From: Elysia marginata | Taxonomy: Eukaryota > Mollusca > Gastropoda > Plakobranchidae | Assembly: GCA_019649035.1 (NCBI GenBank) | Contig: BMAT01013750.1 | Location: 86,596-150,595, forward strand | Direction: 5' to 3' | DNA length: 64,000 bases | Part shown: positions 1 to 64,000 of the stretch, in pieces | Numbering within the stretch: position 1 is the stretch's first letter | Layout: the number at the start of each line of letters is the position of its first letter | Made by a program: the position numbers and the translations under genes | Notes under the pieces: model-generated | Told to the model about the DNA's origin: nothing | What the model saw: the letters and a program-made list of their open reading frames with translations, nothing else | Database searches by the model: none

Positions 1-3000
1 TTCCTCTCTTTCCTTTTTTCTTGCTATCAATTTTTTTCTGGTTTTCTTCTCTGTCACAAGTATGAGCTTATAAAGGCCCACTACACAGTGCCCGACTCAT
101 CACTCTAGAAGTAACCTTTTTTAAATAGTAGGCTTATATTAGCACTGGCAGTTTAAATAGTTTTAGAACTTAGTTTCATAAAACTTCATTTATTCATGTA
201 GCCAACATCACTATACATGTACACCTAAAGCCGCCAAAGTCGGACTATTTGTTCATAATGTCCTCACAAAAGTCTAATTTTTATTGTCATGTACATGTAC
301 TTTTCGCCGGTATCAAAAGCGAATATCGGCTACTCCTTTTGTATGCCTACCGCAAATATTTATTTTTAGAACCTCCCCGAATTTAGACAGAAAGAGCAAG
401 ATCTGGACTGTATTCAGGATGAGAAGGGTAAACCGCTTTATGAAAGCATCATCTAATCTTTAGAAAACCATATGTTCTATTTTAATCATAGGTTCTCTCA
501 TCTGGTCTACTGGTCTTTCGACGTCTCATTTACTAGTTATATAAAACCCTCAATCAAAATATTTATTCCATGTAATTAAGGTTGCTATGTTGTTGTTTTT
601 TTTATATCAGCCTCGTCATTTGCAGGTCCTTTACTGAACATTGTAATTTTGCATGTCTGCGATTCATCTCAAAATGCTTCACTTTTTATCCGCTGCTTAC
701 ATGCTCACTAAGTTCTTAAGTTTTACCGCCAATGTATAATATGATAAGGCTACATAGATCTAAACATGTATGTTAAATATATGGCTTATTTTCAATAACG
801 AATGTAAAGCGCTCTATGATCTAATTCCTGTTGTTGTTGCTGTTGTTGTTATCTTGACTTTGGCGACTACAGTGAGCCTTGTCATGCTGAGCGGGTATTA
901 AGTCTACGTAAACAGAGAGTTCTGTGAGTGGTTCACGTGGAATTTGTAGAACATAATTATTTGCAGAACAAATTCTACCCACAGTAATACGTTTCAGAAT
1001 ATTTTAAGAGCTGTCAAAACTAGCTTCGCGCGGACAAGGCGCGAGTCTCATGACAAAGTACGCCCTCAGTACACCAGTCGCTAACAATTTCCCCGACGGT
1101 TACATCAAATCGTTCGACTTCAGCGACTCGTAGGTAGGCCTATCGCGATTTAAAATACACTGTAATAAATTCCAATTATTTAGCTAAGATTTTAGGCTTT
1201 CTTTTCATGTAGGCATAGGGCCTATTGATGCATGGTTTTTGTGTCTGCTATGGAAAGAAAAAAAAAGTTATTACAAAACAGAAATTTTTAACCCTCCCTC
1301 AAAATATACATGCATTTATATGTGTGTGCTTCTTCTTTTTTCTGTCTTCGACTCATTCAAGATGTGCCATTAGTTTTTTTTTCCTATCTTCCTCTGGCTT
1401 TTAGATAATTTTCCAATATTGTCCTGCTTCAGGACTTACATCTCCTCCTGCATTAAATGTCAAACACCCTGCATTATTACTACCAATCTTTAATTTTTAT
1501 ATTTTACATGTGTATTAATTTTGGTTTTATTGTAAAGATATTCTGGAGATCATAAAATTATGGTACATATAGCTAGGCCTAGTTCTTCGAACAAGTTGCA
1601 AAATTTCCTGTGTTGAGATTTGCCATTAGTGTACCATCAAACAGAAGAAGGGATGACGCCTAAATTATAGACAAAAGAAATATAAGGAGACGCATAGAAA
1701 AAATGATAAGAAACTAACATCACATTAGAGCGTAAAAAAATACGATGTCCTAGTATGACATACAAACCATCGTGTAAAAGAAAGCTATATATTTAACCAA
1801 ACGAGAAATGTAGCCCATCATTAACAAGAAATAGAAAAAAGTCCGTAGTTTATAGTTTCAAGATTGGCTAGCTATTGTACTCTACCAACATCGTGAAGTT
1901 AGAGCTGAGGATAAAGTCTGATGGTCCTTAAATACGTTAAAGAAATGATATAAACAAATCTATCAACATTAACGCTTTTAATACCATTTGTTTACTCACA
2001 ACCCGTTCCATCCATTTCAGAATTGCTATGCCATTTAAGCCCAATCTAGATTTCTGGACCTGTACTCTTAATAGTTTCACTCCTTCAAAAATAATGTAAG
2101 AAATGAAAAAAAAATCAAAATTCTGTTGGATCTCATTTAGCCTAAAACAACGAAGCCTCCATTGAAACTGAAAGTTTGCAGGGGCAACACGGGTTATTTT
2201 TAGAAACTGACGCAGTTATTTGGTTGGTGCCGCAAACGAACTTTGTATCAAAAGATGTGCGACTATTTTAACGTATATGACCCAAGCAGGACTGGTGACT
2301 CGCTCGGGTCTCTCAAAATATTTTCTACATTGAGCATGTTTTATGTCAAAAGTCATAAACTAAATTCTTGTCAATCAACATACCTGAAGCAATAGATATT
2401 ATTTTAAGTTGTCCGACATAAGGAATGCTATATATTGACCATGCTAAAAGTTTTTTTTCTTGCTCACTAAGAACTTTTATTTGCTCACTAAGACTGTTGC
2501 CTCCAACTACATGTCGTCATTAAATTATGTGCCATTTTACTGTAAATGTAACGTTTTGGATAATCCTCGGCTGCAGAGGCGGGGAAAGATTAATTTTACG
2601 AAAACGTCTAACTATTTCTTAAGACCTTCCGTTTATTAAACAGTTCACCAATTTAAGACCGAAGCTAAAAGAGCCTATAGCATTAATGATTTACAAAGGC
2701 TTTTTGAAAAAAGCATGTACACCATATGATTAGGTAATTCAATATCTATGCTATACTTTTAGTTGTATTGTTTTTTCAGTGTAACTATTTCTCATCTTTG
2801 TTAACAATTAGTTTTATATTACCGATTTGCTGACATTATTTAATTCCTTATGTAGGCTAATTCACACAACAATTTTCGTGTTACCGCAGACCCCTTCCCC
2901 CATCACCTTTTCACTTTTTTTCTTTTTTTTTCCTTTTCTGTTTTTTCTGTGTTTTTGTCTGTCCTTTCTATAGGTCTTGAACTTTTATTTCTTTCTAACA

Positions 3001-3590
3001 CCCACTTTTTCTACATATATTTTTATTGATTTTTTTGCTCTCATCATCACATTTATTGCTTTTTTCTTGTATTCTTGTATTGTAAGTCATGTAACCAATT
3101 ATGCAACTGTCTTATACTTTATTTTTGTCTGACGAAGGCGTAATGCCGATAACTTACTTGTATCTTGGAAGACCCAAAAATTAACAAAAAGCAATTGAAA
3201 ATTTACTTTTAATAAAAGTGTTCAGGTTTAGGCCCTCGAATTTTTGAAAAGTTTATAAAGCTTTTTCCCGAGCAGAGGCACTGAAAAGAAAATCAAATTT
3301 GTTTAGGATAACATCAAGTGATCAATCAGATCAAAATGACGCAATGCTTTAAGGTTACAGACAACTTCATTCAGCCTTCCGCCCCGCCCCCCCCCCCTTT
3401 CCACAAACACACCTGTTTTTCCTTCAATAAGGTCTGTTGCGTGCATGAGCGAGGGTCCTAATTATACATTCAAATATAGCGAGCGTACGCGAATAAATTT
3501 TCACTTGACGATTGACATGGGATAACAAAATAAAGAGAAAATTGAAACCAATCATTGTTTCATTATCATGACGAGGTCGTGCATTTTCGA
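1..3590. other. Upstream non-coding region, no gene seen
   Basis: AT-rich sequence with no supported coding exon. It contains a short TTG/CTG-type run near 829-850 and a C-run near 3388-3397. The phrase near 3130-3160 resembles the tail wording of some retroelements but is too short to call. It may hold distal Fos regulatory sequence. Confidence 0.5.
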
Positions 3591-3620
3591 GATCGATCAA
3601 CTATTTGGCAAGGTTACCGA

Positions 3621-3628
3621 TGACGTAG
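3621..3628 (+). promoter_or_regulatory. CRE-like site upstream of Fos exon 1a
   Basis: TGACGTAG, one half a perfect CREB half-site, lies 296 bases upstream of the exon 1a ATG. c-fos promoters in other animals are CREB targets. A single 8-mer is weak evidence on its own. Confidence 0.35.
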
Positions 3629-3726
3629 TTTGACACTCCAAATTTGGCAAGTAACCACTATCACGTGATATCCTAGATCTAAAAAGAAATGATGTCATGT
3701 TACTAAAAATATTCAATGATTCACAA

Positions 3727-3790
3727 TGACTCAGGCAAGTATTAGAGGCGAGGAAAAGGGTTTTCCAAGTCAAAACGAAGTTGTGAGTCA
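3727..3790 (+). promoter_or_regulatory. Two AP-1 sites upstream of Fos exon 1a
   Basis: TGACTCA at 3727-3733 and TGAGTCA at 3784-3790 are perfect AP-1 sites 57 bases apart, 127-190 bases upstream of the exon 1a ATG. Fos autoregulation through AP-1 sites is known in other animals. The sites may lie in the 5' UTR or the core promoter; the transcription start is not visible. Confidence 0.5.
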
Positions 3791-3916
3791 TTGAAAGGTA
3801 ACCCTATTGAGACCACTGGAATCGAAGTGATCGGTGTCGCACGATATTTCTACCGGCATCAGGTTCAAAAACCAGGGATTCCAGACATTCTTTTAGATTC
3901 TTGGTTTTAAACCGCA

Positions 3917-4033
3917 ATGTACACATCTCAACCTGAAACAGCTACCGTGACAAGTAGCTATGCAGAATCGACAAAGTACGTGGCGGACATTTTATCTTCC
4001 ATGGCTAATGGTGGAGTGGAAACTCCGACTTCG
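3917..4033 (+). CDS. FOS: Fos exon 1a (alternative first coding exon)
   Basis: The exon encodes 39 residues starting [17 protein letters not shown] and ending ETPTS, followed by a strong donor TCG|GTAAGTTGAG. Length 117 nt, phase 0 at the donor, matching the phase-0 acceptor at 8021. The N-terminus is Ser/Thr-rich with a short hydrophobic stretch (YVADILSSM). Two AP-1 sites (3727 and 3784) and a CRE-like TGACGTAG (3621) lie just upstream, as expected for a Fos promoter. No TATA box is clear. Confidence 0.8.
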
Positions 4034-7000
4034 GTAAGTTGAGATACCAACAATTTCAAACACATATTTGTTTAGATTTTATTTAATTAACAGGAGGGAA
4101 TATAATATGTATTACAGGTACAGATCCGCTTCTGGATTACATCTAGATTCTAGATCTACATCTAAACATACGAACACTGGCTTCGTTCAAGGACTTAGAA
4201 CTGTCTTCTAGAATCTAGACCTCGATCTACACCATGGTTTTAGTGCGAGAGAGGTTGAAGATGTAATATCTAAATCTAGTATAGATAGATCTATGCCATG
4301 GCATGCCCAACAATTCGACCAAGGCCTACTGAATGGATTCATATAGATTAGCTTACAAGTGAAGTTTATTACCCTCCAGACAAGTTCTACATCTAGATCT
4401 AGATATAGATCTAGATCAGTATGATTATGAATCTAATTAAATGTTTCCATTGAATGATTAATGTAGATCTAGGTCTGATTAACATACGAAATAAGGTAGC
4501 CTTGTAGAATAGATCTATTTTAGAAATTAGAGATAAAAAATGTTATCTGGATGTAGGTCTAGAAGATTCTTATAAAATTTAAAATTGAGAAGCTAAATTA
4601 TGTAGCCTAGATCTAGATCTAATCTCTCAGGCTCCAATTCTATTCGCAGTTCAATACATTACCTGTTGAAAAAAAAAAGGGGGGGGGGGAGAGAGATAAG
4701 GTGCTTTGTTTGGTTTTGCTATGCCCAGAGGCTAGACCAACAATACAAATTTGAATCTTAATTAGCAGGAGCCTTTCAGTTCCAGCAAAAGATAACAAAT
4801 CTTCCCCTTCCATTTCAGTATCCCTTAAACTTAGAATTAACATTAATTAACAATGTAACTGTATGTCCTTTATGTTCGGTAAATCATCCCCTTCATTTCA
4901 GCTGTCTTTCCAGCAGGCCAATCCAAGGATTATCCTGTAAGACGAAGTACTTGATCTAGTCAGGCCTATTATACTAATTAGATTCTACTTAAATACTAAA
5001 TTAGATTGACTTAGACCTTGATGTTGTCGTTGCTTTTTCAATTCACTATTCAATTGCTAATGCTGTCAATTTATTGAATGATTCATTGTTTTACTTTTTG
5101 GTGTCCTAAGTTTTTGTTTTATTTTCAATGAAAAATGAAATGATCCTTTTTTAACTTCATCTGTAAATGGAATGTTGGTCAGTTTCATCAATCTGATAAA
5201 CTTTACCCAGGCCGTCGTTATATTTTTTCATGCTAGTGATAAATAAAATAGTATCAATAACGTTATGAAGCAATATTTTTTAAATCTATTATAGCCTTCA
5301 TATCCCCTGGGTAGCCTCAGAATCAGATGGGATGTAAGTGTTGCCGATCATAATTAGGTTTAGCTGTTCACTTCGGTTGCCTTGATTGTTTCCAACAGCT
5401 CCAGGGTCAAAATTATGTCCAATTGTACCCAACTACTTCAATCAAAACCCTTAAAGCTTACGTGCCTTGTCGTCACTCTGTACAAAGTGTTATTGCGACG
5501 TAGACTTACTGATTTCGGCTAACCCAGTTTAGTGAGTGTGTTGCTGGTCGACAGCCAAAATCTTGACATGACCTGAACCTGTGTTAAACTTAACAGTGAA
5601 CAGTCAACACGCTGCCTCTCGTGCAGCCCAGCTTAGTTTTACCGGGACCATAACGAAGAGGGTAATGCGAGACGAGAGAGAGTTTGCACCAGCCGAGGCC
5701 TACTCGGTCGTGATATGCAGGGTGGAAGAATCAAGGGAGGCGACCCCTTCGCCTGTCTCATGCCCTCGCTGCCCTAGCCTGGCGCAGCGCTGGCGCAGAC
5801 ACCGAGCGTAGCCCTCGCCGACGCTCGATTATTTTTGATTGGACGACGATGACCTCAGAGTTTTCTCGCATAGGGTCACCCTAAATTTGTTACAGGGATG
5901 AATGAGGGAAAGGGGGCGGCAGTACAAACTCATGAACGAGGTCTGTTTAGCAAAGTTCTGTAGTAGATCATAAATTATTAATGTATCCTCGGTGTCGCGA
6001 GGAAAATGCGAGTGCTCTGTGAATTGCGGGACCAGTTTCTATTGTTTACACTTCTACCAACTCATTTCGTTTTTTAATTGATTTGAACGTTTTCGTATAT
6101 TCATTTTTTCTGAAGATACAGTTTACAAAAAAAAATATAAAAAATCTCCCACATCTTTCTTATTAGTTTTTGTTTCATTAGGAAAAAAATGTTATAATTC
6201 GGTTACTGTTAGCATGTTGCTATAATTATTTTCCGGTGGATCGTTGTATCTGCGGCTTTAACTTACTTTAAAGATTTTTTTATTGTGAAATTAGTCACCG
6301 TCACTGATTTGGAATTCTGCTTCAAACAAACTCAGGAGTTGTGTATAAGTTTACCAAACAGCCGATGCGAGTAACACGCGAAGTGTGAGCGCTCTCTTCA
6401 GAGTCCCATAGCACAATCCGGCCACTGTTTTCAAACATGACCATGGACTACCAACATCCGTACATGTACCCCGGTTACTACTGCCCTCCATATCAGAGCT
6501 CTGGGTTCAGTTTCCCAACACGGCAAACCGACCATCTCCAACAGCATCAGCAACATCAGCAGCATCAACAACAACAGCAACAGCCGGCGCACAGCAACAT
6601 GTACAATAGTAGAACATATCCGAGTAGCTCTAGCGCAAGCATAAGCCAACGCTTGCCTTACCACCACCTCTCTCAATATCCTTACCATCAATATCAACCT
6701 CAACAACGACAACAGCAACATCCGATATCGACGCCAGGCTCTTCGTTTCACGATCACGAAAGTAATCGACTTTCGCAGCATCAGCAGCCCCACCATCACC
6801 ATCAGCACTACCGAAAACCGCAACACCAAGGGCAATCATCGTACTCAACATCGGTGTGTAAGGAACTAGAATTTGAGGAGTATCCAGATAGTTTCTTGCG
6901 GCAAACTTTAAAATTACCTCTAAATTATAAATCGGCTTCCAACTTATTTGCTCCATGTTTGAAATGCTCAAATGCAAATAAACAATTAAGACCAAAGAGC

Positions 7001-10000
7001 ATGTTACTTCATTTTTGCCGTAACGTATTGGCTTCCGACCAAGCGTTGTGTCTGCATGTCACCTAAATAATAGCGAAAGTTGGTTGCGCCTTCCGACAGG
7101 TGGAAGTATGCGTCATGTATTAGATTTATGAGATGCGTAATCTGACTTTTGCTCGCTTTATTATGTTTTAGTTGAGTCGTTCACAACTCTAAAAATTTGT
7201 ATATTTTACATGAAATTCGCCGTAAGTTCCGCTTTCACACAATATTTTAGCATATTAGCAACTTACAAATGGCATTTTTCCCTTGTAAAATTCATCTTGA
7301 TTATTGTAGCTAAATTGTGTAAAGGTGTTAAAATTTACCATCGGACGCTAGGCTGCTTTAAGTCTCGTCACTTGTCCTTTCAATCACAGCATCTGCTTTA
7401 TCATTACAAATAAAAGATTCCACGTCGTCTTGGTTTCGTTGATTCATTAATTAGTGTTGGTGATCATCTCCATTTTCTTCTTAATTTACTATCATGTGGA
7501 TAACACGTTTGAAAAAAAAATTAAGAACAAATATGGCCTCTATTTAACAATTAAATATTTTCGGCTGGCGCCAGGCGGAAATTTCTATACATACGGCTAT
7601 GCAATGAGTTAAGTAATTCTTATCTTGAGATGCATGCTTGGAGATTTTGTCTTGAATGCTACACAAAATGCGACCTCGAGAAAAAATTCCTTAAATTTTT
7701 AGGTTTGGGTTAGTCGTTGGTTACTTTTTCCCTTTTTCCTTGAAGCAGAAGTTTTGGGAATGGTTTCCGCGTTAGGTATTGGAAGGCGCCGCTGTGCAAG
7801 ATTATGGAATATACGCAATTGTTATGCAAGTTATGTAAGCTTTTAATCCTTTCATACATAGCTTTTATATAAATAGTGGTCTATTAGTATCCCATGATTT
7901 GATAATGTTCTTACCTAAAGAGCTCAAGGGGTAGATCTTTGCAAAAAATAATTTTGTTCTAATTTACGAGTGAATCTTATCTACCCCATCTCGTTCTTAC
8001 TTTCTCTCCTGTTCCTCCAGCAATACCTGCCCAACTTTCTCGTGTCTCCCGGCACCGGTCTGACCCCGACCACCATCGCCAGCATAGAACAGTCCTTGCT
8101 GGAACTCAACAGCCAGCAACAGCAGCACCAGCAGCAGTCCTCTCAGAACGGTGGCGGTCAGTCTCAGCAGGGCTCGGCGCCGGCCTCCCAGGCTGGCCGG
8201 CGTGACCCCGTGACCCAGAGTGGGTTTGTGCCACCTGTAGTGGACCCTGGTCACAGTGCCGAGGTGAGTCAGGACAGCATGGACTGCTCCTCTGACTACT
8301 CGGACGACTGGGAGCCCAAGAAGAAGCGCGGCCGCCTGTCTGGCGCGGCAGCCAGCGAAGCCAGCAGTTCCACAAACCCAGATCTGATTGTCACCTCCAT
8401 GGGCACCATCAACGCCGCACCACAGAGAAAGTACACACGACGTAACAAAGATGAGAAGGTGAGTTCAAAGAAGGTCCGGTCAGTTAGGGTTAGTTGTAAA
8501 CTCTATGTTCTCTGGTCTTCCTGCTTCGCTTTCCTTGTGGATCAGACTACCTTCTTGTTTCTCTTTATGTCTTGCTCTATCAGCCTCTCTGCAGATTTTT
8601 GTTTTCTTTTATTATCTTAATATTTTTACGATCAATCTCTCCCTTTCCTTCTGTATATGAAGAAGACATTAGTCCCCACCCCACCCATCTGTGCACGTGC
8701 TTTCTCTCTCTCATCTCTTGGGTTCCATCTCAACTGGTTATGCTTTAAAAAACTAATGACAAGAACTGGACTCTTTTATAAGTTCTCTTTTCATAATTGC
8801 CCAATAAGTGCTTTTTCAGCTCCTTCCCAGACTTTAATTTTTTTTTCCACTAGGGAATGTGAGTTTTTGGATAAAAAAGATCAACGCTAAATTTTTTCGG
8901 CCGGAAAAAAAAACTGTAGGTGTGATGCTTAAAATGAGAACTTGGTAGCCAATCATTATTTTAATAGTTGAAACCTTATAGTCTCATAGTCATACGAATC
9001 ACATTTTCATCTCAATGTATTTATGTGGTATCGAATGAATGGTATCGAGGGAAGTATGGAAAGTAAAACATAAAAGAAAAGGGAACAAATCCTATGGCAG
9101 GAGCGAGAGTTACAATTGGGCCTACGCTGGATTGTGTCAAACTTTATCTGGAATGTTTGCCAATGATCTGTGCCACACGGTAGCCAATCAGTCCGTGACA
9201 TTGGCCTAATGGTCACGTCTGCCCACTTACCAGTTAACTGTCACCATACCACTGGCAACTTTTGCTCACTTTCGTTGTTAGTATACACACTTCTCATTCT
9301 CTTGCGCCAATATCTGGTGTTAGGTTGCATGCGCAATGACATAAGCAATATTTATTTCGATCACTCGCTCTGAGCGATTTCGTGCCTGTGGGCTTGCCCA
9401 ATATGACCCCATTTAGCTCTTGTCTCTCTTCAATTTAAAGTACACACCAAAACAACAAAGTAGGTATGTATAATCGAAAGTCGCATTTTTCTATTGCCCC
9501 CCCCTCCCCAGCGATTCTCTTCACTGTTGCTGTCCCCTGTTTCACCTGTGCGCGATTATTGGCTGTCATCTCTGTCGCTAGGTTAATGAGGGTATGCGTC
9601 TGGCTCGCGTCCAGCAATCTCTAGCGGAGCGCACTCCTGCTTGGTTTGGTTGTTGTCGTCTAGATGTAGGTCTTCATCTATCTGGTCGATCTAGATTGAG
9701 CCTGAACTGCTTTCTAATTTAATTTTTTTATATAGAGAGAAAGAAGAAAGGGCAAGCGTTGGGGCTGCCGAGCACCTGGTACGACTGTATCTGGCATAGT
9801 GCCATCTTAGTTGGGGAGGCAAGGGGTCCTGTCATTAACATTAAATAATAATCCGGCACGATTCATAGAAGTAAAGGGGATGTTTATCTTTCTTTTTAAT
9901 TGAGATAAAAGGCTAATTGCGAAGGTTTACCTATTAATTATTATGGATAGGTGATGCAGATCGCCCCATACCTAGCCTTGTGTAGCTGTAGATGTGGCCA

Positions 10001-13000
10001 ATTCGCTGGGTCTAAGATTCTGCCTTTGTCTTTGGTGTCAGTCCAGCCCTCTGTGTGAGCAACTGGCAGTGATAGAAAAAAATAACCGAAGGTGCCTTCC
10101 ATCCACTCACATTTTCTCTATTTTCTCTAGGACATGATTTAAATGCGAATAAACAAAAAACCCTTTCCCAGGCATCAAGAGATCGAATTCATTATTCGAC
10201 TCCCAACATTTCAATTCCTTTCTTCTCACTTCTGTGGCGTCGTGGTCTAGTGGTAGACGCTCGGCTTTCATATCGAGAGGTCCAGGGTTCGAGCCCTGCA
10301 TCGACAGGTCGAAGTTAAGCCCTTGAGAAAGGCTATTTACATACATTTCTCCGCCTCACACATGCGTTAAAGGAGTGTACCCGACTATAGGCTGTGAATG
10401 ATCTTGTCTGTATACTAGAGGGGTGCGCTTTAAAATGCTCACCCTCTGTGAGTTCAGAAGGTGATTTGGTTGGCTATGGCCTGTAGGGAACCCATCTAAA
10501 GCGCAAAGATGATAGAGCATTTAAATGGCATTTACGCGCTATTTAAAAATTCTCTTTACTCTTACTTTACCTCGTCATCAGATCAATTAGGTCTGAAAAG
10601 AGAAATCATACGATTGGAAGTGAATAGTCGGACAATTTTTAATAAATAACCAATTCATTTTTGGCTTAAATCGCTATGTCTTATGGGCTACGTGCACTGG
10701 AGTGCTCCCTCGCACCTGTTCAATCTTTGCAGCTTGCACCGGTTCACCTTGGTCTCATAGGAAGCAGCATTTAAGCCGAAGGGTGCGAATTATGACCATT
10801 ATAAATAGTAAGAGGTTCAACTGCGACTAGACTTAATTACAGGTATTTTTTTTTTGCCTATCAATTTATTAACGTTTTTTTTCTTCTATCAAACGACATA
10901 TTCTGACAGAATTTTGCCAATCCAGTTCTAAGAGGCAAACAAGTTGTTTTAGCCACGTTAAATAAAAGACTATAGAAATCAGTTTTCATAAATTTTGCCT
11001 CTAGGATTTATCAACCTATGAGTTTCCGGTGTTAAAAACACATTATAAACATCCTTTGTGCTAATCGTTCAAGACTCCTTGAAAGTTTGAGACCTTAATT
11101 AATTCTATTTCTTATTATTTAGAATAAAACAGAAAGTTTGTCGATGCCCTGTTGGGCTTGAATCGGCAATGACAGCCAACGTGGTTTATGATGCGAGAGA
11201 AAGTGGTCGTTTTGAGCCTCCCTAAAGCCTGCTCTAATCTTGAAACCGAAAATTAAATCATGCATGGCTGAATCCACCTTTTACTTCAAACCCTCTCGTG
11301 ACCTTATCTGGAGAGTTGGACATACATTTTAGTCGATTGTAGTACACGCTCCTTTCTGCTTGTTCTTTTGTGATAAGTACATTTTAGTACTTGTTTGATG
11401 GTAATTCTGAGCTTTTATCTAGAGGACTTTCACTTCTCTTTAAATGCAGTGTCACAGCCATTCAGTCCTTGTGGTTATCGCTCTTTTGTCAATGACCATG
11501 ACTCATGGGTTTGGTATTCTCTACAGATCTAAAATGGGTTATGTCCTTTTCATTTTTTTTCTTTGTACATCCCTTACCCCTTTTTCTTGATGGAAAAATA
11601 TTGTCAATGCAGTGTCTATCATGCAAATATTTATACTATTAGGCATTACTAATCTTTCCCCCCAGTATAGTTTTTATAAAAATACTGAATAAAAAACAAA
11701 AGTTTTTAAAACAAGATAACTCGAGTGATCAGGTGAAGTTTGTATTATTACCGGACCCTTACGTTGGCGTTATTATTAATTATGGAAATGCCATTTTGGG
11801 GGGAAGCTTAATTAACTCATTCACCACTTTTACAACTGGGATTTAGCGTGTTCACGACGGGAAAGTATAAAAACTAAGATGAAACGTAATTGCTCCCGTG
11901 AGAGTATGTTGTATTTCAAACTTATCGTGACTGTTTCAAGTACATCATGTAAATCTTCTTTCCGGAGTGGAAAGTGAGTTGTGAATGACATGTACTAAAC
12001 TGACCCTGCAAGCTATCAGGCTGAGTCCAACCCCAAACTCCAAGACGTTGTTGCCTACTAAACTTGATAGAGGCCGAAGTCCCAGGGAACACTATACACA
12101 ACTGTATACAGTAGCTTGCTAAAATTTTAAGACGAGCTTTAAGGAGGCGCTGTCCGTTTTGTTTCTTAATTTTTTTTTCATAAACATTGTTAAGTCAGTT
12201 TATGTATAAACTCAAACGGACAAACTATCTCTGAAAATATCAAGACTTTTTCCACTGATGCAGCTCGAGATAAGTGCAACAAACTCCAATCAAAGCAACT
12301 TGTTAATGTTAACCTTTTGTTTGCTAGATGAGAAGATGTAAACACCAGCATCCGGGGGAGTCGAGCATGGCAAGCAGCAGGTGGTATCTAACATGTACTG
12401 ACATTAGAACTTCTACAAGTCACAAATCTAAGATCCTACGGCTCGAGCAAAATTCTTTCATAAATTCGCAATTTTATCGCTCAAAGCGTCTCTAAATGAT
12501 TAACCATGACATACCAAGTACAGCGTCGAGACTAGATTTTGATCTTATTGCTCAGGAGGGGGGCTGAAATTTGGCTAAATGTTTGTTGACTCGATATATT
12601 CGGCTTTATTTCCCCCGAGAGGAAAGGGAAATTTCCGCGTAAGGAATGTCGAGTCTTTTGAGTGCTGGATTACAGCCAGATGGTGGTGCCACGTGGCAAG
12701 ACTTGTTCGTGGTTAGTTTTGAAAACTAGATATTGACATGAATGAAGCTGGTTAATCGAAATTGTCCTGATACCGACTTGTACCAATGTAACGTCCTCGG
12801 AGACGTCTTCAACACCTTCTGGCTGTTTTGTTTAACATAACAAAGAAACAAAAAAAAAGTTGTTCTTCTAAAACATCATGACTGCACGAAAAAAGTACGT
12901 ATTGTTTTCGGTGCTGTTAAAACCGCCTTTTTGCATCGAGTAAAATAAGTTTGGGGGTTTCCAGTCTTGCTGGTCTGTTGTTTATTATGTGGTTGTGGAT

Positions 13001-16000
13001 GAATTTGGGTGATCCTTCTACAGTTTGTCATTTTTGGGTCGAACCTTATAAGGTTTTATAAGGTTTCACTTCTTCCTCATTGTCGAAGTACTCCAAAGAC
13101 AAGCACTTAAGACAAAAGTTAGAGAAGTCACCATTGTTATGTTTTATTCAGGGGTGATGGGAAAGATTTGTCGTACTTGTGACTTTGTCGGCGTTGTGCA
13201 ATGAACGTGGGGTCCACATAGACAAGGCATTGTTTTGTCAGTCAGAACAAGAGACATGATGCATCTAATGATGCTTTGATAGCTGTGAGGCGTGGTTTAC
13301 AACAATGACTCACCAACGACCAGCCACGTCCTTAGCTGAGCAGCCTGATTCTTGTTTTCCTTCCTATATACACTAAAACACTAAAAAAGTATTTATATCG
13401 CATGTAACCTCAAGTATTAATATCCCGTGTAGCCTTTTCTTTGATTTTCATTTTAGGAGTGCGTGGGTTTGATTTTTTTTTTAAATAAGCGGATTTGATA
13501 TAAATCAACGAGACTCTCTTGATATTTTTAAATGTTTGTTTTTTAATTTTTGCTCTAGTTTCAGCGTGACCCACAGGCTAAAGTTTATAAGTCAGTTAGC
13601 ATTGAGACAATAAAAAAAAAGATTAAAAGAAAACGCATAACCTTTAGTGACTTTAGATCTTATGGGACAGTGGGGAAGTATAGAGCGAGCGAAAGATTGT
13701 GCAAAATATAGTCATAGGCAGAGAAACTAGGAGTTACACATTGAATAGACAAATTAAGTCAATACTAAAAAATTAGCAACTGCAACACAGGAAGGTGAAC
13801 TATTATTATTGAAATTGTTTTTATTGGAAGAAATATTTTCAGAGGGTGTAACTTACTAGAGTCTCGTGTGATGATAGGTGGTGTTGTAGACAAGACAAGT
13901 GTTGAAGTCGGGAGGGTGAGAGGATACATGGTCTCTCTAGAGAATAGGAGAGCGCAGAGTCGGCGCCTTTACTCCTTCTTTAAGGTCACTTCTGTTTCTA
14001 CTTGGGCCCTATCAAAGGTTTTCGCCCTTTGTACTGTTTCCTTATTTTGTTCGTCTTCAGCTACGACTGACATTTTTTGTGGCATAGGCTACTGTCAAGT
14101 TGAACACGATTTTCTTTCGTTTCTTACTAACAACAATGGTATTGTGAAGCACTTGTGTTCACATTGATTCGACTTGAAGAAATTTTTAACTTGATCGTAT
14201 TGCTCACAACGCAGCCCTTGATCGTTTGAATCATTCAATTAATTCATGTTGGGTACTGATAATCAAATTGCACCTTTCACCAGGGAGAAATATGTATTCT
14301 TAACTCACAGCTGTTCTGTAAGAACGTTTAACTAACTTACTTATCAGTTTCTTGTATAAAAGAACTATATTAACCATCGTGAAAATGTTTGTGGTTTTCT
14401 ATCATTCTTTTTTATTTTAACTGTATGAGATCGCATTGAAACAAATAAGTTTTATCAAAGAATCAATTTGTCACTATTATCCTCATTTCTCGCGCGATCC
14501 ACCTCACAACATTTTAATTCTCCAGAATTATCGTTATCAAAGTACGTGTTAACCGTTTCAACCAAACTAATGCGCTGCTGGTTGGGGCAATTACCTAGCA
14601 TCATTGGCTTTTCTTCTGTTACTGTGTTTAATCCACAGTCAACAGTTTGTTGCTCTCCGTGGGGTTTGACTTTACAAAGATGTCGGTCGTTTGTGTAACA
14701 CTGAATTAACATTAAAGGCAATCGATACGTTCTCGCTAGGCTGATGGATTTGTGGCACAAGCAGTTCTATGTCATTTGTTGATGCAAAACCTTAATTTGA
14801 GCCACATATGGGTAGCATTCTGTTTCTTTTCCCTTTAAAATGTTTTCTTTTGTTTCAGCCCTCCACTGGTTGTTTAAAAACTTATAAAACACTTATAAAT
14901 TAAGGCACGAGATAATTATACTAAAGATAGTTCAAGACGAAAAAATTCCCAGTATTACTTCAAGTAAAAATCCTACAACACAAAGGACATAATGTTTATG
15001 GTTTAGATTAAACACATGTGAGGAATGGGATATTTCAGAATGTAGAAATATGTAATTAACGAAGTGCTTTATTGTCTTTTTTGTTCTTTAACTAAGATAA
15101 AAATAAAAACCATCAAGGAAAAAACCAATAAAATTTAGCGATTTTCCTGAAATGTTAGTTTTATCTTATTATATAATTACTGTTAACAGATTTAAGCTTT
15201 TTCCCAAATCTTTCGTCAAAACCCAGGGTTCAAATTTCCCAGTGTTGTTGATGTGAAGGCAAACGTTTCACTACTTAGTTACCAACCTCCTTTAATGCTC
15301 ACCTGTACTTATATATTCGAGTAATAATGACTTTTTAGAGAAATCAACTGCACATAGATCCGTTTACGATTCTTCACTCAACACAGCGGTGAAGCTATTT
15401 ATTTTTTAAGGAACTCTCGTATTGCTATAACTTGGATTGTAAGGTCCGGTCGCCAAATTCATGGAGACTCGCAGCTGCTTAGATTCGGATTTGAAGATGG
15501 CCCTTTCATGAAATCATTACTAAAAATCACAATAAACCAATTTTTAAAACAAGGTGGTAGTCTTGGTTCTTTGGTGTTTGGTTGCATGACCTGGTCTTTG
15601 TGACCTGCCCGACCAAGGGTCACGTCGTGAGCATACGACTGTGACGTTGATGATGACATAGGCCAGGAATGGCTGGCGTTCCCTTCAACTTGTTCCGCCA
15701 CTCTGCGGTCTGGTTCTGCTTGACGCATCTTATGACTCACTCCTCTGTCACTCTGTGGCTTGAACCAGTCTTACTATGCCTATACTGGGCTATTGAATCT
15801 ACTTAGTAGTCACACAACGGGTTAGCTATTTTAGCTGTGAGTCATATGCGTCGTCCTCCGCGATCCATGTAGCGTAGGCTCTACGATATAACAGATTTAC
15901 CATTCATACAGATTAAATTTGTACTAAACAGATTTTTGTCAAACTATCAGAAAGTACCGATATTCTGATTTTCATTTTAAAATACAGGTTTTGGTTTCTT

Positions 16001-19000
16001 CTGCGCATTACTCTTCATATTCAGTGTGTTTTTTTTTTAAATCGTTGCAATTTTTTTAGTAATCCGAAAGTTCATGTTATTAATACTAAAGTACCGTACA
16101 GAATTATTTTACACTAGTTATGGTAAATACGGCAACACACGTATTAAAACTATACATCGTTCTTCTCTTTTTAATAGCAATTTAATTTTGGATGGCCGCC
16201 CTTCTTAAAAAAATGGATCGGTAGTGCTCTTACTCCATATTTTGACAAGCTTCAGAATTTATGAGTACTGGTACATAGTCATGCATATTTTTTTTTAAAT
16301 GCCTGACTGCAATTTTTTATCTTAATCATACTGATTTTCCATGTTGGAGAGTAGCAGGTCTGCAATAAGCTATGAGGACTTCAATCCACACTGAGTTCTT
16401 ATAGTATATATGTAGTCATTTCAATCTCTCGATGCTTTTTAGCTTTTTACTACATAAGGACAATTTAAGTTTGTATACATGTGCAAAAGAAAAAGAAAAA
16501 AAATTATATAAGCAGCTACATGTTGGAAGAGAACTGACTATGATCGACTGTAGTTTTTTTATTCGTTAGTTTTAACTTACACATGCATAACTATATTAGA
16601 CTTTGACTCGGCACAAGTGGTAGTTAAGATAGGTACAGCTTCGCCTCAACGTTTATCGTAATGTTAGGACGATATGACATACTAGTTCATGCACTGTTAA
16701 GTTTAAAAAAATGCTATCAACGTACTGAAGAATATGTGGTTTCAGAAAATGGTATGATTGTCATGTGGTTGTTATCTGTTATGTGTCTTCTGACATGCCT
16801 GACGCTAACCGCAAGATTCCATGATAACAACAATGTACTCGGCTGAAGCGGCGGGGTGTATGTTTGCGCAAGTGCGAAAGTGATGCCTCGATCTGTTAGG
16901 CTTACTATTCTATCTGTTTGCTTTGTTGACGCCAAAGCCACGTTCACCGGAACATCAACCGAGAGTGAGAGCCCGACAAAAGTCATGTCTTTTCAGACAA
17001 CACCCCAAAAATAAAGTATTTTACAACTACTGTTTACTTTTTCATATGATTTGATATACGAACCTTATTACTACTGGTGCAACCTTATTTGTTTTTTAAG
17101 GTTGACTGTCTTCTGCTGAACTTGTTAATTCCTCTTTTTCAAACATCAAAATCGTCTTCTAGATCTACACTGGCCCGGCCACCAACAGTTTAATAATTTT
17201 ACGCAAAAAATGTAGCCAGATCTAGCTTATAGTGGGATCATTCAACAACTCTAGCAACCCCCGACTTTGTGGACCTAGGTCGTGTCATCCAACAGCCCAC
17301 CTGTTGAATAGTAGTGAAGGGACTAGCTTAGTTTTAGCACACTAACGAGCGTATAAAATGACGAACACCTGCACCCATAATGATTGTAACCATTCTGCTA
17401 ATGATGAAGTTAAAACATAGTAAATAACAGCAGCAATGTTTACGGACAAAACCGGTAAAGTTTGCAGGCATTTGTAACCCCTGCTTAACCAGATCCGATT
17501 CCACCGGATTTTAAATGTCACCTCTTTATGAGCAATGCAACGTGGAGCTTTTCGCCCCATAAGTATGATATATGACTCCTCATTAAAGAGTACAGTATAT
17601 AAAAGCAGCTTGGGAATAGTGCGGGACAAAAATCTACACAACGGGTACTCACCGAAAATTTAAAATTTTGTAAATTGATTCGCCCACCCCTTGTTATTTT
17701 TATTCTTTACTTTTGTGAGTAGCCCTTTCTCGCCTTACCTCCTTGGTCTTTACACATATTATATGATTGTATCAACCCGTTGCCTGTCTGCGAGATATTT
17801 TTAAGTTGTGTACATTTATCCTGTGTTAAATGGCAGATGATTACGGACCTAGGCTATTCGCATACCGTTGTGATTTGTCATCGCCGCAGCACGAGTCCAC
17901 AGGCACAGGGTCTGCTAGTATAGGTCTAGTCTGGTGCGAAATTCCTCAGGTCAAGCTAGGCTTGCACTGTACCCGAATCACCAAACCGCTGCATTTAGGA
18001 AAGTCCGAGATGCAACCGTCGAAAGAGGGTTATCCGGATTAGTGCCCTGCCCTTATTTTTTTCTTTTCTTGATAATACGCCTTGGACTTTAAGCGAACGC
18101 TAGGGTAAAGGGGCGTGGGAAGGAGAAGGGGGTCGTGGGGTCGGTGTTCTTAGACGGGTCATGTGATACGCCACGGTCGGGTGGGTGGGAACACCAAGTT
18201 GTACTTTCAGTAGGGATCGCGTCAGTTTCAACCAGGATTTAAGATCCTCAGAACGCCAAGGTCAGGCCTGGAATTACCGTAACACTTGCGAGTGGATGAG
18301 TCAGACTGATGACTCACCTGCTTGCCGACAGATTCCCGCTAAAACATGTAATACAAATTATATGGTGGTTGTTACGCTTAGCAGACAATTGTTTATAGTT
18401 CATAAACCTTCAAGGACGTGTATTCGTTGTGTTTAATTTCTAGATACAATGCTTCNNNNNNNNNNNNNNNNNNNNNNNNNNNNNNNNNNNNNNNNNNNNN
18501 NTATTGAACAAAAACTCTTGTACATAGTTGTTGAAAAAAACAACTTTGCATGGATTTATTTTATTGTTCTTTTATGATTTTTTTTTACATATGTTTCTTT
18601 TTGAATAAGTATACGTTACAAATAAAACTAACCTGTATGTAAGTTTTAAATACTCATCACATCCATATCCCGTAATTTTTTTGCTCACAGTTGCCACCAG
18701 AAGAGGAAGAGAGACGCAGAGTACGGCGGGAGAGAAACAAACTGGCAGCTGCAAAATGTCGTCAACGTCGTGTGGATCATACTAATGAGCTGGTTGAGGT
18801 AATGCATGTTAAAGAAACTGCCACATTTTAAAAATTTCTATTACTTTCCGGTTTCAATTATTTGATCAGACATTTATTTCAGTGGCAACATTGACAATAA
18901 TCTTTTTCCAAATGTGATTATATTACTGTGTTGATTCGGGTCGTCTTGTATTTGGTATTGCAGATAACAAATTAAATGTTTACAAGGATATTTATCAAAC

Positions 19001-19989
19001 AATCAACATCCGTAGGGATAGGATAAAAATGACACATAGTTTTTATTTCCTTTCAGTGTAGAAATTTATTTTAGTAATATGAACCAAATTCATTCTTTAG
19101 ATATTAAATGGCTGTGGCTCCAATCTATTTCTATGAGAAAGCGTTAGGAAAATCTTTGTATAAGGTACACATTTTATTGATGTACAGGCTGTGGTAGGGA
19201 ATGCAGTCAGTTGTAGTCCTCTTCACACTATCATTATTGTTATAATTATAATTTATATCCTTCATACAGGAAACAGAGGAGCTGGAGAGAGTGCAGTCTG
19301 AACTAGAGCAAGAAATAGCAAACCTTCAACAAGAAAAGGACCAGCTGGAGTTTATTCTTCAAGCCCACCAGCCTGTCTGCAAGGTTGCACACCGACATCT
19401 TGCTGTAGCAGCTGCTCAGGTAAAGGTCAAAGTTGAAAGGCCATCATTGTCTCCCCCACCACCGAGGAATGGAGTTCCACAGAATCTGAGCATTGCGTCT
19501 TCCTCCCACAGCACATTGATCACCACTACAAGTGCCAGTACCACACACCTTATCCCAGAACAACAGCCCTACCAGCCGTCCCCTCCATCCTTCTCAGCTC
19601 CGTCGCCTCAAGCTGTGGCAGGGGGACACATAGAATCTCTGGCTGCGTCATCTCGGCCAAATTCCCTCCCTCTCATCAAGCGTAATCGTGCCCGCATGCT
19701 GCAGGCCTCTGCTGATGCAGCAAATGCCACTACAAACTCGGCATCCACTCCAGGCACTGCGACCATCAATACGCCAACCTCTGGTTTATCCATCACGCCT
19801 TCCTCTCTGTTTTGCCCTGGACTGGACAGCATGGTGGATGGCTCTACAGGTCTGACACCTATCACAGGTCTGTCCTGCTCGAGTCAAGTGAGTGGTCTCA
19901 CTGTCCGCACCAACCCTGCAACCAGTGAGGCAGGCAGTGGCACCTCTGGTAGTGATGCAGTTGGTTCTCCCACTCTGATCTCACTCTGA
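3917..19989 (+). CDS. FOS: Fos-family bZIP transcription factor (AP-1 subunit), isoform with first exon 1a; spliced
   Basis: Joined exons 3917-4033, 8021-8458, 18691-18798 and 19270-19989 give a 460-residue protein; every junction is phase 0 with GT/AG ends. The basic region ([19 protein letters not shown]) has the N..AA..C/R DNA-contact signature of AP-1 proteins. Five heptad leucines follow (NEL, EEL, SEL, ANL, DQL), then [13 protein letters not shown], which corresponds to the Fos LEFILAAHRPACK. The C-terminus SPTLISL matches the SPTLLAL end of vertebrate Fos. Known role of the family: a nuclear protein that pairs with Jun and binds TGA(G/C)TCA, usually as an immediate-early gene. The 108-nt basic-region exon and the intron after LVE match the vertebrate FOS layout as I recall it. 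The exon 1a start is the only upstream ATG in frame with a good donor. Confidence 0.93.
4130..4635. repeat. AGATCT/TCTAGA-rich cryptically simple sequence in Fos intron 1
   Basis: Short runs built on TAGATC recur, for example around 4142, 4200, 4275, 4392, 4465, 4510 and 4612, separated by unrelated bases. This looks like slippage-scrambled simple sequence rather than a clean microsatellite. Confidence 0.6.
5480..5880. other. CpG-rich island-like stretch in Fos intron 1
   Basis: This stretch has many CG dinucleotides (for example around 5771-5826) in an otherwise AT-rich intron, roughly 600 bases before exon 1b. It could be part of the exon 1b promoter. The 76-codon open frame here has no recognisable protein features. 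Confidence 0.35.
6344..6349 (+). promoter_or_regulatory. TATA-like box for Fos exon 1b
   Basis: TATAAG lies 93 bases before the exon 1b ATG. A start about 30 bases later would leave a 5' UTR of roughly 65 nt with no intervening ATG. Confidence 0.4.
6437..6853 (+). CDS. FOS: Fos exon 1b (alternative first coding exon, Gln/His-rich)
   Basis: ATG at 6437 opens a frame of 139 codons up to TCG|GTGTGTAAGG at 6853. The encoded protein begins [15 protein letters not shown] and then runs through HQQ repeats and Tyr/Pro/His-rich sequence. The frame continues 70 codons past the donor, but the low-complexity Gln/His/Ser composition stops exactly at the donor and the downstream part looks random. That supports 6853 as the exon end. 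The donor is weaker than that of exon 1a (GTGTGT). An unspliced 209-residue product is the alternative reading. Confidence 0.72.
6437..19989 (+). CDS. FOS: Fos-family bZIP factor, isoform with first exon 1b; spliced
   Basis: Joining exon 1b (6437-6853) to the shared exons 8021-8458, 18691-18798 and 19270-19989 gives a 560-residue protein, again phase 0 throughout. This isoform differs from the other only in its N-terminus, which here is 139 residues rich in Tyr, Pro, Gln and His. A TATA-like box lies about 90 bases before the ATG, which supports an independent promoter. Drosophila kayak is known to use several alternative first exons, so the arrangement fits the family. The first-exon sequence itself has no homologue I recognise. 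Confidence 0.75.
8021..8458 (+). CDS. FOS: Fos exon 2 (shared)
   Basis: A polypyrimidine tract and CCTCCAG precede the exon, and GAG AAG|GTGAGTTC follows it. It encodes 146 residues, beginning [20 protein letters not shown], then SIEQSLLEL, a Gln-rich stretch, an acidic [10 protein letters not shown] segment and a basic KKKRGR. It ends [11 protein letters not shown], just before the bZIP exon. LTPTT plus an amphipathic helix is typical of invertebrate Fos/kayak N-terminal activation regions. The exon is markedly GC-richer than its surroundings. Confidence 0.9.
10232..10571 (+). mobile_element. tRNA-derived SINE (family 1) in Fos intron 2
   Basis: The head has a pol III A box (TGGTCTAGTGGTAGACGC) and B box (GGTTCGAGCCC) in tRNA spacing. 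A body of about 250 bases follows and ends in a tail (GCGCTATTTAAAAATTCTC) similar to the LINE 3' end at 51210. It is not a functional tRNA: the acceptor arms do not pair and the body continues. Confidence 0.75.
11499..15844 (+). promoter_or_regulatory. Scattered AP-1 sites in Fos intron 2
   Basis: Perfect TGA(G/C)TCA sites occur at 11499-11505, 13306-13312, 15733-15739 and 15838-15844. With the pairs at 3727/3784 and 18297/18310 that makes eight in about 15 kb. About two would be expected by chance in sequence of even base composition. Confidence 0.35.
18297..18316 (+). promoter_or_regulatory. Paired AP-1 sites in Fos intron 2
   Basis: TGAGTCA (18297-18303) and TGACTCA (18310-18316) are separated by six bases. 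Two perfect AP-1 sites this close suggest an intronic enhancer, about 140 bases before the assembly gap. Confidence 0.45.
18456..18501. other. Assembly gap
   Basis: 46 consecutive N bases within Fos intron 2. Flanking sequence is intronic, and the reading of exon 3 is unaffected. Confidence 0.99.
18691..18798 (+). CDS. FOS: Fos exon 3 (basic DNA-binding region)
   Basis: TTGCTCACAG precedes the exon and GAG|GTAATG follows. The 108 nt encode [20 protein letters not shown], then [16 protein letters not shown]: the acidic lead-in, basic region and first zipper leucine. The conserved redox-sensitive Cys of KCR is present. Vertebrate FOS family genes also have a 108-nt exon encoding the same segment (LSPEEEEKRR...), so the size, phase and position all agree. 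Confidence 0.96.
19270..19989 (+). CDS. FOS: Fos exon 4 (leucine zipper and C-terminal region)
   Basis: The acceptor is TTCATACAG at 19269 and the stop TGA is at 19987-19989. The exon encodes 239 residues: the zipper ([20 protein letters not shown] and onward), the HQPVCK motif, then a long Ser/Thr/Pro-rich region with the SPPPP and PSPPSF stretches typical of MAPK-targeted activation domains. It ends VGSPTLISL. In vertebrates the terminal Ser/Thr-rich tail is phosphorylated and controls stability; the matching end suggests the same here (inference). Confidence 0.95.
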   Translation, partial: ETEELERVQSELEQEIANLQQEKDQLEFILQAHQPVCKVAHRHLAVAAAQVKVKVERPSLSPPPPRNGVPQNLSIASSSHSTLITTTSASTTHLIPEQQPYQPSPPSFSAPSPQAVAGGHIESLAASSRPNSLPLIKRNRARMLQASADAANATTNSASTPGTATINTPTSGLSITPSSLFCPGLDSMVDGSTGLTPITGLSCSSQVSGLTVRTNPATSEAGSGTSGSDAVGSPTLISL

Positions 19990-22900
19990 CCAGCATGCTT
20001 AGTGAAATAGAATAAACCATTCAAACTTGAGAAAAAAGTCATCGGGTGGTGATTTTACTAAGGAAAAACTATACCATTAATCAAAGTCAACACTCTTTCG
20101 GCAACCGTAGAGCAATCTTTCATAATATCACATGATAAGAGGACAAATTTTTATAACCTCTTTCTACCTCCAACGAAAGTAAGACAAACACTTTTTCGTT
20201 TACAACATCACCATATTCATCAAACTATCATTTCATCATAGCAATGTCTGATGAAAGAGGGCCAGTGTAGAAAAAGTTGAAACATGGTTAAATTATTTCC
20301 TATCTTTAAAAAGATTATGAAAGTGTGAGTTGTGAAAGCTGATCGACTTAATCATTTGTCGTTTAGAATTAGATAAAATTAATTATATATTTTACAAAAT
20401 CTGGATTATACAATTTATAAGTTGTATTTTAGAAAAACGGGAGGGGTCTATTTTTAAGAATGTACTATTGAAGTTTTTATGCAAACAAAAAGCAAATGGT
20501 AAAATTTGTTGTTGATATTTTTTTTTTACCAAGAGCCTCATTTCACTTTGGCTTGCCTAACTTTTAAAAAATATTTTTAATAATGGAAAACAAATTTTAC
20601 TTGCTTTAACAGAATTTTTTTTAATCAAAATTATTCACTGAAATCTACTTAAAAGTACATGTAATGAAACGAAAATGACCTGACTTTTTTCCCCAAATAC
20701 AAGTGAGATTTTTTTTTTCAGCAGCTGCATCACTAGGCCCTAATTTGAATAAAATGAAATTCTTTCTTTTCAGGACTAAACTTTTTCGTTTGTGCTAAAC
20801 TTGACACTTGGCACATGTCTACATAAATTTGTGTAGCAGTAACAAGCAAAATCATTCTGCTATCAATCAAATTACCTATTATAAAAATTAATGAGCAGTG
20901 GTATTTTTCAGATTAAGCTGTTGGCCGGCAGTTAATGTTTATCAGGTTTACAAAGGTGATAAATGCTTTGGTATAATAATTATATGTCTTCTTTTTTCAC
21001 AAAGGATATTCCAGGCAATATGAGTTCAAAGGAGTCAAATGTAAAAAATATTTCACTTTGAGAATACACCTACCAAAGTGTCTTTTTCTCTATTATTTCA
21101 TAAGATGCTGTAATATCCCTCCTCAAATTTTTTTTTTATAAATTTTAGGTATTCTGGAAGTTCAGGAATATATGCATTGTTATCAAATCTCATTGCAGTG
21201 TAAAAATTGTTAAACTTTTCTCATTCGGACTGTTTGAGAGATACAATTATGTCAAAATGTGCCATAAACAAATGCAGGGTTTCATGACAAAATGCATTAT
21301 ACCCAGTTTTAACATTTTGAGAAAACAATGTATTTCTAGATTCTCATTCAGTTAGAAATATCATTTTTTTCTGCACATGGTCATATTGTAGGTGTAAGAG
21401 CCTGGATTTTGAAATAAAAGTTCAAAGACAAGGAGAAAGATATCAATAGTTTTTGCTCTTTTCTTACCTTTTTTAAAATAGCTTGCAATGGGTTCTGTCA
21501 TAAAACCCCTCCAATACAAACATTCACAAGAACAAACATATTTAAAATCTGATTCTTCTAAGGCATATTGTCATATATTGTGTCTTCTTTAATTGTAAGT
21601 TTTATTTAGTGCATACCTGAAAGTGGCATATGAAAAAAATGAGTAGTTGTGCAAGATTAAGGATTTCCATGGATGTCATCAAATTTTGGATTTGAATTTT
21701 CTAACAAATTATAACCTGATATTCCTTCAGACTTCCTCTCGCCATGTTTACTTATAAATATGAATTGTCATTTCTGTAAGTTTGGAACCTAAACCGCCTT
21801 CAACTATACTTAAGAATTTTTTTTAAAATTGTGAACCAATCAGGCCTTACCAGACTGCAACAAATAACAAGTATATAGCAATTCACCCAAAAGTATGCAA
21901 GTTCTTGGGTCTATGCATTATCAGTTTCATAAAAGCCACATTGCATTTACATTATTGGTTCTGGTACAGTTTATTGTGTAACATTAACATTTTTCAGTTA
22001 TGATAGACAATTTTGTATTGATTGTATCATACATTTGACACAAGAGTAAGTTTCTCTAAAGCTGGATCAAGGTGAAGCTCTTTGGTTCAAGCTTCTTTTT
22101 CGATTTTGCCTTTTGGCTTAATAAACTTTTTCTTCATTGAAAGAGATGAAAGATCCAACCTACCACTTTGTTCTTTTTTCATAATTTTTCTTGCTTTGTT
22201 GTTTTTTTTTAATAGATAATAAAATCAATATGCTAGTGATCTGGATTGTGCAATATTTGTGGTGCCTGGTGATTGTTATTCTTTTAAATGTTGAAAAACA
22301 TGTTTTGTATAGGTGTTGTAAAATATGTTCAAATTGCTAAGAGAACTGCTTGGTGTGGCAACGTGCATGACTTTATCGCTTTTTGTTGTAAAGTTTGAAC
22401 TGAATATGAGTAGTGAATAATCTTTATTGTTTTTATGACAATGGAAAAATGTAATTTTTTACCACTGAATGCATAAACTTTTAATTGTCAATCTGTGTTG
22501 TACCAAAAACCTTTAGACTTGGAATTGTCTTTTTAGATAGCTTATTTCAATAGACAAGGAAGCAATTTTATCTTGCTTGGATAGGGAAGTTAGAGTACTC
22601 TTTTGCTTCTTTATTTTGAATTTATTAAGTATATGTTGTGCTTAAATCAAGTCTACTCTACATCTCAACTTTCAATTGCAATTTTTTTTTTATTATTCAA
22701 ACCCAAAGTCTTAACTTGAAAAATGACAAATCTGCAACTTTTGCTGATGTTATGAGAAAATAACCTACAAGCCTACAGTGTACCTATGACTAAAGAATTA
22801 TCAATTTCATTTAACAAATAAACATCATAGTAGTTCAATACCCATGATTACTTAAAAACTACATACATGGTCAAAATATATCAATACCGTTTCACAAGTG

Positions 22901-23420
22901 GCCAAAGGTTTCTGTCATATTGCCTCTGGATATCTTTTTTTTTAAAATTTCTAAATACTTGACCTTGGACCTAACTGACATATCTCATTTACTTTGATAT
23001 GTTATTTCTATGTTTTGCATTTTAGAAAAAAAATATCTTGGTGCATTTTCATTATTTTTCTACCATAAGATTGGACATGATCTGAGGAATGCTTTGATGT
23101 GTGCATCTCAAAATGGCATATATCTCTGAGATATTTGAGTTTGTTAGCGCAGTGTTCACATGGATATTGCCTTGCTTTTTTGTTTCATATACTTGGCTAT
23201 TAATGAACAATTACTTGTCAAGCGTTACTTTCATAGTTTTGTTCATTCTAAATTATGGTGTGGCAAATTCAATGTTTAATGTTGTCAAATTTGTAGGGTA
23301 AAGACTGTGAGAAAGTTTGGAAGTAATATAAGCAATGTATGTGCCACATCTGCTAAATTGTTATAAATGGTCAAATGTTGTACAACTTGAATGTTGAAAT
23401 AAAATAATTCATAGCTCTAT
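19990..23420 (+). other. FOS: Fos 3' UTR (probable main extent)
   Basis: Strongly T-rich on the plus strand with no protein-like frame. AATAAA hexamers lie at 20011, 21413, 22120 and 23398. The last, in a GAAATAAAATAATTC context followed by T/G-rich sequence, is the best end. The one 22 bases after the stop is too close to be the main site. TTTA-type runs are frequent, in keeping with the unstable mRNAs of the family. Confidence 0.55.
23398..23403 (+). terminator. Candidate Fos polyadenylation signal (proximal)
   Basis: AATAAA followed within 40 bases by TTGTTATTGATTTTGTTG, a good U/GU-rich downstream element. Confidence 0.5.
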
Positions 23421-23942
23421 TGTTATTGATTTTGTTGCGAATTAAAGACACTGTCTTTGAATGCCATTATGATTTTTATTTTAAGTAGAACTGCTGAAAC
23501 ACACACATTTATTTTTGTTATATATATTTAGGCTTGAATTGCCTTTCAGCTTTGAACATGTCAATAAAATCAATAATTTTACAATCATTTCAATCGGTGT
23601 TGTGTTTGTTATATATTTCAAACTGCTTCTCCTCATACTATGGTGAGGTTTGGTTCTCATGAGCTTTTTAAAAAATGTTCTCCAGAAAAAAAAAACAATT
23701 TTTTTTTCTCCTGAAGCCAGGTTGTGCCTGTGAAAGCACAACAATAGTTCCTGTGAGCCTTAACTGGTCCCTAGAAAAAAAAATGATACCTTCTATTCCT
23801 TTAAGAATGTGCCCTTGAAAACACAAGAACAAAAGTAAAAAGTAACACCTTTTGAGTCTTGAAAAATGTCAGACTCAGAGAAAGTTGATTATGATTCTGC
23901 CTTTTTGTTTTTGACTTTCATGATTCTAGATATAACCTTAAT

Positions 23943-24155
23943 GGTCACACTAGTCCAAATGACTCAGGTGTTAGAATTTTCATATCTAAAGGTGCAGGTA
24001 TTATGACCGAAGTATTTTAATATATCACTAAATTTAGATTTTAAGAAGTTTTTCTGATTTGCATGGATTTGAATAATAAAAAAAAAAGAGAAATAGTTAA
24101 AACTTCTTTAAAAGTGTGCTTTTAATTTAAATTTTGAATCTGACTCACTGGCTGC
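23943..24155 (+). mobile_element. Short TIR element (MITE-like), copy 1
   Basis: It begins ..AGTCCAAATGACTCAGGTG and ends ..CTGACTCACTGGC, an imperfect inverted pair. Its left part aligns with the copy at 59001 (GACTCAGGTGTTAGAATTTTC against GAATCAGATGTCCCGATTTTC). There is no coding capacity. Confidence 0.5.
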
Positions 24156-24165
24156 AAAAAACATG

Positions 24166-24399
24166 TATCACGTCCAGGATGAATGAGTCGGAAATTTTTT
24201 TTTTTAGAAAACACCATTTAAGTTTATATTTTTATGTTTTTACTCTAATTGTTAAATCAACAAAACTTTAAATATCCTTGAACCAAATTTTCATAATTTT
24301 TATAAAAAAATTTTGACATTTGAAAGCTCAGAATAATTTTTTGTTCAAAGCAGCAGCAACAAAAAATATGACATTGACTTATTCACCCTGGATGTGATA
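24166..24399 (+). mobile_element. Short TIR element (MITE-like), copy 2 with a clear 24-bp TIR
   Basis: The left end 24166-24189 and the reverse complement of the right end 24376-24399 agree at 21 of 24 bases (TATCACGTCCAGGATGAATG against TATCACATCCAGGGTGAATA over the first 20). TA at each edge suits a TA target duplication, as in Tc1/mariner relatives. It is 234 bp and non-coding. Confidence 0.7.
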
Positions 24400-25663
24400 C
24401 TTATAATAAATTTAGCCTTTGTCTGTGCTGGGCTAGTGCTTTGGATTTGTAAATGTCTCACTGTTTCATAAGCCATTTTCAAAAGGGCACCATTCTCATC
24501 AGAAAAAAAATATTCCACTGCTATGATGCAATTTGTGCCTTGCTGTCTTAAAAAATATCAAACTGTACACATTTGTCTCAGTGTTGAAATGAATTTGAAA
24601 TGAAAAGTATAAACTAGGATTGTTGTAAGGATGTTTTCAAACCTTCTATCCAGAAAAGTTATTGAGATCTTAATCTTCTTGATGTCATAAAAGATTGCCT
24701 TAGTGTGTAATTTTTGCACTGTTGAAAAGGGAAGCATATAGCATACATATCATAAATTTACAGTTTTAATGACTTGACTTTCTTTCAAAGTAGAATTTCA
24801 TGCTCTGCCAGGTCTGATGTTGTTTAGATACCTGTAATGGCTTTTTGTCATTTTTGAAAATGTTATTTGCCAAATGGCTATGGCTTTGAAATTTAAACTG
24901 ACTTTCAGTTCACTTTGTTACAGTCACTAGTCTAGATATTTATTTTTGAGAAAATTTTTCTTTTTTACTTTTTAGCTTAAAAAATCATGTATCCTTTTCA
25001 AAAAAGAAAACAAGGACATGTATTTTTGTAACATGAGGAAGTCTTGAATTTAAAGTTTTTATAACTAGGACAAAGCTTTACGCCTACAGATTAGTAACAC
25101 TGTGAACTCCACTCATCAGTAGGACAATGATAGAAATATAGCCAAGCAAAAAAACGTGTCAAAAGGCGTCCAGTTTTGCTAGTGACAAATTGAAGTTTTA
25201 AAAAAAAATCAAGTTTATTGTATAAAAACGCTAGCTTTCTATAGCATTTTACATGAAAATGCTAGCAATGCTATTGTTCATTTAGATGTTACTTGAATAG
25301 AGAGTCAACTTTTTCAAAATTTGCCAACAATATACCAACTGAGCTTTTAAAATTAAAGAGATTGATAAATAACGTTGTTAGGGAAATGTACCTGTGATCT
25401 TCATCAATAGCTAATGTATAATTATATTTTGGTTTTCTTATTTTTCTACCATTAAAATCTATCTTGACCATCCCTTGCCTACCTCTGTTTCCTTTCCAAT
25501 TTATTTGCCTCCTTTTGAAGCAGTTATCTGAGTTTCTGTCTACCCGTCTCTCTCTCTTTTGTTTTTGTTTTTCTTTCTTCTATTCAATTCCCACTCACAC
25601 ATCTTTTTTGTTGTTGTTTCAAATTTATTGCCAAACTATTGCAGTTTGTATATCATGATATTG

Positions 25664-26083
25664 ATATGTCTCACATTCTGTCCAAATGAGTCGTAAGTTG
25701 AAAGGCTTAGTTTGGTTTACATATGCTTATAAAGTTTAAAGTTGAGTTTTTAAAGTCACAAATTTTCCTTTAAATATTGATTCTAAAACCATTTTGAAAC
25801 AGTCTTTTTTACCTAATTAATGTTCAAATTTTATTTTTAGGTGTCCAATTTTAATTGGTATGATTGCTAAGGCTAACTTTAAATGCTGTTTTCTCCCCTT
25901 TCTGAGATTTCACAAGTCCTAACTCTACCGACTTCAAACAGCTATAACTTCATACAGAAGCATGATAGAGCTTTTCTGCTTGTTATACATGAAAGTGAAG
26001 AAAATAAGATTTTCTGTAATACCAATATCCTACTACCTTCCCATTTCGACTGAAGACTCATTTGGATTAGTTGCAAGACATAT
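25664..26083 (+). mobile_element. Long TIR element (about 420 bp), plus-strand copy
   Basis: The ends are ATATGTCTCACATTCTGTCC..AAATGAGTC and GACTCATTTGGATTAGTTGC..AAGACATAT, an inverted pair. It aligns over its whole length with the reverse complement of 56617-57049; both share, for example, ATGCTGTTTTCTCCCCTTTC. The 69-codon frame inside is not protein-like. Confidence 0.65.
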
Positions 26084-27126
26084 CTACTTCCTGTTCCACT
26101 CATTCATCCTTACAATTTTCACATTTCTACTCGTCTTCCTTATTGGAATGATGTCTCTGTATCTCAGTTAAGTCATTTTTGTTCTTTTACTTGATGCTGT
26201 AATGCGCTTGTCTTCCTTTTTAACTAATTATTTTTTATTGGCTTTCTTGAGAATTTAGAAGGAATTTACAGGGCCTTCTGTTAATATAGTCTGCATTCTG
26301 CATTAAAACTCTATATTTCCTATAAACTTTATCTACAATGTACATGTACAACATGGCAGCACTCTGATTTTCAAAATTAACATTTCTGCAACATAAAATG
26401 CACCTCAATCAAGTTAGTTTTGGCATTTATTCCTGGTCACTGTGGCCTTGACATTGTTTTTTTTTCTTTTGCTTGTCTACATATACATTTTACATCAAAT
26501 ATATGGAGAGAACAAAATCATCCATTCAGGAATTTTAATTTGTCTTCCAAATTTCTAAGACTTACACTATTTTCACAATGTAACTGTGGAGTAGAAAACA
26601 TGTGAATCTCATACTTATAAATTTTGGATAATTTTTTTTATTATAGCTGTAAAAAAATCAGAAAACCTGATACCTTGATGATTTCAAATCTGAAATCACA
26701 TGTAAATGTTCTGTACAACACTTTCTTTTCAGCAAAATCTTTGCCTGTTCTAGTTTTGGAAATGCTCTATTATTACTCTACAAATTCACCATAGCAAAAT
26801 GGAAAACAACTAGGACTTTTTCTGTGTCAGGAAATTATTTGCTATCTTGCTTAGGTCACTAATGAGCTTCAATACCAAAGCACAGCGTGCCTTACCAGGG
26901 TGTTTCAAAGCTTGATATTGGCTTTTATCAAGGTTGACAATCAACCAACACAGTGCATGCAGTTATTGTATTGAGTGTAAACTTATTTTTAAATAGAGGG
27001 TGCATTCTATATCAAGCTTGCATTGTTAATTTCTTGTTTTCAAAGCCTATTTTCAGCATTTTGAAGAGTGCTTTTGTGAATAATGTTGAAAGGGCATTCT
27101 TTGACATGAAGATACATACTACTATA

Positions 27127-27463
27127 GGGGCAGTATAACACAGTGGTTATCATCAGACTTGAGATCTGGAGGTCGTGGGTTCGATTCCCGACTATGTCAT
27201 GTTGCAAACGCCTTGAAAAGGCAATTTACCCTAACTTTCCCCAGTCCACCCGCATGTAAAATGGGTTTCTGGAAAAAGGCAGTGCTTGAAATTTGTGGAA
27301 TGTTAGTATTTGCACACCTAACAGCCTGCCTACTGTAATGCTCTGAAATATGATTGAATTTGCTCTAGTGTGTGTAGGCTTGCTGGGGTAAATATGTAAA
27401 GTCATGAGACTGCCTTCAGCGGTGGAGGACTGTAAACATATTTATTATTTATTTATTTACATC
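27127..27463 (+). mobile_element. tRNA-derived SINE (family 2), plus copy
   Basis: Head with an A-box-like ATAACACAGTGGTTATC and a B box (GTGGGTTCGATTCCC); a body shared with the minus-strand copy at 60765-61045 (both contain AATTTGTGGAATGTTAGTAT); tail of (TTTA)n ending near 27463. It lies in the 3' region downstream of Fos. Confidence 0.8.
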
Positions 27464-27834
27464 TACCATAAGAAATAGAAATTGACTGATACTAATTTCT
27501 AGGAAGTATACACATACCCTTAACAGAAAATTTAGTAACAATACTCATATTCATGACTGACTTAGAGGGTTTTTGAATAGTGTACATTTGATTTTTAGTC
27601 TACTTCTATATTTTTTCCTGCAAAAGCTTTGGCTGAATTAAAAGGACACTTTTGAAAGCTGAAAGATGCCTGCTCCTTGAGGATAAACAGCGGAGAGGTT
27701 GCTCAAGTTCGATCCAATTTTTCGCTAGTTATTAGTGACATTGTATCAGTCTCGCAAGGTCATACCATGTTTTATTATTTTACGTTTATTTGAAAGCTGT
27801 CTTTGGCCTGTCAAAGGGAGGAAGATAAAAGACA

Positions 27835-27846
27835 GGGGGGGGGGGG
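27835..27846. repeat. Poly-G run
   Basis: Twelve consecutive G in AT-rich DNA. A similar run of G lies at about 4680-4689, and a further one near 52817-52829. Confidence 0.8.
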
Positions 27847-28095
27847 CATAAGTTCAATCATGATTCTGAAAATTCCCAACCTTGCATTTTTTTCTTTGCT
27901 GGACACATTAGCTCCAATCTAACCATCCGTAGTCGACAGTCAATGAGGCACTTATACAGTTATAGTGTAACTGAATTCAAGTCTTAAGTGTAACTAGAAA
28001 ACAATGTAGCATCGTTTTCTCCATGTCAAACTCATTTTATATTTACCTGTTTTGCCATACACAAAGCTCAGAAATAACAATGTTTGGTTTCTTTG

Positions 28096-28200
28096 TATAA
28101 TGATAGGAGGTAAATATTTCGTTACTATTTTTTATGATAGATCATAGGGGGTAAATGTTTGGTTACCATATTTGATCATAGATGATAGGGGGCAACCAGT
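28096..28200. repeat. Imperfect tandem duplication of about 50 bp
   Basis: Two units each read GGTAAAT.TTTxGTTAC followed by GATCATAG/GATGATAGGGGG. A minor local duplication. Confidence 0.4.
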
Positions 28201-28384
28201 TTCATATTAAAAATTTGAGGTGTAGGTCTTATGTATTATGTGTTTTTTTCATTGATTGGTTTCCCCAAGTACTGTAATACAGCGTATATATTGCCCACAT
28301 TACATTCCATATGTATTTTTTTTAATAATGTCTTGGCTTTACTCACATGAGTATAAAATCAAGTCAATGAACTAGAGTGATTCA

Positions 28385-28615
28385 TCTCACGACCAGTTCA
28401 AATGATTCAGATGTCAAAAACTTTAGTTTGAGGAACCTTTAAAATAAAAAGAATTTTTTCTCTTTTTCTCTAGATCTCAAATAAAACATTTTTAAACATC
28501 TTATAATTTGTTATTAACTTCATGCCTTTTTCAACGTTTAGAAGCTCAGCAAAATGCATTGTTCAAAATATCAAGGCTATGTTGCGACATCTGACCCATT
28601 AGCACTGATTTCGAG
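28385..28615 (+). mobile_element. Short TIR element (MITE-like), degenerate copy
   Basis: The segment around 28550-28600 (AAATGCATTGTTCAAAATAT, then GCGACATCTGACCCATT) aligns with the copy at 59001 in reverse orientation (AAATGCATTGCTCAAAATAG, GGACATCTGATTCATTC). Its ends are eroded. Confidence 0.45.
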
Positions 28616-29214
28616 TCATGAGAGTTCAAATTTCAGACTATCAAATATCAAGTTTAACAATGTGGCAGTACCTGGGCGTTACATGATTTGTTTACTGAAC
28701 ACCTCGGGAAAGTGTTTTAAATTGTTTTGACGTGCAACAGTTACTTGAGTTTTGAGAGCCAAGAGTTGCCAGCTTCATCTTGAGTGGATCATAAAGTGAC
28801 ATGAAGCACAATCAACTTGTGCGAGTTGAAACATGAGTGCAAAAAAAAACCAAAACTTACTGATTGTTCTATGAGGGTTTTTCAAATACAAAGCCTTTAA
28901 ATTCTACCGCACAGCTGTGTTGTGTAAAACCTGTAATTTGATTTTAAAAAAAAGCAATTGTCAATGATGTTGTGAGCTCGCTACTGTTTCCACAATCTAA
29001 GCAGTGTGTCTTGAGTTTCTTCATCAAAGGAATTATTTGGTGCTATTTTTGTGTAAATTTCATTCCACAATGCTCATTGTTTTGTAATCTTATCTTCCAT
29101 TGATTCACAAAAGCTTGCTGTCCTCGGTTTCATATGTTTTATTTTTTTCATCATCATCATGTCTATGCTTGCATAATGCATTATTGTCTTTAATGTGATG
29201 TCAATGTTTCTATA

Positions 29215-29220
29215 AATAAA
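29215..29220 (+). terminator. Candidate distal polyadenylation signal
   Basis: TATAAATAAACGCTGG, followed by GTGGGACAGTCTTATTTTTTTG. Plus-strand T-richness continues up to about here and then fades, so a 9-kb 3' UTR or an unrelated transcript could end here. Confidence 0.35.
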
Positions 29221-29579
29221 CGCTGGAAACAAGTGGGACAGTCTTATTTTTTTGTTAAAAATATTTTAAATGTGTCGTCACGCTTACCAATTTGTTCGTT
29301 TTGGGCATACCATTTTCAAGGATATCTTAAGAAATCTCATGTTACTCTGAGAATAATACTTCTACGTACTTTGATTTGAATCTAAAGTAGGAAAGACTGG
29401 CTAAGATCTAAACCTCAATTTTCTTTATACACTTGGCAACTAATTGATACTAGGGAAATAAAAGACATTTAAAACATATACATGTATTGACGACCATACG
29501 GATTTCAGTTGCGGGTGTTTATTACCGCTACTCGACTCATGTACAAAAACAGAACAGTCTGCGGCAGTGAAAGGAGGGG

Positions 29580-30440
29580 AGTTCCGACTGCCACAGAGAT
29601 GCGGTGATTCTATCAACTCTCTTTAAGTTCAGATTGCCACAGAGATGCGGTGATTCTATCAACTCTCTTTAGGTTCAGACTCTCAGAGAGATGCAATGAT
29701 TCTATCAGCTCTCTATAAGTTCAGACTGCCACAGAGATGGGATGATTCTGCCAGCAGCAAAGAGTTAAAACTGCTAGAGTGTAGTGCTGTTTCTATCGGT
29801 AGTGGCACTACTAAGAGTTAAGACTGCTAGAGTGTTGCAATGTTTCTATCAGCAGCAGCTCCAACTAAGAGTAAATAAGACTACTAGATGATGCGATGTT
29901 TCTATTAGCAGCAGCCCCTACTAAGAGTAGAGGTTAAACTGCTAAAGGGTGCGATGTTTCTATCAGCAGCAGCCCCAACTAGGGGCCTAAGAGTAGAGTG
30001 TTGCGATGTTTCCATCAGCAACAGCTCCTCTAAGAGTAAAGGTAAGATTGCTAGATGATGCGATGTTTCTATCAGCAGCAGCCCCAAATAGGAGTCTTAG
30101 AGTAGAGTGTTGCGATGTTTCCATCAGCAACAGCTCCTCTAAGAGTAAAGCTAAGACTGCTAGATGATGCGATGTTTCTATCAGCAGCAGCCCCAAATAG
30201 GAGTCTAAGAGTAGAGTGTTGCGATGTTTCCATCAGCAACAGCTCCTCTAAGAGTAAAGGTAAGACTGCTAGATGATGCGATGTTTCTATCAGCAGCAGC
30301 CCCAAATAGGAGCCTAAGAGTAGAGTGTTGCGATGTTTCCATCAGCAACAGCTCCTTTAAGAGTAGAGATAAGACTGCTAGATTATGCGATGTTTCTATC
30401 AGCAGCAGCCCCACTAAGAGTTAAAACTGCCAGGGTGTCT
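29580..30440. repeat. Tandem repeat array, 46-bp units passing into a 109-bp higher-order repeat
   Basis: At 29586, 29632, 29678 and 29724 a GA.TGCCACAGAGATG unit repeats every 46 bases. From about 29760 the unit becomes GCGATGTTT(C/T)(T/C)ATCAGCA at 54-55 bases. From 29922 to 30358 two alternating variants (CAGCAGCAGCCCC and CAGCAACAGCTCC) form a 109-bp period: TAAGAGTA recurs at 29922, 30031, 30140, 30249 and 30358. Open frames on both strands are a by-product of the repeat. Confidence 0.9.
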
Positions 30441-30479
30441 GTGCTGTTTTTATCACAAACTGCCCCTCTACAAGATCAG

Positions 30480-31395
30480 AGCTAGACTAGCTATGGCCTA
30501 TCCGGAGTCAGACCGCTTTTATCACCATTTGAGTTAGAGATGCAATAATTAAAGGCTATGGTTTTTTTTAATATTCATGCGCATAAAACTTGAAAAAGCA
30601 AAAATGCGAATATAAGAGGCGCGCTTGAACAGCTTGATTTTTAGTCATGTCAGGTCAGTCTGTAATGAAATCCAATGAAGTTTACCTTCTTAAGTTTTTG
30701 TACTCAAAACCAAGTTAAAATGAAATTTAACACGGTGTGGTATATTGATATTTACTAATATCAATTTTATGTTTTAATATCATTCTAGTTTTCAAAATCT
30801 TATAGACGTTTCGAAGTGAACGGTTATAACCCTAATCTAAAAATGGCAATACAACAGTATGCATGTTTATAAAAGGGGTGGCCGGACTGGGCGGTCAAAA
30901 TTTTAAAATCTCACTCGGTATTTGGCATGGAGAGAAATGCTGGGTTATAGGAAAGGGGTTTTTTGTTGCAGATGTAGGGCAAAACTTACAGATCTCTTAT
31001 CGTCTCACTTTAATAATAACTTCTCAATAGCATCATTGCCTTCTATTCTCAGGAAGGTACGAGCTGAGCTGCCATTAAACCTCACGGTAGGTGTCCATAT
31101 TGACTGTTGATCTTTTCTGCAAACTGTTTCAGGTGACTTTGATTAACTTAATCTTACGGTAAATACATGCTTGAGTTTCAGGCTAGACTGTTTCTTTTCT
31201 TGATGAATTTTTAGTAACCTTTGGAACAGAGTACAAAGGCCTACGTCATTGTGAAATCTTTGCTGAGGTCAAGCGAACAAGGGCGGAAACTCGTCTCCGG
31301 CCAACGACATTACCGCCTCTCTGGGCTAGCCGGGATGGGAGTGAGAAGGAAATACAAACCGGGATTTACTAAGTGGTTTAAATGAGCACTTCACA
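30480..31395. other. Intergenic sequence, nothing recognised
   Basis: Unique-looking sequence between the tandem array and the CT microsatellite. No exon, RNA gene or element recognised; a locally GC-richer patch lies near 31265-31345. Confidence 0.5.
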
Positions 31396-31397
31396 CA

Positions 31398-31398
31398 A

Positions 31399-31431
<33 letters not shown>

Positions 31432-31438
31432 CTCTCTT
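31398..31438. repeat. (CT)n microsatellite
   Basis: About 40 bases of CT dinucleotides with one interruption. Confidence 0.9.
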
Positions 31439-31832
31439 CCCCTCTCCCTCTCCCGCCGTAGGGTGCTGGTGTGTGATCTTAGTTAAGTTTACCATCAGTA
31501 TACATGTAAATAAAAACACAGAAAACAACGTGAATTTTGTTTTTATGTAACTTACCGGCCGTTGTCTAAATTACTCTGCATGGTTGTTAATAGAGGCTGA
31601 CCTAGTTTCACTTGCGCTCTTTGTTCTCTAGAGTGTAATGAATTTCTACGATGGCATTTAACGCACATCGTCTACACGATTTCTACGACTGCAACTACTA
31701 CTAGTCTAACACTATTGGCACCACCACCGTAGTTGGCTTTAACAATGCTTATTCGACGACGACCACCATCACAGCTACTTCTACAAGGGCTTCTAGAAAA
31801 TAGCTACACATTACTATGACAAGAGCAACTGC

Positions 31833-32148
31833 TTGGTTGGTTGGTTGTTTGAATTTTAACGTGCTAGTCAACTTTGAGGTTTTATCAGAGACGGCGCTGG
31901 GGACAATTGAAAGCGTGCTGCCACAGTGTGATGTAAGGAGCGCTTGCGTATACCACACCCTGTCACATTAGCCTGACAACGGGCCGACCTGACTTATTAA
32001 CAGTACTCTAAATCCATAATGCCAGACACTAGGCGGATCAGCTGATAATACCAATTTTAAAGTCCTTGGTTTGACTAGTCCGGGTATCGAACCACGCACC
32101 TCCCGATCTCTGTGCGAGTGTCTTACCGCTAGGCCACAGAGCCGGTCA
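31833..32148 (-). mobile_element. tRNA-derived SINE (family 3), minus strand
   Basis: Read on the minus strand, the head at 32148 has an A box (TGGCCTAGCGGTAAGAC) and B box (GTGGTTCGATACCC). A 200-base body follows and ends in TTAAAATTCAAAC plus an (AACC)n tail at 31835-31847. The (CAAC)-type tail is common in mollusc SINEs. It is not a tRNA gene, because the sequence runs on without a paired acceptor stem. Confidence 0.75.
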
Positions 32149-32689
32149 CTACTAGTACATGTATTACTGCTAATACTTCAACTATAAATTATAGTATGCA
32201 TACTACCAGTACTTCCACTGCTAATAGTAACACATTGTACTACATGTATTATGCTGCTCCTCCTCTTATTATTTTTGAAGGCCAATAAGTATAATGGTCA
32301 TTAGCTATGTTAAATATAATTTGCAGCAAATGCCAGCCATAGAAAACACACACATTTTTCTTGGGTTTTGAATGTTTCATATTTTTTGTTTCTTTGAACG
32401 ATGCATTAATTATTTAATCGCTTGATATTTTATTCCTAACCTAAAAATGGATAAGTAATGTTTTTTTCTTTATTTTGGTCAATGGCGTAGACTGCCTTCT
32501 TGTATGGAAAAAAAAATCGAAGACCTGATGCAAAATTTACAAAGTTTATCTAAAAAGTTAGTTTCTCTCATTGTAAGTTAATGTAACCTAAAATTAAAGA
32601 CGCTTGGCTTTTGAAATTTACCACACAATACCTTTATTCTTTGCTTTATTCAACATACCAACCAACGTTTTCAATACATTATTACATTC

Positions 32690-33570
32690 GACGTGACCAA
32701 CTCTAAAATGCAGTCATGTAAGACTAAGAGCGTTTGTCCAGCAGTTTAAGGACTTCTTTCGCTGCAAAAATAATATAATATCTTCTTCTGACTCAAACCT
32801 TCGACCTCTGATTTTCTCCTTCATTGTTGGAAATAGCCGGAAGTCACAGTCATTGAGCAAGATCAGGAGAACTGACCACTCGCATTCCTCCAGCAGATCT
32901 GCGACCATTCTGGCCATGTGCATTGTCGTGATGGAAGATGACTCCATATTGCAGGAGTCCAGGTCTCCTTTTTCTTACTGTAGGTCCTAATTTCTCTTTA
33001 ATTACCATTTTGTAATACTGCCTGTTGACTGTTAGACCCACAGGAACTAACCAACACAAAATTTACCCGATGTGTCGAAAAAGATAATGTGCATAACCTT
33101 AAGGGGTTGCTACTTTCGACATGCTTTCACCGCTGTCTCTCCACTCTGTGGATTGTCTTTTTGTTTCTGGGTCCCATGAATAAATCAATCAAGAAATCTG
33201 TTGGTCTCTTTTTCGAATCCCTGAAGGAATTCGCAGGAAAATTTGACTCTGCATTATTTTTGCTCTGGTGTCAGCAAAAGAGGAACCCATTTGGAGAACA
33301 TTTTCTTTTTATCAAGATTCTCTGTGAGAAATCTATGAACCAGCCAGAAGATTTTGATATGGGTCTATGTTCAGTTAAAGATTGTTCAACAGCACTCTTT
33401 CCTGCATCCTCACAAAACCGACTGCAGTCAGTCACATCAATACGTCCATCAGAAATGCTTCTCACCCACTGTCTGGTAGTGGTACATAATTTGAATGGAA
33501 GGTGCATGGTCTCCCAAAGCTGTCAAAAGATGGCTGTGTATCTCAGTAGCTGATTTGCCCAGAAGATTTG
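32690..33570 (-). mobile_element. Decayed mariner-type DNA transposon (transposase remnant)
   Basis: On the minus strand the fragments run in mariner order. TEIHSHLLTALGDHAPS (N-terminal helix-turn-helix region) lies near 33550-33500. WVPLLLTPEQK is near 33290, FFDTSGKF near 33080, then GPTVRKRRPGLLQYGVIFHH with HDNAHGQN near 32930, and LFPTMKEKIRGRRFESEEDI near 32790. The order and motifs match the mariner transposase, including the HDNA catalytic block. Several frame changes and stops separate the fragments, so it is inactive. TIRs were not found, so the ends are approximate. Confidence 0.85.
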
Positions 33571-33619
33571 AATATTAAATTATGCGAATGTCATATTTAA
33601 AAAAAAAAATTTTCTTCCT

Positions 33620-34400
33620 TTCAGTAGTGTTTGCATTGCCCGCCTTTTTGATTGAGCACTTTTTAGAAAAAGGGAGCTCATGCAAAATGCGTTCAACACT
33701 AGTGTGCAATGCACAGAACTCCCAAAGAAGTTCATCTCGACATATGCCAAATTTCATGTACCTGCCATGCATAGAAGAGTTTTTCCTTTACAAGGGATGG
33801 AAACTTACTTTTGGGATGGACCTCATAGACATCATCATCAGATCTTCAAAATGAAATTGAGAGACTAAAGCTGGGTTTCTACATGGACTCATGTTGTTGG
33901 TTTTTTCCTGAAATCCTTTGTCATAAAAATACAACAAACTTTAAAATCCAATTTGAGACTTTTAAAGGAAAAACTGCGAAAAAAATATTAATAAAATAAT
34001 TAAGAGAAAATAACTTAATTTTCTGATTTTTATTGTATTTCTTTGCACAATCAACGGCTGAATAAAGCAACAATTATACTCTTTACAGATAAATATACAA
34101 GCCCAAGGTACTGTAAGCAAGTAGAGGAAAAAATTAAATTCGATGAGGAATGAAGGCGCAGAAAGACCATTTGAAGTAAAGGCAAAAACATGGAGGACCA
34201 ACATGATCAGATTGATATGCAGACAATAATATTGTACAAGATACAAAAACCTTTACAATTTATAAATCATGAATTACTGATGTGCTCTTTTCTGCTTTGT
34301 CAACTTCCATCCAGCCCAGTTATAGAGATTGTCTCTCATTGTTTTCCCCACTGTATATTTATAAGCTTGATGTCAGGTGACAAGGACTGTTTACGAGTTC
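33620..34400. other. Intergenic sequence, nothing recognised
   Basis: AT-rich DNA between the mariner remnant and the 40-bp repeat. Short open frames on both strands overlap each other and show no domain or codon bias. Confidence 0.45.
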
Positions 34401-34404
34401 ATTG

Positions 34405-34720
34405 TTTTTAATGATAAAGAAAGATGAAGTTGATGATTTCATAGATCTTAATGATAAAGAAAGACAGAGTTGATGATTTCATTGATCTTTGTCAGATGAT
34501 TTCATTGCTCTTTATGATAAAGAAAGACAAATTTGATGATTTCATTGATCTTTATGACAAAGAAAGACAAATTTGATGTTTTCATTGATCTTTATGACAA
34601 AGAAAGACAAAGTTGATGATATCATTGATCTTTATGACAAAAAAAAGACAAAGTTGATGATTTCATTTATCTTTACAACAAAGAAATACAAGCTAATGAA
34701 TTCATTGATTTTTCATCCTA
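34405..34720. repeat. 40-bp tandem repeat
   Basis: The unit TTTATGACAAAGAAAGACAA plus GTTGATGATTTCATTGATC recurs with a 40-base step (ATGA(T/C)AAAG at 34411, 34451, 34514, 34554, 34594 and 34634). One step is enlarged by 23 bases, and a diverged copy lies near 34675. The period is not a multiple of three, so the short MISLIF-type frames are not coding. Confidence 0.9.
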
Positions 34721-34739
34721 AGATGATGAAAGACAAAGA

Positions 34740-37700
34740 TAAAGGGAATAAAAAATACGCTGGTATACATGAGAGTTGAGGAAAATGACAATGATAGTAA
34801 TCCTAATAATATATGAATATACAAAGACTTGAAAATATCTGTAAAAATACTTAGCCTTTTTACATACCTATTTACAAAATGGCTGGCAGATAGAACAAAT
34901 AATTCTTAGCTGCTGCTGAAAGTAGCCTCAACCTCAACTTTACAAAAATAGAAGAAGGTAAAGGACAATTAACTGCCACTAAAAAATAAATCACATGTGT
35001 CATTTTTACCAATAAATAAACTTTTAAGGGTGAAAACCATGTACACTGAACAAGATTCTAAACCTTTAGACTAGATATATACAAAACAGTATTATAAGGT
35101 ACTAACTGAAGGAGCCATCCCTTTAAACTTGTTGCATTTTCAAAATGGAATGTAGAGTTGAGTACATCCTTTAAATGGCACATGCTTTTTTTTCCCCCTT
35201 AAAGAAAAAAAAACATACAAATTTGGAAAAACCCACCAGCCCTCACCAGACAGACTGCTACAAAAAGACCATGCACACAGTAAACTGTTTAAAATTCTTT
35301 ATCAAAGCTTTTGTCTTCTGGCATATTATCATCAGACGCAAGTTCATCTGTCCTAAACATTTCCCATGTTATGTTACAGTAATATAGCATAATATATTGT
35401 ACACCACTAACAAATCAAAATGGCAATAATTGCTAACCATAAATAAAAATTAAAGTATAAAAAAAACCAGAACCAACAGACACCTCCTGCTTGCAAAAAT
35501 GATACAAACCCCAAATCAAAGCAGAAAAGACATCAATATAAATATAATATGACATTAAACATTGTTATTAATGTTAAGAAGAAAATGGACGTAACAATGT
35601 TTCAACACAAAATCTGGAGATGAAAATAGACATGTTTCAACACAGAACAAGGGTCCATTTACGGTGAAGGAGTTAAATGCTGTACAATATGATAGGCCAA
35701 TGAGTATCTTTCATATTGCATAATGAGTGTATGGCACCAGCAATGGAGAAAGTACTTACTGTGGATGGAGGCACTGTGAAACAACATATGTATGGCAGTT
35801 GAGACATAACATATTTGCAATTGTGCAATTTAAACTTTTAAAGAATCTCTCTTGAAGTAATTGAAAACCTCTACTATCTCATCAATCCAATAAAAACAAA
35901 AACCATTCAAGTCAATCCCTTTATCAACATGAGACTAAAGAAAACTAACATGAATAATGGTAAAGGTATACTTGTCAGTGTGATTGTGTGTGCTGAATGA
36001 AGTTCAGCTGGGCTAGTATACAGGCAAAGACAAGATTATACTACCAAAACTTGAAAAATGGGAGAATAAATTATTGTGTTTAACCTTTGAAAAGAGGAAT
36101 GGAATTTTAAAAATCACATTATTTGCTTCAAGAAAGAATAATAATAAAAATTGTCAGAATATATTTTGAAATTATATTGACAGGCAAACATAGCTATTTC
36201 ATCAAAACATTATCTTACTTAAGAGCTGTATACACAAAAAATAAATACATCTTTCATATTAATTGTATCGCAATCATTTCCCTCCACTATTGGTAATCGA
36301 CAATATTCTCTGAAAGAGAGCAAAAATCAGTAAAACATGACTGTGTCCATTTTGATCCATTTCACAATACATATTAAGGTATTAAAAATATATGCATACA
36401 GAATGAAGGCAGGAGAATCCTGTTGCATTACATATTTTCACTTATTATCCATGGATAGATTGCTTTTGATCTTTACAGTTTGATAAATCTCTATTTTAGA
36501 AAAGAGTCATTCCTTTTTATGGCACACCTACTCGTGATTTGATTACAAAATGCAACAAGACTCAACATTTTCATACATCTTCTCCTAAATCTGAAAAGGA
36601 TCAACAAAGATCTGAATCTGTAAAGGATAAATAAGGATATGAATCTGAAACAGATTAATATGGAGCACAATCTGAAACAGATTAATAAGGACCGACATCA
36701 CAAATTCTCACCACTGTCTAATTGAGGATCTGCATCTAAACATTTTTATTGAATAGATTGAAACTTCCTTTTGGCCTACACAGCCATTGGCTCCGTCAAG
36801 AATATGGATGTACCTTTTACTTCAAATTTTATAAAATCAAGAAAAAACTGGATATCACTTTTATCTCTGTCTTCTTAGCATAAACAGTAGTGCTATAAAA
36901 TACTAGTGATTCCTATTAAATAACTACTTACTTTGGGAAATATCTGCGAATGGTAATAAGATAAATAATTTTAATATTAAACAAATATTACACAAAAGGC
37001 AAAGTAAGAGTTCATATACACTAGGATGTCAAATAGTGTCACAAAATGAATAAAGGTACAGAACAGCCCTGCTCTGCATATGTGTTTATAATATTACAAG
37101 TTCAAAACTTGCTATCTACTTTTTTTAGGAACAGCTAGGTAGGTTAAGATTAATTCATAACCTTTTTGTTCCAATCAGTCATAAGCCAAAGCAAGATTGT
37201 GACTAGTTCTATGGACTTGCTAAACAATCAATGAATTTTCAAATATCTCTTGAACATCCATTACATTACACAGCAAGACACACGCATGAATACAATTTTT
37301 AAACTAATATTCACCAGTTTCAGAAATATTTCACTTTTTTATTGATGTAAAATCCTATCTCTCAGTGAAAGTGGTCAAAGTCTGCAAGTATCTGATGACT
37401 TTTGACAGACAAAAACACTGATTTGGGGCATGAAAATTTTTTTAACATATCAACATAACCGGTATATAAAAACAAACTTTTTTTTTACATCTTTCATTCA
37501 AAATAATCATTATCCAGCAAAACATCTCCCTTAAATTGAATAAATTCATGACAGGTCTTAGAGGACTGTTTTGTTTTATAACTTTTTATCTTATTCTAAC
37601 ATGCACCTATGTACTTGATAACCCTTGCAGGTCACACCTTGCAAATTTGTATTAAGTTAAGGATTTGGGTAAAATTGTTGAACAATGCATATGAGCTTCT

Positions 37701-38090
37701 GAAAGCTTGCCCATTTGAAAAAGTGTGAACAAGTTGCACATTGGAAAAAAATCGACTCTTTTTTTCACATAACTGAGACAGTAATCTGTAGAAAAGGAAA
37801 GATTGTCTCTTGAAATTGAAAGAATTATCGCAGGAAAGTGTAAAAATAAATTCTGCAAAATATATGGCCAGCAAAACACAACCACCAGTGTGCAATATGG
37901 CAATGACTTAGAAATACACAAGTTATTTTTAGGCTGTATTAAAAAAGTGGCTCTATTTTTCTTCTTCTTCTTACTATTATTATTATTGTTATTATTCAAT
38001 GGTAATTTAATACTGGGAGGTGATGGTCAAAGCAATGGTTTTTGCCTTTACCAACAGCAAGCACCATAAAGGAAGACTTGTACCTCTGTA
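34740..38090 (-). other. A-rich (T-rich on minus strand) region downstream of LYST
   Basis: No coding exon seen. The base skew mirrors the Fos 3' region, so on the minus strand it looks like 3' UTR or downstream transcribed sequence of LYST. It includes a small 30-bp-scale repeat of AATCTGAAACAGATTAATA at 36610-36695. Confidence 0.4.
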
Positions 38091-38098
38091 TAAAGAAC

Positions 38099-38104
38099 TT
38101 TATT
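38099..38104 (-). terminator. Candidate LYST polyadenylation signal (distal)
   Basis: Minus strand TGTGCAATAAAGTTCTTT, a classic signal context. Confidence 0.45.
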
Positions 38105-39593
38105 GCACAAATATCATTTTGCACGCTCTTTTGTAACTTAATGATTAGAAAAAATACAATACACACAAATACAGCAGTGCGGAGCAAAACCTGGTTTAAA
38201 ATATGAGAATGTACATTTAGCTGTATCACTCCCCAAAGCTACAAGTCCAGTTACAACTTTGTGGCCAATTTCAATTTCTTAAGCAAAATATACTAGCCTG
38301 GCCAAACTTTCATATTTTTCAGTGAATGAATTATATGACAAAGTATAATCTGCTTATATATATATATTTTAAAGTAAAGTTCAGAGCTAATCTTGAGTTG
38401 CCTTAATTAGAAATTTCTCCCAGAATGAGATCTTAGTTTAGTGCATATTGTAAATATCCCTGGGTCCTACTGCATATTTTAGCTGGAGAGTGAAACAGTT
38501 AAATGTTATTAAAAAAGTGTGGGGTGAAGTTAATTCAGGAATAAATAATCCTACGGCTTGTTGTTTTATAACAAAAACAAAAATGTCATTTACTGAGGAT
38601 CAAGTCATGAAATCATTAAACAAAATACATTTGCATCCAACCCATAATTAAACAGTTGCACATTAAAATTGCTGATGACAAATACTTGTCTTGTTTTGCC
38701 AGACAATTCATTTAAATGGGAAGCTCTGGATAAGCCCCAATATCATAGGCCGATCCAGAAAGTTTTAAAATGGTTACTAAACATGTTGGCTGAGAGAGAC
38801 AGCTTTTGGAACCAGATAGTTCTTATGTCATTTACATTTCTATTTTAACAGTCGTGCTTTCACTTCATAATATTTAAATGTTCTTGATATATAAATATAC
38901 ATTGATTTAACTTACTTACAAAGTAAATATAATGCTATTTTCCATACCATTTTTAAGCTACTCATTAACATAAAATTAAGTGTCAAAACAAAACTAAATC
39001 AATAGCCAATAAATATAGCATATGTTTAGACCCATAAAAATTAAAACAATCAGAAAACAAAATACAATCTAGCATAGGTGCAACTAAAAAAACATTAGCT
39101 TTAGGTAAACCAGCAAAAAAATATGAAAACATTTTATGACAAAATTGAACTCTTACAAAATACATAAGAATTCTTGCAGTGTTAACAGGAATGTATAAAG
39201 AAAAAAGTTTTAATTTTAAAAATATATATTTACTACAATATGATTTTGTACACATTCTTTTTGTTTTTGTATTTACCGTCTTGTGATCTGGGGTAGTAAA
39301 TATAAAATAAAAGATTTGGTTCGATTATGTACAAACTGTTCCTTTTTCTACCCTTTTTTTTTAAAGATAATTCTAAACAACTTTTATGTAATACCAATGT
39401 TACAAAAATAAAAAAGGACAAAATTTAATTTCCTTGTAATTGACTTTTGAAATCTTATTGACGCTAGGTCGTTTTTTCATAGAATGAACAAATGACCACA
39501 GCTTCTAAGCACTCATTTAAAAAATCAATTTGAATCTTTTTATCACATTCCAAAACCCAGAAGTCAGGCACTTTATGAACTAAAATAAAGAAT

Positions 39594-39604
39594 TTTATTT
39601 TATT
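39594..39604 (-). terminator. Candidate LYST polyadenylation signal (proximal)
   Basis: Two overlapping AATAAA hexamers on the minus strand, about 220 nt beyond the stop codon. Confidence 0.45.
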
Positions 39605-39824
39605 ACACAGGAAATTCTGTACGCCGGCCCCGTCACAGGAGCTAGGTCTATGTACTAAGGCCTATTAAATTGTGAAAATTTGAAGGTGTATTCTATGTCT
39701 GCGCAGGCAGAAAGACACCAACTTGTTGCTGACAGAGCTAGCCTTCAGGCCTCCTCTATTGCTGGATTAGTCACCACATCTTCTCATAGATGACTTGGAT
39801 GCTCTGTAGATTCATGCTCTTAAA

Positions 39825-39966
39825 TCACTTGTCCACGTATCTACTGACCACAGGTATGAAGCGGTCAGCATGAGCTCGCAAGCCTCTCTTGTCTCTGTCC
39901 CAGAGTGTAATGCTGCCATCTGCTCCAGATGCCAGCAGATACTGAGAATCTGCTGAGAAGGCAACA
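39825..39966 (-). CDS. LYST: LYST last coding exon
   Basis: It encodes [20 protein letters not shown], then [12 protein letters not shown] and ends RYVDK with TGA at 39827-39825, against human [20 protein letters not shown] and AWCRKDQQ. The tail after the last WD repeat is not conserved. TGTGTGTAG acceptor. Confidence 0.95.
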
Positions 39967-42900
39967 CTACACACAAGGAAGGAGGTAGGGGTGGGATAAA
40001 AGAAAAACAGTTTTCAGTTAACTAAATTATCTTGCACAAATGGGGGCAGAGGAGAGAGAGACAATGATAGAAGAAGAGACACACATAAACAGATATAGAG
40101 AGTTTTCCAGTATAAGTATTTATACTGTAATTTTCTTCTGATTCATTTAAGTTTGTTAAATTCTTCACCAAATATCCCACTGCAACTGTTTTTTTGTGTT
40201 GTTTGATTATTTTATGGACCATGATACCTCTACCAAAAGTACCAAAATGCTATACAGTAATGGCTACTGTTTGCTGTAACCTTTGGTCAGTAAAAATAGT
40301 TCAAACTAATCCACTAACACAGGATATATCGTAAGGGCTTAAAGAGGAAATTGGAAGGGAAAAACATCGTAGTTTGACACATTTGTGATTTTGAATAGTT
40401 TACTACACATAAAGGCGACTGATAAATGATATAAAGGTATAAAGCTAAGTTGTTTTTTAATTGCAAGGTGGTGGGTGCCAAAACTGCAATCAGTCAATGA
40501 TTAGGATCCCTTCAGAAGTAAACATTTCTTTGGCCACTTTCACTTTAAACCTACTTCTAACCTCTGCCAATTGCCCTGATTTCGAAGTGGCTTTCTCCAC
40601 TATTTATACTGACTGACAAATCCTGAAGGCAAAACAAATACCATAGCATTAAAACCTTTTATTGTCGTCAATATGTGAACATAGAACTAAATAAGGCTGA
40701 GATAGATGATGGTTGAGCTCACCTGATCACTGGGCTGGGCATGGGCACATCTCTGTTGAGATCTCTCAGTGGGGTCAGGTCCCAGCTGCTCCACAGTCTG
40801 ACAGGACAGAAGGAGAGAGAAACTTGTGCAGATGAGATATAGTCATACGTTGAAATTACCTTATAGGTGGGTCTACTTTGTGGTTTAGAAGGAGGCATTA
40901 TTTGTGATCTTGAAAAGAGTTAAAAAGGATTGTTTTGATACACAGGAGTAAGAACAAAAATATGCGTGAGGTAAATAGGCAGCCCTAAAAGTACAAACTT
41001 AGATCAGTAGCTGCATATAGTATTTACATTACACATTATTTTTTACTCCCGCTTATTTGAGATTCAAGTAGCATAATAGCCCCTAGAAATGGTAATAAAT
41101 CAGTTGATCTACAACGTCCAGATACAACTTAACGAATTAAAAAAAAATTTTTTTTCTGTGCAAGTTAAAAATTTGTCTTTCGGTTTACTTTTAAAAGGCA
41201 AAATCCTTCAGTGATTGCTGTGGTGAAACAAGTAGGGCAAAAGAAATACAAAGAGTATACATGTGCTCATACCTGATGGCACCAGACTGCATCCCTGTGG
41301 CAACAACATTGACGGAGCGGCCTTCTGGTGCAGCCGAGTATGAAAGGCACAGGATTACATCAGAGGTCAACTCCTGCATGACCACAGGCCGCCCATTGAT
41401 TGAATGGAGATGAAGTTGGCAAGACTTAGGACCTGATGGAGGTCACAAAAAAGTACAGAGAAAATCACTATAGCGCTAAAAACAACATTTCAAAACCCCC
41501 ATTGTGCCAGAATATGGCAGAAAAGGCAGGAATTTATAGGTGAGTCAGGAAAAGGTCAAGAAATGTAATATTCTTTTCAAAACACATTTAGAATTTATAA
41601 AATCAAGAGTCAAGTCAGGAAAAATATAAGTCAGCCCCGTACTACCTCAATTTTTGTCATTTGGGAGTCTTGTTGTATAGGAAATATGTTTAAAAAAATC
41701 ACCTGGCAGGAGAATCTACTACCCGCACCATAACACCTCTATGGAGTTGACAAAGGGGAGTTACTCTGTATTCAATTCTAAATACTAGTCTTTGCAAAGC
41801 ATGCTCATGGCGCTAAGCTCTTCAGTTGCACCAATTTGGTTGTATAAACCTCGATTCGTTGTCATAGATCCTACATTTACCTCAAGCAGCCTAAAGCCAT
41901 CTATAATCACTTTTAGGGGAACTAGTTATGTTTGTGTGGTCAGACAGATCTACTAATCTTTCTCATCATCAAGCTGGGTTTGAGTTTCAATTTTCAACAC
42001 TTCAGGCTCAAAGACCCCAGTTTTTTCTATGCAACGGTTTAAATGAAGTGTCAGTGACAATGAAGACTGCCAGTTGCAGAATAAGGAGAGGTCAGTGGAT
42101 AAAAAATACAAATAAAATAAGATAAAAATACCTACAAATAAGTTATTGTTTAACAAACCAAAATTCACCTGTTTTAATTACACTGGCAATCTCCCCCATC
42201 GTCTCACTGACTCCGAGCGCAGTCACTGGATGCGAACTTTCCTGGCAAGCCTGGAACTCTTCCCCTCCCTGCGGCTCATGGATGCCCGGACAAACAGACC
42301 TGGTGTACGTGAGATGATTCAGGTCCCACACCACATATGTCCCATCCTCACTACCACTGACCAATACACTGAAAGCTGGACATACCACCAGGCATGTGAT
42401 GCCAGCACTGTGGCCTGACAGGACCTTCTTCACACCACGCACCTGCAGGCAGCTTGGCTGCACAGAGAGAAGACAACAAGTTCAATATAAGGCAGTGTAA
42501 ACTGTAATGCAAAGTTTCACACATCCAATTTAAAAAGTTCATTTTTCAAGCAACAATATCCTATTTATTTATACCTTATCAACTTTGGATCAAAAGTTTG
42601 AGGCTGATTGATATGCAAGCATATACTCCCTCAACTTGCAGGCAAATCATTCACAACTTGAGAAAACATTTAATATTGAAAGTGGAATTGGAAAACAAAG
42701 ACTTCCTGCAAAACTTATCTGAAGTCATTTTCATGAGATTGATCTGATACTAGAAATATATTCTTTTTCTTACAAAAAGTCCAAATAAAAGAATGCTGAT
42801 ACTTTGTTTTAAGGTGTGCTTGAAAACTTTTACCATGACAATCTACTAAAATCTGCTTAACCCTACAAAAGAAAACAAAGGTTAGGTTATCTTTCATGAC

Positions 42901-45900
42901 TTAAAAAAAAGCAGTATCTGACTTTTAGGCACATAATGATAAACCAGTGACTACTTACCTTTGAGGAATTGTGCGTCATGGTATGGACAACAATGACGCC
43001 AGCTGATCCTGCTGTAAACAGCAAGCGGCAGTCGGGAACCGACTCAACACACGTCACCTGTCATAGAATCCATTGTTATGAAATAAAAATACTCAGCAAT
43101 GAAGCTTAATTATTATAGAAAAAAAATAAAAAGGAAGATAACATTTTAAAGGGTTCAATTTACTATCTTACAATGATCTTGCAATGAAGCAATGCCTGGA
43201 ATTTGAGTTTAAGTATATTATCTAACAAAAAACTTTTTTATCTTACTTTTACTCTCCAAAAACACAACAAATTTTTATGTTTCTTTAAAGCACAGTTTTG
43301 CAGTCGAGAATAGGATTAAAATCTGCAGTGTTTGAATTGACAACTTTTCTCCAATTTCTTTCGACTGCAACGTGTTTTCTCTAGGGCCATTGTAATACTC
43401 TGTCCACTAAATTTGATTGAACAGATACTGAATTCATAATAATTTTTACTAAAAAGGCAACCATGAGTGGAAGCATTTTAATTCAGACAAGAAACAAAAA
43501 CTTTTATAGTCTAGGCAGAATATTCTTTTAATTTTCCTTTCTACCAGCTTGCTTTTATCTGAACGATTTTAAGATTTTACTTGATAATTAAAAAGTGCAT
43601 AACATCTTCCTAACTTACAGTGCCAAAGAAGGGCTGAGGAAGGAAGTTGATAAGAGGCTTGTCATGGTAACTGCGGATGCGTATCAGGTTGTCATGGTAA
43701 CCCCAAGTGACCACTCCAGCCCACATAACATCTGTAGATTTCACTGCCATGTCTGGAAATGAAAAACATCTAAAATGCATGAAAGAAATAAGGGGCACAA
43801 AATCAAATTTTTATCAAAAGGATGATTATGTAACTCTATTGCCTGTAATAAAAATCTAATAGCCATTCATTCACATTAACAGTATCACTTTATTCTCATA
43901 CTCCAGTTGAAACACAAACATGAATATTTCCTTTGTTTCTCAAGTAATAATTTTCACCACCAAAGGCATTGCGATTCCTGAATGATGTTTCTGCTATTTC
44001 CATTAAACACTATGTGTTCTTTACATACAGCTAGTACATTTGAAAATAAGATGTTGAAAAAGCGGTGCCCTATACACACAATGGTAGGGGAAAAGGGCAT
44101 TTCAGAAGATGGCAGCAAACTTATTTTACAGAGAGTCATGACAACACAAGCAATAATTCTTATAATAGCCAATGCATAGAAACTTGGATATTGGTCTAGA
44201 AATTTTATCTTCTGAGTTTAAAACTTTTCTTAAGGCAAGCTCATCTGTCTGCTTGCCATGCAGCAGCAACATGTTTGCGTTACTCTCACCCCCAGACTCA
44301 ACTCTCTGCTTGCCATGCAGCAGCAAGGTGTTTGTGTTACTCTCAAACCCAGACTCACCTCTCTGTTTGCCATGCAGCAGCAAGGTGTTTGTGTTACTCT
44401 CAAACCCAGACTCACCTCTCTGCTTGCCATGCAGCAGCAAGGTCTTTGTGTTACTCTCAAACCCAGACTCAACTCTCTACTTGCCATGGAGCAGCATGTT
44501 AGCGTTACTCTCAACCCCAGACTCACCTATCTGCTTGCCATGCAGCAGCAACATGTTAGCGTTACTCTCAACCCCAGACTCACCTCTCTGCTTGCCATGC
44601 AGCAGCAGCATGTTAGCGTTACACCCAGACTCACCTCTCTGCTTGCCATGCAGCAGCAGCATGTTAGCGTTACTCTCAACCCCAGACTCACCTCTCTGCT
44701 TGCCATGCAGCAGCAACATGTTAGCGTTACTCTCAACCCCAAACACCTGGCCAGTAGGCAGGGGCACCAGGCGAGTAATCACAGCAGGGTTTCTAGACGA
44801 GGTAGAAACAGACGATGCTGCGCCTGCTGCTGATGGTGATGTCATCTTGGCCAGGTCAGAGTTCTGCATCAGGTCCACACACACAGGAGGGGGGAGATCA
44901 GGAGAGCCCACATAGAGGCCCCACTGGAGGCCAGACACATTCGGTACTGGCCGTCTCTAGAAAAATACAAGAGGCCAAATTTAGAATATTATTATTTATG
45001 TATTTCAAATATCTTTTTAAATCTAAGAGTTCCAGCCCAAACACTAGTTGAAATTGAGATAAAAACAGAGCTTTAGGCAAAAATGAACTTTGTTTGAAAT
45101 GAAAGCAATCCGAGAACAATGCACTAAACCGATATGAATTACAAGAAAAACAATATCTTTCTTCCCAATGTCATAGCATTTTAAAGCCCACGCTATTAAT
45201 AATTAGGAACATGTCTCTTAAAATCTTGTACATCAATTTGCTTCTCACCACATATGCAGAAGATTTAATTCTCTCATCTCTTTGCAAAGCAAACTGTATT
45301 TGGTTATGATTGCCATATGGGTGTGGGTTTCGGAACAGTTGTTTTGGAGTCTGTCCGTAAGTTTTGATCATGGTGAGGAGAGCATGACGCTTCACAGGAT
45401 CCTTGATCTGGCTGGCATCCACACCAAAGTAAGTCTTATAGAAACAGAAAATAACAAAAAACTTTGTCAAATGTATAAAAGCTTAAGCTTAAGTTTCCAT
45501 TATAGCATAGTATCTGTAAATGAATACATTATTGTTACACTTACTTTTCACTGAGCTAAGAAGCAAAAGGCTACTCAAACCTTGGCTTTATTAGTGCATA
45601 GTGCCGGCCATGCAAATGTCAGGGGGTCAACTTATGTGGTGATAGCTGTTCACAATAAGGTCAGCCCAAACAACTTTTAAGCATTTGTATTGGTCAAGGG
45701 AAAAGTTAATATTAATTGAAATTTGACCTTTCAACCAAACATCATAATCTATAGTCTTGGTTGCACAGTAATGCTTCATTGTAGCATAAAAACAATTTAT
45801 GAATGAAATTAAAAAATGTTCAAAATTGGCAAATATTGAATTGGTTGACCCTGATCACAGCACTTGACCTCCTTATTTACACTGGCCTTGCCTACGGCTG

Positions 45901-48900
45901 GCCAATTGGCTATATATCACCTCAGCGCTCTTGACAGATAAAAGGCAGGATTCAAATGTGAGCACCAGTCAGTCACAGGTCGGTAACAGTTTTTATTTTG
46001 ATTCATTAAAATTGATTGGCAAACTAGGTGGTTCAAAAAAAACAACTAACATCAATGCATACCTCTTTTCTTGCAAGTGAAGGAATTCAAGTTCTTGTCA
46101 CAATATCTTTTTGCTATCACTATTCTCATGTAAAGCTTTGAGCTACTCTACACTGTTCGAGAGAACTACTCACAGATGGATGGAAGACATTGATGGCACG
46201 GATAGCCTCCTCTCCCTTCTGCTTGTAGCCAAAAACTAAGTCCAGCCAGTGGTTTAAATGTGCGGTGACATAAGCCGACTCGAGCGCCTGACGGTGGATC
46301 AGCACAAACAGGCGAGCATCTCCGTCACACCAGGCAGGCAAGCGTACATCATTCACCGGCTCACCGTTTTGGCGAACACCAAAGTCAAAACCTTTTTAAA
46401 AAAGGTTTAACAATATAATGGTACATGTTAAAAACAAACATATCAAGACCAAGATGGTTGTTGCTAATAATTTCAATATTATTCTTTCTCTTTATTAAAC
46501 ATTGCTTTTTACATCCAACAATTCTTCACAATTACAATTACCCCAGAAGCTTTCATTTTTGGTTTAAATGAGGTATCAATGTGTTTTTCATATTTTTTTA
46601 TTTGTTTCCTTCTTTTATTTTTGAAACTTTTAACTTTTTTTTCCTGCTGCTCGGTTATTAGGTTATTGACATAACACACTAGCAACTTTTAGTATATGCG
46701 TCAAATATGCTAAAAATGATTAAAGTGGGTTGATAAATTTATAAAGTTTGAAGTTGTTTTCCCAAAAGCAGGGAAATGTGACTGTCACCTTTTATCCTGG
46801 TTGGGCCAAATGGTGAAATATTATATGGTATTCAAGGATTTTCAACTTTATGACAACCATAACATGCCTGGTACACATGCACACATAAAAAATGAAAGAA
46901 TTGGAGGAAAAGAAGGCAACCAAGATTAAAGCATAAAAAATGTAGTATAAAAACAAAAATAAAACTGACCATTTTGTCTTCCCCTATAAATAGTATGCAT
47001 GATGTGTCCAATTGTGTGCATAAGGCCAAAACATTACAAGTGTGTTGACAAGATCTAGTTTAAAAAAAAAAAGCAGTGTTGCTGGAACATTTCTTAATTT
47101 AAAGCAGTATTTTTATATAAAAAAAATCTGCTTTTGAGTATTCACCTTCTGAATTGATAAACATCTCTGGAAGAAAGAAAAATTCTGGTATAAGCTCCTT
47201 CACATCTGTGCTTGATTCAAAACTTGAAAGCCTCCATGATGTACCCAAACTATGGAATGTTCTGTCAGGGATGTCAAAACTTTGATCTGGACATGGATTA
47301 AAGTTAAAATATCTACTAGTCAAAGCTATCCAAATCACCTAATTCACACAACAATGCTACTTGCGACATGAATACCACCTGCCCTTCCCACAAAAGAAAA
47401 AGAAAAAAACATCTCTCTCTCTCTCTCTCTCAAAAATACAGACATACAAGACCGTTTTTTTTCTTTTTCATGTCTTTTATTTATTGGTAGGTATAACTTT
47501 GCCTCACCTTGGAAGTTGAGGAACATGTTGGTGAAGGGTGGGAGCCTGACCAAATAGTGCAAAACTGTACCACTATTGGAGTAGTGGCTGCCATAATGGA
47601 ACGGTGGGACTTTCATCATCATCTCATCATCACTGTTGGGTCGGCCAGCCTCTTGGCACAAGAACTGAGAAGAAGCCAAATTGAATCAAAGTCATCAAAA
47701 CACATCTTAGGAGCCATAAACAGTCTCATCCTTAGATACTTTTCTTAGCAAAAAAAGCCTCTATTGGTCTACTCAAGTGTAATGATCTATTTACCTGCTG
47801 TTGTAAAATAAACCAGGTGTTGAGAATTTGTTGTAACATTCCCTTTAAAACATTATTTTTGCTGCCCAACACCCATTTGAGAAAAAAAAACAACTTTGCC
47901 TTTATCCCTCACTTAGTTTAAGAGAAGGTATCCATTTCAGCAAAGGATTGAATTAATTTGGACAATTTCTTTCTTTCTTTTTTTTAGTATGTTATTTAAA
48001 GCCACAAATTAAAAAATCCAAACTGGAAAAAATCCAGTTATACTACCTCATAATTGTCTTTGTATCTTTGCTCCTTTGTTTTGTCTTGCACAGCTATTGG
48101 CTTTTTCAGATTTCTGAAAAGGAAAAATAATTAAAGACATAGAACATTCATTGTTGCAAAAAAAACCAACAAAAAAACACAGATTGTTCTAAATTGAATT
48201 TTCATGCAATACCTTAAGTGGATTTATGTTCCACAAAAATGTTTATAAATATAAAAGCTCTAAAAATTTGACTCCGAGAAAAACGTAAGCTCTCAGCCAC
48301 TGTTCATAAAAATAAAGAGCATGATATTTGAAGTTAAGCATAAAAGAAACTCTAAATTCTACTTTACTAGCTCAAAATAAAAATGAAGCTATGCATAGAA
48401 GGTAACCCTCTACACTGCATACTACTTCTAGAGATGCCATGACTCATGCTCACCTGCCACTTCTCAAAGTGGAAAACCAGTATCACTGAGCTAAAAAATC
48501 TGTCTCCAGGTTAAAAAAAACCTGTATGACCATGTACCACTACTCACCAACTCTGAAACTTTTTAGTAAAAGCACTAGCAGTTCAATCTTATTGTGGCCA
48601 TCATAATTTAAATTGTTTAGAAAAAAGAAACTACCATGATCCATGTTATAATCCATGTAGGCCTACCATAAAGCATTTTGGTACATGTACTGACAACATA
48701 ATTTTTGGACTGTTAAAAGAAAATGGCAAAAAGTAGGAAATTTAACTCTTTGAAATTTGGCTCCACTGGTAGTTGCCAAGCAGTTAAAAGTCCTGGTTTT
48801 GTAATAAAAATCAGAAAATCAGTATTTTCTAGTATTTTGGCCAAAAATTCAGTATAATACTGATTTAATCTGTATAAATGGTAGGTCTGCTCATGTTTGA

Positions 48901-51900
48901 TTAATTCCAGTCCTCTAAAATTCAACATAAAGATTCTGTTCAACAGGTAAAGAAGAGAATGTTACAAGCTTAAGTACTTGATTACCTGTAGATTCTTTGG
49001 TCGGTTAAGTTCAGTGTTGGGCTATGGTAGTCACGCAGTATGAAAGGAAACACTGGGTACTGCATGAGGTCTGCGTAACTCCTGCCCGCCAGTTTGTTCA
49101 AGTGAATCAGGTAGTCATAGTTGGTGACCTCTCCTTCCAGCCAGGCTTGTTGCACTGTCTGCAGCGTCTCCACAGTGATGACATTGGGCAGTTCTAACTG
49201 ACTGCGTAGGATGTTGTGTAATTCATCTCGATCCTGAAGCCGTGCCAAATTTCAAGAGAGCCATAAGAAATGATTTGGTGTGAAAGCACCTCACAAATAC
49301 TTTAAAACTGACACACAGGGGCTAGTGATATATATTCAAATTTCTTGTCAAAATGAGGAGAGAAAAAACTTATAAAATGTTGACCAAAATTTTAAAGTTG
49401 CCTTCTGACTGAAGTAAAAGTATCTATATCAATTTGACTTTGTGAGTAAAGAAGCATAGAATGAACAGAAATGCGGTTCTTTTTCTAAGGCTGCTTGGTC
49501 TTAAATTTTCTTAAATAAAAAAGAACTTCAGTCGTTCATCTTATTGTAAATATTTCTTCTGAATGTGTTGAATGTTGGAAAAAAGTCTTGATGAAATTTA
49601 TAACGACATGAAGAACAAAAACTGAAACAATACTTTTGAAATTAAACTTTTCATTATTTAAAATAAAAAACCTCATATACTTTTATAATATTTGCCATGA
49701 TTTAACACAGAAACCTAGCAAAATACTATAAATGTACAGTTCCTACACCATTCAAACATGCTATCATTTCTCCTTTTACTAAAGAAATCAAACTTGTCTT
49801 GTGAAGATTTGAAAAATTATCGTCCAGTGTAAAACCTGACATTTTTATCGAAAATTTTAGAGAAAGTAGTCCTCCAACAACTCAAAGTCCATCTAACAAA
49901 TTTTGATCTTACTGATCCCTTTCAATCTGCGTACAGAGAATATCATAACACGGAGACTGCTCTGGTGAAAGTTCAGAACGACCTTCTCCCAGCTGCAGAT
50001 AATGGAAAATCATCAATTCTTGTTCTTTGGATCTTAGTGCTGCTTTCGATACAATCGATCACTTCATTTTATTAGACCGTTTAGCTAAAACATTTGGTAT
50101 TTCAGGAATTGTATTTAAGTGGTTCTAATCATATCTAACCAACAGAACTCAATGTTTTACAATTAATGGAGAAATTTCATCTAAATTTAAGCTCCTTTAT
50201 GGAGTTCCTTAGGGATCAGTGCTTGGGCCTGTACTTTATACCATGTATACGAAACCTGTTAGTTCTATTATCAGGGCTCATGGACTTAGCTATCACATTT
50301 ATGCAGATGATATGCAGATTTATAATTCAGCTCTCCATCTGAAATTTCCTCTCTTGTCATGTCAATGCAATCGTGTGTGAAGGAGATTGGTGCGTGGATG
50401 TTATCAAAAAGCTAAACAATGATAAAACTGAGGTGAGGATGTTTACAAAACATATTGTAAAAACAGGTGTCATGCCAGGTGGTAATTTTGTTGTTGGCAA
50501 TGAAAACATACAGTTTAGTGATAAGGCAAAAAACCTAGGGGTGTATTTTGACTCCATGCTGTCTAACAATGTTGAAATTGGAAATATCTGTAAACAAATG
50601 TATTGTGAAATCTCTAAGATTGGAAAAATGTCATCTTTTCTGGGTAAAACATCCTTGATGTGTCTTGTAACAGCTTTTATATTTTCAAGGCTTGATTATT
50701 GTAATTCTTTACTAGCTAATTTGCCCTCAAAATCTATTCAGAGACTTCAGAGATTTCAGAATAATGCTGCTAGGATGATCCTAAAAAAGAACAAAAGGGA
50801 GCATGTAACACCGCTTCTTGTACATCTACATTGGCTTCCTGTAGACGCTAGGATTAAATTTAAATTAGCTGCACTTTGTCACAGAGTTCTACAAAACAAA
50901 GCACCATTGTACTTGTCATCTATGATTAGCGTTTACAAACCATCCCGCACATTGCGCAATGGCAGTAAAGATTTGTTAGTTGTACCTACAGTGAAAACTA
51001 AGACCTATGGAGAAAAATCATTTTCATATGCAGCTCCTCACATTTGGAACTCGCTTCCTCTGCCCATTCGACAGATAAAGGAGTCGCAGGAGTTCAAGTC
51101 TGCGTTAAAAACGCACCTATTCCAAATGTATCTGTCCTAACTTTATTTTGTTCTGTGAATGTATATTGGAAATATGTCAATGTCATTGTTGTCTAATGCG
51201 CTTTGAGCTTTTTGTAAAAGCGCTATATAAATGTTCTTCTTCATTATTATTATTATTATTAAATGACAAGCTGCAAAAACTTACTTTGGGTGTAAGATGT
51301 ATTCAACATGTAATATCTTTGAAGGGGTTATAACCGAGAGAGGGCAGTAAATTAATTTAAAAGCAAAACAAAAAATTCTCAGAATCTAGTAAAATCTCAC
51401 CTGTGTAGACTCAAAGGCCAGCAAGCATGTGCGTCCACTAATGAGAAAAATCTCCAATCCCAGATCCTGAAGCTGATACCAGCGTTTGTGTAGCTCCCTG
51501 ATGTCTGTGTGAGGCCAGGTGATGGATAACTGATCCAAGTTGCCTAGCAACATCTGAGTGCATTTACCACCTGTGATAGCTCCATCAGCAACAAAGAATA
51601 TACTGACCTCACCTAAGGAGAAATTGAGGTAGTTTAGAATGAGGTTAATTTATTGACTGATGGTAGATGATATGGAGGTCAATAAAAAAAATATCATATG
51701 GGCCCATTTAGTACATTATGAGAATTATGATGAAAAATAAACCAGAAAGCAGAAGGAGTTTACAAGCATTGTAGCTTACAAGCACATTCGATTTACCAGT
51801 ACGGTAAAACCCTGCTTCACCAAAATTGGAAAAATCAAAATAATTGGTTAAAAATTATTTTTGGGCCTAAATGATTTTTTCTTGAATTAATCCTGACTAA

Positions 51901-54900
51901 ACCAAAATCTGTATAAATCCGTCTGATTTTTACAGTTCTTGTTTCATGAACTGAAAGGTATTTCACTGCAATGTGCAACAAAAACAACTTTACTTTAAGT
52001 TTGAATAATGAGTAAATCCAGTATTTCATCACAATCTTAATCTAGTATAAAACACTCACCAACAAGTAGTTCCCCTTTGCTCTCATTGGCTGGAGACACA
52101 GCTGTACATCTGCAGGTATGTCTGAAAGTTGTCAAAAATATTTGGAGAACTGTGAGCTCAAGCAGACAAAACAATCTTCTGGTTATAACTGTTGAAGGAT
52201 AATGTTTGAGTTTTTAAGAAAATTAAAATTCTTAACCTTTGTTTCAAATAAAAATGGTTCCTAATAAAAGCAAAAACATACGACAAAAAAAAAAAAAACC
52301 AACAACAAAGCAACTAAAGTAGACAATAGATTTACTCACTGAATCTTTTCATTGGTGTAAAGTCTGTAGATGAGTGCTGCAGAGTCAGACATCTGATGGT
52401 CGTCTTCAAACAGAAAAACCAGGGGAGGGTCAAGCTTCTCTGCATCTGAAGGATTGATAAGAAAGCATTACAGATACACCTTAACAAACCAAAATTTTAT
52501 CTATTATTCTCACAAAGTTAGCCTCATGTAATACTTTCCCCTAGGATTAAATTTAAAGCACTTATCCTTACTTTAATTTTTTTTCTTAAATTTGCCTGTC
52601 AGTTTTTGAAAATAGGTTTCAAGATCAGAGCAGACAAGTACCTGTCTTATGCTGGTGTCTGGGCTGTAAGAATTTAGCTTCAATGCCCAGGTGTCCTCTC
52701 TGAAGCTTGCGTCTCACTCGACCTGGGCCTTCTGTTGGATCCAGCAGCCAGCCTTGCGGGTATGATGATGCATGATACCACACACCCCTGGTTCACGTAA
52801 GTAGTAAATATGAGGAGAGGGGGGGGGGGGTTAAACATTAAATATGGAGCTTAACTAAAACTTAAACTTCAAAGAATGAATTAAGTTCAATTGATAAGGT
52901 AGTACACAGAACTGACTAAATGCACAGGCACATATATCTACGACAATATTCCTGCCTCTATATATTATTTCAAATGCTACCATCAACATTTTTGCATATA
53001 AAAGTAGTAGAGCTAAAAAATAATCTTGCTTAAGCTTAAATGGTATGAATTGAAATACAGCATGCCTATTTTTTAGAACATCTTGGACCGTGTTTTGAGC
53101 TCTCTATGTTTATAACAAGTACAGATGATTTTTATTGTCAGCAGTATTCATAACTTGTCAGGAAATCTTGATGCAAGAGATACAATTAAAAATTGCAACT
53201 TTTCAAAAACCATTTTCCTACTTTAAAAAAAAAATTTGAAAAATAATGATAATTTTCACAAACGAGTATCTTTGAACTTTTTCTTTTCAAGAATCAATTT
53301 TTTTGTGGGAAGTGAGAGTTGAAACACTAGACTTATTTGCAAGACAAATATTATTTGGCTATTGATCATTCTCTGACTTATATAGCATTATTCCAAGATT
53401 ATTTCCATGACAATTCACCTCTCATGCGTGAGTGACGTGACCAGTTCCTGCCACTGTTTCTTCAGCTGAATCTCTTCTGTCATTCCACGCTTGATATGGT
53501 CCACTAATTTTTTCCGCTCCTCTATCTGTAGCCGGGTCACATCTTGGGTTACAGCCATTGCCTGCTCTGTGACACGTCGGCGCACAGGTTCAAACTTTTG
53601 GGTGATCCTGTAAACACAGTGAAAGTTATTTAACAATTTTTTTCTTACCGTGTGATAGTAAATGTATTTTATGAGTAGTGACAATGAGTCGTATTTAGAA
53701 AATTTAGATTAAAAAAACCCCACCATTTTATCTTTATATTTCTTCTTTGAATTTTTTTAAAGTTTTGTAAAAAAAAAATTATGTTTGAAAACTGGAAGAA
53801 ATGCAAGTCAAATTCTGAACTCTTTCCAAAATGGAAATTGTAACTTCTGACTTATTTGGACTAGAGGTGAAGCACAATATAGCAATTTTTTTCTTTTTTA
53901 AAATAAGTCAAAAGGCATTTGAAAAGTTTAACTAATGTTTCATTCTGGTCTTAGAGAGGTCATTTGCACATAACCAATACTATATTACTGCCTGGGACAA
54001 GCAAAGTGCAGTATCTGCAGTGAAAAACATATGGGAGATACTGCACTTTGATCGTCCCTGGTAGAATAAATAACAAGAGAGCCGATTCTTTAGGTCTGCA
54101 TGTAACCACCTTGAACTGCCAGCTTCTCTCTTTTGAAACCAGGCCTCCATCTCCTTTCTGTATTTAGCATCTATTAGCTTCTTGTCCTTAAAACAATACA
54201 TAAAAAACATGCAAAGGTGTTAGTTTAATCAGACTTGGCAGATAATTTGTATCTTCAAACACTGAAGAAATGGCTTCTATTTTCAGCAATTTTTGCATTT
54301 AAAATTTTTAAGTTTCTCCAAGAAAAAAAAACACTGAGTCTTTAAATCTGAAAATTACTTCCGATATACAAATCAATTTCTTCCCAGTCCCTCAGTTGCT
54401 AATCTGATTTCTTTTATGCTTAAAGTACACAAGTTAAGGTACATTGTGAAAAATGTTGCCACCATGTTTGATACAGCATACAAAGCTTACAAAATTTGTT
54501 TATATATACCATGAAGTAAAATGTCAAGTTATAATTATATTTTAAAAATGAAGCCAGGAAAATCAGACTTTGCAATCATCTAAAGCCTAACCTCCACAAG
54601 AGCATTGACTTGGCTTTGTGTGAGCTGATTGTCTGGTGAGTTGATAGTGAAGCCTGCAAAACGCATGATCTGTACCAGGGAGAAACCAGCCTCACGCTGT
54701 GCAGAGTTGAGCCAGTCTCGCCAGGCAGCCAACAGGTCATATAGGTAGAAACTTAGCTCTACACCCTTCATCACAATAAGAGAAAAATAAAGGGCGAAGA
54801 AAAAGTTAGAAAAGTGGAAAAATATTTAGCTAGGAGGATAAAGAAGGATAGAAATTGCACTTGAACAAACTCCAAAATCTTGGTAATTGCCGCATAGAAT

Positions 54901-57900
54901 TGAAAATTAACACAGTTTAGAATTTACAGAATATGCACAACAAAAGCAAACTATTTTTCATAAACTCTAATGACAATAAGAGGTAACAAAAAGTTCAAAA
55001 TAATAAAAAACCAGATAATTTTAGCTTGTGTTCATTAGTAACTTCTATCAAAATGAAGGAAAAAAAACAACAGAAAATCGTCAGTCATTAAGTCTATGAC
55101 TTGTTTTGTTTGATGCAACGTCAGACAAATGGCAAAACCCGAATCAACTTCTTAAAACAGTTGATCATCTTGATTTAGCAATAACTCATGAAACTCATGA
55201 AACTCTGGAATATTGCTGGTGTTCCTACCACACGCTTATCCACAATGACGGACTTAATTGCATCTGGCCCTCTAGGTTCAGCCATAAGGAACTCCACAGT
55301 GGCTGTGCGGAAATCAAAGTCCAGCTTGGGTGACATTAGACACAGCAGGAGACGTGTAAACTGAGAAGCAGACAAATATTGTTCATTTAATTTTACTTTT
55401 CCTTAAGTAAGTTTCCAACAAAACAGTCATTGCCCTCAGTCAGTTCAAAAACGTCAGATCACAGACATTCGAATCTGAAAAACTACCATTTTAAAATGAG
55501 TTATATTTCACTTATAAAGAAACAAGTAATATGGTTTTAGAACAAACAAATTTCAAGTTACTAGCTTAAAACAAATGATTTTCAAAATATCAACACCTTT
55601 CATTTTCGAACTTACCACATGACAAATGGTTGCAAAATATTGATAATTTCAAGGTAAAAATAAGACAATTTTTGTTACTTACTAATGCAGTCACAATTGA
55701 TAATGAATCAAAGTGCTGAAATAAATAGTACAAATCACTTATAAAAGTCAAAATCATAATGGCAGAGGAAACAACCTTTACATGAACAAGAAGATCAAAG
55801 ATATTTAATTGTGGTGTTCAGCAAAGCCTGTATTACCTGGGCTTTCAGGACATCTCTGGCTCCATGCATGATTGGGTTGCGATTTTTCCTTGAACTCATG
55901 TCTTTTATCTGTTGGAACATTGCATATCAATAAAGTTATTGATTAATATTTCCTCATCTTCAATGATATATTTACACAATTATGCACACCACGTATTTTG
56001 ATCATAAAATACTGTTTAACAGTCTTAAAAAGTCAGAGGTAAATAGCTTCAAATTACTTGAAGATATAATTAAAAAGTTAAAAGCTTTGAATGTTTGTGC
56101 GAACTTTCTAAAATAAAAAACTGATTTAATTTTGTAAAGATTAAAAGATAAAAAATGCATTGTCTTAAAAACTGTTGCCCTCATTAATCAAGCCACCAAA
56201 TGATTTTGATAAATTTTAAATGGAATTCCCTCTTGACTGAAGTGCAAACTCACCAAGCTGTGTTGATAGAAGCGATAGACCATTTCAAACAAATGCTTCA
56301 AGTACCGGTCATCTAGGGAAGGTGTTTGATGTTCAGAGAAGTAATTGAGGGTTCTGTGCTTCACTTGTCGTATTCTTTCTTCACGAGCTTTGGATAAAGG
56401 AGTGCAAAAGATTAGATAAAGTGCCAAGGTCTTTGTTCTCATTATAACCTGTTTAAAAAGTATTTACCTTTAAAATGGTTTAAACTTATCACACACTTAA
56501 AAAAACATGACATGGCAATATGCATACTTAGGTTAAGATAACAAGGTTTAAATTTGGGTGAGTGCTGAGATTATTAGTTTCAATTCTCAGATAATGAAGC
56601 TGGATCTCATCACCTTATTTGTCTTGCAACCAGTCCAAATGAGTCTTGAGTCAAAATTGGAAGGTAGTTAGAGATTGGTATCACAATAAAGCTTATTTTC
56701 TCTACTTTCAAATACAACAAACAGAAAAACTCTATCATGCTTCAGAATGAAGTTATAGCCTTTTGAAGTTGGCAGGGTTAGGAATTGTGAAATTTCAGAA
56801 AGGGGAGAAAACAGCATTTAAAGTTTAGACGTCTATAAAGGTATAGAGGCCTTAGCTACAACACCATTTAAAATTAAATACCTAAAAAATGAAATTTGAC
56901 AATCAATTAGGTGTAAAAACTGTTTAGAAATGGTTTAAACATCATTATCTGAAAAAAAAATTTTTTTATGAACACCCATTAAACTTTAAAAGCCTATATC
57001 TCCAAACTAAGCCTTTTGACGACTCATTAGGACAGAATGTGAGACATATAGTAGTTACTGTGGCCTGACAAAATGTCTCATATCTCTTACAGATTTTATA
57101 TGGCTATTTCATCTACTAAGTTTCTAAGAACAATTTAGTCATATGAAGGGAAGAGGGACTTTGGTTTACATGAAACAAAAATAGAAGAGTATTCTTGTAA
57201 AATCTTTTAAGTTCCATTTAAAAACAAGGCTAAAAGAGTGTGAGAGTTCAACTTACGATACATTATAGCCAAGTCTGTTGCTGTGACAAGAATCTTCCTG
57301 AACCTGTCTAGCAGTTCAGACTGTGAGACAGGGGTATAGCTGACTCGTCGCTTACGGCCAAGCAGGTTACCCAATAATGATGAAGAACGCGAAACTCCAC
57401 TTGGACGACGTGGTATATTTGGTGAAGATGAAGAACCCAGACCTGAGTCCACCCCTTGAATACCACTCGCTGCATCCTGGGATGACTCTGGCATCAAATC
57501 TGCGAGGAAGCCCATCATGTCAGAGCTTGATAATGCTCGTTGGCGTGACAGGGAGTACTGATTGTATGCAGTGCCAGAGGTTTGGTAACTCAAAGCGGTG
57601 GTGCTAGCAGCAGCAAACTGGGGTGAATATGTGCTGTTCATGAAGGAGTGTTGGCGTAGGGAACCCGGGTTTGGCTGCTTAGGGGAGGAGTAGAAGGGGG
57701 CTGAGGAGACAGTGGAGCGGTACAGACTTGGTCTTTGGTGAGACCACTCCAGAGAGCCTGAACACACAAGGGTAGAAACAAATGGCTTATGGAAACACAC
57801 GTTGAAGCAGGTAAGGTTTGGGAAAACAAACAAAAGTTTATTCTGTTTTACAATTGAAGTTTTTGAAGCCCAAACTCTTTTAAAAAAAAAATTAACACGG

Positions 57901-60900
57901 TTAAACTTGAAATGTTCTTTATATATATATATAAAAAAGGTAAAGATAAAAAGTGTAATTTTTTTTACAATTTATATTTCACTTAAGACATAGTATGTCT
58001 TTCATACTTTTCAAATTATATTATAGGTTTTAGGGTAAAATAACAGAATTTGTAGAGTTTTTTTTCTTAAGGAGCATAATAATTGTGTCTTGCCATGACC
58101 AGCCAGCCATTTGATGAGGGCAGCCGCCCAAACTAAGTCATGGCAAGGCATAAAATTTAGGTAAATATGACAATTACTTTTTAAATGAAAAACCTTTTCA
58201 TTCAGTATGCTGTATGCTTTTCATAACTACACATGAAATCTTTCTGAATGAGTGAGATGTGGTAAATTTTTATACTTAAAGGCTTTGATATTTAAAAAAA
58301 AATGTTAAGATGATATAATTTCTCTTGATGAAATACAAAACAATCTACAACCAACTCTATTTTTTTTCAAAATCAATTTCCCTATCTTAGGACCTGTTGC
58401 TACAAATAATGGAGGAGCACACAAGGTAAATCAAAATTAAGGGAAACCAAAACAAGCTTGACGGGATATCACAATGGTACAGGTTTCATATAAAAACTTA
58501 GTAATGACAATAATTTTGGTCTAATAAATTTATTGAGAAGTTATTCAAATCTGCTGCTGACTTCATTAGGAATTTGAACTATAATAAATTATCTTTTTTT
58601 TCCTAAATCGATAATTTTCACTGCAACGAATAAAATGAGAATGAAAGAGAAATTGACACTCAATTACAAAGGATGCTGAAAATATAATAACTTGTTATAT
58701 TTTTGCAAGAATACTTTTATCATTCATATAACACTATGAAAGTATAACATTTGACATAGTTGATGAACTCTTGCAACACAGATTTTTGTGGGTTTGCAAA
58801 AAAATTGAATTTCTATTGCTGTATGTTTACATTTATTTATGCCAGCTTTGGGGATCATTTTAAAAAATATGTCTCTTTCTAAAAAATTGAGTCTAGTTGC
58901 AAACCTTAGTAATTACAGTGTTGTAAAGTTCTTTAAGGTGGGGAAAGATATTTTGACATCTTTAATATGTCTGAAGTCACTCTATATAGCTTTGAAGGTT
59001 TATACGTCTCCTACTCAGGGTGAATGAATCAGATGTCCCGATTTTCACATTCTAAGGTGTTGCTATTTTGAGCAATGCATTTTTGCACTACCATTTGTCA
59101 AAGATTTTATGAAAATACAAATATTTTGAGGAAAGATATTAAATTTTGTGTGTGACTTAAATGGTAAAGAAACAAAGAAGAAAAAAACAGATTTTAAAAA
59201 TTAGACTTAGAATTTCCGTCTTCTGACTCATTCGCCCTGGTTTCGGAACATATACTAGTAAGATCCAATTTTAAGACAATGAAAAAAGGCTACAAAAAGA
59301 TTTTTAGACTAAACTATCCATCTCTCTTATTTCAGAGTACCATTGCTAGCAAAAATATTTGCAATTCTGCTAGAAAGTATTTATTCATCAGATTTACTCC
59401 AATTAAACGCAGAATTAATCAACTGTAAAATCTACCTTTTGTCACAAGTTATTTTTATATTGCTTTTGAAATAATTGACTTCTATCACACAAAATGCAAG
59501 TAGAAATGCACACACAGAGACTGGCACTGCATAAATGACTTATTAAAACTATCTTAATAAGTCAGGTATTGAATTTGAAGGTTAACAAGAGTATCATGTC
59601 ATTCTATTACAGAATATGATAGTTATAGTTACAATGTAACTTTTATGAAAAATCAGAAAAAAACAGGAACAAAAAATCAGGGTAAGTATTGAGGAATTCA
59701 GATGTAACTGAAGGTTTAAAATATGTTACGTGTTATAATTAAAGTAAAAAAAAATTATAAGGGATTCAGCTTTAACAAAACCTACGATTAAATATGTTTG
59801 GAATAGAAGGTTTTATTAAAATATTTTTTTTTCATTTTCATGTTCTCATGAACTGTTTTCTTTTATTCATGAGTAACAGACTGTACATAGTTGACTTCTC
59901 AACAGCAGGTTTTAATAATCATTTCACCTCCACAAGCTACACCACAACCCATTTGGTTTTGACTGCAGAAATGACAGATGATGGTAATATAAAATATCAT
60001 AATATAAACGAGTTAAATTTGCAACAGAGAACTAAAAAAATCAAACTATGAGAAAAAAAAACAAAAATTAGGCGCTAAAAAAATCTTACCTGCTCCATTG
60101 CTTGAACTGAGCCAGCTCTGCTGGGTTGTGTCTTCACTGCGTTTCTCTACAAAGGCAAAGATTTTCACAACTAAGGAAATTTGAAGAGCTCGAGCTCTGT
60201 CTGCTCTCTTTTTGCTTCCATCTGATTAAAAATAAAGGAAGGAATGAATAAATAAATGAAATTGAAGGAAATTGTTATTTCAAGAATAATACAATGAATT
60301 TTTTTTAAAAGTAATAATAAATATTGCAATTCTACACTGGTATATCTGAAGCCTTTTCAAATAAGTTATATTTTCAGGTTTTAAAAGGCAAATGTTACAA
60401 TGTTTAGGTAGTGAATTTTAAAGAATCTTTTTTTTCCCATATAAAGTTATTGTGAATGGGTTTTTTTTTTTATTACTCTAAGGAATGAAACAAATGTTTT
60501 ATGAATTTTAAAGAATCTATTTTTTCCATATAAAGTTATTGTGCATGTTTTCATGTTTTCTATTCAAAGGAATGAAACAAATGTTTTATAAAAATTTTAA
60601 CCATCAGATTTGATATCTGTCTAGTCTAAACAGATAACAGCAAAGGAATCACACAGATCTACACAAGTTGATTTGAAAAACTTTGTTTCAAACCATCAAG
60701 TTGCTATAATTTTGGTATTTTCTGTTGAAGCCTAAAACTTGAATATCTCATCTCTTCAAGAGTAAAAAAAAAGGTTTTAGCCTTCCACTGCCAAAGGCAG
60801 TCTCAAGACGACCTATTTCCCCGAGCAGGCCAATACACACCAAAGCAAATTCAACTTGTACTTTTTGGAGCATTACAATATGGCTGCCTGCTAGGAGTTC

Positions 60901-63686
60901 AAATACTAACATTCCACAAATTTGAAGCACTGCCTTTAGCCAGTACCCATTTAACAGGTGGGTGGACTAAGGAACGTGTGGATAAATCGGGAATGGAACC
61001 AGAAATAGCTGGATCACAAGTCCAACGTGATAAACACCATGCCGTGCGTTTGATAAAACTGGTCACTTCAACATATGATCAGGTTACACAGTAAAGGTAA
61101 TGAAAGTGAAACCCATGCACCTACCCATCTGTTCACCAAACTCCTGATCCTCCAGGGCTCTCAGCAGGGTAAACATTTCATCACAGTTGCTAGCATGGAT
61201 TGGGCCCGCCCAACTGAAAATGTGTACCAGTTTATAAGTTCATATTTGAAAACATTTAAACACAGCCTAACGGGGGAAAATTAATCAAAGATTTTTGAGA
61301 AATTTATTTCCTAATTATTTTCATATACCCACTCATTATAAGTTTAAGTGTCACTGATCTGACCAGATTTCTTAAATATTTGTTGAAAGTTTCATCTCTC
61401 AACTGGTCAACATTTTTCTCCCTTTGATCTACAAAATGTTGCCATATATTATGAAGTATAGCAAGTATTTGAAAGTAAACAACTGACTGGCAGCTCTGAA
61501 ATATGCAACAAAAGGAAATATTTTGACAATGGGAAATCATCCTCTATGTGTACAGCTGATGCTTTTACCTCAATATATATACTTCTAAAAAGAATGCACA
61601 AAAACACAATCAAGTACCATGGTTGTCAGTCAATTTTAACAGGTCAGTTGACGATGCTCACCTAAACTCATTGACAGCCGTCAGAAACAAAATGTGCTGA
61701 ACATCAATCAGCAAAGCCAATGTTAGCTGCTCCTCTTCTGGACTTGGTTCTCTGAAGTGCATGGAAGTTTAGTGAATACAGTAAATCAAGACAAAAGTTT
61801 TGCATTCAAAAACAACACTGAAAGCATCAGTCTTATATTTCAAAGCAGCACTTACAGCAACAGTCTAATTGCACAAAAGATAAAGATAAACTGATAAATT
61901 GTCTACATTGTGTGAAAACTTTAAACTATTTTTATGACAAAAGGTTGGAAAAGCATCAGGAAAGTCTCTGGGTTGTGTAAAGACGTCACAACCTTTGTTA
62001 CCTTGTAGTCAAAAAAGATTTACTAAATTTATAGTTTCCCATCAAGGGACAAACATTGTTGCCAATAGAACTTGGTATACAACTGTATTCAAAATTCATA
62101 ACTTGCTGTGTGCGGTTCAAGTCTGTAATAAACTGGCCTATGGAGACAAGACTTACACAATATTGCGACGCTGTATATTAGATGCCAAGTTGCACATAGT
62201 CTCTGTTAGGCCAAGATCCAACAGCAGAGTACTCATGGTCTGACTGGCTTGAAGCATCTACATAGTAAAGGGAAGAATTCAAGCAGCAGTCACAGTTTAA
62301 CTAAATATGCAAAACAATTTACTACAAAAATATTTAAGTCTAATATATTTTTAGCTATCATGGGCCTTAAAATAAAAAGTCTTATAGTACGTAAGGCACA
62401 TGAGGATTTGCTTTTATCAAAACAGTATTGTATTCACTGATAATTTTTTTTTCATAGTAATACTTCTTTAACAAAAAATAGAGAAAAAAAAATAAAGAGA
62501 GCCAAGTTAAAACTGAACACTTTTTATAAAAATGAAAACTACTCTATTTTGACAAAATACACAAACAACTTTGTTCTGTAGAGTTTTTATGAATTTGTTT
62601 TCATTCACAGGCTTTTACAAATTTTGTTTACAAAAACCTAGAAATTGCAGCAGTTTTTCTCTGATTCTATAAAATCATTATTTTGTTTTAGTGTATTTAA
62701 TAAATATATGTTTCATTGTATTGGATAGGTATACAGATATTCCATTGACATCCTTGAACTGTACCTGAGCCAAGAAGGCTAATGCATTCTTGCAGAGGTC
62801 TGGATCTGTTGCTGTGCCATCTATGAGAGACAAGATCAAGATGGGTGCAGCTTGCTGTACCTGTGTCAGCTCTCCTAAGTCGCCAACAATAAAGCTGAAA
62901 AATGTATAAGTAATGAGCCCAGTTCCTTAAATATTGTAGAGAAAGTAAAAAAGGGTAACAAATAAGCTATCAACTAAGACGATATACAGGAAAGCAAATT
63001 GTTATAATTGATTGAGCCCAAATGAGAGCAGCAGATTATCAGGCCCTAACAAATGAAGCCTTTTAGTATAATATAAAAGTAATTCAAAAGAATAAAATGA
63101 AACACTTTATGTGAACCATACTTACTTGTCATCAAAGACAAATTCCTGTCTCAGTAGAATTGATATGGCTGCCTCTACATGACTCGAATGGACTGGGAAA
63201 GAGCGCAGCTGATTGGCCAGAAGGTAGAAGCCATCCATCTTGATAAAGGCATCAATCAGAGTGGAAGGAGCCCTGTATAAGTAAGCCCCAAGGAGCTATG
63301 GTAGGCAAATAAAAATATAAATACAAAACATTTAATAAATCACAAATTATGTAGTCATATTTATAAATCAGAGTTATGCATTAAAAATTATTGTCGGCAT
63401 CATTGATAATAACAAGTAGAAAATTTAAAAAAAGGCTTTGAATAAGAAACACAGTATGTATAGATGAAAGATAACTATATTTGTAACCACTGCTTGTAAC
63501 CTAAACTGCAGCTGTGTATTCAACTCAAACAAAACTAAGTCACCTTGATGACAGCCAAGCGGACATCAGCTGAGGGATTTTTGGCCAGGACCAGCATACT
63601 CTTTGGACTGACCACCTTGCTAAACACATTGTCCAACGATGACTCAGGAAACTCCATCACAATCTCAGTGAGGTGTTCTAGCAAGT
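39825..63686 (-). CDS. LYST: LYST, lysosomal trafficking regulator (BEACH/WD protein), C-terminal 31 exons; 5' part off window
   Basis: Thirty-one exons on the minus strand join with consistent phases (4,841 nt, two carried-in bases, 1,612 codons, one stop at 39825-39827). The order follows human LYST from about residue 2470 to the end: late helical repeats, a coiled segment ([13 protein letters not shown] against human ERKKVIQHIRGMY), the PH-like domain ([16 protein letters not shown]), BEACH ([49 protein letters not shown]) and C-terminal WD repeats. LYST family proteins are cytosolic scaffolds that govern the size and fission of lysosomes and lysosome-related organelles; loss causes Chediak-Higashi syndrome in humans. 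WDFY3 and neurobeachin fit worse: [19 protein letters not shown] and IHRQALES are LYST wording. Roughly the N-terminal two thirds lie beyond 64000. Confidence 0.96.
40723..40797 (-). CDS. LYST: LYST exon: WD repeat (75 nt)
   Basis: It encodes [20 protein letters not shown], then SPVIR, against human [20 protein letters not shown]. Phase 2 on both sides, so skipping would keep the frame but remove a WD strand set. Confidence 0.94.
41273..41432 (-). CDS. LYST: LYST exon: WD repeat
   Basis: It encodes [20 protein letters not shown], then [20 protein letters not shown], against human VAFSNQPEGVSINVIAGGLE. Phase 2. Confidence 0.95.
42169..42457 (-). CDS. LYST: LYST exon: WD repeats
   Basis: It encodes [20 protein letters not shown], then [20 protein letters not shown] and [16 protein letters not shown], against human [40 protein letters not shown] and VTAVSASETSGDIATV. 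Donor ACAG|GTGAAT, phase 1. Confidence 0.96.
42959..43057 (-). CDS. LYST: LYST exon: WD repeat
   Basis: It encodes [20 protein letters not shown], then [13 protein letters not shown], against human [20 protein letters not shown] and VITAYTNRF. Phase 0 both sides. Confidence 0.95.
43619..43752 (-). CDS. LYST: LYST exon: WD region
   Basis: It encodes [20 protein letters not shown], then [17 protein letters not shown], matching human [28 protein letters not shown] acceptor, CACT|GTAAGT donor, phase 0. Confidence 0.95.
44240..44750 (-). repeat. 57-bp minisatellite spanning a LYST exon-intron boundary (tandem 5' splice sites)
   Basis: About nine copies of a unit whose core on the minus strand reads AACATGTTGCTGCTGCATGG, then CAAGCAGAG|GTGAGTCTGG. 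Most units are 57 bp; one is 51 and one 54. GT donors are intact at 44691, 44634, 44583, 44526, 44415 and 44358. Two further junctions read TTGAGT instead of GTGAGT, and the distal edge reads ATGAGC. Long open frames on both strands across this array are products of the repeat. Confidence 0.93.
44692..44956 (-). CDS. LYST: LYST exon: first WD-region exon, 3' end inside the donor minisatellite
   Basis: It encodes [20 protein letters not shown] (human GLKWGEYVGSPS), a linker, then [20 protein letters not shown] and LHGKQR. Human has [20 protein letters not shown] at this point, so the terminal unit is original gene sequence. The next exon continues [20 protein letters not shown] (human [20 protein letters not shown]). 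The first donor, GAG|GTGAGT at 44692/44691, phase 1, restores the frame; three further donors downstream would extend the exon in frame. Confidence 0.92.
45249..45434 (-). CDS. LYST: LYST exon: BEACH end and linker
   Basis: It encodes [20 protein letters not shown], then [14 protein letters not shown], against human [20 protein letters not shown] and [14 protein letters not shown]. Ends TATGTG|GTGAGA, phase 0. Confidence 0.96.
46174..46391 (-). CDS. LYST: LYST exon: BEACH domain
   Basis: It encodes [20 protein letters not shown], then [33 protein letters not shown] and INVFHPS, all LYST-specific wording. The acceptor is in an A-rich context (TTTTTTAAAAAG). Donor TCT|GTGAGT, phase 0. Confidence 0.97.
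47146..47286 (-). CDS. LYST: LYST exon: BEACH domain
   Basis: It encodes [20 protein letters not shown], then [20 protein letters not shown], against human [20 protein letters not shown] and [20 protein letters not shown]. Phase 1. Confidence 0.98.
47411..47431. repeat. (TC)n microsatellite in LYST intron
   Basis: About ten TC dinucleotides. Confidence 0.85.
47508..47664 (-). CDS. LYST: LYST exon: BEACH domain
   Basis: It encodes [20 protein letters not shown], then [20 protein letters not shown] and [12 protein letters not shown], nearly identical to human [20 protein letters not shown] and MPPFTKMFLAYQ. Phase 1. Confidence 0.97.
48047..48113 (-). CDS. LYST: LYST exon: BEACH domain (67 nt)
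   Basis: It encodes [20 protein letters not shown], then YE, against human [20 protein letters not shown]. Phase 0 at GAG|GTAGTA. Confidence 0.95.
48986..49233 (-). CDS. LYST: LYST exon: BEACH domain start
   Basis: It encodes [20 protein letters not shown], then [20 protein letters not shown] and [20 protein letters not shown], against human [20 protein letters not shown] and [20 protein letters not shown]. Donor ACAG|GTAATC, phase 2. Confidence 0.97.
49736..51265 (+). mobile_element. 5'-truncated non-LTR retrotransposon (L2/CR1-like LINE), inserted antisense in LYST intron
   Basis: Plus-strand fragments of reverse transcriptase appear in order: LKNYRPV near 49820, [10 protein letters not shown] near 49914, [17 protein letters not shown] near 50035, LYGVP and [10 protein letters not shown] near 50200-50240, YADDMQIYN near 50298. 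The last 255-codon frame (50373-51140) is intact and holds [43 protein letters not shown] and WNSLPLPIR, typical of L2/CR1 C-termini. The 3' end has GCGCTTTGAGC, GCGCTATATAAATG and an (ATT)n tail. The upstream frame is broken by stops and at least one frame change, so it is dead. Confidence 0.9.
51401..51612 (-). CDS. LYST: LYST exon: PH-like domain
   Basis: It encodes [20 protein letters not shown], then [20 protein letters not shown] and [19 protein letters not shown]. Human has [20 protein letters not shown] and VEIFLTNGRTLLLAFDNTK. The domain packs against BEACH in family structures. Confidence 0.96.
52060..52121 (-). CDS. LYST: LYST exon: start of PH-like domain (62 nt)
   Basis: It encodes [20 protein letters not shown], aligning with human [31 protein letters not shown]-type acceptor; donor GTTG|GTGAGT, phase 1. 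Confidence 0.9.
52340..52445 (-). CDS. LYST: LYST exon
   Basis: It encodes [20 protein letters not shown], then [15 protein letters not shown], matching the human segment VKPPLSYLFEDKTHSS. Phase 2 at the donor TTCA|GTGAGT. Confidence 0.92.
52642..52787 (-). CDS. LYST: LYST exon
   Basis: It encodes [20 protein letters not shown], then [13 protein letters not shown], matching human [20 protein letters not shown] and PNRERRRLQRCYL. Phase 1 at the donor. Confidence 0.95.
53419..53607 (-). CDS. LYST: LYST exon: helical/coiled segment before PH-BEACH
   Basis: It encodes [20 protein letters not shown], then [15 protein letters not shown] and HWQEL-like [13 protein letters not shown], closely matching human NERKKVIQHIRGM and RHWQELIQQLTHDR. 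Phase 2. Confidence 0.93.
53991..54061 (-). ncRNA. Candidate microRNA-type hairpin in LYST intron
   Basis: Inverted arms AAAGTGCAGTATCT and AGATACTGCACTTT pair perfectly over 14 bp. The stem extends outward through GGGAC/GTCCC and CC/GG to 26 positions with two mismatches and one G-U, around a 19-nt loop. On the LYST-sense strand it starts about 50 nt after the exon 54110 donor. I do not recognise the arms as a known microRNA. A short foldback element is the alternative. Confidence 0.4.
54110..54186 (-). CDS. LYST: LYST exon
   Basis: It encodes [20 protein letters not shown], then EAGSSR. The donor TCAAG|GTGGTT is weak, and a 71-nt hairpin lies 50 bases downstream. Phase 2 matches the next exon. 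Confidence 0.83.
54592..54765 (-). CDS. LYST: LYST exon
   Basis: It encodes [20 protein letters not shown] and then a long helical stretch ending QSQVNALVE, aligning with human GAKLVLYLSELIHNHQGELT. The acceptor TGATGAAG is poor; the phase-0 fit and homology decide it. Confidence 0.85.
55229..55360 (-). CDS. LYST: LYST exon
   Basis: It encodes [20 protein letters not shown], then [20 protein letters not shown], aligning with human LGRLLVHILSPAHAAQERKQ. Phase 0 on both sides. Confidence 0.88.
55837..55908 (-). CDS. LYST: LYST exon (72 nt)
   Basis: It encodes [20 protein letters not shown], then LKAQ. Short but flanked by TTCCAACAG and CAG|GTAATA and phase 0 on both sides, so it could be skipped without shifting the frame. 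Confidence 0.8.
56254..56387 (-). CDS. LYST: LYST exon
   Basis: It encodes [20 protein letters not shown], then [14 protein letters not shown], aligning with the human segment ending FTYLVEGFKVSIG. CTTTATCCAAAG acceptor (weaker tract), CTTG|GTGAGT donor, phase 0. Confidence 0.83.
56617..57049 (-). mobile_element. Long TIR element, minus-strand copy in LYST intron
   Basis: The reverse complement aligns end to end with 25664-26083. The edges carry the same TGTCTCACATTCTGTCC and GTCCAAATGAGTC terminal sequence. Non-coding. Confidence 0.65.
57257..57757 (-). CDS. LYST: LYST large Ser/Pro-rich exon
   Basis: The longest exon in the chain, 167 residues. The first ~120 are low-complexity ([20 protein letters not shown]) and match nothing I know in human LYST beyond a Ser-rich linker. 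The end, [19 protein letters not shown], aligns with human LAQRLQRLTVLAVNRIIY. The linker may be disordered and phosphorylated (inference). TGTTCAG acceptor, TATC|GTAAGT donor, phase 1. Confidence 0.88.
58083..58153. other. Hairpin in LYST intron
   Basis: TTGTGTCTTGCCATGAC pairs with GTCATGGCAAGGCATAA over 17 positions (two G-U pairs), around a 37-nt loop that is GC-rich for this locus. It could be a structured RNA or a small foldback element. Confidence 0.4.
59001..59253 (-). mobile_element. Short TIR element (MITE-like) in LYST intron
   Basis: The ends TATACGTCTCCTACTCAGGG..TGAATGAATCAG and CTGACTCATTCGCCCTGG..AACATATA are an inverted pair. It is related to the copies at 23943, 24166 and 28385. 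Relative to copy 24166 it lies in reverse orientation. Confidence 0.6.
60090..60221 (-). CDS. LYST: LYST exon
   Basis: It encodes [20 protein letters not shown], then FAFVEKR and a Ser-rich end SWLSSSNGA; aligns with human KRTQNMAVALQLRVLQAAME. GCAG|GTAAGA donor, phase 1. Confidence 0.88.
60411..60590. repeat. Tandem duplication of about 90 bp in LYST intron
   Basis: Two units each run TGAATTTTAAAGAATCT, CATATAAAGTTATTGTG, GGAATGAAACAAATGTTTTA. Starts at 60411 and 60501. Confidence 0.8.
60765..61045 (-). mobile_element. tRNA-derived SINE (family 2), minus copy in LYST intron
   Basis: The reverse complement matches the SINE at 27127-27463 over the body (AATTTGTGGAATGTTAGTAT, GAGACTGCCTT). 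The head is more diverged, with the B-box region reading GGTTCCATTCCCG. The (TTTA)n tail is missing or short. Confidence 0.75.
61125..61213 (-). CDS. LYST: LYST exon
   Basis: It encodes [20 protein letters not shown], then [17 protein letters not shown] acceptor, ATGG|GTAGGT donor, phase 1. A SINE sits just upstream in the preceding sequence at 60765-61045 on the intron side. Confidence 0.86.
61662..61751 (-). CDS. LYST: LYST exon: helical region
   Basis: It encodes [20 protein letters not shown], then LFLTAVNEF, corresponding to human YKLLACDIQQLFIAVTIHAC. Donor TTTAG|GTGAGC, phase 2. Confidence 0.88.
62157..62257 (-). CDS. LYST: LYST exon: helical region
   Basis: It encodes [20 protein letters not shown], then MCNLASNIQ, matching human MLLDNGLLYVLCNTVAAL. 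The donor TTGT|GTAAGT was preferred over the overlapping TT|GTGTAA because it keeps the frame. Phase 2. Confidence 0.88.
62765..62894 (-). CDS. LYST: LYST exon: helical region
   Basis: It encodes [20 protein letters not shown], then [20 protein letters not shown], corresponding to human WSVIPILGLIETSLYDNILL. TTTTTCAG acceptor, CAG|GTACAG donor, phase 0. Confidence 0.88.
63126..63295 (-). CDS. LYST: LYST exon: helical region
   Basis: It encodes [20 protein letters not shown], then GFYLLANQL, matching human LLDAYFARASKEQKDKFLKN and GFSLLANQL. Donor GACAA|GTAAGT, phase 2. Confidence 0.92.
63544..63686 (-). CDS. LYST: LYST exon: helical region, first exon in window
   Basis: TGTGTTTAG acceptor, AAG|GTGACT donor. 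It encodes [20 protein letters not shown], then [16 protein letters not shown], which aligns with human LYELLSGVLLILPD and VLVNHPSPAIQQGVIK. It begins in phase 1, so an upstream exon must exist outside the window or in its last bases. Confidence 0.88.
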
Positions 63687-64000
63687 CTAAACACAGTAAA
63701 AACACACACAATTCAATTGCAAGAAATTATCGATATACATTTTTAACAAAACGTTATTTGGATACCAATAATTCGAGTCTGAATGTCTAAAATCTGAGAG
63801 CTATCACCTGGAGAATTTGTATTTCCCATAACACATGAATAATACTACACAAGCTTAGTTTTAATCTTCTGAATAAACAGCTTGGGCTATAAAAATTAAA
63901 ACAGCTTTTAAGGCCTATCAATTAAAAAATTTTGCGTAAAAACCCTGTGAAGAAATCCTGGAGTAGTGACATGGACACAAGAAATTCTTTTTATATCTTT

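Follow-up and report, generated by a model that had tools for sequence, protein, structure and literature searches.

A 57-bp minisatellite across the splice donor of a LYST-like exon in Elysia marginata

Repeated and competing splice sites in described systems

Minisatellites with multiple splice donors are already known from human IFI6 (6-16, G1P3), whose minisatellite, as related by citing papers, provides several such sites (Turri, Cuin and Porter 1995, NAR 23:1854, doi 10.1093/nar/23.11.1854). In that gene, two of the downstream repeat units act as donors, and three mRNA species result, as stated where PMC4526556 touches on it. Structurally, the array in a LYST-like gene of Elysia marginata described in this article belongs to the same kind: tandem units holding a donor lie at an exon–intron junction, with three of the nine units being donorless. 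In both systems, minisatellite units supply splice donors; for the LYST-like array, these are donors predicted from sequence. The two differ in unit length, with 57 bp in the LYST-like array as opposed to reportedly 12 bp in IFI6, and in that the LYST-like array contains an in-frame stop dividing usable from unusable donors.

Tandem copies of a segment with splice signals also alter the exon–intron structure in intron gain by tandem duplication. Examples include ATP2A1, the potato RdRp gene (PMC4974935), and SPOG_01682/SOCG_00815 of fission yeast (PMC3629103). One copy gives the GT and the next the AG, resulting in a new intron (PMC4974935, PMC3629103). The LYST-like array, in contrast, multiplies only the donors at an existing intron and, since it contains no acceptor of usable strength by sequence score, does not pair a donor in one copy with an acceptor in the next. 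A third comparison is DOK7 intron 4, where nearby donors likewise compete for U1 at one exon; its two sites, separated by 11 nt, are frame-shifting and under SRSF1 regulation (PMC5585400), whereas the LYST-like array has six copies generated by a repeat, all in one phase. DDX3Y/MSY2 (PMC3039753) was set aside as a comparison because its minisatellite carries a transcription start and not donors.

Architecture of the array and its host gene

The window, meaning the whole analyzed stretch of 64,000 nucleotides, contains successive minus-strand exons that match PH_BEACH (8.8e-14), Beach (2.1e-28 and others), and WD40 (3.9e-08). This is the domain order expected of a LYST-type BEACH-WD40 protein. 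Once joined, the BEACH exons show a match to neurobeachin (1mi1) of 2.4e-79, and the WD40-end product aligns well with a fragment that we take to be human LYST, the one BEACH protein compared at this end. Judged by these matches, the host gene is likely LYST. The exon of interest is 265 nt long and is bordered by an acceptor of 9.3 bits at 44956 and a donor of 11.1 bits at 44691. Joined to the exon that starts at 43752, it continues in phase 1 with an open frame, which is consistent with the exon end and the acceptor at 43753 that had been proposed earlier.

At its donor edge, this exon runs into nine tandem units (minus strand, 44740–44237) with lengths of 57, 57, 51, 57, 54, 57, 57, 57, and 57 bp. 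Each comprises the last 16 codons of the LYST-like exon, the junction AGAG/GTGAGT (the slash marks the splice site), and a few intron bases. Tandem Repeats Finder (TRF) reports positions 44240–44741 with a period of 57, 9.0 copies, 90% matches, and a score of 745, the second highest among its 20 rows. The tandem repeat is far beyond chance, and the original prediction of about nine 57-bp copies over the junction is borne out. So are its six GT-bearing units, whose donor positions are all exact; these donors cover 334 bases, however, and not 450. The features are as follows (all on the minus strand):

44692–44956, minus: LYST-like exon of 265 nt when donor 1 is used, phase 0 to 1; post-BEACH linker and start of WD40
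43619–43752, minus: next exon, part of WD40, acceptor TTTCATTTCCAG/ACATGG of 11.0 bits
44237–44740, minus: nine-unit 57-bp minisatellite across the exon–intron junction
44684–44740, minus: unit 1, donor 1, GT at 44691
44627–44683, minus: unit 2, donor 2, GT at 44634, predicted 19 extra residues in frame
44576–44626, minus: unit 3, 51 bp with a 6-bp deletion, donor 3, GT at 44583, predicted 36 extra residues in frame
44519–44575, minus: unit 4, donor 4, GT at 44526, TAG/GTGAGT, predicted 55 extra residues in frame
44465–44518, minus: unit 5, 54 bp, donor lost by +1 G to T
44477–44479, minus: in-frame TAG of unit 5, CAG to TAG
44408–44464, minus: unit 6, donor 6, GT at 44415, predicted product includes the TAG
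44351–44407, minus: unit 7, donor 7, GT at 44358, predicted product includes the TAG
44294–44350, minus: unit 8, donor lost by +1 G to T
44237–44293, minus: unit 9, donor lost by +1 G to A, continues into unique intron

The donorless units 5, 8, and 9 read AG/TTGAGT, AG/TTGAGT, and AG/ATGAGC. In each of the three dead donors (44472, 44301, and 44244), it is the +1 G that has been replaced, twice by T and once by A.

The units fall into the groups 1–4, 5, 6–8, and 9. Units 1–4 differ from each other at one to three positions and units 6–8 at two, while six to seven differences separate these groups; unit 9 is set apart from all others by six to ten. At the edges, the left flank reads TTTGGGG, the internal junctions TCTGGGG (TCTGGGT in some), and the right flank CTTGCC, which suggests that the duplication started across short TTG-type matches. 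In the original prediction, the first unit was the original one by comparison with human LYST. By comparison with the human fragment, the coding sequence of one unit is indeed ancestral, but the original copy is not assignable: the final unit retained in the product gives the same alignment score with donor 1 as with donor 2 (121 each; 117 with donor 4).

Donor strength, reading frame, and divergence of the units

Scored with a generic position matrix from general knowledge, so that the bits are approximate, donors 1, 2, and 3 reach 11.1 bits each and donor 4 reaches 10.6 bits, compared with a maximum of 10.9 bits among the other scored donors of the gene's exons. The nine bases of donors 6 and 7 are identical to those of donor 1. 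For pairing with the 5′ end of U1, the prediction is −10.8 to −10.9 kcal/mol where the donor is intact (six units) and −4.1 to −4.9 kcal/mol where it is dead (three units). As far as the sequence tells, the six intact donors would be practically equal competitors and among the best scored of the gene. Each donor is followed by TCTGGG, and G-runs such as this one are known to support nearby donors. Folding revealed no special RNA structure at the donors (z −0.19).

Unit lengths are all divisible by three, so the donors share one phase, phase 1. The frame continues throughout the array and is broken only once, by the TAG of unit 5 (44479–44477), which the original prediction had overlooked. The computed products of donors 1–4 are in frame with 0, 19, 36, and 55 extra residues, and the 265-nt exon of donor 1 yields a product that aligns with the human LYST fragment and carries no inserted repeat. 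The exons ending at donors 6 and 7, with 541 and 598 nt, both contain the in-frame TAG; therefore, the only outcomes with these donors would be a protein that ends ahead of the WD40 propeller or decay of the mRNA. A coding array that is read straight through is ruled out by this stop and by the donorless unit 9. Mini-introns between the units were likewise rejected as unlikely, since the best acceptor inside the array scores about −1 bit (sequence score only) as opposed to 9.3 bits for the acceptor of the exon that holds the array's edge and 11.0 bits for that of the following exon.

The open frame is no evidence of coding because the period is divisible by three, and two plus-strand frames are also stop-free across the whole array. 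An antisense gene at 44169–44912 (plus strand, 248 codons) was considered as well; this ORF is most likely a by-product of the same stop-free 57-bp period.

Among the units, 18 distinct changes were counted, 13 of them nonsynonymous, four synonymous, and one a stop, close to the 68, 30, and 3% expected under neutrality. An excess of synonymous change, as in a selected coding repeat, was not found (13 versus 4), in a comparison of low power. The single stop is in keeping with drift, under which 0.55 are expected (P of one or none, 0.90). Nothing in these counts, which make a test of little power, suggests that the added units were kept as coding sequence. The two different changes at the +1 G over three units have a P of about 0.04, uncorrected for the pattern having been noticed, and the pattern of hits at G+1 or T+2 has a P of 0.13. 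The array contains two indels, of 6 and 3 bases, both of which keep the frame.

Donor choice and origin of the array

Exon definition favors a short exon, here that of donor 1, and disfavors long exons such as those of 541–598 nt. Among comparable donors, the intron-proximal site tends to win; how it is favored is said to be unknown (PMC6002489). The stretch protected by U1 measures about 35 nt (PMC6002489), and with a spacing of 57 bp, all donors of the array could thus be occupied at once; in other systems, both alternative sites are occupied even when one is used (PMC5861446). An outright win of the proximal donor would largely inactivate the gene via the TAG, and splicing is therefore expected to proceed mostly from donor 1 or from several of donors 1–4. 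The two rules make opposed predictions, exon definition pointing to donor 1 and the intron-proximal rule to donor 7. Six near-identical, full-strength, regularly spaced donors in one phase of a natural exon would hence be a test of how the spliceosome makes its choice when 5′ splice sites are equal. Gene models are also ambiguous where exons have such arrays.

The simplest reading of the locus, and in our judgment probably the correct one, is a neutral minisatellite that was seeded across the exon edge and has drifted without visible coding constraint. A 57-bp segment with the last 16 codons of the LYST-like exon, the donor GTGAGT, and a few intron bases would have been duplicated locally in tandem and would have grown to nine units, followed by drift. 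The expansion would have been tolerated because splicing from donor 1 takes out the remaining units with the intron and does not alter the protein. Given five further intact donors of about equal strength, a degree of alternative donor use would be expected. Herein, donors 2–4 would place their 19, 36, or 55 additional residues in frame beside the WD40 propeller, and donors 6 and 7 would add the stop, leading to a truncated protein or nonsense-mediated decay.

Some observations run against neutrality. All unit lengths and both indels keep the frame, which is weak at only two events; the loss of the +1 G in three units by two changes might mean that downstream donors are selected against; and the near-identity of units 1–4 could reflect constraint rather than recent expansion. 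As to the genomic background, arrays of at least 90 bp number seven and cover 3.2% of the window. Based on a provisional exon model with some uncertain edges, a 502-bp array placed at random in the gene region would touch an exon edge in about 57% of cases, and about 3.6% of random 57-mers would include a complete donor. For a genome of this kind, a minisatellite seeded over a donor would be uncommon without being a great surprise.

The original prediction held that the array might buffer or randomize splicing. Its structural part stands, namely the junction-crossing minisatellite, the strong donor present six times, and the insertion-free product of donor 1. Such a function is possible, but it is opposed by the missing coding constraint, the three decayed donors, and the stop-bearing products of donors 6 and 7; the array probably has none. 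In the form of a splicing device, donors 1–4 would generate graded LYST isoforms with zero to three added copies of a roughly 19-residue repeat, and their redundancy would buffer the loss of a single donor. Four consecutive intact, equal, and in-phase donors ahead of the stop and the frame-keeping indels fit this proposal. Exon portions duplicated by chance would look alike, however, the open frame is uninformative given two equally stop-free plus-strand frames, the units lack coding constraint, and donors 6 and 7 are still intact past the stop, making such a device unlikely. The latter two donors, being intact and at full strength, could instead receive a share of splicing by intron-proximal preference, whereby the TAG would lead to decay, the array would lower LYST output, and copy-number alleles would tune expression. 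This we consider unlikely: their exons are long compared with 265 nt, heavy use of them would cripple the gene, and units 5, 8, and 9, which no longer have the +1 G, point the opposite way.

Both effects would be combined in a copy-variable six-donor array that acts as a rheostat, with donors before the stop giving length-graded isoforms and those after it destroying the message. If this highly improbable arrangement were true, the number of units on either side of the stop would set the LYST output of each allele. Finally, tandem arrays are error-prone in assemblies and the window is not gap-free, so that a single copy or a short array might have been inflated or misjoined. The only gap (46 N at 18456–18501) is about 26 kb distant, however, and the differences between units are structured by group, which makes an artifact very unlikely. 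The neutral minisatellite thus remains the preferred reading.

Further features were observed in the window. A large compound minisatellite at 29580–30455, with periods of 46, 52, and 109 bp and up to about 90% matches, lies outside the exons examined; together with 34398–34713, it shows the window to be rich in minisatellites. Exon-like ORFs at 6389–19986 (plus strand) presumably resemble Fos, with a leucine-zipper-like stretch in the ORF starting at 19252; the tested pieces of these ORFs gave no significant Pfam match. Between LYST exons, on the opposite strand, reverse-transcriptase-like ORF pieces lie at 49833–51137 (plus strand); with an RVT_1 match of E 0.035 only, below Pfam's cut-off, they probably belong to a decayed non-LTR element.
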